A stretch of DNA of 64,000 nucleotides from Chitinophagaceae bacterium LGM1. Its GTDB lineage: Bacteria > Bacteroidota > Bacteroidia > Chitinophagales > Chitinophagaceae. Positions 1 through 64,000 of the stretch are shown one piece after another (position 1 is the stretch's first letter; every line of letters begins with the position of its first letter). The translations under genes were made by a program, and so were the position numbers. The stretch is from positions 1,139,501-1,203,500 of the forward strand of contig CP075895.1 in the NCBI GenBank assembly GCA_018604165.1, read 5' to 3'. The notes under the pieces are model-generated. The model searched no databases. It was given only the letters and a program-made list of their open reading frames with translations, and was not told where the DNA came from.

Positions 1-2
1 TT

Positions 3-1238
3 GCTAAGAAATTAAGAAAATCTGCTTACCACATTACATTGATTGACCAGTACAATTATCATCAGTTTCAGCCACTGTTTTATCAGGTAGCTACTGCGCG
101 CCTCGAGCCCAGTTCTATATCTTTTCCGCTACGCAAAATATTTCAGCGTAGCAATAATGTGCATGTACGCAATACCAAGGTAAAAGAGGTAGATACAAAA
201 GCACAAACAGTAATAACAGAAAATGGTACTTTCAATTACGATGTTTTGGTAATAGCTACAGGTTGCACTACCAACTTCTTCGGCAACAAAAATCTGGAGC
301 AGTATGCATTCCCGATGAAGTCTACTACAGAGGCTATTACGTTGCGCAATCGCATATTGCTAAATTTTGAAGATGCCCTCAATGCATCACCAGAAGAACT
401 GGAAGAGATAATGAATATTGTAGTAGTAGGTGGTGGCCCTACGGGTGTAGAGTTATCAGGCTCTTTGGCAGAGTTGAAGAAGAACATCTTACCGCGCGAT
501 TATCCGGATATGGATTTCAGTAAACTGAACGTATATCTGTTAGAGGGCAGCCCCAACACACTTTCTGCTATGAGTCCCGTATCACAACGTACATCGCAGC
601 TGTACCTTGAAAAAATGGGCGTGCAGGTTTGGACAAATGCTGTGGTACAAGATTACAATGGTCACACCGCTACGCTGAAAGACGGCAGGCAGATACAAAC
701 TCGCAATCTGATATGGGCGGCAGGTATTACGGGCAATGTACCTGCAGGCATAGCAAAAGATGTATTGGTACGTGGCAATCGCATAAGGGTAGATGAATAC
801 AGCAAAGTTGCAGATACAGAAAACGTATATGCCATCGGTGATATTGCTTATATGGAAACCAAAGACTGGCCAAACGGGCATCCGCAAATGGCAAACGTTG
901 CTGGCAAGCAGGCTACGCATCTGGCAACAAATTTGAAGGCTTTACAAAACGGCAACAAACAGCAACATTTTAAGTACAAGTTGCCGGGTTCAATGGCTAC
1001 CGTTGGCAAACGAAAGGCAGTGGTTGATTTGCCATTCATCAGTTTTCAGGGTGTCTTGGCTTGGTTTGTCTGGATGTTCCTGCACCTGATGCTGATACTG
1101 AATGCGAAGAACAAGCTGATAATCTTCATCAACTGGGCTATCAGTTACTTCACCAACGATACTACACTACGCCTGATACTGATGCCAACCCGAAAGCAAG
1201 TAGAGATGGCAAAGGAGCATCATACAATGGATAGTTAG
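3..1238 (+). CDS. ndh: NAD(P)/FAD-dependent oxidoreductase, type II NADH dehydrogenase, 5'-truncated by the window
   Basis: Transfers electrons from NADH to quinone at the inner face of the cytoplasmic membrane without pumping protons. The frame is open from base 3, and the residues before the first candidate start (AKKLRKSAYHITLID) continue the family's N-terminal Rossmann region, so the true start and the first GxGxxG motif lie before the window. Seen here: DVLVIATG, a second nucleotide-binding motif VVVGGGPTGVELSG, IWAAGI, and the FAD-contact motif NVYAIGDIA. The C-terminus is hydrophobic and amphipathic (AWFVWMFLHLMLIL, then IIFINWAISYF), as in NDH-2 enzymes that sit on the membrane. It ends 4 nt from the convergent gene at 1243. 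Family assignment is secure; NDH-2 versus a related pyridine nucleotide-disulfide oxidoreductase is very likely but not proven. Confidence 0.9.
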   Translation, partial: AKKLRKSAYHITLIDQYNYHQFQPLFYQVATARLEPSSISFPLRKIFQRSNNVHVRNTKVKEVDTKAQTVITENGTFNYDVLVIATGCTTNFFGNKNLEQYAFPMKSTTEAITLRNRILLNFEDALNASPEELEEIMNIVVVGGGPTGVELSGSLAELKKNILPRDYPDMDFSKLNVYLLEGSPNTLSAMSPVSQRTSQLYLEKMGVQVWTNAVVQDYNGHTATLKDGRQIQTRNLIWAAGITGNVPAGIAKDVLVRGNRIRVDEYSKVADTENVYAIGDIAYMETKDWPNGHPQMANVAGKQATHLATNLKALQNGNKQQHFKYKLPGSMATVGKRKAVVDLPFISFQGVLAWFVWMFLHLMLILNAKNKLIIFINWAISYFTNDTTLRLILMPTRKQVEMAKEHHTMDS

Positions 1239-1242
1239 TTCT

Positions 1243-1566
1243 TTATTTGTTGGCTACTCCCTGTTTGTTTGCATATAGGCTGATGCCGAATAACAGGGCG
1301 CAAAGAAACAACGGGCCTGCTATAGCAATAGCCCAGTCGGTGCGTGTACTGATGAACGCTATATAGGCTATACCCAGCAAGGCATACAGCAATATGCCCA
1401 TACGGTCGCTACGCCACGATAGGGCTAATGATACCAGTAGTATGGCAGTGGGTATAAACTGCTTTACTGCCATTGGCGGATTGAATGCAAAGAGTGTGAT
1501 GTAGATGGCTAAGACAGATGCCAGTATGCGTGGAGCATAATAAGCGAGCTTTTGTATTGTAGTCAT
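1243..1566 (-). CDS. small membrane protein, unknown function
   Basis: A 107-residue protein with about four predicted membrane helices: APRILASVLAIYITLFAF, FIPTAILLVSLAL, ILLYALLGIAYIAFI and IAIAGPLFLCALLFGISL, with short charged loops (SWRSDR, STRTD). It has no catalytic motif that I recognise. It is convergent with the dehydrogenase and 60 nt downstream of the hypothetical gene at 1627 on the same strand, so the two may be co-transcribed. Small APRIL-type membrane proteins like this are common as conserved hypotheticals in Bacteroidota. No function is assigned. Confidence 0.7.
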   Translation of the reverse strand: MTTIQKLAYYAPRILASVLAIYITLFAFNPPMAVKQFIPTAILLVSLALSWRSDRMGILLYALLGIAYIAFISTRTDWAIAIAGPLFLCALLFGISLYANKQGVANK

Positions 1567-1626
1567 AATGCTACTTTAGTCTGTAGCGAATGTACAAAAA
1601 CAGTGTTAGCAGGTGTTGTTAAAATA

Positions 1627-2337
1627 TCATGCTATACCTATCTGCCTTACCAAAGCGCGTTTGGCAACGGGCAGCAACGTTTCATCAAGCGGTAGTGGCA
1701 GTGGATACTCTATACTGAATACAGCAGGGTTGGGCAGGGTACGGATGGTTTTTATAATGTCACGTTTGATGCTCTCGTATGTATTGACAATGCTATTCTG
1801 CCATGTATCTACATAATGCAGGCGTATGCCACGATAACGGTCGCTCTTATGCTCAAACAGGGTGATGGTGTAATTGTAAGCACGGGTTTCGCTGTAGTTG
1901 CCATAGCGCATCAGTACATACCCCTCGTTTTTGTATAGGGGCATAATGCCAACGGGTTCTATACGTAGTTGCTTTTCAATATGCTCGTATAGCTCAGCGC
2001 CGTTGTCGAGGGTTGGCTTTATCTGAGTAAGGGCATACTGTACAATATTCTCCAGTTCTTGCATAATAGCATTGTCTTGCAGCATTTCATCATACACCAG
2101 TTCCAGCTTTTGCAGGTTTACGTTACTTAGCTGTTTAGGGAAGCTATCCTGCATCAGCTGTTTATGTTCTTTGAAAGACAGCAGGTTGTTGTAGTGAAAT
2201 ACTACATCTGCCAATTGGGGGTATAGCTTCTGCTCGTTGAAGTATTGATTCACTTCTTGCAGGTAGGCAAGGAGACGGTATTTTTGCAGTTCAAAGTCTA
2301 TATACCCTTCCATAAACCATGTTTCATTCAGCTTCAT
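1627..2337 (-). CDS. conserved hypothetical protein
   Basis: A 236-residue soluble-looking protein with no signal peptide or membrane segment. The N-terminal two thirds is rich in predicted helix (YRLLAYLQEVNQYFNEQ, LQKLELVYDEMLQDNAIMQELENIVQYALTQI). The C-terminal third looks mixed alpha/beta, with NYTITLFEHKSDRYRGIRLHY and a proline-rich end (EYPLPLPLDETLLPVAKRAL). I recognise no domain. Steady coding character and a clean ATG start support a real gene. About 100 nt separates it from the 3' end of the T9SS gene at 2484, whose terminator lies between them, so it probably has its own promoter. Confidence 0.7.
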   Translation of the reverse strand: MKLNETWFMEGYIDFELQKYRLLAYLQEVNQYFNEQKLYPQLADVVFHYNNLLSFKEHKQLMQDSFPKQLSNVNLQKLELVYDEMLQDNAIMQELENIVQYALTQIKPTLDNGAELYEHIEKQLRIEPVGIMPLYKNEGYVLMRYGNYSETRAYNYTITLFEHKSDRYRGIRLHYVDTWQNSIVNTYESIKRDIIKTIRTLPNPAVFSIEYPLPLPLDETLLPVAKRALVRQIGIA

Positions 2338-2434
2338 GTCTTACAGCTTTACTTCTAAAATAGTAAATCAAAGACAATGCCACAATGGGTAGTAATTGTA
2401 ATTGAGCTGTTAAAAGTGAATAAGTGGATAAATA

Positions 2435-2462
2435 CAAATGCCCGGTTGTAGCCGGGCATTTG
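2435..2462 (-). terminator. intrinsic terminator of the large T9SS gene
   Basis: Perfect 11-bp inverted repeat (CAAATGCCCGG / CCGGGCATTTG, loop TTGTAG), 21 nt past the stop of the minus-strand gene. On the minus strand it is followed by the U-rich run TATTTAT. Confidence 0.8.
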
Positions 2463-2483
2463 CAGATGTAATATCTATATAGT

Positions 2484-5438
2484 TTACCTTACCAGAGTAA
2501 CATTACCTTGTTTGGTAAATCTGCGCCCGTTAGCATTTACCGCATCTATGGTATAGATGTACACACCCATCGGTTGCGGTTCACCATTGTAAGTACCATC
2601 CCATCCTTTGTCGATGTCGGCTGTTTCAAACACTTTCTGTCCCCAACGGTTGAAGATAGTGAAGCCTTTGAGTGTAGCATCGCCACGGCGTAGTATCTTG
2701 AAGGTACTGTTCCTGCTGCCGGGGCTGAAGGCATTCGGTACATCCAGGATGCTTTCTGATGATACCAGTACTGTGATAGAATCACTGGTACTGCAACCTG
2801 CTTCTGTGGTACCTGTTACCAGATACTTCGTATTCACATCCGGTTTTACTATCGGGTTTGATATATCAGCTTTGTTCAGGCCCAGTGGCGGGAACCATGC
2901 AAAGTAAGTACAGTTGCCCATCGGGTCTATCTGATAGCTTTCGCCGGGGTATACCCTTACAGAATCGGGCAGGAACAGGCGCGCTGCCGGATGTACAATT
3001 ACTTTTACACTCGCCGTATCAAAACATGCATTGGTATCTACCGCATACACTGTATATATCTGTGTAGAGGTAGGGTTCACCAACGGATTGGCAGATTGCG
3101 CATTGCTGATTCTGAACTCAGGCGACCAACGGAAGGTGCGTACACCATTACCTGTCATCTGCAGTTGAGTAGTATTGCCCGGGCAGATAGCTGTATCACC
3201 GCTTACCGTTACGAAGGTAGCAGGGAATACGGTTATCATCATACTGTCTGATGCAGAACACTTAGCCTTGGGGCTCGATGCTGTCAGTGTCAGTTTGGTT
3301 GTCTGCTGTGCTTTGAATATCGGATTGCCGATGTTCGGATTATCTAATGAAGAACCGGGTGTCCATGCCAGGTCGAACTTGAAGTTGCCCGGGAATACCA
3401 CACTCGATAGTTTAGCTGTGTCGTTTTCGCACATTGAGATATCGGCACCTACCGTTACGGTCGGGTTAGGTTCTACTTCCACATCAAACTCGGCTACACT
3501 GTCTTTAGGGCAGCTTGCGAATTTGGCCTTGATAACGTATGTATTAGGCCCCAATGGCGATGGTGTGATAACGGGGTTGATGATATTGGGGTTGCTGAAC
3601 TGGCCGGTACCGGATAAAGCACTCCACTCATAAGTGTAGCGGCTGTCGCCGGTAATACGCGGATTGATTTGTGCGCCTTCGCACATAGCAGTATCTACAT
3701 TCTCTAACCTGAAGCCTGAGAGTACATCTACCAATACCGTATCGAAAGCACGGCACTGGTTGCCGGTAGATGATATCACTACACGGTAGGTGATAGGTGC
3801 GGCAGGCGTTGTAGTAGGCCTGTGCAGGGTATCGCTGTCCAGATAAGTAGCAGGTGTCCACTTCGTAGTGTAGATAACGCCCGGTGGCGGGTTCAGCCCC
3901 AAATCCAGTTTGATACTGTTGCCCGGACAGGTAAGGGTATCCAGCATTTTGGTAAACTGCAAACCGGGTAGTACACCTACGGTTACGGTATCTTTATTGT
4001 TGCTGCAGAACGGATTGATAGTAGAGGTAACTACATAGCTGGTAATGATACCCGGTACTGCCACAGGGCTGGTACACGCTGTGCAGGACAGGCTGGTAAT
4101 GGGTGAGCCGCCGGGCAGCACAGACCATTGATAATTACCACCACCGGTAGCTGTCAGGTAAGCCGTTTCATTAGGACATACACTGGTATCAGGTACCGTT
4201 TTGGTAGGGCCCCATATATATACAGGTACGATGTACGGATAGTATAACATGATACCGGGAGGGCGGCATGTAGAGTCTTTGACTGTTACAATCAGTGTCT
4301 TCAGGCCTATGTCTGTAGGGCCCGGTGTCCAAGAAAAGTTACCGATAACGGTATCGGTCTTCAGGCCGCTGTAGGTAATAGTAGCTGCGGGTATGGAGAA
4401 GAAGTGATTGTCTTCGGCTGTGAGGATGGCACCTGTATCGTTAGATGTCATCGCAAAATTGAATGACAGGGGCTGATTTGTACAACCTTCTACCCTGCCA
4501 CCGGGGCCAGAAGCACCACCTAATATAGAAGCAGTATTGATAGTAAGCGCTGCGGGTGTTGTACTACAGTTAAGTACCTGTACCTGCACGTCTCGCATAA
4601 TGTAGCCGATAAGTGTGCCATTGCGATATTCCTTAACACGGGTAGTAAGCGCATGTGCACCTACCTGGCCTGCTGTAAATGTCATTTGACCGGTAACGCC
4701 ATTGGTAGCAAATGTATTATTTGTCTGGAACGGATTGCCCGGTATAGTCAATGCAGGAGTAGCGGTATTAAGGGTAATATTTACACCCGGTCCACAAGAG
4801 CCGCCATCCATTGGGTTGATAACTTCAGTATGTAAGGAGTCAGCATTAGGGTCAATAGCACCATTATTGAAAGAATAAGGCGTGTTTACACATACATACG
4901 GTATGGGCTTGATAGAGAAATAAGGGGATGAGTTACCTTGAAATAATGTGTTGTTGAAAGTCGTTTCAACATACAAATTCAATTGAGGAATATTCATACT
5001 TGGGTTTCTGACAACAACGTTGCCTGAAAAACGCCATTTAGTACATCTGCTAGGTAACTCTGCAACAACAGAATACCACCATTCCTGATAGCCGGGAAGG
5101 CTGGATGATGGGTTCTGGCATCTGTTGGGAAATGCAGAACAACCGGCAGATACCGGTGTACCATTTGTACCGCCACCAGGTAAGGCACCTGTCCACTTAT
5201 TCATGGTGAGTGTAGTCTGGAAGCTGTTACAAGAGTCTGTCAAGCAAAATTGTATGTTTCCGGGCTCTGTTGCACCGCTACAATCGCGATAAAATTTAAA
5301 GAAGAACCTGTAGGTAGAATCTACAATGTGTTCATAAATAATTTCGGCACCTGCAGCGTGTGATGCTCTTGCACTGTCAGCCTTTAGAAAAGCCGCTAAG
5401 CACATGAGTACAATAAATAGATAACGCAAGTTTTTCAT
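2484..5438 (-). CDS. large secreted adhesin-like protein with type B T9SS sorting domain
   Basis: A cell-surface or secreted protein exported by Sec and then T9SS. I place the start at the ATG giving MKNLRYLFIVLMCLAAF, a normal signal peptide followed by a mature N-terminus starting near SHAAGAEIIYEHI; an upstream in-frame ATG at 5465 only adds nine residues before it. The mature part opens with the SHAAGAEI...YRDCSG region typical of gliding-motility-associated proteins, then several Ig/PKD-like modules each beginning with a Cys (DTSVCPNETAYL, DTLTCPGNSIKL, DTAMCEGAQI, DISMCENDTAKL, DTAICPGNTTQL). The last ~90 residues (NAFSPGS...TIFNRWGQKVFET...GWDGTYNGEPQPMGVYIYTI) are the gliding-motility C-terminal (type B) sorting domain. 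Ligand unknown. An exact TAnnTTTG box lies upstream at 5527-5534. Confidence 0.92.
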   Translation of the reverse strand: MKNLRYLFIVLMCLAAFLKADSARASHAAGAEIIYEHIVDSTYRFFFKFYRDCSGATEPGNIQFCLTDSCNSFQTTLTMNKWTGALPGGGTNGTPVSAGCSAFPNRCQNPSSSLPGYQEWWYSVVAELPSRCTKWRFSGNVVVRNPSMNIPQLNLYVETTFNNTLFQGNSSPYFSIKPIPYVCVNTPYSFNNGAIDPNADSLHTEVINPMDGGSCGPGVNITLNTATPALTIPGNPFQTNNTFATNGVTGQMTFTAGQVGAHALTTRVKEYRNGTLIGYIMRDVQVQVLNCSTTPAALTINTASILGGASGPGGRVEGCTNQPLSFNFAMTSNDTGAILTAEDNHFFSIPAATITYSGLKTDTVIGNFSWTPGPTDIGLKTLIVTVKDSTCRPPGIMLYYPYIVPVYIWGPTKTVPDTSVCPNETAYLTATGGGNYQWSVLPGGSPITSLSCTACTSPVAVPGIITSYVVTSTINPFCSNNKDTVTVGVLPGLQFTKMLDTLTCPGNSIKLDLGLNPPPGVIYTTKWTPATYLDSDTLHRPTTTPAAPITYRVVISSTGNQCRAFDTVLVDVLSGFRLENVDTAMCEGAQINPRITGDSRYTYEWSALSGTGQFSNPNIINPVITPSPLGPNTYVIKAKFASCPKDSVAEFDVEVEPNPTVTVGADISMCENDTAKLSSVVFPGNFKFDLAWTPGSSLDNPNIGNPIFKAQQTTKLTLTASSPKAKCSASDSMMITVFPATFVTVSGDTAICPGNTTQLQMTGNGVRTFRWSPEFRISNAQSANPLVNPTSTQIYTVYAVDTNACFDTASVKVIVHPAARLFLPDSVRVYPGESYQIDPMGNCTYFAWFPPLGLNKADISNPIVKPDVNTKYLVTGTTEAGCSTSDSITVLVSSESILDVPNAFSPGSRNSTFKILRRGDATLKGFTIFNRWGQKVFETADIDKGWDGTYNGEPQPMGVYIYTIDAVNANGRRFTKQGNVTLVR

Positions 5439-5526
5439 ATTGGTTTTTTTTACGTAAGTCAGCATTATTTATGCTTCTTTACACAAGACAATATTTTATG
5501 TTAAAAAGTTGGGGTTTCTCAATGAA

Positions 5527-5534
5527 CAAATATA
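5527..5534 (-). promoter_or_regulatory. -7 promoter box for the large T9SS gene
   Basis: On the minus strand this reads TATATTTG, an exact match to the Bacteroidota -7 consensus TAnnTTTG. It lies about 90 nt before the preferred start codon at 5438, giving an AT-rich leader. Confidence 0.55.
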
Positions 5535-5903
5535 ATTAAACAAATGCTTAGTTCGGCATCATTTTAATACAGATACGTTATGAAAAAACTTTATGTTATA
5601 AAATTATTTACATTATGAAACTGACAATTAAAATGACAAGTTGGATAGCTTATATATACGTTTAACAGAAAGTTAGTTTATTCGTAAAAAATGTTGATAA
5701 CTCATTTAATCTTCGGTTTCTAATTTACTTGGTTCATAAAATGAAAATTAACCGCAATTAATAATTTTTAGGATTTGTGTCGTAAGTAACTTATGCAAAA
5801 ATATTGCCTCGTAGTTATTATTTGATTTTTTGCAAAAAAATATAAAAGTTGTTGAGTAGGGGTAAAATAAATGCTGGGCGTTTTGCTATAAAAAAATAAC
5901 AGC
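5535..5903. other. AT-rich intergenic region with no gene seen
   Basis: Between the divergent T9SS genes there is about 460 nt of very AT-rich DNA. Only very short ORFs occur (for example a 12-codon frame at about 5580). Apart from the minus-strand -7 box at 5527-5534 I see no tRNA, no strong hairpin and no exact TAnnTTTG box for the plus-strand gene at 5904. It presumably holds both promoters. Confidence 0.6.
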
Positions 5904-6893
5904 ATGAAAAAGATAACAACCATTTTAGCAACATTGTGTGTGTGCGCAACTGCGACAGTAAAAGCACAGATACCATACAATCTGACAATTAAACAAGAAA
6001 CCTATACTGCACTTGCAGGTGGTACAAGTGTAAATGGTGCCAAGGCATGGACAGACAGCACTAACTATAAAATATCATTAGGCTTCAGTTTTAGTATGGG
6101 GGGTAAAACCATTTCTCATTTCAACATGATGGATATCGGGGGGGTATTTACAGATACAGCAGGCGTTGTTTCAGGCTTCACTTTTATGGGCACACCATTG
6201 ATAGACAGGGGTATAAAAACAGGTACATCTAAATCTCCCATAAGATATACAACTACAGGTACGGCAGGTAGCAAAATATTTAAGCTGGAAATATTGAATG
6301 CAGGCTTTGCAGAAGAAAATAGTTTGTATAGCACATTAAATGATTCCATCAACCTGCAGATATGGCTTTATGAAGGAACTAACGTTGCAGAATTGAGGTA
6401 TGGCGGATCAAAAGTTTCTAACTTCAACGATTACTTCTTTCTGGGTGGGCCAATGGTAGGCTATACAAAAAACCTTACAGCCGCCACCGGCGATTTTGAT
6501 AAGCTATACTTGCTGAAAGGTGCACCTGCAACTGCCAAAGTAGATAGTGCGAATACATCTACGATGTACTATCCCACATTAACTGCGATGCCTGTAACGG
6601 GTACTGTATACAGATTTGCTCCTAAAAGCACCGGCACATCTGCAGGTAGTTTTATACACGCAGACAATATCAAAGTGTACCCTACAAGGTGTACAGATAT
6701 GCTGACTGTTGAGAACAACAGTAACAAGGATATGAATTATCAGGTGCTGTCTTTATCGGGCAGCTTGATGAGCAAGGGTGCTTTAAACCCAGGGCGTAAA
6801 GCAATAGATGTAAGTAGCATGGCACAAGGTATGTATGTGCTGACGCTGATTGACGGCGAAGAACTGGCAACATACAAGTTTATCAAACTATAA
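5904..6893 (+). CDS. secreted protein of unknown function with type A T9SS sorting domain
   Basis: A 329-residue exported protein. The N-terminus MKKITTILATLCVCATATVKAQ is a signal peptide. The body (residues ~25-240) has no motif I recognise; it is rich in Gly/Thr/Ser with predicted beta strands (FSFSMGGKTISHFNMMDIGG, NDSINLQIWLYEGTNVAELRYGG). The last ~75 residues, from NIKVYPTRCTDMLTVENN to GMYVLTLIDGEELATYKFIKL, form a T9SS type A sorting domain (the usual YPNP appears as YPTR). It has a strong terminator at 6985-7014 and appears monocistronic. Confidence 0.85.
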   Translation: MKKITTILATLCVCATATVKAQIPYNLTIKQETYTALAGGTSVNGAKAWTDSTNYKISLGFSFSMGGKTISHFNMMDIGGVFTDTAGVVSGFTFMGTPLIDRGIKTGTSKSPIRYTTTGTAGSKIFKLEILNAGFAEENSLYSTLNDSINLQIWLYEGTNVAELRYGGSKVSNFNDYFFLGGPMVGYTKNLTAATGDFDKLYLLKGAPATAKVDSANTSTMYYPTLTAMPVTGTVYRFAPKSTGTSAGSFIHADNIKVYPTRCTDMLTVENNSNKDMNYQVLSLSGSLMSKGALNPGRKAIDVSSMAQGMYVLTLIDGEELATYKFIKL

Positions 6894-6984
6894 ATAAGGG
6901 CAGTTATCAGTAGTGTGTAATAAATGAATGGAAGAGGTTGCGGTCTTATCGTCAGGGGTGATGCGAATGCTGCAATATAGTGGA

Positions 6985-7014
6985 CAAAGCTGCATGGATG
7001 TGCAGCTTTGTATT
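6985..7014 (+). terminator. intrinsic terminator after the T9SS gene
   Basis: Perfect 10-bp stem CAAAGCTGCA / TGCAGCTTTG with a 6-nt loop (TGGATG), followed by TATTTT. It lies about 90 nt past the stop at 6893 and isolates this gene from the sigma-factor operon. Confidence 0.85.
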
Positions 7015-7103
7015 TTGCTGATACACGATGATTGTTCTGACAAATGATATATGTTAAGAATGCTAAAGATTTGTTTTATTTGCAATAATATTCAAGCCAA
7101 ATA

Positions 7104-7688
7104 ATGGCAACAGCTAACGCATTCAAAGAACTGTTTGACAGAGAGTATAATAACCTGTGCAGGTATGCTATGACATATATGCAAGACAGTCATCTGGCAG
7201 AGGATGTGGTACAGGAAACTTTTATAAAACTTTGGGAGCAAAAACAAAACCTGATAGCCTTGGCAGAGGTTAAGTATTACCTGATAACAGCAGTAAGAAA
7301 TAATTGTATTACCGCATTACGAAAACAAAGTAAAGCAGGTGTACAGTTTGCAGAAAATACACCAGAGCCCGACCCTGAACCTTTCATTACAACCACACAA
7401 ATACGGGAAGATGCTAATGAGCAAGCCAAGAAAATAGCTGATGCGCTTGATAGATTGCCACCCAAATGTAAAGAGGTGTTCCTGATGGTGAAACTACATG
7501 GAATGAGCTACAAACAAACTGCCGAAATGCTGAAATTGTCTGTAAAAACGGTAGAAAACCAAATGGGTAAGGCCATAAAAACCCTTCGGGAATATAGCAG
7601 CCAAACCGCAATAATTGCCGGTATTGGTATTTTAATAAAATATATGTTGTTGGCATGGGGGTATTTCATTAACCCTGCGTTATTATAA
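7104..7688 (+). CDS. ECF RNA polymerase sigma factor, FecI type
   Basis: Directs RNA polymerase to promoters of the adjacent uptake operon when released from its FecR anti-sigma factor. The 194 residues are normal for Bacteroidota ECF factors. Region 2 is seen at ~10-75 (FKELFDREYNNLCRYAMTYM, LAEDVVQETFIKLWEQ). Region 4 helix-turn-helix is at ~115-165 (LPPKCKEVFLMVKLHGMSYKQTAEMLKLSVKTVENQMGKAIKTL). The C-terminus ends in a hydrophobic stretch (IIAGIGILIKYMLLAWGYF), an extension seen in some members. First gene of a six-gene operon: fecR follows after 10 nt, then two TonB receptor/DUF4249 pairs. A near-consensus -7 box (TTTATTTG) lies about 20 nt before the ATG. Confidence 0.93.
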   Translation: MATANAFKELFDREYNNLCRYAMTYMQDSHLAEDVVQETFIKLWEQKQNLIALAEVKYYLITAVRNNCITALRKQSKAGVQFAENTPEPDPEPFITTTQIREDANEQAKKIADALDRLPPKCKEVFLMVKLHGMSYKQTAEMLKLSVKTVENQMGKAIKTLREYSSQTAIIAGIGILIKYMLLAWGYFINPALL

Positions 7689-7698
7689 ATGAGGTGAT

Positions 7699-8679
7699 AT
7701 GCAGATGGAAGAGCAAACAGACATATTAATAGCCAAAAAGCTGACAGGCGAAGCAACAACAGCAGAGTTGCAACGGCTGGATGAATGGTTGCAGGAAGAT
7801 GGCAACAAGCAGCACTATGATAATATAGTAGCTGCGTGGAAAGAAGCTGATGACTTGCTTGGAGCGAAGCATTTTGACAAAACGCAGGCTTGGGCAACTA
7901 TTGCTAAACATACAGTTGATAGAGCAACTATTAAACCAGCCCGTACTATAGCCATGCCGCTTTGGGCAAAATATGCAGCAGGTATTGCTGCCATTCTGCT
8001 GGTGGGCCTTATCATTATGCGGCCTGCAACTGATGCCGGTATGGTAACACTGATAGCGGATGCAGGTAATACATCTGTGGTACTGCCCGACAAATCGCGC
8101 ATTACACTGCGTGAAGGCAGCAAACTGGTATATCCTGAAAACTTCAACGGAAGTGAACGTAACGTATCGCTTGAAGGTGAAGCCTTCTTTGAGGTAACGC
8201 GTGATACTGCGCATCCCTTTGTGGTAGATGCACAGTCTGTATCTGTTACGGTACTAGGTACATCGTTTGATGTGCGATGTAATGCCAGAGAAGCGGAAGT
8301 AATTGTAGCAACAGGCAAAGTGCGGGTAGAAAATAAGCAGGTAAAAGGCAGCGAAGTATTGCTGACACCGGGCGAATATGCCAGCCTGAAAGCGGACGTA
8401 CTGACAGAAAATACTACAGAGGGAAGCAACTACCTTTTTTGGAAAACAGGTAAGCTGAGCTATGATAATAAAACATTGCAATACATCATAGGCGATATAG
8501 CACAGCATTATCATGTGCAAATAAAGGCAGATAGCACGATGGCTGAAGAGCGGAAGAGTCAGCTTATAACCATTAGTTTCCAAAATCAATCTATAGAAAC
8601 CATATTGAACGAACTTTGCCTGATTGCTCAATGCAAATGGCAACAAACAGACGAAAACTACGTTATAATGGCAAAGTAA
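7699..8679 (+). CDS. FecR-type anti-sigma factor
   Basis: Inner-membrane anti-sigma factor that holds the ECF factor and relays the signal from the outer-membrane receptor. N-terminal cytoplasmic part (residues ~1-90, LIAKKLTGEATTAELQRLDEWL), one membrane helix (WAKYAAGIAAILLVGLIIM, ~90-110), periplasmic FecR domain (~115-215; VVLPDKSRITLREGSKLVYPENF, RNVSLEGEAFFEVTRD, HPFVVDAQSVSVTVLGTSFDV) and a C-terminal DUF4974 domain (~255-325; LSYDNKTLQYIIGDIAQHYHVQI). The start is uncertain by two codons (ATG at 7699 or 7705); an AGGTG-like sequence just before 7699 favours the first and is unusual in this SD-poor genome. The stop lies 2 nt before the receptor start, implying translational coupling. 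Confidence 0.93.
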   Translation: MQMEEQTDILIAKKLTGEATTAELQRLDEWLQEDGNKQHYDNIVAAWKEADDLLGAKHFDKTQAWATIAKHTVDRATIKPARTIAMPLWAKYAAGIAAILLVGLIIMRPATDAGMVTLIADAGNTSVVLPDKSRITLREGSKLVYPENFNGSERNVSLEGEAFFEVTRDTAHPFVVDAQSVSVTVLGTSFDVRCNAREAEVIVATGKVRVENKQVKGSEVLLTPGEYASLKADVLTENTTEGSNYLFWKTGKLSYDNKTLQYIIGDIAQHYHVQIKADSTMAEERKSQLITISFQNQSIETILNELCLIAQCKWQQTDENYVIMAK

Positions 8680-8681
8680 GT

Positions 8682-11255
8682 ATGCGGCTTTTTATCACCC
8701 TGTTTGTTGTAATGATGACAGCCTGCTTGCACGTTGGTGCACAGCAGGTAAGTGCTTTGCAGCAAAAATACAAGCCATCTTTTGTGCAGGGCAGTATCAA
8801 AAAATACATCAGGGATATAGAGCGTCAAACTAATATCCCTGTTTCGTTCAGTGCAGCTTATGTAGATGTGCGGCATACGGTACAGTTGCCGCTTGCAGAG
8901 CAAACCTTGCAGGAAGCACTCACTACACTGCTTGCCGGGCAAGCTGTAAGCCTGCAGGAAAGTAATGGTAAAATACTCATCGTATCGGCAATGGTAAAAG
9001 AAAAGCCAGCAGCAAAACAAATCGTTAGTGGATATGTGAAAGAACTGCAGAATAGAGAAGTGCTGATAGGCTGTATTGTGTATGCACCCGAGTTGGGCAT
9101 TGGGGCAACAACCAACAGCTATGGCTTTTACAGCCTGACACTGCCTGCAGGCAGACACAAAATAGTATGCACTTACATAGGATATACACCTGATACATTT
9201 TACACAGGCGATGCCGCTACAGGCAGAAGGGATGTGATGCTGAAAATACAAAGCACCCTGAAAGAAGTAAGTGTAACATCTGAAAAAGAGCTGAGTGCAG
9301 ACCACCTGCACCTAACCTACAACGATATACATAAAAGACCTGCCATACTGGGCGAAAACGATGTGATGCGGGCATTGCAACATATTGCAGGCGTACAATC
9401 GGGTACGGATGCTACCAACACCGTAATGGTACGTGGCGGCGACCCGGGACAAAATCTGCACTTGCTGGATGGTGTGCCGCTTTATTATACCGACCACCTG
9501 TTTGGTTTTACATCTGTATATAACGCAGAAGCTATTAAGTCGGTAGATTTTCATAAAGGTGCATTCCCATCAAGGTATGGTGGCAGGCTGTCTTCTGTAA
9601 TAGATGTAAATACTAAAGATGGCGATATGCAACGCTGGGGTGGCCAGTTTACCATGGGCTTGCTGAAGGGCAGCCTGAATGTGGAAGGGCCGTTGTTGAA
9701 AGATAAAGCATCCATCATGGTATCTGCCAGGCGTACCTGGCTGGATATGTTGTGGCGGCCTTTTACGAATGATTTGCTGTTTAATTTTTATGATATAAAC
9801 GTAAAAACAAACTACATACTGAATCCTAACAACAGGTTATACATCAGCGTATACAACGGCAGAGATGTAATGGGGTTAGGGATTGGCAATGAAGGTACAA
9901 AAGCTAAATGGGGCAACCTTGTAGCCAGCGCCAAATGGAACAGCATTATTAATCCGAAATTTTTCCTGAACAGTATGGTTACTTTCAGCAGGTTTCAGTA
10001 TTCGCTGGAAGATAAACGACAGTTGATAAACAATAATGGTATCTCAACCGACGGAGAGTATAAAGGTAATTCTCTCATCAGCGACCTTGCGCTGCGCCTG
10101 AAGGCAAACTGGTATGCTACAGCTACACAAAAAGTAGAATTCGGCATACACCTGAGCACTGCTAAGTTTGTGCCAGTAGAGTTGCTTTACTTAAATGTGC
10201 AGCAAATTTACAGCACATCTATTGTGCCGACAGATAAGTTTCAGTCGAACGAATTTGTATTGTTTTTTGAAGATGAAGTGCAGATAAATAAAAGATGGAT
10301 GATAAGGCCGGGCATACATTTTGCCAATTGGTTCAGCAATCGTTTCAACTACTCTAGTGTGCAGCCGCGTTTTTATACATCTTACAGGCTGGCAGAGAAG
10401 CATAGCATTTATGCATCTTACACACAAATGGCGCAGTTTCTGCACATGATAAGTAACAACAGCTTCGGATTGCCGACAGACTTCTGGTTGCCTAGCTCAT
10501 CAAGAATAGAACCCGAAGAAGCGGCACTGTACACAGCGGGCTACATGGGCAAACCAGGTAAGGGCTTTACTTACAATGTAGAAGGCTACTACAAGCATAT
10601 TGATAACACGACTACCTACAATATGGGTAAGAACATATTTGATAACTCGCTGAAATGGGATGAGAAGATAATACAAGGCACAGGCTGGAGTTATGGCGGT
10701 GAGGTGTCTGTAAAAAAGGATATAGGAGATTTTGAATGGTCGGCAGCCTACACCTTATCATGGACGTGGCGAAAGTTTGCACAGCTTAATGGTGGCAAGC
10801 CCTTTCCATATCGGTTTGACAGGCGGCATAATGTGAAGACAACTTTGCGCTACCAGCCATCTGCCCGATTTGATGCTACAGCTACATGGTGCTATATGTC
10901 TGGTGAGGCAATAACATTGCCTGACCAGATATATCCTGATTTTGATAACAGCCTGCACATTAACCCGGGTGTAGGGCAAACAAGTGCAAACTATACCTAC
11001 AACTTTGTGGAATGGAATAACTACAGGCTGCCTGCAATACACAGGTTGGACATAGGATTGAATTTTACTAAAAGGAAAGGTAAACGTATGGAGCGTATAT
11101 GGTCGGTTGGGGTTTTTAATCTGTATGGCAGGCGAAACGTGATGTATGTAGAATTGGTAAACGAAACAGGTGATGGTGGTACAGGCGACTTTAAGTTGAG
11201 AGGTATGAGCTTTTTGCAATACATACCACATATAAGTTACAGGCTGAAGTTTTAA
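8682..11255 (+). CDS. TonB-dependent outer-membrane receptor with N-terminal STN signalling domain
   Basis: Outer-membrane transporter that both imports a ligand and signals through FecR. The start at 8682, 2 nt after fecR, gives a signal peptide (MRLFITLFVVMMTACLHVGAQ); a longer in-frame start inside fecR (8616) is unlikely. Domains: STN/secretin-like (~30-105; IKKYIRDIERQTNIPVSF, QTLQEALTTLLAGQAVSL), carboxypeptidase-like regulatory domain (~115-195; VSGYVKELQNREVLIGCIVY, TTNSYGFYSLTLPAGRH), plug (~220-320; VMRALQHIAGVQSG, VMVRGGDPGQNLHLLDGVPL, FPSRYGGRLSSVIDV), then a 22-strand-type barrel ending SFLQYIPHISYRLKF. STN is diagnostic of trans-envelope signalling. Ligand cannot be read; no SusD partner follows, but a DUF4249 lipoprotein does. 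Confidence 0.93.
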   Translation: MRLFITLFVVMMTACLHVGAQQVSALQQKYKPSFVQGSIKKYIRDIERQTNIPVSFSAAYVDVRHTVQLPLAEQTLQEALTTLLAGQAVSLQESNGKILIVSAMVKEKPAAKQIVSGYVKELQNREVLIGCIVYAPELGIGATTNSYGFYSLTLPAGRHKIVCTYIGYTPDTFYTGDAATGRRDVMLKIQSTLKEVSVTSEKELSADHLHLTYNDIHKRPAILGENDVMRALQHIAGVQSGTDATNTVMVRGGDPGQNLHLLDGVPLYYTDHLFGFTSVYNAEAIKSVDFHKGAFPSRYGGRLSSVIDVNTKDGDMQRWGGQFTMGLLKGSLNVEGPLLKDKASIMVSARRTWLDMLWRPFTNDLLFNFYDINVKTNYILNPNNRLYISVYNGRDVMGLGIGNEGTKAKWGNLVASAKWNSIINPKFFLNSMVTFSRFQYSLEDKRQLINNNGISTDGEYKGNSLISDLALRLKANWYATATQKVEFGIHLSTAKFVPVELLYLNVQQIYSTSIVPTDKFQSNEFVLFFEDEVQINKRWMIRPGIHFANWFSNRFNYSSVQPRFYTSYRLAEKHSIYASYTQMAQFLHMISNNSFGLPTDFWLPSSSRIEPEEAALYTAGYMGKPGKGFTYNVEGYYKHIDNTTTYNMGKNIFDNSLKWDEKIIQGTGWSYGGEVSVKKDIGDFEWSAAYTLSWTWRKFAQLNGGKPFPYRFDRRHNVKTTLRYQPSARFDATATWCYMSGEAITLPDQIYPDFDNSLHINPGVGQTSANYTYNFVEWNNYRLPAIHRLDIGLNFTKRKGKRMERIWSVGVFNLYGRRNVMYVELVNETGDGGTGDFKLRGMSFLQYIPHISYRLKF

Positions 11256-11257
11256 GA

Positions 11258-12301
11258 ATGTATTATAAACATATCATACGGTTGGGTTTGTGTAGCATGG
11301 CTATTGCTGGCATGGCTGCATGTAGTAAAGAGCTTGACTTGCCAAATGTATCGGGCGAAAAGAAAATAGCGTTGATAGGGGAGTTTGTAGCAGGCGATAG
11401 TTTTTACCTGCGTGCCGGGCAGAGTGTTGCTATGAAGAGTGGCAGTGGGTTGCGCTTTCAGTTGCTGAACGGGTTGCAAATGACATTGCAGGACAGTAAT
11501 GGTAGTTTCATCAACATATACGGCTATAACGATACGTTTTCGCAACGTATGTACACATTGCCATTCAGCAGTAGCCAATCTGCAAAGCATGGTAATGTAT
11601 ATGTGATAACGGCTACACACCCAGATTTGGGTACGGCATCTGCAAAGGTGAGCATACCATCGCCGATAGATGCGTTAGTGACAGATACCGTAACAGGGTT
11701 GTATAATACAGAGAGGGTGCTGAAAGTGAAAGTAATGTTGAAAGATAATGGAACTACTACTGACTATTATGTAATAGAAGCGCTAAAACAAAAAATGAAT
11801 GTTACAGGTTACTTTATGAATAACGGCGCGTGGCAAAAAATAGAAGATAACAGACCGTTGTACGAAGAGCAAAAAGCTGCTGGTACTGCTGTTACAAAGT
11901 TTGATACCGCATATTACAGGGATTATGTAAGGCAACCCGTTTACACTGCCGATGTAAACGCTGAAAATATTAATGATGTAGGCCTTTTCAACAAAAGCCG
12001 CCGTGTATTGCTGAAAGATGTACGCTTTAGTGGTAGTGTGTACGAAACGGATGTGTATGTTACACAAACTGCCGATTCGCTATACGATTATGCCAAGGGC
12101 CGCGTTATAGTGTACATAAAATCAGTATCGGCAGATTATTTCAAATTCCTCAAAAGCTATGAAACCTACGACCCAGCGATAGGGTTTACTACATTTGGCC
12201 AGCCAGTGCAGATAGAAGGCAATGTAGTGAATGGTATGGGCATGATAGGTGGTGTATCTCAGGTAAAGTATACCTACCTGAAAGATAATTGGAATTATTA
12301 A
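11258..12301 (+). CDS. DUF4249 lipoprotein, partner of the upstream TonB receptor
   Basis: A 347-residue predicted outer-membrane lipoprotein. The signal sequence ends in a lipobox (GMAACSKEL, lipidated Cys). The body has the DUF4249 pattern: KKIALIGEFVAGDSFYLRAGQSV near the N-terminus, then a beta-rich middle, and a C-terminal DYFKFLKSYETY segment found in this family. It starts 2 nt after the receptor stop. DUF4249 proteins are typically encoded beside TonB receptors in Bacteroidota and are thought to assist ligand capture, but no biochemical role is established. A paralogue sits at 14689. Confidence 0.87.
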   Translation: MYYKHIIRLGLCSMAIAGMAACSKELDLPNVSGEKKIALIGEFVAGDSFYLRAGQSVAMKSGSGLRFQLLNGLQMTLQDSNGSFINIYGYNDTFSQRMYTLPFSSSQSAKHGNVYVITATHPDLGTASAKVSIPSPIDALVTDTVTGLYNTERVLKVKVMLKDNGTTTDYYVIEALKQKMNVTGYFMNNGAWQKIEDNRPLYEEQKAAGTAVTKFDTAYYRDYVRQPVYTADVNAENINDVGLFNKSRRVLLKDVRFSGSVYETDVYVTQTADSLYDYAKGRVIVYIKSVSADYFKFLKSYETYDPAIGFTTFGQPVQIEGNVVNGMGMIGGVSQVKYTYLKDNWNY

Positions 12302-12364
12302 GTTTCCTGCGTATAGGGGTAGCTGCCCGATGCTGCGTTTTACTATCATAAATACAAATAGTAA

Positions 12365-14665
12365 ATGAAAGCAAGTATCCTTGCAGCGATTGCAACTATT
12401 ATGCTGCCCCTATTTACATGGGCTCAACAAGTAACCATCAGCGGCTATATTACTGAAAAGAAAAGCGGCGAACGCCTGATAGGTGCTACTGTTTACATCC
12501 CCGAAAAAAATGCAGGTACTACAACCAATGCTTTTGGTTTTTATTCACTCACCATACCTGCAGATAGTGTTACGGTGAAGGTGTCTTATGTAGGTTATGC
12601 AGGTTTCAGTAAAGCATTATCGCTGCGTGGTAATGTAACACTGAATATGGAGATGGAACTATCCAAAGACATGAAAGAGGTAGTGGTAACAAGCAAAAAG
12701 GATGCGATACAGGAACGTACACAAATGAGTACCATAGACCTGCCCATTGAAACTATCAAATCATTACCCGCTTTTCTGGGTGAGGTAGATGTGCTGAAAG
12801 CGTTGCAACTGTTGCCCGGCGTGCAGGCAGGCAATGAAGGCTCTACAGGCATCTACGTACGCGGTGGCGGCCCCGACCAAAACCTGATATTGCTGGACGG
12901 TGTGCCTGTATATAATGCCAGCCACTTATTTGGATTTTTCAGTGTGTTCAATGCAGATGCCATACGTAGTGTAGAGTTGGTGAAGGGAGGCTTCCCTGCA
13001 AGGTATGGCGGAAGGTTATCGTCTATCATTGACATTAATATGAAAGAGGGTAATAAGAACAAACTGCATGGCGAAGGTGGTATAGGGTTGATAGCATCGA
13101 GGCTGACGTTGGAGGGGCCAATACAAAAGGGTAAATCTTCATTTATGATTTCGGGCAGGAGAACGTATTACGATATACTTGCCAAACCCTTTATTCGCGG
13201 CAATACAAAAGGGGGTTATTTCTTTTACGACCTGAACGGTAAAGTAAACTTTAAACTGAGTAAAAAAGACCACTTGTATGTAAGCGGTTACTTTGGTAAC
13301 GATAAGTTTTATGCTAAGCAAAAACAAAGTGCCGACCAGACATACAGCAGTTCTTTTAATACCGACCTGAAGTGGGGTAATGCTACCGCTGTAGCGCGCT
13401 GGAATCACCAGTACAATAACAAGCTATTCGGCAACCTGACAAGCTACTACAGCCAATACAGGTTTGTTATTGCTGCACAAACAAAGAGTACATTTTCCGG
13501 TACAAACGAAGAATATTTACTGAAATACTCATCTGGTATAAATGATGTGGCTATGAAGTATGACTTTGATTATATACCACACCCCAATCATTATATAAAA
13601 ACAGGTGTTGGATATATATACCATACCTACAAGCCGGGCGCACAACAAACAAAAGTGAGTGCTGCGGGTTACAAACAAGATACTACTGTAGGTACAAAAG
13701 ATATTTATGCGGGAGAGATTGATGCATATGTAGAAGACGACATCAAAATATCCAACTCATTGAAAGCAAACATAGGTGTACACTGGACGGGGTTTGCGGT
13801 ACAAAACAGTTTTTATCATGCCATACAGCCACGTGCAGCTCTGCGCTACCTGATAAATGAAAAGCTGAGTGCAAAAGCATCCTTCGTACAGATGAACCAA
13901 TTTATACACCTGCTTACTAATTCGTCCATAGGCTTGCCAACAGATTTGTGGGTACCTGTAACGGCGCGCGTACCCATGCAGAAGTCTTACCAAGGGGCAG
14001 CAGGTATTGCTTACACGCATAATACAGGCATAGAGGTAACAGTGGAAGGGTACTACAAAACAATGGATAATGTGATAGAGTATAAAGAAGGTGCCAGCTT
14101 TTTTAATGCCAGCAACAACTGGGAAGATAAAGTAGAAGTAGGCAAAGGCAGGAGTTATGGTGCAGAGCTGTTTTTGCAAAAAAAGAAAGGCAGATTTACC
14201 GGATTAATGGGCTATACACTATCGTGGACAAACAGACAATTTGCCAACCTGAATGGTGGCAAAGAATACCCGTACCGATATGACAGAAGGCACGACTTTA
14301 AAATAGCAGGCATCTATCAGCTAGCTAAAAATATAGAAGTGAGCGCAGAGTGGGTGTATGGTACAGGTAATGCCATCACGTTGCCGATAGGTTATTACAA
14401 CGGTCCGGATGGTGCGAGTATACAAGTATTCGGTTCAAGAAACGGTTACAGAATGCCGCCGTATCACAGGGCAGATGTGAGCATAAAATTCATGAAACGC
14501 AAACCGAATTGGGAACGCGCATGGGTGATTGCAGCTTATAACGCGTATAACCGATACAATCCGTTTTACATCTACAGCAGCACCAATAGCCAGGGAAATA
14601 CAGTGTTTAAGCAGATGAGTTTATTCCCTATTATACCATCTATCAGTTACCAATTTAAGTTTTAA
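12365..14665 (+). CDS. TonB-dependent receptor without STN domain
   Basis: Second outer-membrane transporter of the operon, 766 residues. Signal peptide MKASILAAIATIMLPLFTWAQ, carboxypeptidase-like regulatory domain (~22-105; ISGYITEKKSGERLIGATVY, TTNAFGFYSLTIPADSVTVKV), plug (~120-225; VLKALQLLPGVQAGNEGSTGI, GGGPDQNLILLDGVPVYNASH) and barrel ending SLFPIIPSISYQFKF. It is clearly related to the receptor at 8682 (shared LLDGVPxY, HLFGF, FPxRYGGRLSSxID, NGGKxxPYRxDRRH) but lacks the STN domain, so it can transport but not signal. The pair looks like an internal duplication. It is 63 nt downstream of the first DUF4249 gene and followed after 23 nt by a second. Confidence 0.93.
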   Translation: MKASILAAIATIMLPLFTWAQQVTISGYITEKKSGERLIGATVYIPEKNAGTTTNAFGFYSLTIPADSVTVKVSYVGYAGFSKALSLRGNVTLNMEMELSKDMKEVVVTSKKDAIQERTQMSTIDLPIETIKSLPAFLGEVDVLKALQLLPGVQAGNEGSTGIYVRGGGPDQNLILLDGVPVYNASHLFGFFSVFNADAIRSVELVKGGFPARYGGRLSSIIDINMKEGNKNKLHGEGGIGLIASRLTLEGPIQKGKSSFMISGRRTYYDILAKPFIRGNTKGGYFFYDLNGKVNFKLSKKDHLYVSGYFGNDKFYAKQKQSADQTYSSSFNTDLKWGNATAVARWNHQYNNKLFGNLTSYYSQYRFVIAAQTKSTFSGTNEEYLLKYSSGINDVAMKYDFDYIPHPNHYIKTGVGYIYHTYKPGAQQTKVSAAGYKQDTTVGTKDIYAGEIDAYVEDDIKISNSLKANIGVHWTGFAVQNSFYHAIQPRAALRYLINEKLSAKASFVQMNQFIHLLTNSSIGLPTDLWVPVTARVPMQKSYQGAAGIAYTHNTGIEVTVEGYYKTMDNVIEYKEGASFFNASNNWEDKVEVGKGRSYGAELFLQKKKGRFTGLMGYTLSWTNRQFANLNGGKEYPYRYDRRHDFKIAGIYQLAKNIEVSAEWVYGTGNAITLPIGYYNGPDGASIQVFGSRNGYRMPPYHRADVSIKFMKRKPNWERAWVIAAYNAYNRYNPFYIYSSTNSQGNTVFKQMSLFPIIPSISYQFKF

Positions 14666-14688
14666 TAAAACAACAAAATAGCATAAAG

Positions 14689-15594
14689 ATGAACAGGAAT
14701 TATATAGTAGCGGCTTTAGGTATAGTAATGCTGACAGCCTGCGAAAAAGAGATAAAAGTAAAAGTGCCGGAGTATCAATCGAAACTTGTTATAAACAGCA
14801 ATACGGAAGTGGGTGATAGTTTTCGGGTAACGATAGGCAAGTCTATGGGCATACTGAAATATAAGGCAGGACAAGACTTGCAGATAAAAGATGCAACTGT
14901 ACTATTGTATGAAGGAAATAAACTCGCTGATACGATGCGTTATGATATTTTTGCAGGTGTGTATACATCAAAAATATTGGCAAAGCAAGGGGTGTCTTAT
15001 AGCATCAGTGCTAAGGTAGGTAATGGACAAGAAGCAACTGCCAATACAAAAGTACCGTCGTATGTACCCATACAAAGTGTGCAGCGTATAGCCAAAGCAA
15101 GGTTGGATATTGATGGTGTGCAACAGGATGAGCTACGGATAAAGTTTACAGACCCGCCAGGGCAGGGCGACTATTACGTATTGAGCATCATTAAACCTAT
15201 GGATACCCTTGATGAATACGGATACACAGGTTGTATTAATACAGTTGATGCGAGTGTGGAAAGTATCTATAATGAAGAGATAGACCAGAATACATGCCTT
15301 GACGGTGGTGTTATATTTATAAGAGATGCACTGTTTAACGGTACCACAAAAGAGTTGAGGCTGTTTGTACAAAGCGCATATATAGAGCCGTATATAATAG
15401 ATGGACAGACTGTGAATGCAATAGTAGTATTGCGCCATGTAACAGAAGACTACTTCAGGTTTAAAAAATCTTACAAGTTTGCATCTGCCAATGCAGGTAA
15501 CCCTTTTTCAGAACCAACGAATGTATATACGAATGTAAAAAACGGGTATGGTGTTTTCAGCGTAATGAGCTATGACGAGAAAGAAGTGAAATAG
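14689..15594 (+). CDS. DUF4249 lipoprotein, partner of the second TonB receptor
   Basis: A 301-residue lipoprotein with lipobox VMLTACEKE. It has the same layout as the protein at 11258: SKLVINSNTEVGDSFRVTIGKS, a beta-rich core with KVPSYVPIQSVQRI, and the C-terminal DYFRFKKSYKFA motif. It is shorter than its paralogue, mainly in the middle. Last gene of the operon; a terminator follows at 15615-15649. As with other DUF4249 proteins a role in binding substrate at the outer membrane is inferred from constant linkage to TonB receptors. Confidence 0.87.
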   Translation: MNRNYIVAALGIVMLTACEKEIKVKVPEYQSKLVINSNTEVGDSFRVTIGKSMGILKYKAGQDLQIKDATVLLYEGNKLADTMRYDIFAGVYTSKILAKQGVSYSISAKVGNGQEATANTKVPSYVPIQSVQRIAKARLDIDGVQQDELRIKFTDPPGQGDYYVLSIIKPMDTLDEYGYTGCINTVDASVESIYNEEIDQNTCLDGGVIFIRDALFNGTTKELRLFVQSAYIEPYIIDGQTVNAIVVLRHVTEDYFRFKKSYKFASANAGNPFSEPTNVYTNVKNGYGVFSVMSYDEKEVK

Positions 15595-15614
15595 GCGGGA
15601 AGTGTAACATAGAG

Positions 15615-15649
15615 AAAGGCAGCCTTCATCGCGTGGGCTGCTTTTTGTT
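15615..15649 (+). terminator. intrinsic terminator of the sigma/FecR/TonB operon
   Basis: Stem AAAGGCAGCC / GGCTGCTTTT (10 bp with one G-U pair, loop about 11 nt), followed by more T (TGTTTTTTT). It also sits just beyond the stop of the convergent gene at 15653. Confidence 0.8.
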
Positions 15650-15652
15650 TTT

Positions 15653-16516
15653 TTAGTGTGTGACCTGTATCGTTTTGTTGTAGAAATGATACGTACTTTT
15701 TATGGTAATGTAATATGTGCCGACAGGAAATGATGTGGTGCTGATGGTATTCTTCTTTGTCAGCAGCAGCTTTTGGTAAATGGGCTTGCCGCTAGTATTG
15801 TATACAGTAAGTAATGCCGGGAATAGTTGGTTAGTTTGAATATGTACGATTGCATCGGCAGGGTTGGGGTATATACTGATGTCAGGTTGCATAAAGGTGT
15901 TACCAATGCTTGTGCTTGTGTCTATGCCTGGGGGTATAGAATCTTGTAAAGTAATGGACATGGTATTACCTGCTTTGTCATTACTTGGCTTGCCGTCGTA
16001 GTCTACCGCATTCACGATGGCATACAGTGTCAACTTGCCCGACGATGTTTTGGGCGATTGCCATTCCAATACATCTTTAAACCATCCGGTAGTATCGGCA
16101 GGTATGCGGGTGTAGTGTTCTGCAATATTGGGGCTGGCTTGCGGATGCCCGTGCCCGTAGCTGCCGAATGATGTGAATTTTCCTTTTGGCGTATTATTGC
16201 TATCAAGCAACAGCATCTGGTAGCCGAAAGTAGTGTAGGTGCTGTGCCTGCCACGTATGGTAATGACGTATGTTTGAGAAGCTGTGTAGTAGCGGATGCT
16301 GTCACCAGATATCTGTACCTTTTTACGGATGCTGATGGTGCTGAAAGTTGTATCTGCACCACCATTATGACAGTTGCCGCAATTGCCTGCGCCAGGACTG
16401 CCTGTTTGGTTGCCGATGCCACCAGTAGCTGGCCCGCCATGATAAGCAGATAAGGTGAGGATGATGAATGCTGCCAACACTATGGTAGCTGCATAGTGTT
16501 TGGGTGCGGCTTTCAT
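15653..16516 (-). CDS. T9SS-secreted protein with CxxCH haem-type motif, choice-of-anchor V / Reelin-like
   Basis: A 287-residue exported protein. Signal peptide with TIVLAAFIILTLSAY, then a short segment GNQTGSPGAGNCGNCHNGG carrying a CxxCH motif (residues 46-50), the attachment site for c-type haem. Residues ~60-200 resemble the Reelin-like/choice-of-anchor V domain (YVITIRGRHSTYTTFGYQMLLLD, WFKDVLEWQSPKTSSGKLTLYAIVNAVDYDGKPSNDKAGN). The C-terminus (ISIYPNPADAIVHIQTNQ...VGTYYITIKS) is a type A T9SS sorting domain. Its ATG overlaps the stop of the upstream cytochrome-like gene by 4 nt (ATGA), so the two are coupled. Whether the Cys pair really binds haem in this family is not settled. Confidence 0.85.
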   Translation of the reverse strand: MKAAPKHYAATIVLAAFIILTLSAYHGGPATGGIGNQTGSPGAGNCGNCHNGGADTTFSTISIRKKVQISGDSIRYYTASQTYVITIRGRHSTYTTFGYQMLLLDSNNTPKGKFTSFGSYGHGHPQASPNIAEHYTRIPADTTGWFKDVLEWQSPKTSSGKLTLYAIVNAVDYDGKPSNDKAGNTMSITLQDSIPPGIDTSTSIGNTFMQPDISIYPNPADAIVHIQTNQLFPALLTVYNTSGKPIYQKLLLTKKNTISTTSFPVGTYYITIKSTYHFYNKTIQVTH

Positions 16517-18027
16517 CGTGCGGTGTTTTTGAGTACAATGAATGGTATGCCAGCATTAACCCATTTATTCACCAATCCGTTGTCGGGTATCACTTCAAAA
16601 GCAAGTGAGCCGAGTATGATGTCTTCATCACCATCTTTGTCGTAGTCTGCCACATCCATTACTATCCACCTGCCAAGTGTAGGGTCGTTGATGGTGCTTG
16701 CTGTAAAGTTATTTTTACCATCGTTTTGCAAATAAACAAAACTTTCTTCGGGCTGGTGCTGATAATCGGGGAAGAATGAAATAGCTGCAATATCTATATC
16801 GCCGTCCTTGTCATAGTCGGCAGGCATAGCTGCATACGCGCCGTTCAGGTGGTAGAAGAAAGATTGTTTGAAATGATTTTGCCCGTCATTCATATATACA
16901 TAGATGCCGTGATAGTGTTTAAGGATAGGTTTGAAATCGGCATTGTCACCAGCGGTGTATATAATGTCCTCATGCCCATCTCCGTTAAAGTCGTAGAGCT
17001 TAAAGAAACTGGAGCCGTTTGATGGTGGAAAACGCAAAGCGGCTTCTTCCCTGAACTTGCCCTTACCCTCATTGTAATAAATATATATTCCCTCGTCGCC
17101 TTGCCCGAAGAGTGCTATGATGTCTTGTAGCTTATCGCCATTCAGGTCTTTGATGTAGGCTTTTATAGCACCGGGTTTATTACGAAGTATATTTTTGGTA
17201 AAGCTGCCATCGCCGTTGTTGTGCCACCATGCCAGCTTACCTGTCCATTTAGCAAACTCACAGGTTACAATATCCATTTGTTGATCGCCATCAAGGTCCG
17301 CATAAGCACTGTGCACAGGGCGTTGCAATGAGTCAAGTACTTTGAAAGGTTGCCTGTTGGCTACTTTTGGTAAGGACATGATAAAGCCGCTATTCATATC
17401 GGTAGGAGAAAAAGAACCCATCACCGTCAGCAGTAATTCTTGCGGAAACTCCTCTGCCCATACAGCCCCTTCTTTTACTTTAGCAGCCTGTATCAGTTTC
17501 AGGTCATTACCTACTACATTCAGCGATTGAGAATTGGCATCACCTATATATATAGTATTATCGGGGTTGAACTTTACATAAGTTACGGATGGTGGTGATA
17601 GTTTGTATTCGGGTATCAGCACTTCAAACTGCTTCAAACCTTTGCTGATAGTCTTTGCAGGGGGTGCTTGCAGTTTTTCTGGAGCGTTTGATAGGTAGTA
17701 GTTTTTTATTTGTTCCCATTCTTCATTACTCAATATCGGTTTTTCAGGAAATACGCCTGTTTGTTTTACAATATCCCTGCCGGGGCCGTCTTCCAGCAAT
17801 ACATCTATCAGCGAGTCGTGTTCTACAATACCCAGAAAAACACCCATACGCGGCAACATGTACGTTTTCCATGAATATTTATCGAGTAAATCGGGGGTAG
17901 GTACTACGTGACAGCTACCGCAATAGGTTTCGGCAAGTTGCTTGCCATCATTGGTATTTGCCTGTTCGTTGTTACACCCGATAGCAATCATCAGGATAGC
18001 TACTGCCGATACGATTATTCTTTTCAT
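16513..18027 (-). CDS. lipoprotein with c-type haem motif and FG-GAP/VCBS beta-propeller
   Basis: I place the start at 18027, giving MKRIIVSAVAILMIAIGCNN, a lipoprotein signal with the lipidated Cys at residue 18. The frame is open to 18237, but that extension is not signal-like. A single CxxCH follows at residues 36-40 (CGSCH), then a mono-haem-like segment (PTPDLLDKYSWKTYMLPRMG) and, from ~120, repeated FG-GAP/VCBS units with Ca-binding-like D-x-D-x-D loops (DLDGDQQMDIV, DLNGDKLQDII, DFNGDGHEDII, DYDKDGDIDI, DYDKDGDEDII). The length of 504 residues matches Bacteroidota haem/FG-GAP proteins. Likely an envelope redox or surface-binding protein; substrate unknown. First gene of a two-gene operon. 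Confidence 0.85.
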   Translation of the reverse strand: MKRIIVSAVAILMIAIGCNNEQANTNDGKQLAETYCGSCHVVPTPDLLDKYSWKTYMLPRMGVFLGIVEHDSLIDVLLEDGPGRDIVKQTGVFPEKPILSNEEWEQIKNYYLSNAPEKLQAPPAKTISKGLKQFEVLIPEYKLSPPSVTYVKFNPDNTIYIGDANSQSLNVVGNDLKLIQAAKVKEGAVWAEEFPQELLLTVMGSFSPTDMNSGFIMSLPKVANRQPFKVLDSLQRPVHSAYADLDGDQQMDIVTCEFAKWTGKLAWWHNNGDGSFTKNILRNKPGAIKAYIKDLNGDKLQDIIALFGQGDEGIYIYYNEGKGKFREEAALRFPPSNGSSFFKLYDFNGDGHEDIIYTAGDNADFKPILKHYHGIYVYMNDGQNHFKQSFFYHLNGAYAAMPADYDKDGDIDIAAISFFPDYQHQPEESFVYLQNDGKNNFTASTINDPTLGRWIVMDVADYDKDGDEDIILGSLAFEVIPDNGLVNKWVNAGIPFIVLKNTAR

Positions 18028-18186
18028 AAGCCCGAAAACAAACCTGCAAGCTATATATATGCAAGTGGTAGGGCAATGTATGCTATGTTTCCTTTGTGTT
18101 ATTTTTTTTAGCATGGTATTTGTTGTACCGTGTTTTGTTAGCTGTTTCTTATGATAGTTTAGAAGAACATTAGACAAAACAATGCA

Positions 18187-18222
18187 GTTACCGCAACATA
18201 GCGACAAATGTTCGCGGGTAAC
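18187..18222. repeat. imperfect inverted repeat between divergent genes
   Basis: Arms GTTACCGCAACAT (18187-18199) and ATGTTCGCGGGTAAC (18208-18222) match as an interrupted palindrome with 8 nt between. It lies in the 298-nt gap between the haem lipoprotein (minus) and the phosphatase (plus), and its right arm overlaps the first 11-bp operator unit. It could be an operator; role unknown. Confidence 0.4.
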
Positions 18223-18294
18223 AATAAGATAATCCATTGTTTACAGATGCATTACACATCGCTAACATTGCCTAAACCATTAGTTAACACTGCC
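18218..18294 (+). promoter_or_regulatory. array of seven in-phase 11-bp repeats, PhoB-box-like, before the PhoX-like phosphatase
   Basis: Consecutive 11-nt units, read without gaps: GTAACAATAAG / ATAATCCATTG / TTTACAGATGC / ATTACACATCG / CTAACATTGCC / TAAACCATTAG / TTAACACTGCC. Position 4 is A in every unit, positions 2-4 are TAA, TTA or AAA, and most continue C-A or C-C. The array ends at 18294; after 4 nt (ACCT) comes a -7-like GACATTTG (18299-18306; one mismatch to TAnnTTTG), then 19 nt to the ATG. Repeats of 11 bp upstream of a -7/-10 element are the architecture of PhoB-family activator sites. The same arrangement precedes the genes at 22331 and 25300. Confidence 0.6.
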
Positions 18295-18325
18295 ACCTGA
18301 CATTTGCATCAAAATCAAAACTGCG

Positions 18326-20185
18326 ATGAAGAAATTATTTTTACTAACAGCAATGACAGCTGCGGTATGTACTGTTGCAAATGCGCAATTGCAATTTCCT
18401 GTACACATCAGCGGCCAATGGGCAGCTCAAACAGTGTGGATGCCTAAATCTCCACTGAAACAACAAGTAATATTTGTGGGTGGTGTTGATACTGTACAGA
18501 CTACTGCAGTATATGGCAATGCCGCTGGTAAAGCTGTTGCCAAACAATGGCATGACTATATCGGCTTTGTGAAAGACAGTACTGCACCCGGCGATTTGGG
18601 TTGGGTTATTGTAAACCATGAGATGACGACTAAAGATGACAAAAATGGTGATGGTGGTGGTATGACGACTTTCAAGCTGCGTAAGAAAGCTAATAAAGAA
18701 TTGGAAGTTGTAACAACTACATTGCCAGACGGACGTACTGGTAAATTCTTTAACGTTGATTTTGCAGGTACTACAGGTGAAACAGGTATGAACTGTGGTG
18801 GTATAACAAAAGGCGGTCGTATATGGACTGCAGAAGAGTGGATGCAGAGCAGCAACCCAGGCATTTTTGCTGGTGGCAATGGTTACCGTGATACTTCTGA
18901 TTTTGTTATCGGAACTACAACACCTGCAGGTTTTACTGGCTTTAATGGCAGGACTATTAAGCGTTTCCAAAACCTGAACTGGATGGTTGAGGTTGACATC
19001 AAAACAGGTAAAGCAATCCGTAAGCAATACAACTGGGGCCGTGCCGGTTGGGAAGGTGGTGTTATCATGGCTGATAACAAAACAGTATATCTTTTTGAAG
19101 ATGCTTCTCCAGGTATCTTGGCTAAATTTGTAGCTACAAATGCAGGTGATTTTACCACAGGTCAGTTGTCTGTTTACAAGCATGATGGTACACCAAAATG
19201 GATAAACATAGAAAACAACCTTGATACTTTACTGAACCTGAATACTGTTGCTATTCGCCGTGGTGCGACAATGTTCAACCGTCTTGAGTGGGGCGCACAA
19301 CACAATGGTAAAATATACATTTGCGAAACAGGTCGTGATGCGTTTAATTATAATTCAGGTATAGCTTTGAATGGGGTTATTTCACCATCGTTGGTTGATG
19401 GTTATAAAGCACGTTTTGCTATCGTAAACGGTACTTCATTTACAGGTACTAATGCAGCAGCAGCAGACTCTGTGCGAGTTGGTAAATTTTTCGATTATTA
19501 TGGTCGTGTAATAGAATTTGATCCTGCTACTGACAATGTACGTTCTTTTATAGAAGGTGGTCCATTCAAATCAAGCTCTACTTCAGACCAATTGCCTCTG
19601 TATCCTGAAAAACATTTGTCTAACCCTGATGGTATTGATTTCTTTACTTTCGGTAGCAAAACATATATGATGATACAGGAAGACTTGAACGGTACCAGCT
19701 ACAACCGCATGCCAAATGGCTTGACTGGTACAATATGCGAAACTTATTTATTAGACATGTCTATCCCTGGTCCAACCATCAACGATTTACAACGTTTGAC
19801 AGCTTGTGCCCCGGGTGCTGAAATTACCGGTGGTATGCAGATAGATCATGAAACTATCCTGTTTAACTCTCAACACCCTAACACTAACAACGTTGCACCA
19901 TACAACAATTCATTGACATATGCTATAACAGGTTTTGATACTACTAAGCCAGTTACAAGTGTTATGCCATTAGAAGTGAAATCTAAGAACTTTACTATCT
20001 ATCCAAACCCTGTATCGCGCGAATTGCACATCAGCCAGCCTATGGATGTAGCTATCTACAACATGAACGGCCAACGTATGAAAGTGCTGCGTAATGTACA
20101 GAAAGTAGATGTTTCTGATATGGCAGCAGGTGTTTACTTCATCCGTAGTGCAGATGGAGAAACGCTGAAGTTTATTGTTGAATAA
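18326..20185 (+). CDS. PhoX-family (DUF839) phosphatase-like protein with type A T9SS sorting domain
   Basis: Predicted secreted phosphomonoesterase releasing phosphate from organic phosphorus. Signal peptide MKKLFLLTAMTAAVCTVANAQ; PhoX/DUF839 body ~25-530. Within it NCGG (Cys157) followed by WTAEEW (Glu170-Glu171) resembles the PhoX core N-C...W-G-T...C-E-E that binds the metal centre, and GDLGWVIVNHEMT resembles the YVVNHE segment. C-terminus (FTIYPNPVSRELHISQ...AAGVYFIRSADGETLKFIVE) is a type A sorting domain, so it ends on the surface or outside the cell. True PhoX is Tat-exported; here the leader is Sec-like and release is via T9SS, a Bacteroidota variant. It is preceded by the repeat array at 18218 and followed by a strong terminator. 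Enzyme activity is inferred. Confidence 0.82.
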   Translation: MKKLFLLTAMTAAVCTVANAQLQFPVHISGQWAAQTVWMPKSPLKQQVIFVGGVDTVQTTAVYGNAAGKAVAKQWHDYIGFVKDSTAPGDLGWVIVNHEMTTKDDKNGDGGGMTTFKLRKKANKELEVVTTTLPDGRTGKFFNVDFAGTTGETGMNCGGITKGGRIWTAEEWMQSSNPGIFAGGNGYRDTSDFVIGTTTPAGFTGFNGRTIKRFQNLNWMVEVDIKTGKAIRKQYNWGRAGWEGGVIMADNKTVYLFEDASPGILAKFVATNAGDFTTGQLSVYKHDGTPKWINIENNLDTLLNLNTVAIRRGATMFNRLEWGAQHNGKIYICETGRDAFNYNSGIALNGVISPSLVDGYKARFAIVNGTSFTGTNAAAADSVRVGKFFDYYGRVIEFDPATDNVRSFIEGGPFKSSSTSDQLPLYPEKHLSNPDGIDFFTFGSKTYMMIQEDLNGTSYNRMPNGLTGTICETYLLDMSIPGPTINDLQRLTACAPGAEITGGMQIDHETILFNSQHPNTNNVAPYNNSLTYAITGFDTTKPVTSVMPLEVKSKNFTIYPNPVSRELHISQPMDVAIYNMNGQRMKVLRNVQKVDVSDMAAGVYFIRSADGETLKFIVE

Positions 20186-20205
20186 AGATTGATAATGATA
20201 ATTTT

Positions 20206-20237
20206 ACCGAAGCCCCTAAACAGGGCTTCGGTTTTTT
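20206..20237 (+). terminator. intrinsic terminator of the PhoX-like gene
   Basis: Perfect 10-bp stem ACCGAAGCCC / GGGCTTCGGT, loop CTAAACA, followed directly by six T. Strong. It overlaps the first codons of the longest frame of the next gene, which supports the later start at 20266. Confidence 0.9.
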
Positions 20238-20265
20238 GGTTTATATAGGAAACACAGTAATCAGA

Positions 20266-22200
20266 ATGAAAAAAGTGTACGTGTTGTTGTTGTCGGTTGC
20301 ACTGATCGGCTTGTCTTTTATGGCATTCAATAATGCTGAAAAACAAGCATCTGCTACAATTAAGCAAAGGCATTTGCAAAGAATGGATGCTTTTATTGGA
20401 AGCTTGCAACATTTTAGAGATGTTCTACAAAAAGCAGATACTAATAGTGGTGAGTATTTACAACAACAATTTCTGCTAGTAAGAAAATCATTTAAAGCAT
20501 GGGAATATCTTGGTGAATACCTTGACGCTCAGTTTGTAAAAGATAATGTGAACGGAGCTCCATTACCAAAACTGGAGCGCAATACATTTGGTATAGTAGT
20601 GATGCAGCCCAGGGGCATGCAACAAATAGATGATATGCTATTTGGCGGTACTTTGGCAGAAAACAAAACAGAACTATTAGAACATACTGACAAGTTGCTG
20701 AATGCATTGCGCGATTATAAAAATCTACCTAATACTATATACGACAGGATAGTATTCGAGGCCGCACGTACTGAATTAATCAGAATACATACTTTGGGGC
20801 TGACTGGATTTGATGTGCCGGGTTCAGGTAATTCTATACAAGATGCAATAACAGTACTGCAAACGATTGAGCAGGATTTGCTACTGTATAAACCTTTGTT
20901 TGAAAAAACAGATAAAGCCAATACACAAATATTCTATACTAAGCTTGCAAGCAGCATCCAATATCTGCAACAACACAATGACTTTAATACATTGGACAGG
21001 CTTCATTTTCTCACAGATTATCTGAACCCGATGTTTGATAAGCTATTACTATTACATAAAGCATCGGGTGTAGAGATGCTGCATGAAACCACACAGGCAT
21101 TCCTCTTACCACCTTATAATCACCAGGCAGACAATTTGTTTGCCAATGATTTCCTAAACCCTTTCAAATACATAGGATTGCCGCAAGAATTATACACGGC
21201 AGAACTTGTAGAGCTCGGCAAGACACTTTTCTACGACCCTGTATTGTCGTCAAAAAACAACAGGTCGTGTGCAAGCTGTCACAACCCCTCACTTGCATTT
21301 ACAGACGGCAAAGAAAAAAGTACAGCACTTGATTTTGACGGAACAGTAGAGCGCAATGCACCAACATTGATAAACTGCGTGTACAGCGAGCGTTTTTTTC
21401 ATGATATGCGTACTGAAGTGTTAGAAGCACAAATAGAGCATGTACTTACCAATCGTAAAGAATTTGATACAGATATGCTTGCTATTATTGACAAGTTGAA
21501 AGAAAGTAAAGAATACGTAGCGATGTTTGAGAAAGGCTTAAAAGACTATAAAGGTGAAAAGATAAGCGGGCAGGGTATCACGTTTGCTTTGTCAGCTTAT
21601 GTTACTTCATTGCGTGGGTTCAATTCTTCTTTCGATAAATATGTACGGGGTGAAACAAAATCAGTAAGTGCAGATGTGCGCAGAGGGTACAATCTGTTTA
21701 TGGGTAAGGCAGTATGCGGTACATGCCATTTTGCACCTGTTTTTAATGGCACTGTACCACCTCGATACGAAGAGAGCGAGAGTGAAGTGCTGGGTGTGCC
21801 TGCAAGCCCATATGTGAAACAACCCGTAATAGACCCTGACCTTGGCAGGGCAAAAGGTATGTTGAAAGACAATGTGTACTTCTACGAATACTCTTTCAAA
21901 ACACCCACCGTGCGCAACATAGCTCTCACATCACCGTATATGCACAATGGTAGCTATAAAACACTGGAAGATGTGATGGATTTTTATAACAAAGGTGGTG
22001 GTGATGGTATTGGCATCAAACTGGAACACCAAACATTACCATTCGATAGCCTGAGCCTGAACAAGCAGGAGATAAAAGATATCATTGCTTTTATGCAGGC
22101 ATTGACCGATACCACCAATATGACAAAAATGCCTGTCCGACTACCAAAATTTGAGAAACACTCAGCACTTAACAACAGAAAAGTGGGTGGCGACTATTAA
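20266..22200 (+). CDS. imelysin-like / di-haem cytochrome c peroxidase fusion
   Basis: Periplasmic haem protein of 644 residues. The start at 20266 (MKKVYVLLLSVALIGLSFMAF) gives a proper export signal; the frame opens at 20236 inside the terminator. Residues ~30-260 are all-helical (FKAWEYLGEYLDAQFVKDN, NGAPLPKLERN, PRGMQQIDDMLFGG, TLGLTGFDVPGSG) and resemble an imelysin-like four-helix domain. Residues ~290-625 are a CCP/MauG domain: LGKTLFYDPVLSSKNNRSCASCH (haem 1, Cys335-His339), SLAFTDG, RNAPTLIN, then CGTCH (haem 2, Cys484-His488) and TPTVRNIALTSPYMHNGS. It reduces peroxide or acts in a MauG-like oxidation. It lies between phosphatase and TonB receptor, in the same orientation, but behind a terminator; no repeat array of its own was seen. 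Confidence 0.87.
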   Translation: MKKVYVLLLSVALIGLSFMAFNNAEKQASATIKQRHLQRMDAFIGSLQHFRDVLQKADTNSGEYLQQQFLLVRKSFKAWEYLGEYLDAQFVKDNVNGAPLPKLERNTFGIVVMQPRGMQQIDDMLFGGTLAENKTELLEHTDKLLNALRDYKNLPNTIYDRIVFEAARTELIRIHTLGLTGFDVPGSGNSIQDAITVLQTIEQDLLLYKPLFEKTDKANTQIFYTKLASSIQYLQQHNDFNTLDRLHFLTDYLNPMFDKLLLLHKASGVEMLHETTQAFLLPPYNHQADNLFANDFLNPFKYIGLPQELYTAELVELGKTLFYDPVLSSKNNRSCASCHNPSLAFTDGKEKSTALDFDGTVERNAPTLINCVYSERFFHDMRTEVLEAQIEHVLTNRKEFDTDMLAIIDKLKESKEYVAMFEKGLKDYKGEKISGQGITFALSAYVTSLRGFNSSFDKYVRGETKSVSADVRRGYNLFMGKAVCGTCHFAPVFNGTVPPRYEESESEVLGVPASPYVKQPVIDPDLGRAKGMLKDNVYFYEYSFKTPTVRNIALTSPYMHNGSYKTLEDVMDFYNKGGGDGIGIKLEHQTLPFDSLSLNKQEIKDIIAFMQALTDTTNMTKMPVRLPKFEKHSALNNRKVGGDY

Positions 22201-22224
22201 TTGAAACATAGGCCAGTAAAGGGC

Positions 22225-22301
22225 TTAACATTGCGGTAACATTCCGTTAATGTTAAGAAAATATTTTGATAACATTGCCTAAACGTACATGCGATAAAGC
22301 G
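22225..22301 (+). promoter_or_regulatory. array of seven in-phase 11-bp repeats before the TonB receptor
   Basis: Gap-free 11-nt units: TTAACATTGCG / GTAACATTCCG / TTAATGTTAAG / AAAATATTTTG / ATAACATTGCC / TAAACGTACAT / GCGATAAAGCG. The first three and the fifth match the unit at 18262 (CTAACATTGCC) closely; the last unit is degenerate. The array ends 4 nt before the -7 box at 22306, exactly as at 18294 and 25270. The two arrays at 18218 and 22225 share ATTGCC-TAAAC across a unit junction, which argues for common ancestry or common regulator. Confidence 0.65.
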
Positions 22302-22305
22302 ATTT

Positions 22306-22313
22306 TACTTTTG
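22306..22313 (+). promoter_or_regulatory. -7 promoter box of the TonB receptor
   Basis: TACTTTTG, exact TAnnTTTG, 4 nt after the repeat array and 17 nt before the ATG at 22331. Confidence 0.7.
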
Positions 22314-22330
22314 CGCAACAAAATATATAT

Positions 22331-25201
22331 ATGCGTAATAAGTTACTCTTTACCTTCTTTTTAACGGCAATTTACAGTGCATTTTCAGTGGTTGCATTTG
22401 CTGCAAAAGTTAGCGGTATTGTTACAGATGAAAAAAATGAACCCCTGATTGGTGCGGTTGTAGTACTGAAAGGTGCTGAAAAAGGCACACAAACAGATGT
22501 AGACGGTAAGTTTGAAATAAATGGTGTGGAAGATGGTACGTACGAAGTACTGTTTACCATGATTACATACAAAAAAGTACTGAAAACAATTACTATTACT
22601 AAAGGCAAGGACGTAGAATTGACGGTGCAACTGAAAGAAGAAAGCGCCAGCAAAAACCTGACGGAAGTAACAGTAAAAAGTAACAAGCTGAGCAATACAG
22701 AAAACGCGGTATTGATGGAAATTCGCAAGAGCAATACCATAGTAAGTGGTATCAGCTCTCAGCAAATACAAAAGACGATGGATAGGAACGCTGCCGACGT
22801 AGTAAGGCGCGTACCCGGTGTTACCATCAATGATGATCGCTTTATCATGGTGCGTGGCCTGAATGACAGGTACAATAACGTATGGCTGAACGATGCGGCA
22901 GCACCAAGCAGCGAGGTAGATAAAAAATCATTCTCTTTCGACATTATACCAAGCGGACAGATAGACAGAATAATGGTGTATAAAACACCAGCACCCGAGT
23001 TGCCGGGCGACTTTGCAGGCGGTATGGTGAAACTATATACAACATCTATTCCCGATAAGAATACCTACACAGCAGGCTTCTCTATGTCTGCAAGGCAATA
23101 TTCTACAGGTACTAATTTCAACTATAACGAACCATCTAAAACAGACTGGTTGGGTTATGACGACGGTGGCAGGTCTTTACCTGAAGGATTGCCAACTGAG
23201 AATATCAAGAAATCTAATCCAGATATTGCTAATATTACCAAGTCTTTTTCTAATGAAGGGTGGAAAATCAAACAAAGGACATTGTCGCCCGATATGCGCT
23301 TTAATGCATCGGCTTCTAATATCTTCAACCTGAAATCGGTACGTATAGGTAATACTTTTGCCGTTAACTATAGTAATACATCTACCAATTTTACAGTTAA
23401 CCGTTATGACTGGGATTCTACTACATTCGGTAACCTATTCCATGATACTTTGTCAGTTAATAACCGCAATGTTGCATTACTTGAAAACGTTGCAGTAGGC
23501 TGGGGAAATAATAAAATAGAATTCAGAAACCTGTACAACCAGTTTGGCAGATCTGCATTAACAGTAAGGAATAGCCAAAATAATGATCTTGATACAACAC
23601 AAGAGTATTTTAATGAGCGTATATACCTGATGGAATATGAAAGCCGTGCTATTTATAGTGGTCAGTTGAGCGGTACACATAAAAGTAGAGATGATAATAG
23701 GCGATATACATGGTCTTTAGGTTACACAAATCTATTTAGAAATCAGCCAGATCTGAAACGGATTAAGTATCAAAAAGCAAAAAATGATGATGATAGTTCT
23801 TATGCTGCTCCAATACCTCCCGGCTCACCAGATATAAATAATGGTGGTGGTCGAATATTCGCAAGGCTGAATGAAAATATATATAGTTTTAATCAGCAAT
23901 ATAATATGCAAAGTATACGTATTGGTAATTATAAGTTCGAAGGTTCTATAGGTAGTTATGTTGAATATAAACAAAGAAGTTACAGTTTAAGGCAATTTGG
24001 TTATACACTTAAAAAATCCGCTAACCCTAATTTTGGACAATTAACAAGGCTGCCGATTGGTGAAATGTTTGCCGAAGAAAATTTGGGTGGACCTAATCAA
24101 TTCAGGATAGAGGAGTCAACAAATGACTATGATAAATACAGTGCAAATAACATGTTGATTGCTGGTTTTATAGCATTGAAATTGCCTGTTGGTAATAGGG
24201 TGACAGTGTATGGCGGTGCCAGATATGAGCATAATGATTATAAACTTACTACATCATTAAACCAAGTAGCACTTACACCGCAAATCGTTACAAAATATGT
24301 GTTGCCGTCAGTAAATGCAAGTTATAATATAACAGATAAAAGCCTTGTGCGTGTCGCTTATGGCATGACATTGAATAGACCTGAATTTAGGGAAAATTCT
24401 CCTTTCTACTTTTATGATATGGAAAACCGATGGGGTGTAAAAGGTGCAATGTTTCCTTCAATCATTAATAAAACAGGTGATACATTGGATGTGGCTGAAA
24501 TACATAATATAGATGCAAGATGGGAGTGGTACCCTTCCTCAAGTGAAATGATACAGGCAGGTGTGTTTTACAAAGACATAACAAACCCAATACAACAAGT
24601 AATATCTGTAGAAGTTGGTGATGCGCGTGAATATACATTTGCAAATTACAAAAGTGGTTATACTTATGGCGTAGAATTTGATGTACGTAAAAACCTTGAC
24701 TTTGCAGACAAATGGCTTAATACAAATTTCTTTAAGAATTTCAATTTCATAGGTAATGCTGCGTTTATGAAGAGCGAAGTAGTACCAATAGAAACAGCTT
24801 TTACTGGTAAAACACCATTGCAAGGTCAATCACCTTATATGTATAATGGTGGAATTTATTATCAGAATGACAGCATTAACCTACAGGCAACTTTGGTATA
24901 TAATGTCTTCGGGCCAAGGATATTCGTCTTAGGCAAAACTAAAAGTAAAACAGGAAATGTATGGGAATTACCTTTCCATTCTTTAGATCTTATGGTGTCT
25001 AAAAGGTTCTTCAAGCACTATACATTCACGTTGGGTGTACAAAACTTGCTAAATTCTTACACAAGACAATACCAAGATACAAATCATGATAATAAAATTG
25101 ATAGGCATAGTGATATAATAAATCCTTCTAAAAACGATAAGCCTATCAACGAATTCAGGATGGGTAGGTACTACACAATGGGTATCAAACTCCGCTTTTA
25201 G
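22331..25201 (+). CDS. TonB-dependent outer-membrane receptor, candidate phosphorus-ligand transporter
   Basis: A 956-residue outer-membrane transporter. Signal peptide ending SVVAFAA; carboxypeptidase-like regulatory domain (~28-105; VSGIVTDEKNEPLIGAVVVL, TQTDVDGKFEINGVEDGTYEV); plug (~120-235; MDRNAADVVRRVPGVTINDDRF, VRGLNDRYNNVWLNDAAAPS, LPGDFAGGMVKLYTT); barrel to the C-terminal aromatic GRYYTMGIKLRF. There is no STN domain and no SusD, and it is not linked to a sigma/FecR pair, unlike the receptors at 8682 and 12365. The next gene encodes a T9SS protein whose promoter carries the same repeat array, so the two are probably co-regulated partners. Ligand unknown; regulation with a PhoX-like phosphatase suggests a phosphorus compound. 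From about 23.5 kb onward codons look AT-richer than in the N-terminal half. Confidence 0.9.
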   Translation: MRNKLLFTFFLTAIYSAFSVVAFAAKVSGIVTDEKNEPLIGAVVVLKGAEKGTQTDVDGKFEINGVEDGTYEVLFTMITYKKVLKTITITKGKDVELTVQLKEESASKNLTEVTVKSNKLSNTENAVLMEIRKSNTIVSGISSQQIQKTMDRNAADVVRRVPGVTINDDRFIMVRGLNDRYNNVWLNDAAAPSSEVDKKSFSFDIIPSGQIDRIMVYKTPAPELPGDFAGGMVKLYTTSIPDKNTYTAGFSMSARQYSTGTNFNYNEPSKTDWLGYDDGGRSLPEGLPTENIKKSNPDIANITKSFSNEGWKIKQRTLSPDMRFNASASNIFNLKSVRIGNTFAVNYSNTSTNFTVNRYDWDSTTFGNLFHDTLSVNNRNVALLENVAVGWGNNKIEFRNLYNQFGRSALTVRNSQNNDLDTTQEYFNERIYLMEYESRAIYSGQLSGTHKSRDDNRRYTWSLGYTNLFRNQPDLKRIKYQKAKNDDDSSYAAPIPPGSPDINNGGGRIFARLNENIYSFNQQYNMQSIRIGNYKFEGSIGSYVEYKQRSYSLRQFGYTLKKSANPNFGQLTRLPIGEMFAEENLGGPNQFRIEESTNDYDKYSANNMLIAGFIALKLPVGNRVTVYGGARYEHNDYKLTTSLNQVALTPQIVTKYVLPSVNASYNITDKSLVRVAYGMTLNRPEFRENSPFYFYDMENRWGVKGAMFPSIINKTGDTLDVAEIHNIDARWEWYPSSSEMIQAGVFYKDITNPIQQVISVEVGDAREYTFANYKSGYTYGVEFDVRKNLDFADKWLNTNFFKNFNFIGNAAFMKSEVVPIETAFTGKTPLQGQSPYMYNGGIYYQNDSINLQATLVYNVFGPRIFVLGKTKSKTGNVWELPFHSLDLMVSKRFFKHYTFTLGVQNLLNSYTRQYQDTNHDNKIDRHSDIINPSKNDKPINEFRMGRYYTMGIKLRF

Positions 25202-25204
25202 TAG

Positions 25205-25270
25205 TTTACAATTCCTTAATATACAGGTAACCCCAGATTAACACTACGCTAATCTGGGGTTAATATTTGG
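25205..25270 (+). promoter_or_regulatory. array of six in-phase 11-bp repeats before the T9SS beta-helix-like protein
   Basis: Gap-free units: TTTACAATTCC / TTAATATACAG / GTAACCCCAGA / TTAACACTACG / CTAATCTGGGG / TTAATATTTGG, then 4 nt (AGCC) and the -7-like TACTTTCG (25275-25282; one mismatch), 17 nt before the ATG at 25300. Same geometry as at 18218 and 22225. It begins 3 nt after the receptor stop codon and contains the 13-bp hairpin at 25228-25262. Confidence 0.6.
25228..25262 (+). terminator. 13-bp perfect hairpin after the TonB receptor, overlapping the next gene's operator
   Basis: TAACCCCAGATTA / TAATCTGGGGTTA with 9-nt loop ACACTACGC, followed by ATATTTGG. It is placed like a terminator for the receptor gene but has a poor U-tract, and the whole element is embedded in the 11-bp repeat array. 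It may be a terminator, an operator, or both. Confidence 0.55.
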
Positions 25271-25299
25271 AGCCTACTTTCGCAATCAAATCATAGAAT

Positions 25300-27168
25300 A
25301 TGAAAAAACTTTTCTTCTTAACTATCCTCTTATTATCAGTAGTTGTACGTACGTACGCCTTTACTACTGTTACAGTACAAGGTGAGATTAATTCGAGTAC
25401 AACATGGACCAAAGACAAACAATACCTAATAAAAGGGTATGTGTATGTAACAAGCGGAAACACTTTGACAATTGAGCCTGGTACAATCATTCGTGGCGAC
25501 AAAGCAACTAAAGGTGCACTTATTATTGAGCGTGGGGCTAAAATTATGGCAAATGGTACTGCAGATAAGCCAGTAATATTTACATCTAATGAAGCACAAG
25601 GCAGTCGTTCTTATGGTGACTGGGGTGGTATTATCATTTGCGGTAAAGCACCTGTTAACTGGACTGCAGGCGAAGCACAGGTAGAAGGCGGTCCTCGCTC
25701 TTTCTATGGTGGTACAGATGCTGCTGATAACAGTGGTAAACTGTCTTATGTGCGTATAGAGTTTGGTGGTATCGCGTTTTCACCTAACAATGAAGTAAAC
25801 AGCCTGACATTGGCCGGTGTAGGTAGCGGCACACAAATAGACCACATACAGGTAACAAGCGGTGGTGATGATGGTTTTGAGTGGTTTGGCGGTACAGTAG
25901 ATGCAAAATATCTGGTATCTGTTGGGCACGTTGATGACGATTTTGATAGCGATAACGGTTGGAGCGGTAAAGTACAATTTTTCGTTGCGCAGAAAGACCC
26001 TAACGTTGCGGACGTTAGTGGTTCTAAAGCAATAGAAACTGACAGCTATCTGGCTGGTACTGTTGATGGTAAAACAGACAATACGAAAGCTACTAAAGCT
26101 GTAATGTCTAATGGTACACTGATAGGACCAGTTGTAACACCAACTTCTACTGCATTTGACGTAACGCAGCACACTGCTGGTGTACACATACGCCGCGGTA
26201 GTGCATTAAGTGTTATGAATACTGTAATTGCAGGTTTTGCTGCTGGTTTGTTGATAGATGAGTCTTCTTCTACTTTCGGTTCTACTACAGCAAATATCGG
26301 TAGCGGTTTGATGGAGTTTAAATCAAACATCATTGCAGGTACTTCAACTATTTGTACACCTGCAGGTGCTCCTAACAGAAATGTTGTATTTGTAATCAAT
26401 GGTGCGCGTTCTTTGACACCAACTTGTACAAATGCAGACTCTGCTACAACAGGTAATACTAACTTCAGTCCTTTCGCTGGTCCGTTTACTTATATACAAG
26501 ATCCGGCATCGCGTAACTTCCAATATGCTGCATTTACAAGCTCTGTACAGCTGCAAAATCCATTTGACCAAACAAATCCTAACTTCTTCCCTAAGAGTAC
26601 ATCACCTATCATTTATAACAACAGGGCTTTACCAAGCTATATTCCGGCAGGTACTTTCCCAGGCAATGTGTATCCTTTTGACTGTTCAAAAGCTATCAAT
26701 ACAGATACTTCAGCTCTTTTTGTAAACTATAATGCGCCAGTTGTTGTTCCTAATTTTACATCTCCAAAGACTAGCGATGCATTCTTTACTAAGACTAATT
26801 ATGTAGGTGCATTTGGCTGCTCTGGTGACAACTGGATGAGCAAATGGGCTAACTTTGACCCTAACAATACTTTCTACGATTATACTGAATCAGTTTCAGA
26901 AGTAGCAAGTAATATTGAGTCTGCTGTTGTATATCCTAACCCAGCAACAACTAATGCTTATGTAAACATCTCTTTGAAAGAAAATGCAGATGTACAAATA
27001 GTATTGGTTGATGTAACCGGCCGCAAAGTACAAGACATATTCAGTGGTAAAGCTAAAGGTTCTCAAACTTACCCTGTTAACCTGATGACTGTAGGTGCAG
27101 GTATGTATTTTGTGAATGTAATAACTGCTGACGCTACTCAAACAGTGAAACTGGTTATTGCTAAATAA
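25300..27168 (+). CDS. T9SS-secreted beta-helix-like protein, partner of the TonB receptor
   Basis: A 622-residue exported protein: signal peptide MKKLFFLTILLLSVVVRTYA, then a repetitive beta-rich body (~25-530). Recognisable pieces are INSSTTWTKDKQYLIKGYVYV, TIEPGTIIRGDKATKGALIIERGAKI, DWGGIIICGKAPVNW and the conserved VTSGGDDGFEWFGGTVDAKYLV...HVDDDFDSDNGWSGKVQFF. This right-handed-helix-like family is often encoded after TonB receptors in Bacteroidota. The C-terminus (AVVYPNPATTNAYVNISL...GAGMYFVNVITADATQTVKLVIAK) is a type A T9SS sorting domain. The Asp-rich DDGFEW/DDDFDSD stretch could bind metal. Function unknown; shared promoter architecture with the PhoX-like gene and the receptor suggests a surface binding protein for their substrate. 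Confidence 0.82.
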   Translation: MKKLFFLTILLLSVVVRTYAFTTVTVQGEINSSTTWTKDKQYLIKGYVYVTSGNTLTIEPGTIIRGDKATKGALIIERGAKIMANGTADKPVIFTSNEAQGSRSYGDWGGIIICGKAPVNWTAGEAQVEGGPRSFYGGTDAADNSGKLSYVRIEFGGIAFSPNNEVNSLTLAGVGSGTQIDHIQVTSGGDDGFEWFGGTVDAKYLVSVGHVDDDFDSDNGWSGKVQFFVAQKDPNVADVSGSKAIETDSYLAGTVDGKTDNTKATKAVMSNGTLIGPVVTPTSTAFDVTQHTAGVHIRRGSALSVMNTVIAGFAAGLLIDESSSTFGSTTANIGSGLMEFKSNIIAGTSTICTPAGAPNRNVVFVINGARSLTPTCTNADSATTGNTNFSPFAGPFTYIQDPASRNFQYAAFTSSVQLQNPFDQTNPNFFPKSTSPIIYNNRALPSYIPAGTFPGNVYPFDCSKAINTDTSALFVNYNAPVVVPNFTSPKTSDAFFTKTNYVGAFGCSGDNWMSKWANFDPNNTFYDYTESVSEVASNIESAVVYPNPATTNAYVNISLKENADVQIVLVDVTGRKVQDIFSGKAKGSQTYPVNLMTVGAGMYFVNVITADATQTVKLVIAK

Positions 27169-27189
27169 TAACCTATTTCGCATAGCATA

Positions 27190-27226
27190 AGATAAGGCAG
27201 CGCAAGCTGCCTTATCTATTTGTATT
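27190..27226 (+). terminator. intrinsic terminator after the T9SS protein
   Basis: Perfect 12-bp stem AGATAAGGCAGC / GCTGCCTTATCT with a GCAA tetraloop, followed by ATTTGTATT. It separates the plus-strand regulon from the convergent amidohydrolase at 27245. Confidence 0.8.
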
Positions 27227-27244
27227 AACTGTCAGGTTGATTTA

Positions 27245-30200
27245 CTAATCTTCCAGATGCTGTTCCGTTTCGTACCAAGGGAATGAGCCAGCGTTTTTGC
27301 CCGACTGCCAGTAGAATGGACTGTGCTGTTTGTTGTAGTTGCCAATCTCGTTCATCATTTCCGCATCGTAGAGCCTGCCGTTTACCATCGTGTAGCGGAT
27401 GCTTTCGGTGTTATAAATATTATCAAGAGGGTTTTTATCGAGCACAATCAGGTCGGCAAGTTTGCCCGCTTTCAGCGAACCGATATACTTATCGAAACCG
27501 AGACTGATGGCGGGATTGATGGTGGCAGTGCGCAAGGCTTCCATAGGTGTCATGCCGCCTTGTGCCATCATCCATGTTTCCCAATGCGCACCGATGCCCT
27601 GTATTTGTCCGTGCGCGCCCATATTTATTAATACGCCTGCATCATTCAACTTCTTGAGGCTTTTAGATACCAGTATGTGCCCGTTTTCATATTCTTCTTC
27701 GGGTGCCATAGTGCGGTGTCTGCTGCGTGTGTCTATTATTGGGCGTGGTGTAAAGTGCAAGAGCCTTTCTTTCTCCCATACATTGGTATGCTGATACCAA
27801 TAGTATTCGCCAGATAGCCCACCATAGCATACAATGAGTGTAGGTGTGTTGGCAGTGCCTGCATGTTTCCAAAGTTGTATCACATCATCGTACAGCGGGG
27901 CTATGGGTATATTGTGCTCTATAGTAGTATGTCCGTCCAGTATCATGCTGATGTTGTGATAAAAGAACGAGCCACCCTCAGGTACTACTTCCATATTCAG
28001 TTCGCGGGCGGCTTCTATTACCATCTGCCGTTGCTCTCTACGTGGTTGGTTATAACTCTTTACACTAAACGCACCGAAAGCTTTGGTACGGAACAAGGCA
28101 CTCTTAGCATCGTCGTAAGAATTGATGATGGCTTTGAAATCGCCATCGGCACCATAGAGTATAGTGCCTGTTGAAAACACGCGCGGGCCAACCATCTTGC
28201 CTGCTTTCACCAATTCGCTTTGCGCAAATACAAACTCGCTGTTAGCAGATGGGTCGTGCATGGTGGTAACACCATACGCAAGGTTGGCATAATACGCCCA
28301 ATGTTTTTCGGGTATGATGCCTGTATTGAAGTGATTGGCGTGGGCATGTGCGTCTATCATGCCCGGCATGATGGTTTTGCCCTTGCAGTCTATACGTTTA
28401 GCATTGGCAGGTATAGCAACTTGCGCTGCATTACCAATGGCTTTGATGATATTTCCCTCTACCACGATTGTGCCGTTTTCTATTACTTCGTCGTTTTCCA
28501 TCGTTATGATGCGTGCATTGGTGAATGCCAGTATGCCTTTTGGTTTATCTGTTTTTGCCTCAAGGTTGATGGCGATACCTTGTGATGGTATATTGAAAGT
28601 AGAGTCGGGCTTGCCACCTACAAACTGGAAAAGGTCTTTTAGCTGAATGGTATAGTATTGGTCATCGAGCGTGTAATGCAGTTTGCTGCCATCGCCACTC
28701 CAGTGCAGGTTGTAGCCTGCATGTTTCGATACTCGGCGAATGGGGAAGTCTGCTGAATCGCTACCAATGATAATAGTACGCCCTGTATGTGGCAACGCGG
28801 CAATATATACATGGTGCAGGTTGGTGTATGCCACCCACTCACCATCGGGCGATACAGTAAATTGCTTGCCATACGTGCTTTTGAAGATAGCTTGTACATC
28901 ATTGCCATCTATGCCGCATTGGTTGAAAGTTTTTTCCGGTCCGCCACCTGCTTGGTAGTATATGCGTTTGCCATCATTGCTGAATGTGGGTGCTTCGCCT
29001 TTGTCTGTTGCAAAGCGTTCTTTGCCACCATTGGCAGGCATGATGTATATGCCCGGCTTGGCTGTGTATGCAGGGCCCAGTGTATTGCTGCCGCCTTCTC
29101 TTTCATACACTATCCATTTACCATCGTTCGAGTAGGATGGGGTGCGGAAGATGCCTTTCTTTGTATTCAGCTTTTCTATACCACCACCTGTCAGATTTGT
29201 TTTACAGATGCTGCCACTTGTGCTATCGTTCCAAGACACATATACAATGCTGTTACCATCGGGCGAAAATGATGGTTCGTACTCGTATTCTTTACTGTTA
29301 GTAACGCGTACAGGTTTGCCATCGGGTAGGGCTTTTTTATACAATTGCCCCAATGCGCTGAACACTAGCCACTTTCCATCGGGCGATGTGATGGCATGGC
29401 GAATGACATGTACGTTAAACTTATCAGCATTCAACTCTTGCGTATAGCGCAGCGTAGGCGATAACTTTTGCTTGACGTTGCAGGTAAAGGGTATATCTGT
29501 CGCTGTGTTGGTAAGGTTTACATCTATCTTTTTGATTTTACCACCTGCCCAAATGATGATGTGTTTATCATCGGGTGTCCAGCAATAGCCGGGGTAGATG
29601 CCGAATGTCGTCCATGCTTCCTGCTGGTCTTTCGATAGCATATCATACACCGGCCATTCTTCGCCTGTCTTCAGGTTGCGTATGTATAGCACTGTTTTGG
29701 TGCGCACACGTTTTACAAAAGCCATCAGCTTACCGCTACGCGATACCTGCGGACGAACAGCACCACCAGGGCCACCCGTTACATTTTCATTCGTACCTTT
29801 TTCTCGGTCGAAGCGTTTGATGACGAATATCTGCTCGTTGGGGTTTTTATTGTACTGGAAGTAGCCGCCGGGGTACACATCTTCGCTATAATACACGTAC
29901 CTGCCATCGGGCGATGTGCACGGCTCGTTTACATCTTGTTGATCGTTTTTCTTTACCGTAAGTTGCAGCCCGTTGCCACCGTTGATGTGGTACATCCACA
30001 TCTCGCCTGCACCTAACGAACGGGTGGATGTGAAGTGTTTGCGTGCAATCAGGTACTTACCATCGGGCGACCATACGGCATTATTCAGCAGGCGAAAGTT
30101 TTCTTTGGTTATCTGTTTGGCATTGCTACCATCGCGGTTCATTATCCATATATTATCGCCACCACCCGCATCAGATGTGAAAGATATTTTCTTGCCATCG

Positions 30201-30478
30201 GGGCTGAAACGTGGCTGCACTTCCATAGCCTTACCTTGCCGTAGAACCTTTGCCTGACCGCCTGTTGCGGGGATGGTATAGATGTCGCCCAGCAAGTCGA
30301 ACACGATGTCTTTGCCATCGGGCGATATGTCCACATTCAGCCAAGTACCCTCATTAACGGTAAAGGAAACATCCTGCTGCGGGCTACCGGGGTTTTCTAC
30401 ATCCCATTTCTTTTTATCGCCAGCCTGTGCGGATAATGATAAGCACACCAACACCGGCAGCCATTGTATAAAACGCAT
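27245..30478 (-). CDS. amidohydrolase with N-terminal TolB/WD40-like beta-propeller
   Basis: A 1077-residue exported hydrolase. Signal peptide MRFIQWLPVLVCLSLSAQA. Residues ~35-640 hold many PD40-type propeller blades, each with an S-P-D-G-K signature (DISPDGKDIVFD, RFSPDGKKISFT, VWSPDGKYLIAR, TSPDGRYVYY, SFSPDGNSIVYV). Residues ~655-1060 are an amidohydrolase domain: GMIDAHAHANHFN gives the metal-binding HxH (~residue 707), followed by TTIEHN (His ligand) and, near the end, ATINPAISLGFDKYIGSLKAGKLADLIVLDKNPL, the usual C-terminal return to the small beta domain. Substrate is not evident; related proteins are annotated as propeller-amidohydrolases acting on cyclic amides or peptides. It diverges from the FAD oxidase at 30601. 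Confidence 0.88.
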   Translation of the reverse strand: MRFIQWLPVLVCLSLSAQAGDKKKWDVENPGSPQQDVSFTVNEGTWLNVDISPDGKDIVFDLLGDIYTIPATGGQAKVLRQGKAMEVQPRFSPDGKKISFTSDAGGGDNIWIMNRDGSNAKQITKENFRLLNNAVWSPDGKYLIARKHFTSTRSLGAGEMWMYHINGGNGLQLTVKKNDQQDVNEPCTSPDGRYVYYSEDVYPGGYFQYNKNPNEQIFVIKRFDREKGTNENVTGGPGGAVRPQVSRSGKLMAFVKRVRTKTVLYIRNLKTGEEWPVYDMLSKDQQEAWTTFGIYPGYCWTPDDKHIIIWAGGKIKKIDVNLTNTATDIPFTCNVKQKLSPTLRYTQELNADKFNVHVIRHAITSPDGKWLVFSALGQLYKKALPDGKPVRVTNSKEYEYEPSFSPDGNSIVYVSWNDSTSGSICKTNLTGGGIEKLNTKKGIFRTPSYSNDGKWIVYEREGGSNTLGPAYTAKPGIYIMPANGGKERFATDKGEAPTFSNDGKRIYYQAGGGPEKTFNQCGIDGNDVQAIFKSTYGKQFTVSPDGEWVAYTNLHHVYIAALPHTGRTIIIGSDSADFPIRRVSKHAGYNLHWSGDGSKLHYTLDDQYYTIQLKDLFQFVGGKPDSTFNIPSQGIAINLEAKTDKPKGILAFTNARIITMENDEVIENGTIVVEGNIIKAIGNAAQVAIPANAKRIDCKGKTIMPGMIDAHAHANHFNTGIIPEKHWAYYANLAYGVTTMHDPSANSEFVFAQSELVKAGKMVGPRVFSTGTILYGADGDFKAIINSYDDAKSALFRTKAFGAFSVKSYNQPRREQRQMVIEAARELNMEVVPEGGSFFYHNISMILDGHTTIEHNIPIAPLYDDVIQLWKHAGTANTPTLIVCYGGLSGEYYWYQHTNVWEKERLLHFTPRPIIDTRSRHRTMAPEEEYENGHILVSKSLKKLNDAGVLINMGAHGQIQGIGAHWETWMMAQGGMTPMEALRTATINPAISLGFDKYIGSLKAGKLADLIVLDKNPLDNIYNTESIRYTMVNGRLYDAEMMNEIGNYNKQHSPFYWQSGKNAGSFPWYETEQHLED

Positions 30479-30587
30479 ATTATTATTCGATTTTATCTAA
30501 AGATAATAAAGTGGGTGTGGAAAGAAAATTAACATAGGGTGAAAGCAAGGGTGAGTTGATAGCTGAAAAGGCTGTATATTTATTTTA

Positions 30588-30600
30588 AGCACTTAGTGCT
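30588..30600. repeat. small palindrome touching the ATG of the FAD oxidase
   Basis: AGCACTTAGTGCT, 5-bp arms and 3-nt centre, ends at 30600 directly before the ATG at 30601. It could be an operator or a start-site hairpin; it may also be chance. Confidence 0.3.
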
Positions 30601-32064
30601 ATGAAAAACTACAATCGTAAACAATTTATAAGAATGAGTGTTGGGGCAGGTGCTGCTGTATGGCTTGTTGCCTGTGGTGCTGATAGTAGTACAGAAGAAA
30701 AGCAAGATGATAGTTCGGCAAAAGCAAAGCCTGCAAATACGCCTGATAGAGGTGATTCAAAATCAACATTTGAGATAATTGATAAAAATGATGCCCGATA
30801 TGATGCATTCCGCAAAGGGTTTAATACACGCATTGACAAACACCCGCTGATAATAGCACTGTGTAAAACTACTGAAGAAGTAGCTGAAGCTGTGCGCTAT
30901 GCAAAAGCTAATAGTCTGCCTGTTGCAATAAAAAGTGGTGGGCATTGTATGGAGGGCTTTTCTTGCAATGATGATGGTATGGTTATCAATCTGTCGGCTA
31001 TGAACAATATTACATGGCTTGATGACGAGACGATAAAGGCTGGACCGGGTTGTTTATTGAGCCAAGTGTATGATGAACTGCTGCCTAAAGGCCGCATACT
31101 GCCCGCAGGTTCTTGTGCAACAGTAGCTTTGGGTGGGCTTACGTTAGGTGGTGGCTATGGTTTATTCTCGCGAAAATATGGTCTTACCTGTGATCATTTA
31201 ATGGAAGCTACGATGGTGGATGGTAATGGTAATATTGTGTCAACGAAAGATGATAAAGATTTGCAGTGGGCACTGCGAGGTGGTGGTACGGGAAATTTTG
31301 GCGTCGTGACTGAAATAGTGTACCGAACACAAAAAGCTCCTGAAACATTGCAGGCACATTATCTGAAAGCACGAGGGCTGGATGCAATACGTGCAGCATC
31401 TATCTTAAAGAAATGGATGGAAGTAACTGCACAACTGCCAGCAGAGTGTTTCTCTGGATACGTACTGAATGGCAGTACATTGAATATACTCATCACCAAT
31501 TATGGTGAACACAACACTGCGTTTAATATATTACTGAACGAATTGAAAATCGTTACAGATAAATACAGCAGTAGTAAAGGGACATTGCAACGTATGCTAC
31601 GCAACTATTATGGAGTAGCGAAACCACTGTATTTTCGGAATTCTTCTGCGGGTTTCTTTAAAGATTATCAGGATGTAGAGCCATTTATAGAAGAGGCTTT
31701 GGGTAAAGTGATTGCTACACCGGGTATGATATATCAGGTAAATACAATGGGCGGTAAGGTGAAGGATGCGGATGCTGCTACGGTTTCTTGTTTTGCGCAT
31801 AGAGAATATAATTTTATATCTGAAATACAGGCGTATAGTACCAATAAACTACAACATGAACGAACGGCGGCTTGTACCACCGAGGTGTTGAGGCTTACTG
31901 CACAAAGTGGCATCAATACACAGTATGTAAACTATTGCAGCCTTGAGTTTAACGATTGGCAGCATGCCTACTATGGCGATAACTATAGCCGACTGCAAAT
32001 TGTTAAAAAGAAATATGACCCTGACAACAACATCAGGCATCCGCACAGTATACGGATAGCATAA
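30601..32064 (+). CDS. FAD-binding oxidoreductase, berberine-bridge (BBE) type, lipoprotein leader
   Basis: A 487-residue flavoenzyme that oxidises an unidentified alcohol, sugar or similar substrate with O2 or another acceptor. The N-terminus (KNYNRKQFIRMSVGAGAAVWLVACGADSS) resembles a Tat-type leader with an R-K instead of R-R pair and ends in a lipobox (LVACG). The FAD-binding_4/PCMH domain spans ~70-245: LPVAIKSGGHCMEGFSC includes His115, the likely site of covalent 8-alpha FAD attachment; GPGCLLSQVYDELLPKG and TLGGGYGLFSRKYGLTCDHL follow. The C-terminal BBE motif (NYCSLEFNDWQHAYYGDNYSRL, then KKKYDPDNNIRHPHSI) confirms the subfamily. It stands alone on its strand. Confidence 0.88.
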   Translation: MKNYNRKQFIRMSVGAGAAVWLVACGADSSTEEKQDDSSAKAKPANTPDRGDSKSTFEIIDKNDARYDAFRKGFNTRIDKHPLIIALCKTTEEVAEAVRYAKANSLPVAIKSGGHCMEGFSCNDDGMVINLSAMNNITWLDDETIKAGPGCLLSQVYDELLPKGRILPAGSCATVALGGLTLGGGYGLFSRKYGLTCDHLMEATMVDGNGNIVSTKDDKDLQWALRGGGTGNFGVVTEIVYRTQKAPETLQAHYLKARGLDAIRAASILKKWMEVTAQLPAECFSGYVLNGSTLNILITNYGEHNTAFNILLNELKIVTDKYSSSKGTLQRMLRNYYGVAKPLYFRNSSAGFFKDYQDVEPFIEEALGKVIATPGMIYQVNTMGGKVKDADAATVSCFAHREYNFISEIQAYSTNKLQHERTAACTTEVLRLTAQSGINTQYVNYCSLEFNDWQHAYYGDNYSRLQIVKKKYDPDNNIRHPHSIRIA

Positions 32065-32116
32065 ATAGTATGATTGTCATTTTCTGTTATTTAATAATGA
32101 GCGTTGTGTAATAACA

Positions 32117-32136
32117 AAAGCCCCAGATGGGGCTTT
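32117..32136 (-). terminator. terminator of tRNA-Ser (possibly bidirectional)
   Basis: Perfect 8-bp stem AAAGCCCC / GGGGCTTT with AGAT loop. On the minus strand it lies 12 nt after the tRNA 3' end and is followed by TGTTATT; on the plus strand it could also serve the FAD oxidase gene ending at 32064. Confidence 0.75.
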
Positions 32137-32148
32137 ACAATTATCAGG

Positions 32149-32237
32149 CGGAGAGAAAGGGATTCGAACCCTTGATACCCTTTGACAGGCATACACACTT
32201 TCCAGGCGTGCCTCTTCAACCACTCGAGCATCTCTCC
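32149..32237 (-). tRNA. tRNA-Ser (anticodon GGA)
   Basis: Read on the minus strand: acceptor GGAGAGA at the 5' end pairs with TCTCTCC at the 3' end, discriminator G; D-arm region TGGTTGAAGAGG; anticodon loop CTGGAAA (GGA at 32203-32201); a long class II variable arm; T-arm GGGTTCGAATCCC. Length 89 nt. CCA is not encoded. A -7 promoter box lies at 32248-32255. Confidence 0.95.
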
Positions 32238-32247
32238 GTAAGGGCTG

Positions 32248-32255
32248 CAAAGCTA
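32248..32255 (-). promoter_or_regulatory. -7 promoter box of tRNA-Ser
   Basis: Minus-strand TAGCTTTG, exact TAnnTTTG, 10 nt before the mature tRNA 5' end. It lies between tatD and the tRNA, so the upstream promoter half is inside the end of tatD. Confidence 0.65.
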
Positions 32256-32263
32256 ATCAAAAA

Positions 32264-33028
32264 TCAGACACCGAACAGTTTTTCGGCATTAGCGGTAGTA
32301 ATCTGTGCTACTAGTTCTTTGCTCATCTGCAGTATGTCGCCTATTTTCTCCGCCATCAGCGGTATGTAGCTGCTTTCGTTGCGTTTGCCACGGTATGGCA
32401 TGGGGGCAAGATAGGGCGCGTCTGTTTCCAGTACTATATTGTTCAGCCCCACTTCTTTTATAATATCGGGCAGTGTGCTTTTCTTAAATGTTACTACACC
32501 ACCTATGCCGAGGTAGAGCCCGAGGTCAATAATTTGCTTTGCTTCTTCCAACGTACCACCAAAGCAATGAAACACACCTTTCAGTTGTCCGTTTTGCTTA
32601 CTGCGCACTGTGTCTATACAGTCTTGGGTTGACTCGCGGCTGTGTATTACTATTGGCAGGTTGTATTGCAATGCCCAATCTATCTGCGTAGCAAAAGCTT
32701 CTTTCTGTTGTGTGGTGTGGGTAAGGTCCCAATAATAATCAAGCCCAATTTCGCCAACTGCATAAAACTTTTCTTTGGCAAGCCATGCTTCAACGATAGC
32801 CAGTTCTTCTTCGTAATTATCTTTTACATAACAAGGGTGCAAACCCATCATAGGGTAGCAGTTGGCAGGCCATGTGGTTGCTATGCGCATCATATCGGCT
32901 ATAGTGCTGCTATCGCAATTGGGCATATACATTTTGGTAACGCCTGCATCCACAGCGCGCTGTATCATTGCCTGTTCGTAAGTACGCAGTTGTTCGTCGT
33001 AGAGGTGTGTATGTGTATCTATGTACAT
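32264..33028 (-). CDS. tatD: TatD family metal-dependent hydrolase
   Basis: Cytosolic metal-dependent DNase/hydrolase of the amidohydrolase superfamily. The 254 residues match the family length. Motifs in order: DTHTHLYD (metal HxH at the N-terminus), VGEIGLDYYWD (Glu ligand), PIVIHSRES (His), VFHCFGGTLEEA (His), and LETDAPYLAP (Asp ligand). It starts 2 nt after the polysaccharide deacetylase stop, so it is the last gene of the batD-batE-deacetylase-tatD run on the minus strand. Confidence 0.94.
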   Translation of the reverse strand: MYIDTHTHLYDEQLRTYEQAMIQRAVDAGVTKMYMPNCDSSTIADMMRIATTWPANCYPMMGLHPCYVKDNYEEELAIVEAWLAKEKFYAVGEIGLDYYWDLTHTTQQKEAFATQIDWALQYNLPIVIHSRESTQDCIDTVRSKQNGQLKGVFHCFGGTLEEAKQIIDLGLYLGIGGVVTFKKSTLPDIIKEVGLNNIVLETDAPYLAPMPYRGKRNESSYIPLMAEKIGDILQMSKELVAQITTANAEKLFGV

Positions 33029-33030
33029 GG

Positions 33031-33669
33031 TTATTCATGTTTGGGCAGGGCTTTCATATCCCAACCCTTTTGTTGGCAATGTGCTAATACTTTCGGCAAT
33101 GCATAGCTCATCCTGTCCCATGCTTTTTCGCTATCGTGAAACACGATGATAGAACCCGGCTCAATATTATCAAGCACATTAGCAAGACATTGTTCGGGTG
33201 GCAACATGGTGTCGAAGTCGCCACTCAACACATCCCACATATATATGTAGTATGCAGGGCGTTTGCTCATTAACCTGTTTGCCTGACTGCGTTTGATACG
33301 CCCGTATGGCGGACGAAACAGTTTGCTGTTGATGTGTTTGGCTGCTTTGTCAACATCGTTGATGTATGTTTCCGTTTTGGTAAACCAGCCATTCATGTGG
33401 TTGTAAGTATGGTTACCAACCGTATGCCCTTCGGCAAGGGTGCGGTTATATACATCAGTATGCTTTACCACATTGTTGCCTATGCAAAAAAAACTGGCTT
33501 TGGCATTGTATTCTTTTAGCTGGTCAAGCACAAAGGGTGTGATGGTAGGGTGGGGGCCATCGTCGAACGTGAGGTACACAGATGGCTTTTCTCCCTGCGG
33601 CATCTTCCAGTTGAGATGACAGTAAAAAAGCCTGCTGAGCCACCATGGCGTTTTAACGAGGTAAGCCAT
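33031..33669 (-). CDS. polysaccharide deacetylase family protein (NodB domain)
   Basis: Predicted carbohydrate esterase family 4 deacetylase acting on peptidoglycan or another N-acetylated glycan. NodB motifs: YLTFDDGPHP (motif 1, Asp-Asp), HTVGNHTYNH (motif 2, metal-binding H-x4-H), FRPPYGR (motif 3), and later IIVFHDSEKAW (motif 5, leucine/His region). The 212 residues are almost only the catalytic domain. The N-terminus (MAYLVKTPWWLSRLFYCHLNW) is hydrophobic but not a clear signal peptide; a membrane anchor or cytosolic location are both possible. It sits between batE and tatD in an apparent operon. Confidence 0.9.
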   Translation of the reverse strand: MAYLVKTPWWLSRLFYCHLNWKMPQGEKPSVYLTFDDGPHPTITPFVLDQLKEYNAKASFFCIGNNVVKHTDVYNRTLAEGHTVGNHTYNHMNGWFTKTETYINDVDKAAKHINSKLFRPPYGRIKRSQANRLMSKRPAYYIYMWDVLSGDFDTMLPPEQCLANVLDNIEPGSIIVFHDSEKAWDRMSYALPKVLAHCQQKGWDMKALPKHE

Positions 33670-33692
33670 AGTGCAAACAAACGAATTTAAAA

Positions 33693-34445
33693 TCAGATTT
33701 CAATAAAGTCGGTTTTGAGCATCCAACCTGTTTTGCCATCGGGCAGGGTTACTTCCTGCCAATTGCCGCGCGCGTTGGTGGCAGATAGTTTTATGGTAGT
33801 TCCTTCGGGGATGCTTTGAGCTTTACCACTACCGGGTTTATCCATCATATTGCTGCTGCTCATCACTACTGCCAGTTGGCTATTTGCCTTGCGCATGGCT
33901 GCTGTAAAAGATATAATGACAAGCAGTATCAGCAACGCCCATCCACCAGCCCTTGCCTGAAAGGGCAGATTGACGGGCGATTTGCCAAGCCTGTTAAGGA
34001 TGGCATATAACATCAGTAACAGAAACAAAACAAGACTAACGGTTGCCCATGTATTAGCAGACGATGCGGCTGTAAGCCCCTTCCACCAACGAACAAAGAA
34101 AATATCTTTTGCCTCTGGTATGCGATTGGGTATGCGGCTTTGTGCAAGGAGCAGATTGTCTAGTATGTTTTTATCGCTTGGGTTTAGCAACAATGCACGT
34201 TGATAGTTGAGGATGGCATTGCCAATTTTATTGAGCTTGTAGTATGCATTGCCGAGGTTGTAATAGATGGTAGCTTCAGTAGGTTTGTTGGCAGCTATTT
34301 TCTCGTAGTAGTAGGCAGCACTATCATAGTTTTTTTGCTGATAGGCACTGTTGGCTTTTTGCCAATAAGTGCCATAGTTGCCCGATGCAAATAATGCAAC
34401 AGGTAGTAGCAGCGTACAAAAAACTAATAGCGTAATGGCTCTCAT
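33693..34445 (-). CDS. batE: BatE-like TPR and SH3 domain membrane protein
   Basis: Component of the Bat (Bacteroides aerotolerance) membrane system. Layout: signal-like helix (ITLLVFCTLLLPVALFAS), two TPR repeats (~25-100; YWQKANSAYQQKNYDSAAYYYEKIA, TIYYNLGNAYYKLNKIGNAILNYQRALLLNP), two membrane helices (~130-150, ~165-185) and a C-terminal bacterial SH3 domain (GTTIKLSATNARGNWQEVTLPDGKTGWMLKTDFI). This order is characteristic of BatE. Its ATG overlaps the batD stop by 4 nt, so translation is coupled. The batA/batB/batC and moxR genes usually found upstream are not in this window. Confidence 0.88.
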   Translation of the reverse strand: MRAITLLVFCTLLLPVALFASGNYGTYWQKANSAYQQKNYDSAAYYYEKIAANKPTEATIYYNLGNAYYKLNKIGNAILNYQRALLLNPSDKNILDNLLLAQSRIPNRIPEAKDIFFVRWWKGLTAASSANTWATVSLVLFLLLMLYAILNRLGKSPVNLPFQARAGGWALLILLVIISFTAAMRKANSQLAVVMSSSNMMDKPGSGKAQSIPEGTTIKLSATNARGNWQEVTLPDGKTGWMLKTDFIEI

Positions 34446-36442
34446 TTCTTAAAACAATCTTCCAATTTACTGATAATATCTATTGCTTCGTTGTAAGTAT
34501 TCTGCATTTGTTGTGTGCCGCTATAGCCTGCGTAGAGTGCTGTTTCGCAATCGGTAACTATGCGCTCTGTACGTGCCATCAAATCGGCAGGTATGTGTTT
34601 ACGGTTCATGGCATCGTTTGCCATTTCGTGCGATAGGGCAGATAATGGTATGTTCAGTTTGTCGCTTAGGTAGAGCCATACTGCTTTGGATATTTCTTCG
34701 TAGAAAGCTTTTTCCTGTTTGTTAGTTAAGTGGGTTTGTGCTGTAGCAAGGCGTTTGAGTGCTACTTTGTTGGCACGTCTGTTTTTTAGCAGTACAGTGT
34801 CTTTCGACAATTCTTCTTCTCTGCGTCGCCAGAAGGCAATACCCATAAATGCTAATAATGGTGTAGCATACAAAGACCAGTAACCTACGGTAAACAGTAG
34901 CGGCTTGCTATTGAAGCTGATATTGTTGCCGAGTGGCTTGGTGTTGATGCTATGTATATCGCCGATAGCAATGGCATTGTTGCCACCACCGCTCTTACCC
35001 TGTTTCACATTCAGTTTGATGGCATCTGTATTAAGGGTGATGTATTTGCCTGTTTGTGTATTGTAGAAAGTAAATGAAGTAGCAGGTATGGTGTATTCTC
35101 CTGCGGTATTGGGTGTTATGGGGTACGTAATGATTTTTGAACCACTGATGGTTGTGGTACGGCTTGTGATGGTATCAACCATTACAGGGTCAAGGTAAGT
35201 AAGCCCGTTGGGTAAGTTTAGTTTAGGGGCTTCTATCAACTTCAGGTTGCCGCTACCGGTAATGGTGAGTTTCAGATTGGCAACATCGTCCGTTGTCAGG
35301 TTGGTTTTGTCTATGCTGCTTTTGATGGTGAAATTGCCGACTGCACCAGTAAAGTCTGTTGGTTTGCCATCTTCGGGCAATGGAGTAACGGTTATTTTTA
35401 CAGGCTTGCTTTTCAGATGCACTTTTACATCTTTATATGCCATGCCACCAAAAAAATCCTGATTGAAGAAAGGGTCGTCCATAAACAGGCTGCCGAATGC
35501 GTTTTGAAAAAACGGATCGTCGAACGGATTGTTTTGCGTTCGCCTAGCTTGCTGTACCACACGCGCTACGCCCTCAGCTTCAGCAGGGTCTAGCTCGAGT
35601 GTACCTGTTTGCTGTGGGAAGAGAGCAGATTTCTTTAGTGTGAATACCTGATATTTTTTTCCATCCAGTATTTCTTCCACTGGCTTCATATTGCCGTCTT
35701 TCGGCAATTCAAAATCCTGTGTCCAAAATCCATTGAGTGATGGTAGTTTGGATATAGCGCAATTCATGGGTATGCGCGCATACAATTTGTAAGTAGCGGT
35801 AACCTGCTCGCCGATGCGCACTTTATCTTTATCCACCGTTACGCGGATGAAGAGGTCTTTGTCCAGATTTATTTTTGCGTCTTCTACAGGTTGCTGTTGT
35901 GCCTGCTGCTGGCGCAGTGCCTGTAGTTGTTGCTGCCTGCGGCGTTGCATGGCTGCAAAGGGGTCGTCGTAAAAGTCTGCAAAAGGGTCTTGGCTTTGTT
36001 GCTGCCGCCTTTGTTGCATAACAGAGCCTTGTATTACCTGTATGTTCAGTTGGTTGGACTGGTAAGTATGCCCTGCAGCATCTTTGGCTACTGCTGGCCC
36101 CAATATGAAATTGCCCGTTTTGCGTGGTTGAATAACATAGGTAACATTGATACCCTGCGTACTGGTTACTTTACCGTTAACATTGGAATAATTAGAGAAT
36201 GTAGAAGAAATAGGCCCCTGTACAATAATGAAATCTTTTGTAAGAGAAGCGGGCGGATTGAGTGCTTGCAAATCGCCCGCATTCTGGATGGTATATACAA
36301 TCTCCATCCTGTCTTCCGTACCTATTTTATCGGTAGCTGCCTGCGCAACAAAAACTACGTTTTGCGCTAATGTAACATGGCAACCAACCATCGCCAACAA
36401 GCCAACAATACAATATCGCCACATATTATTAATGCGTGTCAT
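34442..36442 (-). CDS. batD: BatD family protein
   Basis: Large membrane-anchored Bat protein, 666 residues, exported by a signal peptide (MWRYCIVGLLAMVGCHVTLAQ). The periplasmic body contains repeated BatD/Ig-like beta domains: VVFVAQAATDKIGTEDRMEIVYTI, KTGNFILGPAVAKDAAGHTYQSN, FIRVTVDKDKVRIGEQVTATYKLY, FTGAVGNFTIKSSIDKTNLTTDDVANLKLTI. A Q/R-rich linker (MQRRRQQQLQALRQQQ) separates domains. One membrane helix (~545-565) precedes a cytosolic helical tail. The ATG at 36442 lies 11 nt after an exact -7 box; an in-frame ATG at 36424 gives a tighter signal peptide and is the alternative. batE follows with a 4-nt overlap. Confidence 0.9.
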   Translation of the reverse strand: MTRINNMWRYCIVGLLAMVGCHVTLAQNVVFVAQAATDKIGTEDRMEIVYTIQNAGDLQALNPPASLTKDFIIVQGPISSTFSNYSNVNGKVTSTQGINVTYVIQPRKTGNFILGPAVAKDAAGHTYQSNQLNIQVIQGSVMQQRRQQQSQDPFADFYDDPFAAMQRRRQQQLQALRQQQAQQQPVEDAKINLDKDLFIRVTVDKDKVRIGEQVTATYKLYARIPMNCAISKLPSLNGFWTQDFELPKDGNMKPVEEILDGKKYQVFTLKKSALFPQQTGTLELDPAEAEGVARVVQQARRTQNNPFDDPFFQNAFGSLFMDDPFFNQDFFGGMAYKDVKVHLKSKPVKITVTPLPEDGKPTDFTGAVGNFTIKSSIDKTNLTTDDVANLKLTITGSGNLKLIEAPKLNLPNGLTYLDPVMVDTITSRTTTISGSKIITYPITPNTAGEYTIPATSFTFYNTQTGKYITLNTDAIKLNVKQGKSGGGNNAIAIGDIHSINTKPLGNNISFNSKPLLFTVGYWSLYATPLLAFMGIAFWRRREEELSKDTVLLKNRRANKVALKRLATAQTHLTNKQEKAFYEEISKAVWLYLSDKLNIPLSALSHEMANDAMNRKHIPADLMARTERIVTDCETALYAGYSGTQQMQNTYNEAIDIISKLEDCFKK

Positions 36443-36453
36443 TTGGGGTAGTA

Positions 36454-36461
36454 CAAAAATA
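36454..36461 (-). promoter_or_regulatory. -7 promoter box of the bat operon segment
   Basis: Minus-strand TATTTTTG, exact TAnnTTTG, 11 nt before the ATG at 36442. Placed between batD and the SDR gene, so batD-batE-deacetylase-tatD can be transcribed separately from the SDR gene. Confidence 0.6.
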
Positions 36462-36517
36462 TACGTTAGCCCTGCCCGATGGATATAATAAACTGTGAAA
36501 GCGGTGTTAAAATACCG

Positions 36518-37222
36518 TTATAAATCGCCGAGTTGCGGGCGGATGAGGATGGTTTCCACACAGGCCTGTGGCGACAGGTTGTAAGCAGCCCAAACCATGT
36601 CTGCAATATCCGTAGCCTGCATAATACGCTCCTTTGGCACACCGCTGCCATCCCACGAACGGCTGTACACTGCCCCTGGCGATACGGATGTTACTTTTAT
36701 CAGGTCGGTTTTCAATTCTTCGCGCAGGTTTTCAGAAAAGCCGAGCATAGCATACTTAGTAATGCTGTATGCTCCACCATTGGGGTAGGCTTTGTGGCTG
36801 GCTACCGAGCACATATTGAAGATATGACCGTGTTGTTGCTTCTTCATAAGTGGCAGCAACCTGCGGGTGATGTGGTAGGCACTGAACAGGTTGAGGTTCA
36901 TCAACGTTTCAAGCTGTCCGTCCGGCTCATCTGCCAACGAGCCGGGATAGTACGTGCCGGCGTTGTTTACCAACACATCAATAGTTGTAAAACTTTGTAA
37001 TACTGCATCTGCAAAAGCGATGGCACCGTTTTTTGTTGCAACATCCGCAACAATAGTTAATACTGTACGTTGGGGGTATTGTGTTGCCCAAGCGGTTTTT
37101 ACGGTATCTAAATCTTGCGCATTGCGGGCGCAAATGGCTATGTCAAAACCTTCAGACAAAAACTTTTCGGCAATGGCTTTACCTATACCTTGTGTAGCAC
37201 CAGTAACAACAGCGTTTGGCAT
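36518..37222 (-). CDS. SDR family oxidoreductase
   Basis: NAD(P)-dependent short-chain dehydrogenase/reductase, 234 residues. I choose the start at 37222 (MPNAVVTGATQGIGKAIAE); the longer frame to 37327 adds a sequence without family character. Motifs: cofactor glycine motif GATQGIG at residues 7-13, ICARN, VLVNNAGTYYPG, catalytic Ser in MCSVAS and YxxxK as YSITKYAM, and the C-terminal SPGAVYSRSWDG. It is a 3-oxoacyl-type or sugar-alcohol-type reductase by family, but substrate cannot be read. It lies upstream of batD on the same strand with 75 nt between and is divergent from the gene at 37265. Confidence 0.9.
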   Translation of the reverse strand: MPNAVVTGATQGIGKAIAEKFLSEGFDIAICARNAQDLDTVKTAWATQYPQRTVLTIVADVATKNGAIAFADAVLQSFTTIDVLVNNAGTYYPGSLADEPDGQLETLMNLNLFSAYHITRRLLPLMKKQQHGHIFNMCSVASHKAYPNGGAYSITKYAMLGFSENLREELKTDLIKVTSVSPGAVYSRSWDGSGVPKERIMQATDIADMVWAAYNLSPQACVETILIRPQLGDL

Positions 37223-37264
37223 TTTGTATGCTTTATTGTCTGTAAAATACGTTGATTTGCAGAA

Positions 37265-37975
37265 ATGAGCGGAATAAAAACGGTATTGAACTGGAGCAGC
37301 GGTAAGGATGCTGCACTGGCATACCACTTATTGCAACAGGGTGGGGATTATGACGTACAGATGCTGCTTACTACCATTAATGATGAGCACGACCGCATAG
37401 TAATGCATGGTGTACGGGAAGAACTGCTGGACGCGCAGGCGAATGCGATAGGTATTGCAAGTAGAAAAATACATTTACCTGCTGCACCCGATGATACTAC
37501 TTACAAAAACGCCATGCGCGATAACCTGACTGCATTGAAAGAGCAGGGTATCGCAACTGCAGCATACGGCGATATATTTCTGGAAGACCTGAAAACGTAT
37601 AGAGAAGATCAATTAAAAGAAGTAGGCTTTGACGCGGTGTTCCCTTTATGGAAGCGCGATACACGGGAACTGATAAGCGTACTGGAAACAACAGGCATAC
37701 AAGCGATGGTAGTTTGTGTAAATGAAAAGTTTTTAGGTAAAGAGTTTTTGGGACGGACAGTCAATAGCGATTTTTTGAACGACCTGCCCGACGGAGTTGA
37801 CCCATGTGGCGAGAATGGTGAATTTCATACCTATGTATATAATGCGCCCTACTTCAAAGCACCAATAGCTGTATTGCCGGGAGAGATTGTCTACAAAAAC
37901 TACACCCCTGCAAAGGACGACAAGGATAATTGGAATACAGGTTTTTGGTTTTTAGATTTATTCCGTAAAATATGA
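37265..37975 (+). CDS. Dph6-like ATP-binding protein (DUF71/adenosine nucleotide hydrolase family)
   Basis: PP-loop ATPase-type enzyme, 236 residues, in the diphthine-ammonia ligase superfamily. The P-loop-like SSGKDAALAYHLL (residues ~11-23) opens the protein. Further family features are EHDRIVMHGVREELLDAQANAIG, YGDIFLEDLKTYREDQL and the conserved CGENGEFHTYVYNAP near residue 180. Bacteria lack diphthamide, so the bacterial substrate is unknown; ATP-dependent amidation or a B12-related role has been suggested for relatives. It overlaps the convergent membrane protein gene by 18 nt at the 3' ends. Confidence 0.88.
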   Translation: MSGIKTVLNWSSGKDAALAYHLLQQGGDYDVQMLLTTINDEHDRIVMHGVREELLDAQANAIGIASRKIHLPAAPDDTTYKNAMRDNLTALKEQGIATAAYGDIFLEDLKTYREDQLKEVGFDAVFPLWKRDTRELISVLETTGIQAMVVCVNEKFLGKEFLGRTVNSDFLNDLPDGVDPCGENGEFHTYVYNAPYFKAPIAVLPGEIVYKNYTPAKDDKDNWNTGFWFLDLFRKI

Positions 37976-38815
37976 GTCTTGTTTGAAATCAGTACGTTCA
38001 TCTCTATACGTCAAAGCATCTTTCATAAACGAGCACACACAATCTGCTTTTAATGAGCGATGTGGGAATAGTAGTGTGTAATACTTGGGACGGTCTAAGC
38101 CTGTAAACGGGTACGCAAGCCGTTGAAAAGGGAAGTACGATTCTCCATACAACCATAAGCCGATATTAAGAAACGGGTGGTGGATAGGTGGCCGCCAGCC
38201 ATCGTATATGTATTCAATTTTTGTATGGTATTTGTAACCTATGCCTAATAGCTGCTCAGTAATTGTTGTTGGTTGTATTTGTGATACGGTATTGGTTGCA
38301 TAAGCCTTGGCTAATGCATTATAATCTTTCCTGAAGTCTGATAGATAAGTTGATAAGAATAAAAATGGCATTACTAACCCTATGTAGAACAGTGCTTTTT
38401 GTACTTTGCTTGCTTGTTGGTAATACTGAATAATATGCCAGAGCAAATAGACGGGTATGTATGCTATAAGCCCGATACCAAAGAATAAAATAGCCACAGT
38501 AGGTAGTATATACCCCGTACAGTATGCCCAAGGGTCTGCTATAAATAGAATACAATACAGGCAAACTGGTACACTTGCACCTAATATTACATAGAGTATG
38601 TTTGTGAGAAATTTATGTTTTATAAAGGGGGCAATAAGAATAGCAAACAAAGCAATGCAACTATAAATAGCTGCCCACTGTACAGGTACACAAAATACCT
38701 GTAACAAAAAGTAGTTGACATACAAACCTGTAGCTACATATAGCATACTGATGATAGTACGTATAAGCGGATTGGGATGAAACGCCCACAGCTTCAGGAT
38801 ATGTAGGATGTACAT
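37958..38815 (-). CDS. multi-spanning membrane protein, unknown function
   Basis: A 285-residue protein with about six predicted membrane helices (ISMLYVATGLYVNYFLLQVF, AAIYSCIALFAILIAPFI, FLTNILYVILGASVPVCLYCILFI, ILPTVAILFFGIGLIAYIPVYLLW, ALFYIGLVMPFLFLSTYL) and a soluble C-terminal region (~175-285) with many aromatic residues (GYKYHTKIEYIYDGWRPPIHHPF). No catalytic motif recognised. The last 18 nt overlap the 3' end of the convergent Dph6-like gene. Confidence 0.75.
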   Translation of the reverse strand: MYILHILKLWAFHPNPLIRTIISMLYVATGLYVNYFLLQVFCVPVQWAAIYSCIALFAILIAPFIKHKFLTNILYVILGASVPVCLYCILFIADPWAYCTGYILPTVAILFFGIGLIAYIPVYLLWHIIQYYQQASKVQKALFYIGLVMPFLFLSTYLSDFRKDYNALAKAYATNTVSQIQPTTITEQLLGIGYKYHTKIEYIYDGWRPPIHHPFLNIGLWLYGESYFPFQRLAYPFTGLDRPKYYTLLFPHRSLKADCVCSFMKDALTYRDERTDFKQDSYFTE

Positions 38816-38887
38816 ATCAAAGAAACGGTGCTTGTAATGCTTTATTATATGCCTTATATTTTTAAGCGGGGCTTAGTATGCTTTTAT

Positions 38888-38895
38888 TAACTTTG
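38888..38895 (+). promoter_or_regulatory. -7 promoter box of the DUF5683 gene
   Basis: TAACTTTG, exact TAnnTTTG, 26 nt before the TTG start at 38922. Confidence 0.55.
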
Positions 38896-38921
38896 CAAGC
38901 GTTTAGAAAAAACGAATCCAT

Positions 38922-39566
38922 TTGTCGGGTACTATAAAATATGTTTGTTTGTTGATGGTGGTATGCTTGCTGGCAAGTAATACCCATGCACAGCAGGATA
39001 GCATCAACATCAGTATAGTGTCACCTGCAGATACCACTAAAATTGTGAATAGTGGGGTAGTGGCTGATAGTGCAAAGGCAATGGCAAAGGCTGATACGTT
39101 ATTGAAAAAGAAAAAAGTATTTGAACCAAAGCCCAAGAAAGCGGGTATGTATTCTGCCATACTACCAGGCAGCGGGCAGTTTTATAACAGGCAGTATTGG
39201 AAAGTGCCCGTAATATATGCCGGAGTAGCAGCAACAGGTTATTTTTTTATTGACAACCGCAACAAATATCAGCTATATCGCAAAGCCTATTTTGCACGTA
39301 TAGATAACGACCCGAATACAATAGACACGGATATTGAAACTACTCGCTACACCACCGATAATCTGAAGACACTACAGGATGAATATCGTCGTTATCTAGA
39401 CCTGACGGTACTTTTTACTGCGCTTGGTTATACCATTCAGGTGATAGATGCCATTGCCGCAGCACACTTAAAAAACTTTGATATATCGCGCGATATCTCT
39501 TTTCGTGTACAGCCTGTTTTGCATCCCAACTATATTGGTATGGGGTTGGCGGTCAACTTCAAATAG
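38922..39566 (+). CDS. DUF5683 domain-containing exported membrane protein
   Basis: A 214-residue protein of the Bacteroidota DUF5683 family. The start codon is probably TTG at 38922: it gives MSGTIKYVCLLMVVCLLASNTHAQ, a complete signal peptide, while the next ATG (38955) would cut into it and no upstream ATG exists. After a Lys-rich linker (LLKKKKVFEPKPKKAG) the DUF5683 core is MYSAILPGSGQFYNRQYWKVPVIYAGVAATGYFFIDNRNKYQLYRKAY, with a second helix pair at ~150-185. C-terminal segment ISFRVQPVLHPNYIGMGLAVNFK looks beta-barrel-like. DUF5683 genes often lie in housekeeping clusters; function unknown. pcm follows after 63 nt. Confidence 0.82.
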   Translation: MSGTIKYVCLLMVVCLLASNTHAQQDSINISIVSPADTTKIVNSGVVADSAKAMAKADTLLKKKKVFEPKPKKAGMYSAILPGSGQFYNRQYWKVPVIYAGVAATGYFFIDNRNKYQLYRKAYFARIDNDPNTIDTDIETTRYTTDNLKTLQDEYRRYLDLTVLFTALGYTIQVIDAIAAAHLKNFDISRDISFRVQPVLHPNYIGMGLAVNFK

Positions 39567-39629
39567 TGTACATATAGTTTCCGTATTAACAAGTTTTATT
39601 TCACGGGCGATGGGTGTAACTTTACTCCT

Positions 39630-40295
39630 ATGCTGCACAGCAAACCGAAAGACGATAATTATTTACATAAAGGATTACGCAGAGAACTGATAAACACCCT
39701 GCGAGAGAAAGGCATAACTGACGAGCGTGTGCTGGAAGCTATCAACAATATACCACGCCATTTTTTTTTAGACCCTGCTTTTGAGCGCATAGCCTACGAA
39801 GACCGCGCTTTCCCTATTACGGCCAATCAAACCATATCGCAACCCTATACGGTAGCATACCAGTCGCAACTGTTGGAGATAAAGAAGTTTGACAAAGTGC
39901 TGGAGATAGGTACGGGTAGTGCTTATCAGGCTTGTGTACTGGCAGAACTGGGCGCGATGGTTTACAGCGTAGAAAGGCAAAAGGCCTTATACGATTTTGT
40001 AGGTGAGTTTTTCTTCATCAAGAACTACCCTAAGATAAAACGCTTTTACGGCGATGGTTTTCAGGGACTGCCTACTTTTGCACCTTTTGATAAAGTGATA
40101 GTAACCGCCGCCGCGCCGTTTGTACCACCTAAGCTGATTGAGCAACTAAAGCCCAATGGCATAGCCGTAATACCCGTAGGCGATGATAACGGACAGAAGA
40201 TGATGCGCATAACCAAAGATGCAGACGGCAATGTGAAAGAAGAAACCCTCGGCGACTTCAGTTTTGTACCCATGCTGGAAGGGAAGAATAAGTAA
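39630..40295 (+). CDS. pcm: protein-L-isoaspartate O-methyltransferase
   Basis: Repairs isoaspartyl residues in aged proteins by SAM-dependent methylation. The 221 residues fit the family. Motifs: RHFFLDPAFERIAYEDRAFPI, the substrate-binding ISQPYTVAYQ, SAM motif I VLEIGTGSAYQACVLAEL, YSVERQKAL (motif post I), FDKVIVTAAAPFVPPKLIEQLKPNG and VIPVGDD. The start at 39630 matches typical bacterial proteins. It is convergent with the STAS-like gene at 40300 (4 nt apart). Confidence 0.95.
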   Translation: MLHSKPKDDNYLHKGLRRELINTLREKGITDERVLEAINNIPRHFFLDPAFERIAYEDRAFPITANQTISQPYTVAYQSQLLEIKKFDKVLEIGTGSAYQACVLAELGAMVYSVERQKALYDFVGEFFFIKNYPKIKRFYGDGFQGLPTFAPFDKVIVTAAAPFVPPKLIEQLKPNGIAVIPVGDDNGQKMMRITKDADGNVKEETLGDFSFVPMLEGKNK

Positions 40296-40299
40296 GGAG

Positions 40300-40749
40300 T
40301 TAATCTAAGTAATCTTTTACATTCTGTTCTGCTTTTGCTATGGCGTCATCTAAGGTTGTCGTTATGATTACATTCCCGATATTAAAAGTGGTTAAGATTG
40401 ATTGAAATGATTCAACATCTTCTTTAAGACACAGGATAACCATTATTTTTTGTTTTTCTTCAATGTTCCTGCCAATTAAGTCAAAAAAATTTAAGCTATC
40501 GAAAATGGTATTTCCCCATTGATAATTTAATCTCGTTAAATCTAGAATTATAGTTATTGGTTCAGGTTGAAATGCAAAATAATACGAAGCTAACATTGAT
40601 CGCATGAAGGAACCATCGTTATTACCGTTACTTCCATATCCATAAACACCGCTAAATTTTGCAATCAATATTGATCCTTCAGTGTTGAAACTGAAAGAAC
40701 ATTCTAATTTGCTTATGTCTTGTAATTCACATTTTGTAAACATTGCCAT
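40300..40749 (-). CDS. hypothetical protein with STAS/anti-anti-sigma-like fold character
   Basis: A 149-residue soluble protein. I choose the start at 40749 (MAMFTKCELQDISKLE); a longer frame to 40803 would overlap the queG 3' end by 46 nt. The sequence alternates predicted strands and helices (ILIAKFSGVYGYG, ITIILDLTRLNYQWGNTIFDSLNFFDLIG, IMVILCLKEDVESFQSIL, VIITTTLDDAIAKAEQNV), with ILDLTRLNY in the place where STAS/SpoIIAA-like proteins carry their phospho-Ser loop. The resemblance is by eye only. It is AT-richer than its neighbours. Confidence 0.6.
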   Translation of the reverse strand: MAMFTKCELQDISKLECSFSFNTEGSILIAKFSGVYGYGSNGNNDGSFMRSMLASYYFAFQPEPITIILDLTRLNYQWGNTIFDSLNFFDLIGRNIEEKQKIMVILCLKEDVESFQSILTTFNIGNVIITTTLDDAIAKAEQNVKDYLD

Positions 40750-40757
40750 ATGGTTTT

Positions 40758-41687
40758 TTAGTTTATCTTTATCATCTTCAAATTCCTTTGCACACCCTGC
40801 CATTTGGTTCGTTTTATAGGTGAGTTTTTGAAGACGTTTTTAAAACTTTCTTCGCTCATAGCTCCCCATTCAGCAAGCGATAAATTCAATACTTCCGGTA
40901 TAGGCGTGAAATGCGCTTCTGTATTGGGTTTTGAGAATCTGTTCCACGGGCATACATCCTGGCATACATCACAGCCAAACATCCATCCGTTCATCTTGCC
41001 CTCAAAGCCCTGTGGCATTAATGCGTCTTTCAATTCTATTGTAAGATAAGATATACACTTGCTGCCGTCCACTACTGTTGGAGATATAATAGCATCTGTA
41101 GGGCAGGCATCTATGCACTTGGTACAAGTGCCACAATAGTCGGTACTGAAAGGGACATCGGGTTGCAAGTCAAGGTCTGTTATCAGTGTAGCGATGAAAA
41201 AGAAAGAGCCTACCTGTTTGGTAAGCAGGTTGCCGTTTTTGCCAACCCAACCCAGTCCGCTGCGTACTGCCCAACTACGCTCCAGTACAGGCGCGCTATC
41301 AACAAATCCACGTCCGTCCACATCGCCAATATTCGCTTTAATGAAAGCAAGTAAGTGGTTTAGCTTTTCGCGTATTACGTAGTGGTAATCGGTGCCATAA
41401 GCGTATTTGGCAATTTTGGGTGCGGTGGGTTGTTGCTGCTGTTCGGGATAATAGTTGAGTAATAATGTAATGACAGATTTTGCACCGGGTACTAATTTGC
41501 GCGGGTCTGTTCGTAAGTCAAAATGATTTTCCATGTATTGCATCGTACCATGAAAGCCATTTTTCAACCAGCTTTCCAATCTACGAGCATCATCATCCAA
41601 CTGCACGGCAGCAGCAATGCCACATGCATCAAAGCCCAATCGCCGGGCTTCTTCTTTTATTAGTATGTTACACTGTGCTTGCGACAT
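40758..41687 (-). CDS. queG: epoxyqueuosine reductase
   Basis: Last step of queuosine tRNA modification: cobalamin- and Fe-S-dependent reduction of epoxyqueuosine to queuosine. The 309 residues agree with the family. Seen: N-terminal [85 protein letters not shown], ferredoxin clusters [16 protein letters not shown] and [14 protein letters not shown]. Its ATG overlaps the stop of the EamA gene by one base (TAATG), so translation is coupled. Confidence 0.96.
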
Positions 41688-42547
41688 TAGAATGCGATGA
41701 GTAAGATGGATATGACTGCCAGCAGCAACCCAACCAATCTGAATATAGTCATTTTCTCTTTTAAAAATAGTGCTGCTGCCAATGCACTTACTAATACAAT
41801 TCCGATATTATTCAGCGCGATAGCTGTGGCACTTTGCATGGTTTTGTCGTTCAACAAGCGAATGAGGTAGTAAATGGAAAAATAATTAGGCACACCCAGT
41901 ACGACGCCTGCTACGATGTGTCGGTAATGTAACTGTGTTTTTTTAGTAAGCACCAATACACTAACCAACACCACGCCTATCGATGCAGCTACTGCAAATA
42001 CATGAATAGGAAATACTGCTTGCAGCCTTACATCTTGCAAGTGATGGTGTTCTACATATTTGGTAATAGTATCGAGAGTGCCACTGAAAAGGAATAATAG
42101 TGCAGGTAATAGCAATCCATGTTTTGCAGTAGGTTCATCTTTATTACTTACAGATAAATACACGGCAGGCAAGGCAATGACGATGCCTATGATATTGATA
42201 GTGCGCAACTGTTCGTTGTACAACAATACGGCAGCAACAACGGGTATTACTAAAGACAACTTATTGGCTACAGATGCTGTTGCCACACCATATTGCCTTG
42301 TGCAATATGCAATGAAGTTGAATAAGCCAATATACATACAGCCCATAGCCAATGCCCAGCCCGCCCACGGTTGTGATGCGCTTTGTGTGCTGATAGGCAA
42401 CTCGCCCAGAAAAAGGCTGCCTGTTACTACGCAGGTAATGTAATTGACTACAATGGTTTGCAGCGTATCTATTTTGTATTGGGGAAATATTTTGAAGAGT
42501 ATAAAGAGAATGGCATTGAGCAATACCGTCAGCATTAAGTAAATCAT
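41687..42547 (-). CDS. EamA/DMT family transporter
   Basis: Drug/metabolite transporter superfamily membrane protein with ten predicted helices in two EamA repeats, 286 residues. Helices include [54 protein letters not shown] and, in the second half, [41 protein letters not shown]. Lys/Glu at helix ends (LKEK) is typical. Substrate unknown. The gene overlaps ribD by 4 nt upstream and queG by 1 nt downstream: a ribD-eamA-queG operon. Confidence 0.88.
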
Positions 42548-43614
42548 AGCTCCATCCCCCCCGTGTACTGATATTTACTATGCTTATTGATGTAGAGTTG
42601 CATCGCATCGCCTGCTAAGTCTGTTTCAAAAGCCAGTGATGCATTGTTAAGTTGTGGTGCAGCAATGCCTTGCGCTATGGTTTTGTCGGCTGTAAATACA
42701 CGCGCTTCATCCCATAAACCTTTTGCTATGTATGTGTTCAGCAATTTTGCACCACCCTCTACTATCAATGATTGTATGCCCGCATGGTACAGGCGTTGCA
42801 AGATGTTTTCTAATAGTTGGTCGTCAAATGCAAGCTGTACATATTGCAGGTTGTTCGTCTGTTCTTCTTTCTTGTCATTGATTATCCATGTAGCAGATTC
42901 GCCATTAAACAACGCAAGATTATCAGGTAGTATCAGCGAACGGTCTATTACAATACGTAGCGGGTTTTTGCCTTGCCAAAGCCTTGTTGTCAGTTGCGGG
43001 TTGTCTGCCAATGCCGTGTTTGTACCCACCATGATGGCATCTTCTTCGGTACGCCATTTATGTACCAATTGGTTGCTGTATGGATTGCTTATCTGGTAAC
43101 GTTTGTTGCCATAAGGAGCAAATATGTCATTAGTAGATTGCGCCCATTTCAGGATGATGTATGGGCGTTTATTTTCCTGCACACAAAAGAAACGGCGGTT
43201 TAGCCATTGCCCCTGTTGCTCCAGTATGCCTGTTGTAGTAGCAATACCGTTGTCTTTCAGTATTTGTATGCCACGCCCGCCTACTTGCTCGTAAGGGTCG
43301 GTATTGCAGATGACTACTTCTTTTACTCTTTCCTGCACCAGCCTGTTGGCACATGGTGGTGTTTTGCCATGATGCGCGCACGGCTCCAGGCTTACATACA
43401 TGGTGCTTTGGGGTATCAGGTGTTTATCTGCTGCTGCTACATTTTCTATGCAATTCACCTCGGCATGTGCCTGTCCGTATGCTTTGTGCCAACCCTCGCC
43501 AATGATGCGGCCATTATGCACAAGCACCGCACCCACCATCGGGTTGGGCGATGTGCTGCCCTTGCCCCTTTGTGCCAGTTCCAAACAACGGTGCATATAC
43601 TGCTCGTGCATCAT
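42544..43614 (-). CDS. ribD: bifunctional diaminohydroxyphosphoribosylaminopyrimidine deaminase / 5-amino-6-(5-phosphoribosylamino)uracil reductase
   Basis: Two successive steps of riboflavin biosynthesis. N-terminal deaminase: GSTSPNPMVGAVLVHNGRIIGEG, zinc ligands in HAEVN and PCAHHGKTPPCANRLV. C-terminal reductase (~145-345): KRPYIILKWAQSTND, WRTEEDAIMVGTNTALADNPQLTTR, LIVEGGAKLLNTYI. The 356 residues are normal. The ATG at 43614 lies only 4 nt after an exact -7 box, so the message would be leaderless; a second ATG at 43611 is the alternative start. Confidence 0.96.
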   Translation of the reverse strand: MMHEQYMHRCLELAQRGKGSTSPNPMVGAVLVHNGRIIGEGWHKAYGQAHAEVNCIENVAAADKHLIPQSTMYVSLEPCAHHGKTPPCANRLVQERVKEVVICNTDPYEQVGGRGIQILKDNGIATTTGILEQQGQWLNRRFFCVQENKRPYIILKWAQSTNDIFAPYGNKRYQISNPYSNQLVHKWRTEEDAIMVGTNTALADNPQLTTRLWQGKNPLRIVIDRSLILPDNLALFNGESATWIINDKKEEQTNNLQYVQLAFDDQLLENILQRLYHAGIQSLIVEGGAKLLNTYIAKGLWDEARVFTADKTIAQGIAAPQLNNASLAFETDLAGDAMQLYINKHSKYQYTGGMEL

Positions 43615-43618
43615 GCAG

Positions 43619-43626
43619 CAAATATA
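43619..43626 (-). promoter_or_regulatory. -7 promoter box of ribD, implying a leaderless mRNA
   Basis: Minus-strand TATATTTG, exact TAnnTTTG, ending 4 nt before the ribD ATG at 43614. Transcription would begin at or next to the start codon. Confidence 0.6.
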
Positions 43627-43655
43627 TCAAATTAGTTGCCCTTTAGGGTTTGGGT

Positions 43656-43663
43656 TATCTTTG
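43656..43663 (+). promoter_or_regulatory. -7 promoter box of prmC, implying a leaderless mRNA
   Basis: TATCTTTG, exact TAnnTTTG, ending 4 nt before the ATG at 43668; a TTG at 43636-43638 is placed like the -33 element. It also excludes the longer frame from 43650, which would start inside the promoter. Confidence 0.65.
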
Positions 43664-43667
43664 CCCG

Positions 43668-44525
43668 ATGCTTACATACGGACAGGCTTATTACGATTTG
43701 AGAGGCTCTTTACAACCACTATACGATGAGGGAGAAGCGACTGCCATTGCCCATGCTATTATGGAGCATATCACAGGGGCGGATAAACTGGAACGCCTGA
43801 CTGAAAAAGATGTACCGTTTACAGATGCACAACAGCAACAATACACACATACCAAAGAGCTGCTGCTCAAAGCAACACCCGTACAATATATTGTAGGCAA
43901 AACATGGTTTTTGGGTAGGGAGTTTATGGTAAATGACAGTGTATTGATACCACGCCCCGAAACCGAGGAACTTGTAGAATGGATTATAAGCGATAATAAA
44001 GACAAGCAGCCAACTATATTGGATATTGGCACTGGTAGTGGCTGCATAGCGATTTCATTAAAACTTGGCTTGCCGCAATCAACCGTTACAGCTTGCGATG
44101 TAAGCAGCGGGGCATTGCTGGTAGCGCGTATGAATGCCAGCAACCTTGATGCGCAAGTAGAGGTAAAGCATATTGACTTTCTGAACCCAGAACAAGTAGC
44201 TACACTTGGTAAGTACAACATCATCGCATCTAACCCGCCGTATATACCTGAGAGTGATAAAGAAACGATACACGCAAACGTGTTGGCGCATGAGCCACAC
44301 GTAGCCTTATTTGTACCAACGGATGATGCACTATTGTTCTACCGTATCATTGCAGACTTTGGTTTGCAGCACCTGACAGATAACGGGCTTGTGTATTGCG
44401 AGCTTGACAGGGACTATGCCATGCAAACAAAAGAACTGTTTGAAGCAAAAGGGTATAGTGATGTGGAAGTACGCAAAGACATGGCAGGCAATACGCGTAT
44501 GCTGAAGGCTGTACTCAAAAAATAA
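43668..44525 (+). CDS. prmC: peptide chain release factor N5-glutamine methyltransferase
   Basis: Methylates the GGQ glutamine of release factors RF1/RF2. The start at 43668 (MLTYGQAYYDLRGSL) is 18 nt downstream of the longest frame and fits the promoter. N-terminal helical RF-binding domain ~1-85; Rossmann methyltransferase ~90-285. Motifs: PVQYIVGKTWFLGREFMVNDSVLIPRPETEELVEW, SAM-binding ILDIGTGSGCIAISL, and the catalytic NPPY at residues 189-192 (IIASNPPYIPESD). It is divergent from ribD with 53 nt between starts. Confidence 0.96.
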   Translation: MLTYGQAYYDLRGSLQPLYDEGEATAIAHAIMEHITGADKLERLTEKDVPFTDAQQQQYTHTKELLLKATPVQYIVGKTWFLGREFMVNDSVLIPRPETEELVEWIISDNKDKQPTILDIGTGSGCIAISLKLGLPQSTVTACDVSSGALLVARMNASNLDAQVEVKHIDFLNPEQVATLGKYNIIASNPPYIPESDKETIHANVLAHEPHVALFVPTDDALLFYRIIADFGLQHLTDNGLVYCELDRDYAMQTKELFEAKGYSDVEVRKDMAGNTRMLKAVLKK

Positions 44526-44548
44526 GTCCCGCCAATAAAGGCGGGACT
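44525..44548. terminator. bidirectional terminator between prmC and phaE
   Basis: Perfect 9-bp stem AGTCCCGCC / GGCGGGACT with AATAAA loop, immediately after the prmC stop. On the minus strand it is followed by a U-rich run (TATTTTTT), so it probably also ends the phaE-like transcript. Confidence 0.8.
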
Positions 44549-44582
44549 CAGTTATTAAACACTACAACAAACTATTCTTTAA

Positions 44583-46082
44583 TTAAGCTTTCTTGCTTTT
44601 GCTTTTTGCTGTTTCTTCAGCACCTTCAGTAGTTGCGTTAGCATCCAGTGCTTTTTCCAATTGACGCACTTGCTTTTTCAGGTCGTAGATGGTTTTGTAC
44701 ATCTCGTCCATTTCGCTACGTGTAGCAACAGGTATAGAAACCATCATTTGCTCCATCTGTGCTTCTACATCTTTGCGCAACTTCATTTGCAGTGAGCTAA
44801 CTTCTGCCATCAGCTTGCTGTACTCTTCGCTTTCAAACAAAGAAACATATACTTTATCGCTGATGTTCAACCACTCTTGATAAAGAGCCATCATGTTGTT
44901 TACTTCTTCACCTTTTTCGATTTTAGAAGCAACGTTTTCAGCCAGGCTATCCATCACTTTCACGCCTTGGTTGTATATCATGTATTGCATTTCTGCATTC
45001 TTGATATTGTACACCATCATGCGGTTAGATATTTCGTTCCATTCCAGCATAGCTTTAGTATACTGGTTAGGTGTCATCATTTTTGTAATAGGTGACATTG
45101 CATTGTTGAGGTTGCTGTACCAAGTGTTGTAACCATTGAGCATACCGGCGAACATATCTGATGTGTTAGGCATCATATTGTTAACCATACCACGCATTTG
45201 CTGATAGTTGCCCATACCCATTTGGTTCATTTGGCCCATACCTTTCTGCATCATGTCAGTCATGTTTTGCAAGTACTGGCGGCTTTGTTCCGGCATGAAA
45301 CCGAAATATTTATCCATCAGCTCTTTGTACATAGCTGGGTTCATATATTGCTTGTACATTTCAGTATTGAATGTTTTTTCCTGAATAGACTTCATGAAAG
45401 GCATCCACATTTCAGCAAAGCGACTGAAACCTTCCGTTACATTCACCATGTTACGGTAAGCATCCTGAGCAGTGCCATTCTGCATATTCTTTTGCATATC
45501 AGCAAAAGTATTGTTCAGCATAGCGTAGTATTGATTGAAAACTGAAGTCCAGTTTTCGCCTGCTTTTTTCCATGCATCCATGCTGAATGGATTATTGTTT
45601 TGGAACTGGCCTTGAAACTGGTTCATCATATTGTTCCAGTTGTTCATCATATTCATGCCGTTCATCCAGTTGTTCCAGTTTGCTGTTTGTGTGTTCCACA
45701 TGTTGCTGAACTGTTCCATTGGGTTTGATGCAGTAACTTGTTGTTGTTGCGTAGCATTTTTCATGTAGTCCATGTTCATTTCCCACATTTGCTTAGCCCA
45801 ACCCATTTGCGTATTGAACCAGTTTTGGTAGAACTCGTTCATTTTAGCCATATTGTCTTGAGCAGTAGCAGTAGCGTTGTTTGCTTTATCTGTAGTTGCA
45901 GAAAAAACAGACTTTTGTCCATCAAGCCAGTTTTTGTACCATTCACTGCCTTTCGCCATTGTCTCATTTACCAACGCATTACCGTTAGCAAATTTCTTAG
46001 TGTTTTCCACTACTGTGTCAACAGCTTGTTTCTGTGCGTCCAGTACGCTCTCTACAAAGTTTTTGCTGTCTTGGTTAGCCAT
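44583..46082 (-). CDS. phaE: PhaE-like class III PHA synthase subunit / phasin-like protein, Met/Asn/Gln-rich
   Basis: Residues ~330-480 match the PhaE family: YTKAMLEWNEISNRMMVYNIKNAEMQYMIYNQGV, MALYQEWLNISDKVYVSLFESEEYSKLM, then VATRSEMDEMYKTIYDLKKQVRQLEKAL. This subunit forms the active class III PHA synthase with PhaC at granule surfaces. The N-terminal ~120 residues (VESVLDAQKQAVDTVVENTKKF, NEFYQNWFNTQMGWAKQMWEMN) are phasin-like amphipathic helices. The middle is strikingly rich in Met, Asn and Gln (NNWMNGMNMMNNW, NNMMNQFQGQFQNN). 499 residues is longer than usual PhaE (~350). No phaC is in the window. A PhaJ-like hydratase is divergent at 46413. Coiled-coil content is high; the C-terminus ends in a Lys-rich tail. 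Confidence 0.72.
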   Translation of the reverse strand: MANQDSKNFVESVLDAQKQAVDTVVENTKKFANGNALVNETMAKGSEWYKNWLDGQKSVFSATTDKANNATATAQDNMAKMNEFYQNWFNTQMGWAKQMWEMNMDYMKNATQQQQVTASNPMEQFSNMWNTQTANWNNWMNGMNMMNNWNNMMNQFQGQFQNNNPFSMDAWKKAGENWTSVFNQYYAMLNNTFADMQKNMQNGTAQDAYRNMVNVTEGFSRFAEMWMPFMKSIQEKTFNTEMYKQYMNPAMYKELMDKYFGFMPEQSRQYLQNMTDMMQKGMGQMNQMGMGNYQQMRGMVNNMMPNTSDMFAGMLNGYNTWYSNLNNAMSPITKMMTPNQYTKAMLEWNEISNRMMVYNIKNAEMQYMIYNQGVKVMDSLAENVASKIEKGEEVNNMMALYQEWLNISDKVYVSLFESEEYSKLMAEVSSLQMKLRKDVEAQMEQMMVSIPVATRSEMDEMYKTIYDLKKQVRQLEKALDANATTEGAEETAKSKSKKA

Positions 46083-46216
46083 AGTTTTTTAGTTTTTATA
46101 ACTATTAAAAATCATTTCTTATTAATACTGCACAAAAGAACACTACTTGTATTAGCAATCTATTACCTTCGGGTTATACTTTTCCTACATTTTCAGGCAG
46201 GTTGCTTTTGGCGGCG

Positions 46217-46224
46217 CAAAGATA
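46217..46224 (-). promoter_or_regulatory. -7 promoter box of the phaE-like gene
   Basis: Minus-strand TATCTTTG, exact TAnnTTTG, in the 330-nt divergent gap, giving a leader of about 130 nt. No exact plus-strand box was found for the hydratase gene. The rest of the gap is AT-rich with no gene. Confidence 0.5.
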
Positions 46225-46412
46225 GAGAATATCCATTAGAAAAAAGTACATTTTAAAGGAAAATATCCCGAAAAACGCAACAGGGATGTGAATATCGCCT
46301 GAAATGAGCCACTCTAAAGGATATCAGCTAATTGTTAATATTTGAATATTTTTTGAAAAAGGGCAGTTTTTTCAAAATTCTCTTATCTTAATGCCGTTTA
46401 AAAACATTTTAT

Positions 46413-46823
46413 ATGCTAAAAATCGGAGACGAATTCCGCCACAAGTTCAGCTACACACAAGATGATGTAGATACCTACGCCCGCGTAAGCGGCGATGTTA
46501 ACCCATTGCACATTGATGCAGAAGCAGGCAAGGCCAGTATGTTTGGCCGTAATATTATACATGGCTTCCTCGGTGCCAGTGTGTTTACCAAAATATTCGG
46601 TGCGCTGTGGTATGCAGATGGCCATGTATATATGAGTCAGAGCATGAAGTGGATGAAGCCTATGTTTGTAGATACGGAGTACGAAGCGGTGATAACTGTA
46701 AAAGAGATTGTTGCAGAAAAGAACCGCATACTGTATGACTGTGCCGTATATGAAACAAGCACAGGCGATAAAACTATTGCAGGCGAAGCACTGCTGCTGA
46801 ATAAGAAGCAGTATGTGTGGTAG
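46413..46823 (+). CDS. MaoC family (R)-specific enoyl-CoA hydratase, PhaJ-like
   Basis: Hydrates trans-2-enoyl-CoA to (R)-3-hydroxyacyl-CoA, the PHA monomer precursor, in the cytosol. The 136 residues are a single hot-dog domain. The hydratase-2 signature is present: ARVSGDVNPLHIDAEAG places catalytic Asp28 and His33, followed by ASMFGRNIIHGFLGAS. That spacing matches the PhaJ active site. It is divergent from the phaE-like gene, which supports a PHA role; a general fatty-acid or bile-type MaoC function remains possible. Confidence 0.85.
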   Translation: MLKIGDEFRHKFSYTQDDVDTYARVSGDVNPLHIDAEAGKASMFGRNIIHGFLGASVFTKIFGALWYADGHVYMSQSMKWMKPMFVDTEYEAVITVKEIVAEKNRILYDCAVYETSTGDKTIAGEALLLNKKQYVW

Positions 46824-46847
46824 ACTAAATTAAAAAGTAAAAATTAA

Positions 46848-46874
46848 AAAAGCACCTCTGTTGGGGTGCTTTTG
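46848..46874 (+). terminator. intrinsic terminator of the hydratase gene
   Basis: Perfect 9-bp stem AAAAGCACC / GGTGCTTTT with an 8-nt loop, 24 nt past the stop at 46823. Confidence 0.85.
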
Positions 46875-46908
46875 TTATTATAGATAGTATCGTTATTTTA
46901 GTTACATC

Positions 46909-47298
46909 ATGATTGCAGAGTTTAAACATATTCAATCAACTTGGGGAATTGCAATTACAATAACAATATTTCAAAAGCCTGCGAGAGATTTTAATGATAG
47001 TACTTTGATACAGTTGTCTGATAAGATTGCTTTATCATGCAAGGTTTCAAATATAACCGTGGCTGGCAAAGAGTATTTATGTAAAGCCATTAGAGATAAC
47101 GTAGATATTCTTAATGGTATTATTAAGCCAAGCATTTTAGAAGTGGTTAATGTTGATTATACCTTGTCTGATTATCAGGAAGAAGGCATGTATTGTGCAA
47201 TGGTTTGCTGGCTTAACAAGAAATACAATCTATGCCTAAATATGCCTCAAATTTCATTTAACAAGCAATCAAACAAATATGAATTTAGGTTTGATTAG
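46909..47298 (+). CDS. hypothetical protein
   Basis: A 129-residue soluble protein with no signal peptide and no motif I recognise. It contains several Cys (SCKVS, YLCKAI, MYCAMVCWLNKKYNLCLNM) and a predicted mixed alpha/beta fold. It is AT-rich compared with the hydratase before it and is framed by two strong terminators, so it is monocistronic. It may be a lineage-specific gene. Confidence 0.6.
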   Translation: MIAEFKHIQSTWGIAITITIFQKPARDFNDSTLIQLSDKIALSCKVSNITVAGKEYLCKAIRDNVDILNGIIKPSILEVVNVDYTLSDYQEEGMYCAMVCWLNKKYNLCLNMPQISFNKQSNKYEFRFD

Positions 47299-47334
47299 CA
47301 TATTATACCAAATAGAGTATTTCACTACAAATTA

Positions 47335-47364
47335 AAAAACGCCCAGCTATAGCTGGGCGTTTTT
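47335..47364. terminator. 30-bp perfect palindrome, bidirectional terminator
   Basis: AAAAACGCCCAGCTA and TAGCTGGGCGTTTTT are exact reverse complements with no gap (hairpin of 13 bp with a TATA loop in practice), with A-run and T-run at the two ends. It serves the plus-strand hypothetical gene and the minus-strand fumC. Confidence 0.9.
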
Positions 47365-47374
47365 ACTTCATTCA

Positions 47375-47418
47375 AGTCCCCTTTAGGGCCTGCCTGCCGC
47401 AGGCAGGGATTTAGGGGT
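47375..47418. repeat. REP-like palindromic element next to fumC
   Basis: Nested inverted repeat: CCTGCCTG / CAGGCAGG (47389-47396 and 47400-47407) framed by CCCCTTTAGGG on the left and GGATTTAGGGG on the right. Short palindromes with CCCCTTTAGGG/TTTAGGGG ends occur as dispersed repeats in Bacteroidota intergenic DNA. Only one copy is in this window. Confidence 0.5.
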
Positions 47419-48818
47419 TATTTAATCTCACCTACCATATCCTCTGGGCGTACCCATTCGTCAAACTCTTCGGCTGTAACGTAGCCTAAGTCTATAGCTG
47501 TTTGTTTCAGTGTTTTGCCCTGCTTGTGTGCTGTCTGTGCTATCTCTGCTGCCTTGTAATAGCCTATTTTAGTATTAAGTGATGTTACCAGCATCAGTGA
47601 GTTGTGCAGGTTGTTGTCAATATTCGCCTGTATGGGTTCTATACCTTCCGCGCATTTATTGTTGAACGATACACAACCATCACCTATCAGGCGCGCGCTG
47701 TGCAGGAAGTTGAATATCATTACAGGTTTAAACACATTCAGTTCAAAATGCCCGTTAGAACCACCAATGCTGATGGCAACATCGTTACCCATTACCTGTG
47801 CGGCAATCATAGTGAGAGCCTCGCACTGTGTTGGGTTTACTTTGCCCGGCATGATGGAAGAACCGGGCTCGTTGTCTGGTATAAATATTTCACCAATACC
47901 ACAACGTGGGCCAGAGCTGAGCATACGGATGTCGTTGGCTATTTTCATCAGGCTTACGGCCACTGTCTTTAGTGCGCCATGTGCCTCAACAATCGCATCG
48001 TGCGCGGCAAGGCTTTCAAATTTGTTTTCAGCCGTTACAAATGGCAAACCTGTAAGTTTGGCAATGTTGCCAGCAACGTGTTCTGCATATCCTTTTGGTG
48101 TATTGATGCCTGTACCCACAGCTGTGCCGCCCAATGCCAATTCGCTCAGGTGTGCAAGCGTATTGTTGATGGCGCGTAAGCCATGGTCGAGTTGAGATAC
48201 ATAACCACTTATCTCTTGTCCCAGCGTCAGCGGAGTAGCATCCATAAAGTGGGTACGGCCAATCTTTACGATATGCATATACTCTTTCGCTTTCCTGTCA
48301 AGCGTATCGCGTAGCTTTTTGATGCCCGGTATCGTTACATCCACCAGCATTTTATATGCAGCAATGTGCATGGCAGTAGGGAATGTATCGTTGGATGATT
48401 GCGATTTGTTTACATCATCGTTAGGATGTACGAATTTGTCTTTATCCGTCAGTTGCCCACCATTAATAACGTGTGCACGGTACGCAACCACTTCATTCAC
48501 ATTCATATTAGACTGTGTACCCGACCCCGTTTGCCATACTACTAATGGAAACTCATTATCTAATTTTCCTTCCAGTATCTCGTCGCACACCTGTGCTATC
48601 AGTTTCGATTTTTCGGCTGGTAGTGCGCCGAGGTCTGTATTGGTAAGCGCGGCTGCTTTTTTCAGGTAGGCAAAAGCGCGGATGATTTCCTTAGGCATTT
48701 TATTAATGTCCTGTGCAATTTTGAAATTGTCTATAGAGCGCTGTGTTTGTGCGCCGAAGTAGGCGTTAACAGGTACTTTTACCTCGCCCATCGTGTCTTT
48801 CTCAATACGGTATTCCAT
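47418..48818 (-). CDS. fumC: class II fumarate hydratase
   Basis: TCA cycle: reversible hydration of fumarate to malate, cytosolic homotetramer. I place the start at 48818 ([28 protein letters not shown]), giving 466 residues, the usual length; the frame continues to 49352, but that part runs antisense through the peroxidase gene and has no family character. Signature [17 protein letters not shown], substrate motifs [29 protein letters not shown] and [10 protein letters not shown] are present. The promoter is at 48889-48896, back to back with that of the peroxidase gene. Confidence 0.96.
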
Positions 48819-48888
48819 TATTTTTGATTTGTAATTTGAGATTTGTGATTGCATTTTAAACTTATGCTTTAAGCCTAAAAATGCGTCG

Positions 48889-48896
48889 CAAAGATA
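48889..48896 (-). promoter_or_regulatory. -7 promoter box of fumC
   Basis: Minus-strand TATCTTTG, exact TAnnTTTG, about 70 nt before the fumC ATG. It lies only 8 nt from the opposing box at 48905. Confidence 0.6.
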
Positions 48897-48904
48897 ATTA
48901 ATAT

Positions 48905-48912
48905 TAATTTTG
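48905..48912 (+). promoter_or_regulatory. -7 promoter box of the small peroxidase gene, near-leaderless
   Basis: TAATTTTG, exact TAnnTTTG, ending 6 nt before the GTG start at 48919. Confidence 0.6.
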
Positions 48913-48918
48913 CAATCA

Positions 48919-49863
48919 GTGAAGCAAGGTATCATTATTGCTGCATTGGCAGCTATTGTCATATTAGGTTTTTCTTTCAGCAAAACGCCGCAGAAGATCA
49001 CTAAAGAGCGTTTGGGCGAAATGCTGTTTTTTGACCCTATACTGTCTGAAGACAGTAGCATCAGTTGTGCGTCTTGCCACAAACCACAGTTTGCGTTTGC
49101 CGATACTTCCATTTTCAGCAAAGGGGTACATGGTTTACTTGGCAATCGTAATACACCAAGTGCCATGAACATGAGCGCACGAGGGGCGTTCTTTTGGGAT
49201 GGGCGTGCTGCTACACTGGAAGAGCAGGCATTGGGCCCCATTGAAAACCCGGTAGAGATGAACCTGCCAATAGCAGAAGCTGTAAAACGACTGAACCGAA
49301 GTAAAAAATACCGACATCTGTTTTTCAGCATTTTCAAGTCTGTACCCAACAAACAAAACCTTGCGCAAGCAATAGCGGCTTACGAACGTACATTGGAAAC
49401 ATCTGCCACCCCCAACGACCGCTGGCTGAATGATGAAGCCAACGGTATGACGGAACAACAAGTGCGTGGCAGGGATATATTTCGTGTAAAGGCAAAATGT
49501 TTTGAATGCCATTTTACGCCAGATTTTACAGCAGATGAATTTCGCAGCATAGGCTTATTTAACGGCTCAACTCACAATGACTCGGGCAGGTACTTGGTAA
49601 CAAAAAACATTGCAGACATCGGCAAGATGAAAGTACCCGGCTTACGCAATGTAGCCATAACGGCACCCTATATGCACGATGGTAGCTTTAAAACCCTACG
49701 CGATGTAATAGACTACTACGATAATCCACATGCAAAAATGCCCGATGGCATTAACAGAGATACAGTATTACGCCAACCGCTTGGGCTTACAGAGCAAGAC
49801 AAGCAAGACCTGGAAGCCTTTCTACACGCGCTGACAGATGACAAGTTTTTGAAAAAGAAGTAG
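48919..49863 (+). CDS. di-haem cytochrome c peroxidase (CCP/MauG family)
   Basis: Periplasmic peroxidase, 314 residues, half the length of the fusion at 20266 because it lacks the helical N-terminal domain. I choose the GTG at 48919 ([21 protein letters not shown], a signal-anchor) over the TTG at 48910, which lies in the promoter box. Features: [31 protein letters not shown] (haem 1 at Cys50-His54), [41 protein letters not shown] (haem 2, Cys194-His198), and [22 protein letters not shown]. It reduces H2O2 with electrons from small cytochromes. It shares a divergent promoter region with fumC. Confidence 0.9.
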
Positions 49864-49953
49864 AAATACTTGATTTTAATTGAGCTTTAATAATGTTGCC
49901 AAACTATATATTATTAATATAATGTAATTTACAATGATATATAGATTGAACCC

Positions 49954-52272
49954 TTGCGATTCTGCTTACTCATATTAACGCTTTTATGTACTGTTTGTGT
50001 CACAGCAATGGCGCAAACTTATAATCAAGTAACACATACTTCCGGCTCTCAGGTAGTGGGTAATGTACAAGTCACAGTAACTGCTTCAATGGGTGCAACC
50101 ACATATCCTGGTGGTAACTGTGGTACTGGACCATACCACATAGGTAACGGATCTTCTTCAGGGGGGAGTTCTACAAGTAGTGGATATACATATGTATTTA
50201 ATACTCCGGTAAGGAAAGTAAGGTTTCAATTGACAGCTAGTAATACAGGGGAAGAAATATCATTTTTTGTAAATGGGTCTGCTTATCCTCTTACCTCGGC
50301 TAACTTGAGCAATTTTGCGGGTACATGTGGCAGCAATGGTAACAGCTTGATATCATTAAGAGGTACTCTTGTATTTACGGGTAGTACAGATAATAATACC
50401 ACAATCACGTTAGGAGATAGTATTAGTTCGGTTTCAATATTTGCGCAAGATACCATCGCTGGCAGTGTATTTAATATGCATTTTGTAATGGATACAACTA
50501 TCACCATGTCGTCTGTTGATGACACACTATTATGTGTTGGTGATACTTTAGAAATACCCTACCAGGTATCAGGAACGTTCGCATCAAATAACCAGTTTAT
50601 TTTTCAATTGTCAGATAAGCATGGAAGTTTTGTAAGCCCAAAAATACTGGCAACCATAAATGGTACAGCACGTGGCTTGTGCAAGGCTCCCATACCATAC
50701 GTAACTTCAGATACCGGATATAGGATAAGAGTAGTTGCTACTAACCCTGTTTACGTATCTGCTCCATTGCCAAAATCTTACTCAATAGGAAATAAGCCCA
50801 TTGCCCTTATCAGTAATACAGGTCCAGCCTGTAATGGGTCTTATGCACAATTGGCTTATCGTAATTTTACCCATTTTACCGAAGTGCGTTGGAGCCGCCA
50901 AGGGAAGCCAGCTTTCTCCAAACTACAGTACTATGGGTTTTCTGCAGTAACTATGGCAGATTCGGGGATGTATATTGCCGAAATGGATGATTATGGCTGC
51001 CATATATTTGACAGTACCAGATTGATAGTGAAACCCAATCCATTGAATGCCATCAGTACTAATAACAGCCCTGTATGTATGGATGATACATTGTTATTGA
51101 GCAGTAGTGTTGATACACCAGGTGCATTGAACGTTTGGGTTCACCCCGATGGTAATCGTACCGATAGTACTTCCAGGTACATCATACCATCTGCAACATA
51201 CAATGATACAGGTAAATATGTGCTCATCACGATGTTGGATGGTTGTATTGCATTTGATACTACATTGGTAGCGGTACACCACAAGCCTGTAACTGATTTA
51301 GAAGATATTAATACCTGTATTGAAAATAAATTACACTTGCAAATAGGCGATACAAATAAAAATGTAAGTTGTATTTGGAAGGGGCCTAATGATTTTGTTT
51401 CTTACTCAAGAGATACGGTAATAATGCCTGTGAATGTTGCAATGAATGGTAGTTATGTGGTAACAGCAAGTATACACAACTGTATTACTATTGATACCAT
51501 GGAAGTATTAATAAAGCTTATGCCACCAAAACCTATTGCACCTGCTGATACTACCATATGCACAGGAAAGGCTGTGAGGCTTTCTGCTACAAACATCGTA
51601 AAGAGTGTAGATTATTCTTGGAAGGGGCCCTCTGGTTTTTTTGCTGATACTGCAATGGTAAGCTTAATTGGTGTTACAACAAGCTCAGAAGGCTATTACA
51701 GTATTGTTGCGGATATGGATGGATGTATACAGAAAGACAGCTTTTATTTGAAAGTGATAAAAACGCCTGATGCGCCTATTGTAACATCTAATAGCCCAGT
51801 AATAAAAGGGGGTTTACTACAGTTGAGATTACAAAATAAAGAAGCGGATGTATACTATAGGTGGCAAGGACCCGGAGGTTTTTTATCGGGGTTATTAAAT
51901 CCTGATATATCTTCTTTCACACAAAAAAATACCGGTACTTATACATTATTAGCTGAACGAAATGGATGTATTAATTCGGGAATTTTACAAGTACAATTAA
52001 AGGATATAGCTGATACGGGATATGTGTTATTATACCCTAATCCAAACAATGGCAACTTTACATTAAAAGGCTTATTTTGGCAAGAACAAAAAATACAAGC
52101 TCGAATAACAAATGCAATCGGACAAGAAGTTTATTGGACTACATTATATACAACAAACAAGCAATTATTGGATGATATCAGACTGTCTGGTTTATTAGCA
52201 AATGGGGCATATCAGTTGCAAATAACAATTGACGGGAGCGTTTTAAACTTGCGGTTCGTAGTTTCTTATTAA
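49954..52272 (+). CDS. T9SS-secreted Ig-like repeat protein
   Basis: A 772-residue exported protein. Start choice is uncertain: TTG at 49954 gives a good signal peptide (MRFCLLILTLLCTVCVTAMAQ), a stop at 49942-49944 blocks any upstream start, and an ATG at 49934 is in another frame. An N-terminal beta domain (~22-180) is followed by several Ig-like modules beginning DTLLCVGDTLEI, NTGPACNGSYAQL, NSPVCMDDTLLL, INTCIENKLHL, DTTICTGKAVRL with ADVYYRWQGPGGFLSG-type strands. The C-terminus (YVLLYPNPNNGNFTLKG...GAYQLQITIDGS) is a type A T9SS sorting domain. It shares module style with the next gene at 52385; both are likely adhesins or surface-layer components. Confidence 0.78.
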   Translation: MRFCLLILTLLCTVCVTAMAQTYNQVTHTSGSQVVGNVQVTVTASMGATTYPGGNCGTGPYHIGNGSSSGGSSTSSGYTYVFNTPVRKVRFQLTASNTGEEISFFVNGSAYPLTSANLSNFAGTCGSNGNSLISLRGTLVFTGSTDNNTTITLGDSISSVSIFAQDTIAGSVFNMHFVMDTTITMSSVDDTLLCVGDTLEIPYQVSGTFASNNQFIFQLSDKHGSFVSPKILATINGTARGLCKAPIPYVTSDTGYRIRVVATNPVYVSAPLPKSYSIGNKPIALISNTGPACNGSYAQLAYRNFTHFTEVRWSRQGKPAFSKLQYYGFSAVTMADSGMYIAEMDDYGCHIFDSTRLIVKPNPLNAISTNNSPVCMDDTLLLSSSVDTPGALNVWVHPDGNRTDSTSRYIIPSATYNDTGKYVLITMLDGCIAFDTTLVAVHHKPVTDLEDINTCIENKLHLQIGDTNKNVSCIWKGPNDFVSYSRDTVIMPVNVAMNGSYVVTASIHNCITIDTMEVLIKLMPPKPIAPADTTICTGKAVRLSATNIVKSVDYSWKGPSGFFADTAMVSLIGVTTSSEGYYSIVADMDGCIQKDSFYLKVIKTPDAPIVTSNSPVIKGGLLQLRLQNKEADVYYRWQGPGGFLSGLLNPDISSFTQKNTGTYTLLAERNGCINSGILQVQLKDIADTGYVLLYPNPNNGNFTLKGLFWQEQKIQARITNAIGQEVYWTTLYTTNKQLLDDIRLSGLLANGAYQLQITIDGSVLNLRFVVSY

Positions 52273-52384
52273 TATTTAATTAATATCTACATTAATATCC
52301 AATTAAAATGCTGGTTCTACAAGGTATAAAAACCATTTAAATTATTAATTTTAAGAATATAGTGTGTAATTTTCATATATTAGA

Positions 52385-55300
52385 ATGAACAACTCTTATC
52401 GTTTGTTGATGATATTGTTATTGCCTTTATTTATGGGTAATGACATTGTACAAGCCAAAAATGCAGTGCTTTATGATAACAATAACCTGTGTTTTATTGA
52501 AAATAAGGGCCAAGTTAGAAACCAACAAGGCATTAGCCGCACAGATATTGATTTTGTATTGAAGGGGAAAGAGTTTAGTGTGTTTGTTGGTTGCAACGGG
52601 CTGCATTATCAGTGGAATAAATCACACGTAAATAACGAAACAAAGGATGTTGATTACATAGAGTCTTATCGTATTGATGCTGTTTTAACTGGTGCAAATA
52701 AGTATATTATACCGCAAAAGCTGGATGTTGCCCGATATACTGAACGTTGTTATGGTCCATCTTTCAGTAAGGATGGAATGATTGCAAATGCATACAAGAA
52801 AATTGTGTACCCTAATGTTTATCCCCAAATAGATTGGGTAATATATATAGATGAAAAAAGCAATAATGTCAAGTATGATTTTGTAGTTCATAATGGTGGT
52901 GACGCAAGAAATATTAAGGTTGTATATAATGGTGCCGAGCAATTGAGAATTGAAAAAGGAGCACTGCATATTCAAAGCCCTATGGGCACAATTACAGAAC
53001 ATACACCTTATAGCTACTATGCTGCTAGTAATGAAAAGATAAAAAGTTCATATTCGCTTGATGGTAATCAACTGTCTTTTTCATTAGAAGATTATACTCC
53101 AACGAAAAAAATGATAATTGACCCATCGTTGGAATGGAGTACTTATTTTGGAGGCAGTGATATTGAATGTGCATATGCTGTATCGTCTGATACAGCAGGT
53201 AATTCTTATCTGGTTGGTCATACTACTAGTAATAGTTCTATTGCTACTACTGGAGCATATCAAAGTACTTATGCAGCTAATAAAGACGCATATATAGCTT
53301 GTTTTGATAGTGCAGGTATCTTGCAATGGGCTACATATTATGGTGGTAACAGCAGCGATAACTTTTTCTATGTTGCAACTGATACTTTGGGGGGGATTTA
53401 TGCTGCTGGCATCACAGCTACAACGAGCGGAATGACCACTACAGGCGCACATCAAACTACATATGGTGGCGGTGTAAGTGACGCGTATTTGGTGAAGTTT
53501 AGTTCTACAGGCGCAAGAGTTTGGGCAACTTACTTCGGTGGTGCAGGAGATGAAGCAACTGTAGCTTCTTTTGACGACTATATGGTGAGTGTTACATGGG
53601 ATAAATCAGGTAACAAAGTGTATTTATGTGGGATGACAACCAGTAGCAGCGGTATAGCAACAAGTGGAGTATATCAGACTGCTCCAGGGGGGGGGAAGGA
53701 TGGATATCTTGCACAATTTACTACTTCGGGTGCATTGCAATGGGCTACCTATTTTGGCGACACAGGCGATGATAAAATTGTGAAGATGAGTGCAGATGCT
53801 ACAGGAAACCTGTACGTTACAGGCGTTACGAATAGTACCAGCAATATTGCAACAAGTGGCTCTCACCTACCAGTTCCTGCAGGCGGAGTAGATGCTTTCA
53901 TAGCAAAATTCAGTCAATCAGGTAGCAGGCTTTGGGCTACTTACTATGGCGGTAGTAATGATGATGGAAGTAGCGGCATAGCAAATGATAATGCAGGTAG
54001 TGTATATATTGCTGGTTCAACTACAAGTACCAGCGGTATTTCTACAACAGGTAGTTTCCAGCCAGCAATAGCAGGTACTGGCCCTTCTGATGCTTTTTTA
54101 GTAAAATTTGATGCTAATGGCAGCAGGCAATGGGGGACTTATCTTGGGGGTATGGCACCGGATAATACAGCAGATATAGCCATAGATGCCAATAATAATA
54201 TCTGCTTTAGCGGAACAACAGGCAGTACTGGTATTTCAACACCAGGCTCTTACCAGCCTTCATTTGGAGGAAATAGTGATGGTTACTTGGCTGTGTTTGG
54301 TCCGCAAGGTACACGGACATGGGTTTCTTACTTTGGTGGCAGCGGAGCAGATAATAGTTTTGGGATAAGTTACAGCCGCACCGGTGATTTGTATGTAGCA
54401 GGTAATACTGGTAGTTCGTCAGGCATATCTACGATAGGTTCTTACCAAATGGTACTTAATGGTGCGCAGGATGGTTACGTTGCAAAATTTAAAGCTGATA
54501 CATCTGCGTATATAACATCAGTCAGCCCGATGTCGATTTGCCAAGGCGATTCTGTAACAGTACACTATGCAATTACAAACCCTTTTCTGAGTACAAATAC
54601 ATTCAGTATTCACTTATCAGACGCTTTCGGCTCTTTTGGTACATATACCGTGTTGGGCAGCATTGCAGCTAACACTGCAGGTAGTATACGTGTAAGGATA
54701 CCGTTGACGACAACTGCAGGAACGCAATACAGGATGCGTGTAGCATATACTGCACCAGCAGGTGTGGGCTATGATAATGGGCAGAATATAACCGTTAAAT
54801 TGAAGCCAGTTGCACCTGCAATCAGCACTAACAGTCCGATATGTAGTGGCAATATGTTAGCATTTACAGCGAGCAGTACTACCCCCAATGTTACATATAA
54901 TTGGATTGGGCCAAATGGGTTTTTAAGTACTTCACAGACAGAAATGATTACTCCTGCGCCAACAAACGTTTCAGGTAAGTATGTTGCTACAGCCACGCTG
55001 AATGGTTGTATAACAAAAGATAGTTTTACTGCTGTGGTAGATAGTACCCCAGTAAAACCGATCATTATAGCTAATGGTCCCACAATTTGCAGCGGTAATA
55101 CTATATTGCTGAATGCATCAAGCACAACTAATGGTGTAACATACGAATGGAAAGGCCCTGCAAGCTTTAGCAGCACTTTGCAAAATCCTTCAATATCAAG
55201 CGCTACTGCAGCACAAACAGGCTACTATGTTGTTACAGCCAAGTTCGCTAATTGTTCATCAAAAGACAGTACGCAAATGAATGTGTTTACCACCTTAACG

Positions 55301-56134
55301 CCCGATATAAATGCGATAGCTACACCTGTGGGTAATATTTGTCAGGGAGATTTGGTTAGCTTCACAACTACAGTATCAGGGGGTGGAAGTACACCTACTT
55401 ATCAATGGTATATTAATAATAATCCCGTTAATGGTGCAACAACTGGTGTTTGGGGTAGTAATACCTTGACAACCGGAGATGTAGTGTATTGTATTTATAC
55501 TGCAAATGGTTGGCCGTGTCTTACAAAGCCAGCAGATACAAGTACTAAATTTACAATCAATGCATTAGGCAATGTACCACCTACTGTGTCTATACAGGCA
55601 TCGCCAGGATTAACAGTACCCACCGGCACGGCTATTACTTTTACAGCAACACATACCAATATGGGCGCTACGCCAAGCTATCGATGGTTGAAAAATGGAG
55701 TAACAGTGCAAAATGGTAAAACACCTGTATACATTGCTGTTGTCGACAGGGATGTTGTTGTAGGAGATCAGATAGCACTGATAATGACGAGCAGTTTGGT
55801 ATGCGCCGACCCCGATACTGCATTGAGTAATGTATTGACTATGGGGAAGAATATTATTTTAAGTGTTGCAGGTGTTGGGGCAGATAATGATTGGCAACTA
55901 TACCCTAACCCAAATATTGGCAAATTCGTGGTTAGTGGCTATACTAAAGAAAAAACTGTGTTGATTGATATTGTTGATGCTGTAGGAAGGATAGTATATA
56001 GCGAACAATTAGCACCCGTTAATGGAAATATCAATCACAATGTGCTGGCAACTAATATGTCGTCAGGTGCTTATATATTGCGAATCCATCAGGGAGATAA
56101 AAATAGTTACTTGAGATTCAGTGTAGTGAACTAA
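52385..56134 (+). CDS. large T9SS-secreted SBBP beta-propeller and Ig-like protein
   Basis: A 1249-residue surface protein. Signal peptide MNNSYRLLMILLLPLFMGNDIVQA; N-terminal domain (~30-235) with LCFIENKGQVRN and IDFVLKGKEFSVFVGCNGLHYQW, the start common to SBBP-repeat proteins. Residues ~245-720 hold about eight SBBP propeller blades of ~55 residues, each with a WATYFGG/WATYYGG core and YVAG/YLCG strand. Ig-like modules follow (NSPICSGNMLAFTASSTTPNVTYNW, NGPTICSGNTILLNASSTTNGVTYEW) and a type A T9SS sorting domain (NDWQLYPNPNIGKFVVSGYT...GAYILRIHQGD). Likely adhesin or exopolymer-associated protein. A terminator follows at 56161-56189. Confidence 0.86.
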   Translation: MNNSYRLLMILLLPLFMGNDIVQAKNAVLYDNNNLCFIENKGQVRNQQGISRTDIDFVLKGKEFSVFVGCNGLHYQWNKSHVNNETKDVDYIESYRIDAVLTGANKYIIPQKLDVARYTERCYGPSFSKDGMIANAYKKIVYPNVYPQIDWVIYIDEKSNNVKYDFVVHNGGDARNIKVVYNGAEQLRIEKGALHIQSPMGTITEHTPYSYYAASNEKIKSSYSLDGNQLSFSLEDYTPTKKMIIDPSLEWSTYFGGSDIECAYAVSSDTAGNSYLVGHTTSNSSIATTGAYQSTYAANKDAYIACFDSAGILQWATYYGGNSSDNFFYVATDTLGGIYAAGITATTSGMTTTGAHQTTYGGGVSDAYLVKFSSTGARVWATYFGGAGDEATVASFDDYMVSVTWDKSGNKVYLCGMTTSSSGIATSGVYQTAPGGGKDGYLAQFTTSGALQWATYFGDTGDDKIVKMSADATGNLYVTGVTNSTSNIATSGSHLPVPAGGVDAFIAKFSQSGSRLWATYYGGSNDDGSSGIANDNAGSVYIAGSTTSTSGISTTGSFQPAIAGTGPSDAFLVKFDANGSRQWGTYLGGMAPDNTADIAIDANNNICFSGTTGSTGISTPGSYQPSFGGNSDGYLAVFGPQGTRTWVSYFGGSGADNSFGISYSRTGDLYVAGNTGSSSGISTIGSYQMVLNGAQDGYVAKFKADTSAYITSVSPMSICQGDSVTVHYAITNPFLSTNTFSIHLSDAFGSFGTYTVLGSIAANTAGSIRVRIPLTTTAGTQYRMRVAYTAPAGVGYDNGQNITVKLKPVAPAISTNSPICSGNMLAFTASSTTPNVTYNWIGPNGFLSTSQTEMITPAPTNVSGKYVATATLNGCITKDSFTAVVDSTPVKPIIIANGPTICSGNTILLNASSTTNGVTYEWKGPASFSSTLQNPSISSATAAQTGYYVVTAKFANCSSKDSTQMNVFTTLTPDINAIATPVGNICQGDLVSFTTTVSGGGSTPTYQWYINNNPVNGATTGVWGSNTLTTGDVVYCIYTANGWPCLTKPADTSTKFTINALGNVPPTVSIQASPGLTVPTGTAITFTATHTNMGATPSYRWLKNGVTVQNGKTPVYIAVVDRDVVVGDQIALIMTSSLVCADPDTALSNVLTMGKNIILSVAGVGADNDWQLYPNPNIGKFVVSGYTKEKTVLIDIVDAVGRIVYSEQLAPVNGNINHNVLATNMSSGAYILRIHQGDKNSYLRFSVVN

Positions 56135-56160
56135 AATATACTCTTCGCCGTTTACCTACT

Positions 56161-56189
56161 TTGCCGTAACAATTGTTGCGGCAATTTTT
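56161..56189 (+). terminator. intrinsic terminator of the SBBP gene
   Basis: Stem TTGCCGTAAC / GTTGCGGCAA (10 bp, one G-U pair), AATT loop, then TTTTT. 26 nt past the stop at 56134. Confidence 0.85.
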
Positions 56190-56481
56190 CTATTATTATT
56201 TTCAAAGTTTAAGTGTGGGTTATTAAATGCAAGAAAGGCGGTAGAAACCGCCTTTCGAAATCTAGAATTGATTACCCATTACAAACTTTAGTATCGTAGA
56301 ATACAGTGTGCGAAAACTGTATGTATCATCGCTTGTTGTATAGTAAGACGAAGAACAGAGATAAAAGGTTGGAATGAACAGCAGAAAAATTGTCATGGAA
56401 ATTTCATTAATATAAAAAGCCTTTACGGACCAGCATTACAGGCTACTTATAAGATAATTACCTATTTACCCGATTTAACCT
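56190..56481. other. intergenic region before sucD with one GC-rich hairpin
   Basis: About 290 nt without a plausible gene. It holds a perfect 10-bp hairpin GAAAGGCGGT / ACCGCCTTTC (56233-56256, AGAA loop) without a T-run. Otherwise AT-rich, no tRNA seen. Confidence 0.5.
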
Positions 56482-56489
56482 TATTTTTG
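56482..56489 (+). promoter_or_regulatory. -7 promoter box of sucD
   Basis: TATTTTTG, exact TAnnTTTG, 30 nt before the ATG at 56520. It overlaps the longest possible ORF start (56487), which argues against that start. Confidence 0.55.
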
Positions 56490-56519
56490 CCCACGTTATT
56501 TAAAAAAAACAATATTCCG

Positions 56520-57401
56520 ATGGCTGTTTTAGTCAATAAAAATTCTAAAGTAATAGTACAGGGTTTTACGGGTACGGAAGGTACTTTCCATGCAGGGCAA
56601 ATGATTGAGTATGGTACCAACGTAGTAGGCGGTATCACACCGGGTAAGGGTGGCACTACACATCTTGACCGTCCGGTATTCAACACTGTGCTGGATGCTG
56701 TAAACGCTACAGGTGCAGATGTATCTATCATATTTGTACCGCCAGCCTTTGCTGCCGATGCGGTAATGGAAGCTGCTGATGCAGGCATCAAAGTAATCAT
56801 CTGTATTACTGAAGGTATACCTGTACAGGATATGGTAAAAGCACGCGATTACTTGCGTGGTAAAGACTGCCGCCTGATAGGTCCTAACTGCCCGGGTGTT
56901 ATTACTGCAGATGAAGCAAAAGTTGGTATCATGCCCGGCTTTATCTTCAAAAAAGGTACAATAGGTATCGTTTCTAAAAGCGGTACACTGACTTATGAAG
57001 CTGCAGACCAAGCCGTGAAAGCAGGATTTGGTATAACAACTGCCATAGGTATTGGTGGCGACCCCATTATAGGTACTACCACCAAAGAAGCGGTTGAAAT
57101 GCTGATGAATGACCACGAAACGGAAGGCATCATCATGATTGGTGAAATAGGTGGCGGTATGGAAGCAGAAGCTGCCCGTTGGCTGAAAGACAATATGCGT
57201 AAGCCTGTTGTAGGTTTTATTGCTGGTCAAACTGCGCCCCCTGGTCGTCGTATGGGGCACGCTGGTGCTATAGTTGGTGGTGCGGAAGATACTGCTGCCG
57301 CAAAAATGAAGATAATGGCAGAATGTGGCATACACGTAGTAGCCAGCCCAGCCGACATAGGCAAAACAATGGCTGCAGCTATGAAGAAAGAAATGGCATA
57401 A
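56520..57401 (+). CDS. sucD: succinate-CoA ligase subunit alpha
   Basis: TCA cycle: substrate-level phosphorylation of ADP/GDP coupled to succinyl-CoA cleavage. The start at 56520 ([21 protein letters not shown]) gives 293 residues. CoA-binding domain [30 protein letters not shown], ligase domain with [20 protein letters not shown], phosphohistidine loop GHAGAIVGG with His247 as the phosphorylated residue, and GGDPIIGTT. sucC is not adjacent, unlike in many proteobacteria. Terminator at 57431-57458. Confidence 0.95.
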
Positions 57402-57430
57402 GCTATATATACTTAAAACACACACATACA

Positions 57431-57458
57431 AAGGCTGCTACTATTAGCAGTCTTTTTT
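57431..57458 (+). terminator. intrinsic terminator of sucD
   Basis: Stem AAGGCTGCTA / TAGCAGTCTT (10 bp, one G-U pair), CTAT loop, then a T-run. Confidence 0.8.
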
Positions 57459-57615
57459 GTTTATATATAAAATGTATAGAATGCAATGTATGCATCAATC
57501 ACATAAAAAGGTTATTTTCGCAAATCCTGCCAAAGATGGGTGCTGTGGTTTGAACGGATAATTTATAATGACAGATGCGCCCGGGTTGATGGCAGTCAAC
57601 ATAAATAATATATAA

Positions 57616-59067
57616 ATGGGATGTGGCAACTGTGGCACAGGTGCTAATGGAAAACCTGGTGGTTGCAAAGGAAATGGTGGATGTAGTAGTGGTGGGTGCA
57701 ACCGCATGAATGTTTTCGATTGGCTTAGTTCCTTGCCCTTGTACGATAGTGCAAAACCTTACCCGATAGTAGAGGTAAGTTTTAATAAAGGCAGCAGAAA
57801 AGACTTTTACCGCAATAGCAGCAATCATATACTTGAAAAAGGCGACTGGATTGCTGTAGAGGGTACGGGTGGCTACGATGTAGGGCAGGTAAGCCTTACG
57901 GGCGAACTTGTAAAGCTGCAAATGAAGAAATACGGCGTGTCTGAAAACGCCGAGATGAAACGCATACTGCGCAAAGCTACCCATGAGGATATAGCACAAT
58001 ACCAAAAAAGCAAAGACAGAGAGCCTGACATGCTCACACAATCGCGTGTGATAGCTCGTACCCACAAACTGGAAATGAAGCTATGTGAGGTGGAACTACA
58101 GGCAGATGGTAAAAAAGCTACATTCTTTTATACAGCCGATGCGCGCGTTGACTTTCGTGAATTGATAAAATCTTACGCGGGAGACTTCAAAGTACGTGTA
58201 GAGATGAAGCAGATAGGTGCGCGCCAGGAAAGTGCTAAAGTAGGCGGCATAGGTAGCTGTGGGAGAGAACTTTGTTGCAGCACGTGGCTCAGCGATTTTA
58301 AGAGTGTAAATACTACAGCTGCTAGGTATCAAAACCTGTCTATCAATCAGGCAAAACTGAGTGGGCAATGCGGCAGGTTGAAGTGTTGCCTCAACTACGA
58401 ATTGGATACTTATATGGATGCACTTCGTGTGTTCCCGGACAGTGCAGAAGTACTTGAAACCATCAAAGGTAGAGCAACGCTGCAAAAGCGCGATATATTT
58501 AAGAGTCTTATGTGGTATAGCTTCAGCGATAGTAATAAGCAATACCCGCTATCTATAGAGCGAGTAAAAGAAATACAGAAAGCCAATCAGCAAGGTATAA
58601 AGCCCGAAGAACTGCAACCTGTGGAGCTGGAAACTATTACCACTTCTAAAACAGCGGTGAAGGTGGAAATGGGTTTTGTGAACGATGTAGGGCAGATAAG
58701 CCTGAAAACGCTTGAAAAAGGCAATAAGAAAAAAAGAAGTAATAACGACCGCCGTAATAACGACAACCGAGGCGGACAGCAAGGTAACAGGCAACAACAA
58801 ACAGGTGCTGCCAGGCCACAACAAAGCGGCAACCGCCCGCAACAGCAAGGGGGTGGCAATAATAAACCACCACAGCAAAATAGGCCACCGCAACAAGGTG
58901 GTAGCGGTAACCGCCCGCAACAGCAACCCCGTCCTAACAACCCGAATAACAATAATAGAAGCGGTAACAGTGGCAATAATAACAACCGCAACCGCCCCCA
59001 AGGTAGTAACAGACCACAAGGCGGCGGACAACAAAGCGATAGACCTACACCACCATCAGCGCAATAA
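57616..59067 (+). CDS. RicT/YaaT-like PSP1 domain protein with low-complexity C-terminal tail
   Basis: A 483-residue cytosolic protein. The N-terminus is a short Gly/Cys-rich stretch with six Cys (CGNCGTG, GGCKGNGGC, GGC). The PSP1 core spans ~45-290: YPIVEVSFNKGSRKDFYRN, GDWIAVEGTGGYDVGQVSLTG, KLCEVELQADGKKATFFYTADARVDFRELIKSYAGDFKVRVEMKQIGARQESAKVGG. Cysteines in GSCGRELCCSTWL and GQCGRLKCCLNYE match the Fe-S-binding Cys of Bacillus RicT (YaaT), which works with RicA/RicF in mRNA processing. Here it stands alone. From ~375 the sequence is Gln/Asn/Pro/Arg/Gly-rich and repetitive (PQQSGNRPQQQ, PPQQNRPPQQ), probably disordered and possibly RNA-binding. Terminator at 59085-59115. Confidence 0.85.
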   Translation: MGCGNCGTGANGKPGGCKGNGGCSSGGCNRMNVFDWLSSLPLYDSAKPYPIVEVSFNKGSRKDFYRNSSNHILEKGDWIAVEGTGGYDVGQVSLTGELVKLQMKKYGVSENAEMKRILRKATHEDIAQYQKSKDREPDMLTQSRVIARTHKLEMKLCEVELQADGKKATFFYTADARVDFRELIKSYAGDFKVRVEMKQIGARQESAKVGGIGSCGRELCCSTWLSDFKSVNTTAARYQNLSINQAKLSGQCGRLKCCLNYELDTYMDALRVFPDSAEVLETIKGRATLQKRDIFKSLMWYSFSDSNKQYPLSIERVKEIQKANQQGIKPEELQPVELETITTSKTAVKVEMGFVNDVGQISLKTLEKGNKKKRSNNDRRNNDNRGGQQGNRQQQTGAARPQQSGNRPQQQGGGNNKPPQQNRPPQQGGSGNRPQQQPRPNNPNNNNRSGNSGNNNNRNRPQGSNRPQGGGQQSDRPTPPSAQ

Positions 59068-59084
59068 TTTTATCATATTAATAG

Positions 59085-59115
59085 AACAAAGCCACACTAC
59101 TTGTGTGGCTTTGTT
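59085..59115. terminator. bidirectional terminator between ricT-like and the membrane protein gene
   Basis: Perfect 13-bp stem AACAAAGCCACAC / GTGTGGCTTTGTT, TACTT loop, followed by ATTTTG; it touches the stop of the convergent gene at 59114. Confidence 0.85.
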
Positions 59116-59536
59116 ATTTTGCAGCCTTCAACTCTACATATACCATACTACCTACTATTATTTTCTCAAAAATAAAATATAACATGCCGAGTATAGTAAG
59201 TTGTTGATAGAAAACGAATAGCAATACCAATGTGATGCAGCAATAAAGCAGGTTGGCGGCTGCTATGATGAGTAGGTAGGGTTTGTAGTTGCCGCGTAAC
59301 AAAAAATGGCAAGAGAGAGAATACACCGCAAACGCAGTTGCCAGTATAGCCAATTTATACAACACATGCTGTGGCATACCAAACACATCTACATGCTGCC
59401 CCAACAGCAGCGATAATAATAAGGCAGTAACAATAGCCCCAATGCCATCTATTAAAAAGATACGCTTGGGGTTGGCGGTGAGGGTGGAGGTGAGATTCGT
59501 CATTGCTAATATTCTATGTGTGCAATAATAAATCAT
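59114..59536 (-). CDS. small four-helix membrane protein, unknown function
   Basis: A 140-residue protein with four predicted membrane helices (IFLIDGIGAIVTALLLSLLLG, HVLYKLAILATAFAVYSLSCHFLL, LLIIAAANLLYCCITLVLLFVFY, TILGMLYFIFEKIIVGSMVYVEL). Start either at 59536 or, with better family-like length, at 59503 (MTNLTSTLTANPKR). No motif recognised beyond a C-terminal VELKAAK. It is the last ordinary chromosomal-looking gene before the tRNA fragment. Confidence 0.7.
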   Translation of the reverse strand: MIYYCTHRILAMTNLTSTLTANPKRIFLIDGIGAIVTALLLSLLLGQHVDVFGMPQHVLYKLAILATAFAVYSLSCHFLLRGNYKPYLLIIAAANLLYCCITLVLLFVFYQQLTILGMLYFIFEKIIVGSMVYVELKAAK

Positions 59537-59553
59537 TACTTGTTATCAAAAAC

Positions 59554-59586
59554 AAAAAACACCCACTCTAAGAGCGGGTGTTTTTT
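59554..59586. terminator. hairpin with A- and T-runs beside the tRNA fragment
   Basis: AAAAAACACCCACTC / GAGCGGGTGTTTTTT, 15-bp stem with one mismatch and a 3-nt loop. On the minus strand it lies just downstream of the tRNA fragment 3' end, the place of an old tRNA terminator. Confidence 0.7.
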
Positions 59587-59598
59587 CAAAGGACTCAG

Positions 59599-59623
59599 TG
59601 CCCAGAACAGGAATCGAACCTGC
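59599..59623 (-). pseudogene. tRNA 3' fragment (T-arm plus acceptor strand), likely attachment-site scar
   Basis: On the minus strand: GCAGG-TTCGATT-CCTGT forms a complete T-arm (5 bp with one G-U, 7-nt loop), followed by TCTGGGC, the acceptor 3' strand, and discriminator A. Positions 49-73 of a tRNA are therefore present, but the sequence to the right (59624-59770) gives no variable arm, anticodon arm, D-arm or GCCCAGA 5' strand. The isotype cannot be read; the acceptor would fit some tRNA-Leu. Such 3' fragments are the classic duplicate left at the far end of an element integrated into a tRNA gene. Confidence 0.75.
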
Positions 59624-59769
59624 ACTCCCTTGCTGAAATATCAAAGTTCTCGAAGGAATTTTGGTTAAACGTATTGTATTTTTAGTCAATTATTTTAAAT
59701 CAACAAAATCAAATAATAGTGTGTATGCGTTATATTTATATGACAGTATATTATTATAAATATTATTAA
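59624..59769. other. AT-rich junction between tRNA fragment and accessory genes
   Basis: No gene and no integrase fragment seen. Base composition shifts here to strongly AT-rich (runs such as TATTATAAATATTATTAAG before the next start). Confidence 0.5.
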
Positions 59770-60333
59770 GTGGCTGATTTTCTCACCATATTTAATAAGT
59801 TATCTGAACTTACTAAGTCAGCAGAAGATGACTTGCACTATTGTTTGCAGAATAAGTCAGTAAACAAAGGCGACTATTTATTAAGACGGCGAGAGGTTTG
59901 CAAGAAATTATACTTCATTGAAGAAGGGCTAACAAAAACCTTCTTTTCAAATGAAGAAAAAGAATTCATTATGCAGTTTTTTGCTGAACATGCATTATTT
60001 ACTGTTGTCGATAGTTTCGTTAGTCAAACTCCATCTACGTATGAAATAATGGCACTCGAAAATACTACAGTAACTTATATTACATGGAAAGATTTACAAA
60101 TACTATGCAAAAAACATCATTGTATTGAAGCTGCCTTTAGCAAATTACTATCAATAGCTACTATCAACATGATGAAACGTATAAGTGAAATGCTGGAAGA
60201 AAGTGCTACAGAACGATACAATCACTTCCTCGATGATAATGGGAAATTGCTTCAACGTATTAGCTTGGGTGACCTATCCAACTATTTAGGCATTACACAG
60301 GGTTCATTAAGCAGAATAAGAGCGAACAAGTAA
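59770..60333 (+). CDS. Crp/Fnr family transcriptional regulator
   Basis: A 187-residue one-component regulator. The start is GTG at 59770, directly after an in-frame TAA. The cyclic-nucleotide-type beta barrel is at ~20-110 (NKGDYLLRRREVCKKLYFIEEGLTKTFF, MQFFAEHALFTVVDSFVSQTPSTYEIMALENTTVTYI). A C-terminal helix-turn-helix is at ~160-185 (ISLGDLSNYLGITQGSLSRIR). The arginine/serine pair of the cAMP pocket is not visible, and in Bacteroidota this family usually responds to unknown signals. It is the first gene right of the tRNA fragment and may regulate the next genes. Confidence 0.88.
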   Translation: MADFLTIFNKLSELTKSAEDDLHYCLQNKSVNKGDYLLRRREVCKKLYFIEEGLTKTFFSNEEKEFIMQFFAEHALFTVVDSFVSQTPSTYEIMALENTTVTYITWKDLQILCKKHHCIEAAFSKLLSIATINMMKRISEMLEESATERYNHFLDDNGKLLQRISLGDLSNYLGITQGSLSRIRANK

Positions 60334-60372
60334 GTTTTATCAATTGTAAAAAACATGATTGGATAGCTGTAG

Positions 60373-60380
60373 TAGTTTTG
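60373..60380 (+). promoter_or_regulatory. -7 promoter box of the DUF1272 gene
   Basis: TAGTTTTG, exact TAnnTTTG, 34 nt before the ATG at 60415. Confidence 0.5.
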
Positions 60381-60414
60381 TGATAAAATATTATCTCAAA
60401 CGAAATTTCAAGAC

Positions 60415-60705
60415 ATGCTACAACTCAGACCTGTATGTGAACACTGTGGGAAGAGCCTTCCAGCAGATGATGCTGAAGCAATGATATGCTCTTTTGAATG
60501 TACATTTTGTGCAGACTGTGTAAATGACATACTCTATAATGTTTGTCCAAATTGTGGTGGAGGTTTTGAACAAAGACCCGTTAGGACTGACGAAATGTTG
60601 GCACAATATCCACCCACTAAGTTGAAAATTCATAATCCTGTAAAGTCGGAACAATTTAAGGGAATACTATCCAGGTATAAAAACATTCCACCGTCAAAGC
60701 GATGA
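60415..60705 (+). CDS. DUF1272 domain zinc-binding protein
   Basis: A 96-residue protein of the DUF1272 family. Cys pairs in PVCEHCGKSLP, MICSFECTFCADC and NVCPNCGGGFEQRPVR form a zinc-finger-like cluster. Such proteins are small, soluble, probably regulatory or redox-related; function unknown. It has its own -7 box at 60373. Confidence 0.85.
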   Translation: MLQLRPVCEHCGKSLPADDAEAMICSFECTFCADCVNDILYNVCPNCGGGFEQRPVRTDEMLAQYPPTKLKIHNPVKSEQFKGILSRYKNIPPSKR

Positions 60706-60796
60706 CCGGATATTGCATTGTATAATTTCCTTCACTCATTTATTACAACGCTTTAGCTTTTTATCATTTGTAAAAAAATAAGCCATATTCTCAAAA

Positions 60797-60804
60797 TAGT
60801 TTTG
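60797..60804 (+). promoter_or_regulatory. -7 promoter box of the four-gene accessory operon
   Basis: TAGTTTTG, exact TAnnTTTG, 20 nt before the ATG at 60825. Confidence 0.55.
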
Positions 60805-60824
60805 CATCATAAAATCAATATAAT

Positions 60825-61493
60825 ATGCAAAACTTCACACTTTCTCAAAAAGCAAGCTTATTTGTAGCTATCGCAGTCTGTATTATTGCCCCTACAATAG
60901 GGTATATAAAAATCGGTTGGCCTCCTGTTATTATAGTTGGTGGGTCGGCAATTATCGGTTTTTTCTTTTGGTACTTCACCTATCTGAAAAAGCCAAACGA
61001 CCCTAAACTGATACTGCCAATATTTATCTTAACGGTTGCGGCACTCCAAACTCATATGGTTGAAGAGTATTTTACAGGATTCGGTCCGGCCGTATCAAGA
61101 ATATTTGACGTACCTTGGACAGAGCAGAGCTTTCTGATGGTGTTTATGATGATAGGCCCCATTATCTATACACTAACAACGCTTGGTTTGTATTATCGTG
61201 TTCCGCTTGCTGGCTTTGTGGCTTGGTTTATATTCATTGGCCCTGGCTTTGCAGAATTTACCCATTTTATATTTCCGTTAATAGAGCCAAATATTCAACC
61301 AGAGAACATTAACCATGTTACCCAAGCTGTTAAAGGCATTGAAGTTGCAGACATGCCTAACTATTATTACAAAACTACTGGAGAATACTACTTCTCAGGT
61401 ATGTGGACTGCAATATTGCCAATGATACCCGGCTCTTATGCTATTTACAAGCTAACAAAGACATACCTGCAAAGCAGAGCGCAAAATAAATAG
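60825..61493 (+). CDS. HXXEE-like membrane protein
   Basis: A 222-residue membrane protein with six to seven helices (SLFVAIAVCIIAPTIGYI, PVIIVGGSAIIGFFFWYFTYL, ILPIFILTVAALQ, FLMVFMMIGPIIYTLTTLGLYY). An H-x-x-E-E motif (THMVEEYF) inside a helix region and a later AEFTHFIFPL His motif resemble the HXXEE family, some members of which are putative membrane metalloenzymes. First gene of a likely operon: the CPBP protease follows after 3 nt. Confidence 0.72.
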   Translation: MQNFTLSQKASLFVAIAVCIIAPTIGYIKIGWPPVIIVGGSAIIGFFFWYFTYLKKPNDPKLILPIFILTVAALQTHMVEEYFTGFGPAVSRIFDVPWTEQSFLMVFMMIGPIIYTLTTLGLYYRVPLAGFVAWFIFIGPGFAEFTHFIFPLIEPNIQPENINHVTQAVKGIEVADMPNYYYKTTGEYYFSGMWTAILPMIPGSYAIYKLTKTYLQSRAQNK

Positions 61494-61496
61494 GTT

Positions 61497-62240
61497 ATGC
61501 CCATTGGGAATTTCAAACTATTTCTGATATTCTTGGCAGCATTCTTTGTTATGCATCTTTCAGGCATGTGGTTTGCGCAACTACCATATATATTAAGTGC
61601 ATTATTAGTTAGTATTACAGTGGTATCTATCCTATTGTTACTAAACAAATGGCTTTATAACAAAACTACAAAGAATGCTGCCACAGATATTGGACTAAAA
61701 TCAGTTACCATCAATAGTTTAATACCCGGATTACTATTGAGCATTTTGCTGTTATTGATGTACCCGTTTTTAGGGTGTATTCTCGATACTTCAATTTCTA
61801 TTCAAAAAAACTGGTTGTGGAACACAATAGGGTTGCTCCTAACTGCAGGTGTAACAGAAGAGGTTCTATTTCGTGGCTTTCTTTTTGCTAAGCTTAGAGC
61901 AACAATGAACTTTAGAAAAGCAGCTGTTATATCTATAGCCGCATTTTCTTTGGCACATTTACCGATGTTTACTTATATGGACTGGAAAATAGCTTTGCCA
62001 TCTACCTTGCTGGCAATAGGATTGTCAGTACCCTTCGCTTATTTATACGAAAAAGCTGAAAATTCAGTTTGGAGTGCCGCACTTGTCCATACCTCTATTC
62101 GTACCATCGGTATGGTGTTTTTTACGGAAGATAAAAACTATACAGTCTTGGTATTGTCCTGGATGAGTGTGTCGTTACTAATTCCCAATATTCTATTGTT
62201 GTGCAGTAAGCAATTCAGAAAATTATGGACAATGAAGTAA
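61497..62240 (+). CDS. CPBP family intramembrane glutamic/metallo-endopeptidase
   Basis: A 247-residue polytopic membrane protease of the CAAX/ABI family. Catalytic motif EEVLFRGFLFAKL (EExxxR) follows GVTEE at ~residues 120-130; the second motif SLAHLPMF contributes the metal-binding His. Helices: FLIFLAAFFVMHLSGMWFA, LLVSITVVSILLLLNKWLY, LIPGLLLSILLLLMYPFLG. In bacteria these proteins process peptides or bacteriocin-related substrates and often accompany immunity functions. Substrate unknown. Confidence 0.88.
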   Translation: MPIGNFKLFLIFLAAFFVMHLSGMWFAQLPYILSALLVSITVVSILLLLNKWLYNKTTKNAATDIGLKSVTINSLIPGLLLSILLLLMYPFLGCILDTSISIQKNWLWNTIGLLLTAGVTEEVLFRGFLFAKLRATMNFRKAAVISIAAFSLAHLPMFTYMDWKIALPSTLLAIGLSVPFAYLYEKAENSVWSAALVHTSIRTIGMVFFTEDKNYTVLVLSWMSVSLLIPNILLLCSKQFRKLWTMK

Positions 62241-62271
62241 TTATTAATAATCAATACATTAGAACACTACA

Positions 62272-62844
62272 ATGAAAAATATTATTATAGCAATAAGTGT
62301 CCTTTGTTCGACTATTACAAAGGCGCAATCTAAAACTGACACTGTACAATCATCAATGTCCATCGGCTTTGAAGCTGATGTATTGCCATTTGCGACTGGT
62401 GGATATTATGGGTCTATATGGCTTTCGCATAATCATTTCAGATATAGGGCTGTCGTGACAAAGGTTTCAGTGCCACAGTTTATGATATCAGATGGTTTTA
62501 CAAACAACAATATGATGGTATATGCGCTAATTACAGATTATTTTATAGGAACAGGGGTAAACAAATGGTGGGTTGGAGCCGGAATAGAATATTGGGATGC
62601 AGAAATTCAGACTGATTTAAAAAAACAAACAACAAGGTATGAAAGCTATATCGCTACAATAGGAGGTGGATATGTACTTAAAATATACAAGAATTTATAC
62701 ATCAACCCGTGGGTAGCGTTGCATGCTACCATTGCAACAGATGATAACATAATTGTTGATGATTTAGCATATGAGCCTGCGTTTTTTATACCCGAAGGCT
62801 CTTTAAAAATTGGCTGGTACTTCAATGCCAAACAAAAATATTAG
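62272..62844 (+). CDS. exported beta-barrel-like protein, unknown function
   Basis: A 190-residue exported protein: signal peptide MKNIIIAISVLCSTITKAQ, then alternating aromatic strands typical of small outer-membrane barrels (MSIGFEADVLPFATGGYYGSIWLS, RYRAVVTKVSVPQFMI, WWVGAGIEYWDAEIQTDL, YIATIGGGYVLKIYKNLYINPWVAL, PEGSLKIGWYFNAKQKY). No family recognised. Its stop is 1 nt before the nitroreductase start. Confidence 0.7.
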   Translation: MKNIIIAISVLCSTITKAQSKTDTVQSSMSIGFEADVLPFATGGYYGSIWLSHNHFRYRAVVTKVSVPQFMISDGFTNNNMMVYALITDYFIGTGVNKWWVGAGIEYWDAEIQTDLKKQTTRYESYIATIGGGYVLKIYKNLYINPWVALHATIATDDNIIVDDLAYEPAFFIPEGSLKIGWYFNAKQKY

Positions 62845-62845
62845 T

Positions 62846-63964
62846 ATGAACCGGAGGGGGTTTCTTAAAATAGCGGGAGGTACAGCTGCAGCTACACTGT
62901 TAGCTACCTATGCCTTCAGCGACAAACAGAATATTATGCGCGACGATGTTGCTGATATTCCTATATCGTCAGAAAAACTTTACCCTGATGAGAGGAAAAT
63001 ACTGTACCTCGCATCGCTTGCACCGAGCGGTCATAATACCCAACCTTGGATGATAAAATATCTTGCTCCCTATCACTGGATTGTATGCAATGATAAAATG
63101 AAATGGCTTCCTGCAGTAGACCCCTCACAACGAGAAACAATTCTTTCAATAGGTGCATTTATCCAGAATATCGATTACGCTGCGGACTCCCTTGGCTATA
63201 TTGCTGAGTATAAACTTTTGGCTAATAGTAATCAGGATGAAGATATGGTAGAGATAAGGCTGAATAAAACCAGTAATAAAAGCAACTATAATCTTGAAAA
63301 CATTAAACTACGTAGAACAATACGTTCAGGCTTTTTGAATGACATTATTTCAGCAAACGACATGCATTTTATTTGTAGCGGAGATAATAATCATTTTCAT
63401 TACATACCCAATAAAACAAAGGAACAACAATGGCTTAGCGAACTAACAGTTGACGCAAACCATCAACAGATATACAGAGATGATGCACAGAATGAGCTTG
63501 CAAATTGGATGAGATTATCGACAGATGATGCTCTGAAATACAAAGATGGTCTAACGACTGCGAGCATGGAAATAAGTGGTTTATCTGGTTGGATTGTAAG
63601 GAATCTTTACAAGAAAGAAAATGTGCTAAGTGTAAAGTTTAGAGAGCAAAGTTTAGCTAAAGTTAAGAATCAGGCAACGAATCTTGGTGGTTGGCTGCTT
63701 ATGACAAGTGAAAATGGTGACACTGCATCACTGTTGGAAACAGGAAAAAGACTTCAAAGAATGTTGTTGAAGACAAGAGTGAAAAAAATTGGCGTACACC
63801 CAATGACTCAGATACTGGAGGAGGACATATATAAGGCTGAACTTCAAAGTAGAATGAAAATTACTAACAGTATTCAATTTGTGTTACGATTAGGTTATGT
63901 GCAAAACTATCCCAAGCCAGTTTCTCTCAGAAGACCTATCGAAAGTTTTATTCAACTTATATGA
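62846..63964 (+). CDS. nitroreductase family protein with Tat signal
   Basis: A flavin-dependent reductase exported by Tat. The start at 62846 gives MNRRGFLKIAGGTAAATLLATYAF, a textbook twin-arginine signal (NRRGFLK); the frame is open to 62810 inside the previous gene. The body contains LYLASLAPSGHNTQPWMIKYL (FMN-binding, typical of nitroreductases), RETILSIGAFIQNIDYAADSLGY and a C-terminal GVHPMTQILEED. The length of 372 residues is larger than a single nitroreductase domain (~200), as in Tat-exported twin-domain forms. Substrate unknown; acts in the periplasm. It is the last complete gene. Confidence 0.85.
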   Translation: MNRRGFLKIAGGTAAATLLATYAFSDKQNIMRDDVADIPISSEKLYPDERKILYLASLAPSGHNTQPWMIKYLAPYHWIVCNDKMKWLPAVDPSQRETILSIGAFIQNIDYAADSLGYIAEYKLLANSNQDEDMVEIRLNKTSNKSNYNLENIKLRRTIRSGFLNDIISANDMHFICSGDNNHFHYIPNKTKEQQWLSELTVDANHQQIYRDDAQNELANWMRLSTDDALKYKDGLTTASMEISGLSGWIVRNLYKKENVLSVKFREQSLAKVKNQATNLGGWLLMTSENGDTASLLETGKRLQRMLLKTRVKKIGVHPMTQILEEDIYKAELQSRMKITNSIQFVLRLGYVQNYPKPVSLRRPIESFIQLI

Positions 63965-63974
63965 AATGTAGATT

Positions 63975-64000
63975 ATGACGATGGTAATACTGTTGAAAGG
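63975..64000 (+). CDS. possible start of a further gene, cut by the window end
   Basis: ATG at 63975 opens a frame (MTMVILLK) that continues to the window edge. Only nine codons are visible, so this is weak. Confidence 0.25.

Follow-up and report, generated by a model that had tools for sequence, protein, structure and literature searches.

Phased 11-bp repeat arrays upstream of phosphate-related genes are probable Pho operators of Bacteroidia

Introduction

In the Bacillus subtilis PhoP box, TTAACA-like hexamers recur every 11 bp. A similar arrangement appears in a table of YycF sites from S. epidermidis, which lists TTAACA-N5-TTTACA at -96 of pstS (PMC5405149). A review describes the Pho box as two 11-nt units with the motif CTGTCAT, states that PhoB binds such 11-nt units in tandem and head to tail, and reports Pho operators from several phyla (PMC4415409).

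For the Bacteroidota, our search of the open-licence literature yielded expression data and a single gel shift, and no operator sequence. In F. johnsoniae, Pi depletion induces the PhoX-like Fjoh_2478 together with the MauG-like Fjoh_2477, a TonB-dependent transporter (TBDT) together with the lipoprotein FII (Fjoh_0545/0546) within the phoBR cluster, and also PlcP and a glycosyltransferase (PMC8115612). In that study we found expression data only, and the terms “Pho box” and “promoter” are absent from its main text. The gel shift concerns B. fragilis, whose PhoB bound a 512-bp fragment of the pstC promoter in EMSA (PMC3547664), a case of a Bacteroidota PhoB on a pstC promoter; the accessible text gives no binding-site sequence and contains neither “consensus” nor “binding site”. 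Putative Pho boxes have been placed before plcP in marine bacteria, with no sequence given in the accessible text (PMC4796936).

Here we examine three arrays of 11-bp repeats in the window, the whole 64-kb stretch of DNA that was analysed, which the original prediction had proposed to be a Bacteroidota Pho operator. Like the E. coli Pho box, they consist of 11-bp direct repeats upstream of the promoter core, and such arrays stand before pst and phosphatase genes. As had been claimed, they differ from the proteobacterial Pho box in unit, nTAA(C/T)A-TTnn(G/C) as opposed to CTGTCAT, and in length, the window arrays being longer runs of six or seven units; unlike it they are anchored to the TAnnTTTG of Bacteroidota promoters. 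Because the Pho box consensus varies between species (PMC4415409), the mismatch to CTGTCAT excludes only the proteobacterial form. The B. subtilis PhoP box and the YycF/WalR sites have nearly the same hexamer and period as our arrays, but they belong to another phylum, and in the arrays TAAC is read on the coding strand, with a single fixed spacing to the promoter box. The window gene types are those of the F. johnsoniae Pi-depletion regulon (PhoX-like with MauG-like, TBDT with FII). Most likely the arrays are a PhoB site in a form of which we found no description in the open-licence literature.

Results

Re-reading the sequence gave the three arrays exactly the coordinates and unit counts (7, 7 and 6) of the original prediction (Table 1), and the 4-nt gap between array and -7 box and the further 17-19 nt to the ATG were likewise as claimed. 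The unit nTAACA proposed at that time proved too strict, exact TAACA being present in 7 of 20 units, whereas TAA followed by C or T is found in 13 of 20; the matrix described below gives nTAA(C/T)A-TTnn(G/C) as the better consensus. The two units of array 2 nearest the promoter are degenerate, and by eye the positions conserved in relatives are those at distances of 36, 58 and 80 nt before the box. Array 3 lies between the TonB and T9SS genes, which are 98 nt apart. Its repetition is partly derived from a hairpin, because a perfect inverted repeat lies inside it. Considered as a terminator, it offers this perfect 13-bp stem, and a pattern scan gave a terminator-like site on the minus strand only. 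By eye, the TAA(C/T) phase of array 3 is kept in relatives without the hairpin.

Table 1. Coordinates of the repeat arrays, promoter boxes and genes in the window.
Feature	Coordinates	Strand	Remark
Array 1: seven 11-bp units	18218..18294	+	Putative operator of the phoX-like/mauG pair; matrix 35.0 bits
-7 box GACATTTG	18299..18306	+	4 nt downstream of array 1
PhoX-like secreted protein, T9SS sorting domain	18326..20185	+	Por_Secre_tail
MauG-like di-haem cytochrome c peroxidase	20236..22200	+	PF03150 1.3e-42
Array 2: seven 11-bp units ahead of TonB receptor	22225..22301	+	Matrix 30.0 bits
-7 box TACTTTTG	22306..22313	+	4 nt past array 2
TonB-dependent receptor	22331..25201	+	PF00593, PF07715, PF13715
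Array 3: six 11-bp units ahead of T9SS gene	25205..25270	+	Matrix 39.0 bits
Perfect 13-bp inverted repeat within array 3	25228..25262		Arms 25228-25240/25250-25262
-7 box TACTTTCG	25275..25282	+	4 nt past array 3
T9SS-sorted protein, gene adjoining TonB receptor gene	25300..27168	+	Por_Secre_tail

The matrix was trained on 24 promoters from the upstream sets of TonB and T9SS genes, all from outside the genus and with no window sequence among them. As these promoters were selected for at least two TAA(C/T) units in phase, the matrix presupposes period and offset; a free choice of both was examined separately in the TonB/T9SS, pst and mauG-phoX upstream sets. Over both strands of the whole window the three arrays were the top three matrix sites, scoring 39.0 (25275), 35.0 (18299) and 30.0 bits (22306), and the next independent site reached 10.8 bits. 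The maximum score in 40 windows simulated with an order-1 Markov model averaged 9.6 bits and was 16.3 bits at its highest. The three arrays are a genuine signal and the observation is confirmed.

The arrays are also conserved. Across four genomes of the genus (our own and three others), 59 of the 77 columns of array 1 are identical, against 21 of 118 in the adjoining upstream sequence; in this alignment the conserved block begins at the first unit and unit positions 2-6 and 8 are the most constant. For the TonB and T9SS genes, TAA(C/T) every 11 bp is kept in the genus and beyond while the spacers have diverged; by eye, the T9SS gene shows this best. At period 11 and offset 14, 48 TonB upstream regions averaged 2.52 exact TAA(C/T) units out of 6, and 26 T9SS upstream regions averaged 3.08. 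No other combination of periods 8-13 and offsets 8-21 exceeded a mean of 1.15 in the same 74 regions, all of which were retained although they include close kin and short partial matches. TAA placed 14 nt before TAnnTTTG was the best offset in all three gene sets (TonB/T9SS, pst and mauG-phoX). The arrays are tandem direct repeats at a fixed distance just upstream of the promoter core, and period 11 exceeded periods 8, 9, 10, 12 and 13, with the exception of a strict scan of 80 Flavobacteriales loci (see below).

The identification of the 18326 gene as PhoX-like found weak support: a profile of five orthologues gave an alignment of about 50 residues with the PhoX structures 4amf/3zwu (E 8e-4), but the PF05787 family model gave no match in two scans. 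Its orthologues in three congeneric genomes are 90-95% identical. The TonB gene neighbour of the 25300 gene recurs in relatives. A search for a solved structural relative of the 25300 protein found none; gene order and the fold call of the original prediction make this protein a likely counterpart of the Pi-induced lipoprotein family FI/FII of F. johnsoniae. Judged by gene type and order, the two gene pairs in the window would correspond to the first two kinds of Pi-induced genes in that species.

A profile model (78 columns, built from 40 arrays, with the Flavobacterium and Chryseobacterium mauG-phoX operons described below excluded from training) was used to search 20 genomes and gave at least one match at E <= 0.1 in 19 of them. 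That the model recovers the window arrays is partly built in, as they belong to its training set; the matrix test is the one without window sequence. Both in this search and with the strict pattern described below, the match to array 2 was not in register with the -7 box. Beyond the training promoters, matches include the phoX-like orthologues of three genomes (G005, G006 and G012). In our own genome one match (1094436) precedes a paralogue of the T9SS gene and another (160480) a metallophosphoesterase gene followed by a glycosyltransferase gene, which is possibly the counterpart of the Pi-induced PlcP and glycosyltransferase of F. johnsoniae. Among the 12 of 15 own-genome model matches listed, 5 precede expected gene types, three of these being training sites, and the rest precede unclear, unread or seemingly unrelated genes. 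We hand-picked 20 further matches among those listed (E about 1e-7 to 1.5e-3). Ten of these are followed by PhoX-type, phytase-like, MauG or metallophosphoesterase genes, seven confirmed by Pfam and three by N-terminal resemblance; in the metallophosphoesterase case the box lies 202 nt from the ATG. The other ten precede 2 outer-membrane receptors, 5 small proteins (no Pfam family in the 4 that were scanned) and 3 other or unclear sequences (L421, L433 and L439).

Simpler patterns were less decisive. The strict TAAY+TAnnTTYG pattern had 23 matches in our own genome as against 15 for its reverse, too small an excess to count by itself; its matches touch each of the three window arrays and also led to the T9SS paralogue at 1094470 and, at 160508, to the metallophosphoesterase gene. 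TTAACA repeated three times gave 66 matches against 10 for the reversed pattern, a count that we do not take as support, since the surplus comes in good part from another regulon, whose repeats run the opposite way. A PstS-like gene at 440803 (TIGR02136) was dropped, its neighbours showing no pst operon by eye. As a separate observation, this genome seems to have a near mirror-image hexamer, TTGTTAA, repeated at 11-bp intervals upstream of a family of small-protein genes.

The link to phosphate is clearest in the pst regions of the class. PstC was found at E <= 1e-30 in 40 of 119 genomes drawn from Bacteroidia, with no match at this threshold in our own genome, and the regions of 30 of the 40 were used, 15 of them lengthened by about 4 kb. 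A strict array at period 11 and offset 14 was present on the pst strand in 19 of the 30 genomes and on the opposite strand in 1, and the 65 other combinations of period and offset gave a mean of 0.14 genomes and a maximum of 2. With a looser box the numbers were 21 and 2 genomes, and the other combinations had a mean of 1.23 and a maximum of 11. At the strict setting 11 of the 30 regions had no array, some of which may stop short of the operon start. Downstream of these arrays 24 frames were listed, and the proteins of ten were scanned: 5 were PstS-like (PF12849), 1 was the permease found as PstC, 2 were phosphate-selective porins (Porin_O_P) and 2 had no family, so that 8 of 10 are PstS, PstC or Porin_O_P. 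The motif scan for pst and pho genes that the original prediction had called for was therefore favourable, with arrays in 19 of 30 pst regions of the class and before PhoX, phytase-like and MauG genes in the genus. A background frequency of such phased runs, which it had named as a refutation, is contradicted by the near-zero counts of the 65 other combinations and by simulated windows that stay at or below 16.3 bits.

The picture in mauG-phoX operons depends on the scan. We analysed 80 loci from Flavobacterium, Chryseobacterium and one Frigoriflavimonas, a set to which F. johnsoniae does not belong. A strict scan (at least 3 TAA(C/T) units) found the array in 5 of 80, where the other combinations had a mean of 1.3 and two period-9 combinations did better, with 18 each. 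The period test was confined to the 19 loci with a parseable mauG start, 6 of them Flavobacterium. There, with TAA alone, period 11 and offset 14 was best (3.16 of 5), followed by the position one unit further in phase (2.84), and everything else was at or below 1.37. On 40 of the 80 loci the profile model gave 31 matches at E < 0.01. Thirty of these end between -5 and 21 nt from the start of the MauG match, and the remaining one (L287) precedes phoX; we used this distance because the BLAST match overruns the start codon, so that the ATG rule held for only 4 of 31. The array thus stands out in the 80-locus set when TAA alone is counted or the profile model is used, and not with the strict scan. 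Chryseobacterium mauG-phoX operons are preceded by it. None of six Flavobacterium loci had a profile-model match at E < 0.01 (best E 0.011), and in the Flavobacterium limi genome the strict pattern showed no clear enrichment (30 matches against 21 reversed), from which we conclude that Flavobacterium has a weaker or altered form of the motif. Among the best PF05787 matches in the class, 0 of 30 loci had the array, and 29 of the 30 had no MauG match within their 1.5-kb flanks; when five PhoX regions were read further out, one (L262) had it.

Our own genome encodes seven Trans_reg_C regulators. Only RR_1227 (G000:C1:1227143, outside the window) has PhoB as its best NCBIfam family, and RprY is the closest NCBIfam model for four of the others. 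RR_1227 scores below the equivalog cut-off of PhoB (TIGR02154; 213.9 against 296.2 bits) and reaches 208.3 of 270 with the Bacteroides PhoB model. In L104 a relative (55%, 222 residues) is encoded next to the TonB gene, and the pst loci L204 and L205 contain partial matches of 98 and 82 residues, both at 52%. No clear array was seen upstream of the RR_1227 gene itself.

Discussion

Taken as sequence evidence, our results make it very probable that the arrays function as Pho operators, on which an oligomer of PhoB would assemble in low phosphate to induce the window genes. The proposal of a Bacteroidota Pho operator is supported by the genes that follow such arrays, among them pst, porin, phoX, mauG and metallophosphoesterase genes.

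Three other explanations can be weighed against it. The arrays could be genuine operators read by another regulator of the OmpR/PhoB family, for example an RprY- or CzcR-like one, in response to a signal other than phosphate. Winged-helix regulators commonly bind 10-11 bp direct repeats, and four of the seven Trans_reg_C proteins of the genome are best matched by RprY. Against this, arrays in the class are found upstream of pstS, pstC and phosphate-selective porin genes, and those in the genus precede phoX, phytase-like, mauG and metallophosphoesterase genes; in F. johnsoniae, Pi depletion induces PhoX-like/MauG-like and TBDT/FII genes (PMC8115612). We consider this explanation unlikely. Less probable still, and a slim chance in our view, is that the repeats belong to the promoter itself, as UP elements of a curved or A-tract-like kind that touch RNA polymerase, and are not an activator site. 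A DNA-bending element would show the same fixed spacing to the -7 box and the same 11-bp phase, but the unit has base-specific positions (C/T, A and G/C) besides TAA, and many matches fall on phosphate-related genes and not on strong promoters generally, in 10 of the 20 hand-picked cases and in the pst regions.

Chance, or the base composition of AT-rich intergenic regions, is hardly credible as the origin of the arrays, even if array 3 is taken to be chiefly a terminator hairpin. Such a view can point to the 7 of 20 units with exact TAACA and to the perfect inverted repeat of array 3, but the arrays score 30-39 bits where no simulated window passed 16.3, phase and offset are kept while spacers diverge, and the 65 other combinations of period and offset are near zero in the pst regions.

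The ladder of repeats is most likely the landing site of PhoB, since the same ladder precedes phosphate-uptake genes in many Bacteroidia; for this organism we infer the identity of the regulator, its binding as an oligomer and the induction in low phosphate. When phosphate is low, a PhoR-type kinase would phosphorylate a PhoB-type winged-helix regulator, for which RR_1227 is the best candidate. PhoB would then line up head to tail on a single face of the DNA, one per 11-bp unit nTAA(C/T)A-TTnn(G/C). The oligomer would end at the position of a would-be -33 element, because the TAA of the last unit is fixed 14 nt before TAnnTTTG. Standing in place of that element, the innermost PhoB may recruit RNA polymerase with the primary sigma factor of the Bacteroidota through a putative contact. 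The result would be induction of the PhoX-like phosphatase and MauG, and of the TonB receptor and its T9SS partner.

A wider reading, which we offer tentatively and at somewhat less than even confidence, is that in much of Bacteroidia a long PhoB oligomer on up to seven in-phase units takes over the -33 contact and that its regulon includes unstudied secreted proteins, while a second regulator on TTGTTAA repeats is kept apart. Orientation of the repeats and their distance would separate the two regulators. The PhoB regulon would include FII-like T9SS proteins, TonB receptors and small lipoprotein-like proteins. A working motif would allow the phosphate regulon to be read from many Bacteroidia genomes, and it points to a regulator and to candidate functions for the abundant and unexplained secreted proteins of low phosphate.

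A second family of 11-bp repeat arrays

Outside the window, the host's own genome sequence (G000:C1) holds a second set of 11-bp arrays, built of TTGTTAA-N4 repeats and oriented opposite to the window arrays. When a pattern scan of this sequence tolerated no more than one mismatch it gave 14 sites, and allowing up to three mismatches gave 76 matches as against 43 with the reversed pattern. The repeat resembles the YycF/WalR half-site. Downstream of the array, loci L001, L002, L003 and L008 encode 183-aa proteins with a near-identical N-terminus, the distance from array to ATG being 111-116 nt, and the same kind of array at L010 and L019 is followed by more distant versions of this protein. The three downstream proteins scanned (L001, L010 and L019) matched no Pfam family.

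Features located in the window and in the host genome
Feature	Sequence	Position	Strand
Divergent FG-GAP gene, mechanical ORF	window	16513-18237	-
Perfect inverted repeat in array 3	window	25228-25262	
TTGTTAA-N4 array, L001	G000:C1	1043687	
TTGTTAA-N4 array, L002	G000:C1	1333772	
TTGTTAA-N4 array, L003	G000:C1	1405741	
Array before a small lipoprotein-like gene, L438	G000:C1	574659	

Neighbors and relatives of the window arrays

Small lipoprotein-like genes lie behind almost identical arrays at four loci matched by the array model (L432, L434, L436 and L438), and these arrays end at AAGTTGTT in place of a normal -7 box; no Pfam family was found for the three of these genes that were scanned. 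In another genus, L162 (G015:C33) repeats the gene company of the window, with genes for a TonB protein, its T9SS partner and a PhoX-like protein in one row; the regions upstream of the TonB and T9SS genes of this locus show no array.

Beside array 1 the mechanical ORF of the FG-GAP gene runs into the array, and the true start is probably a lipoprotein-like ATG near 18028. Given the perfect inverted repeat inside array 3, and the short hairpins seen by eye in the last array units of some relatives, the candidate operator and a hairpin may have bases in common.
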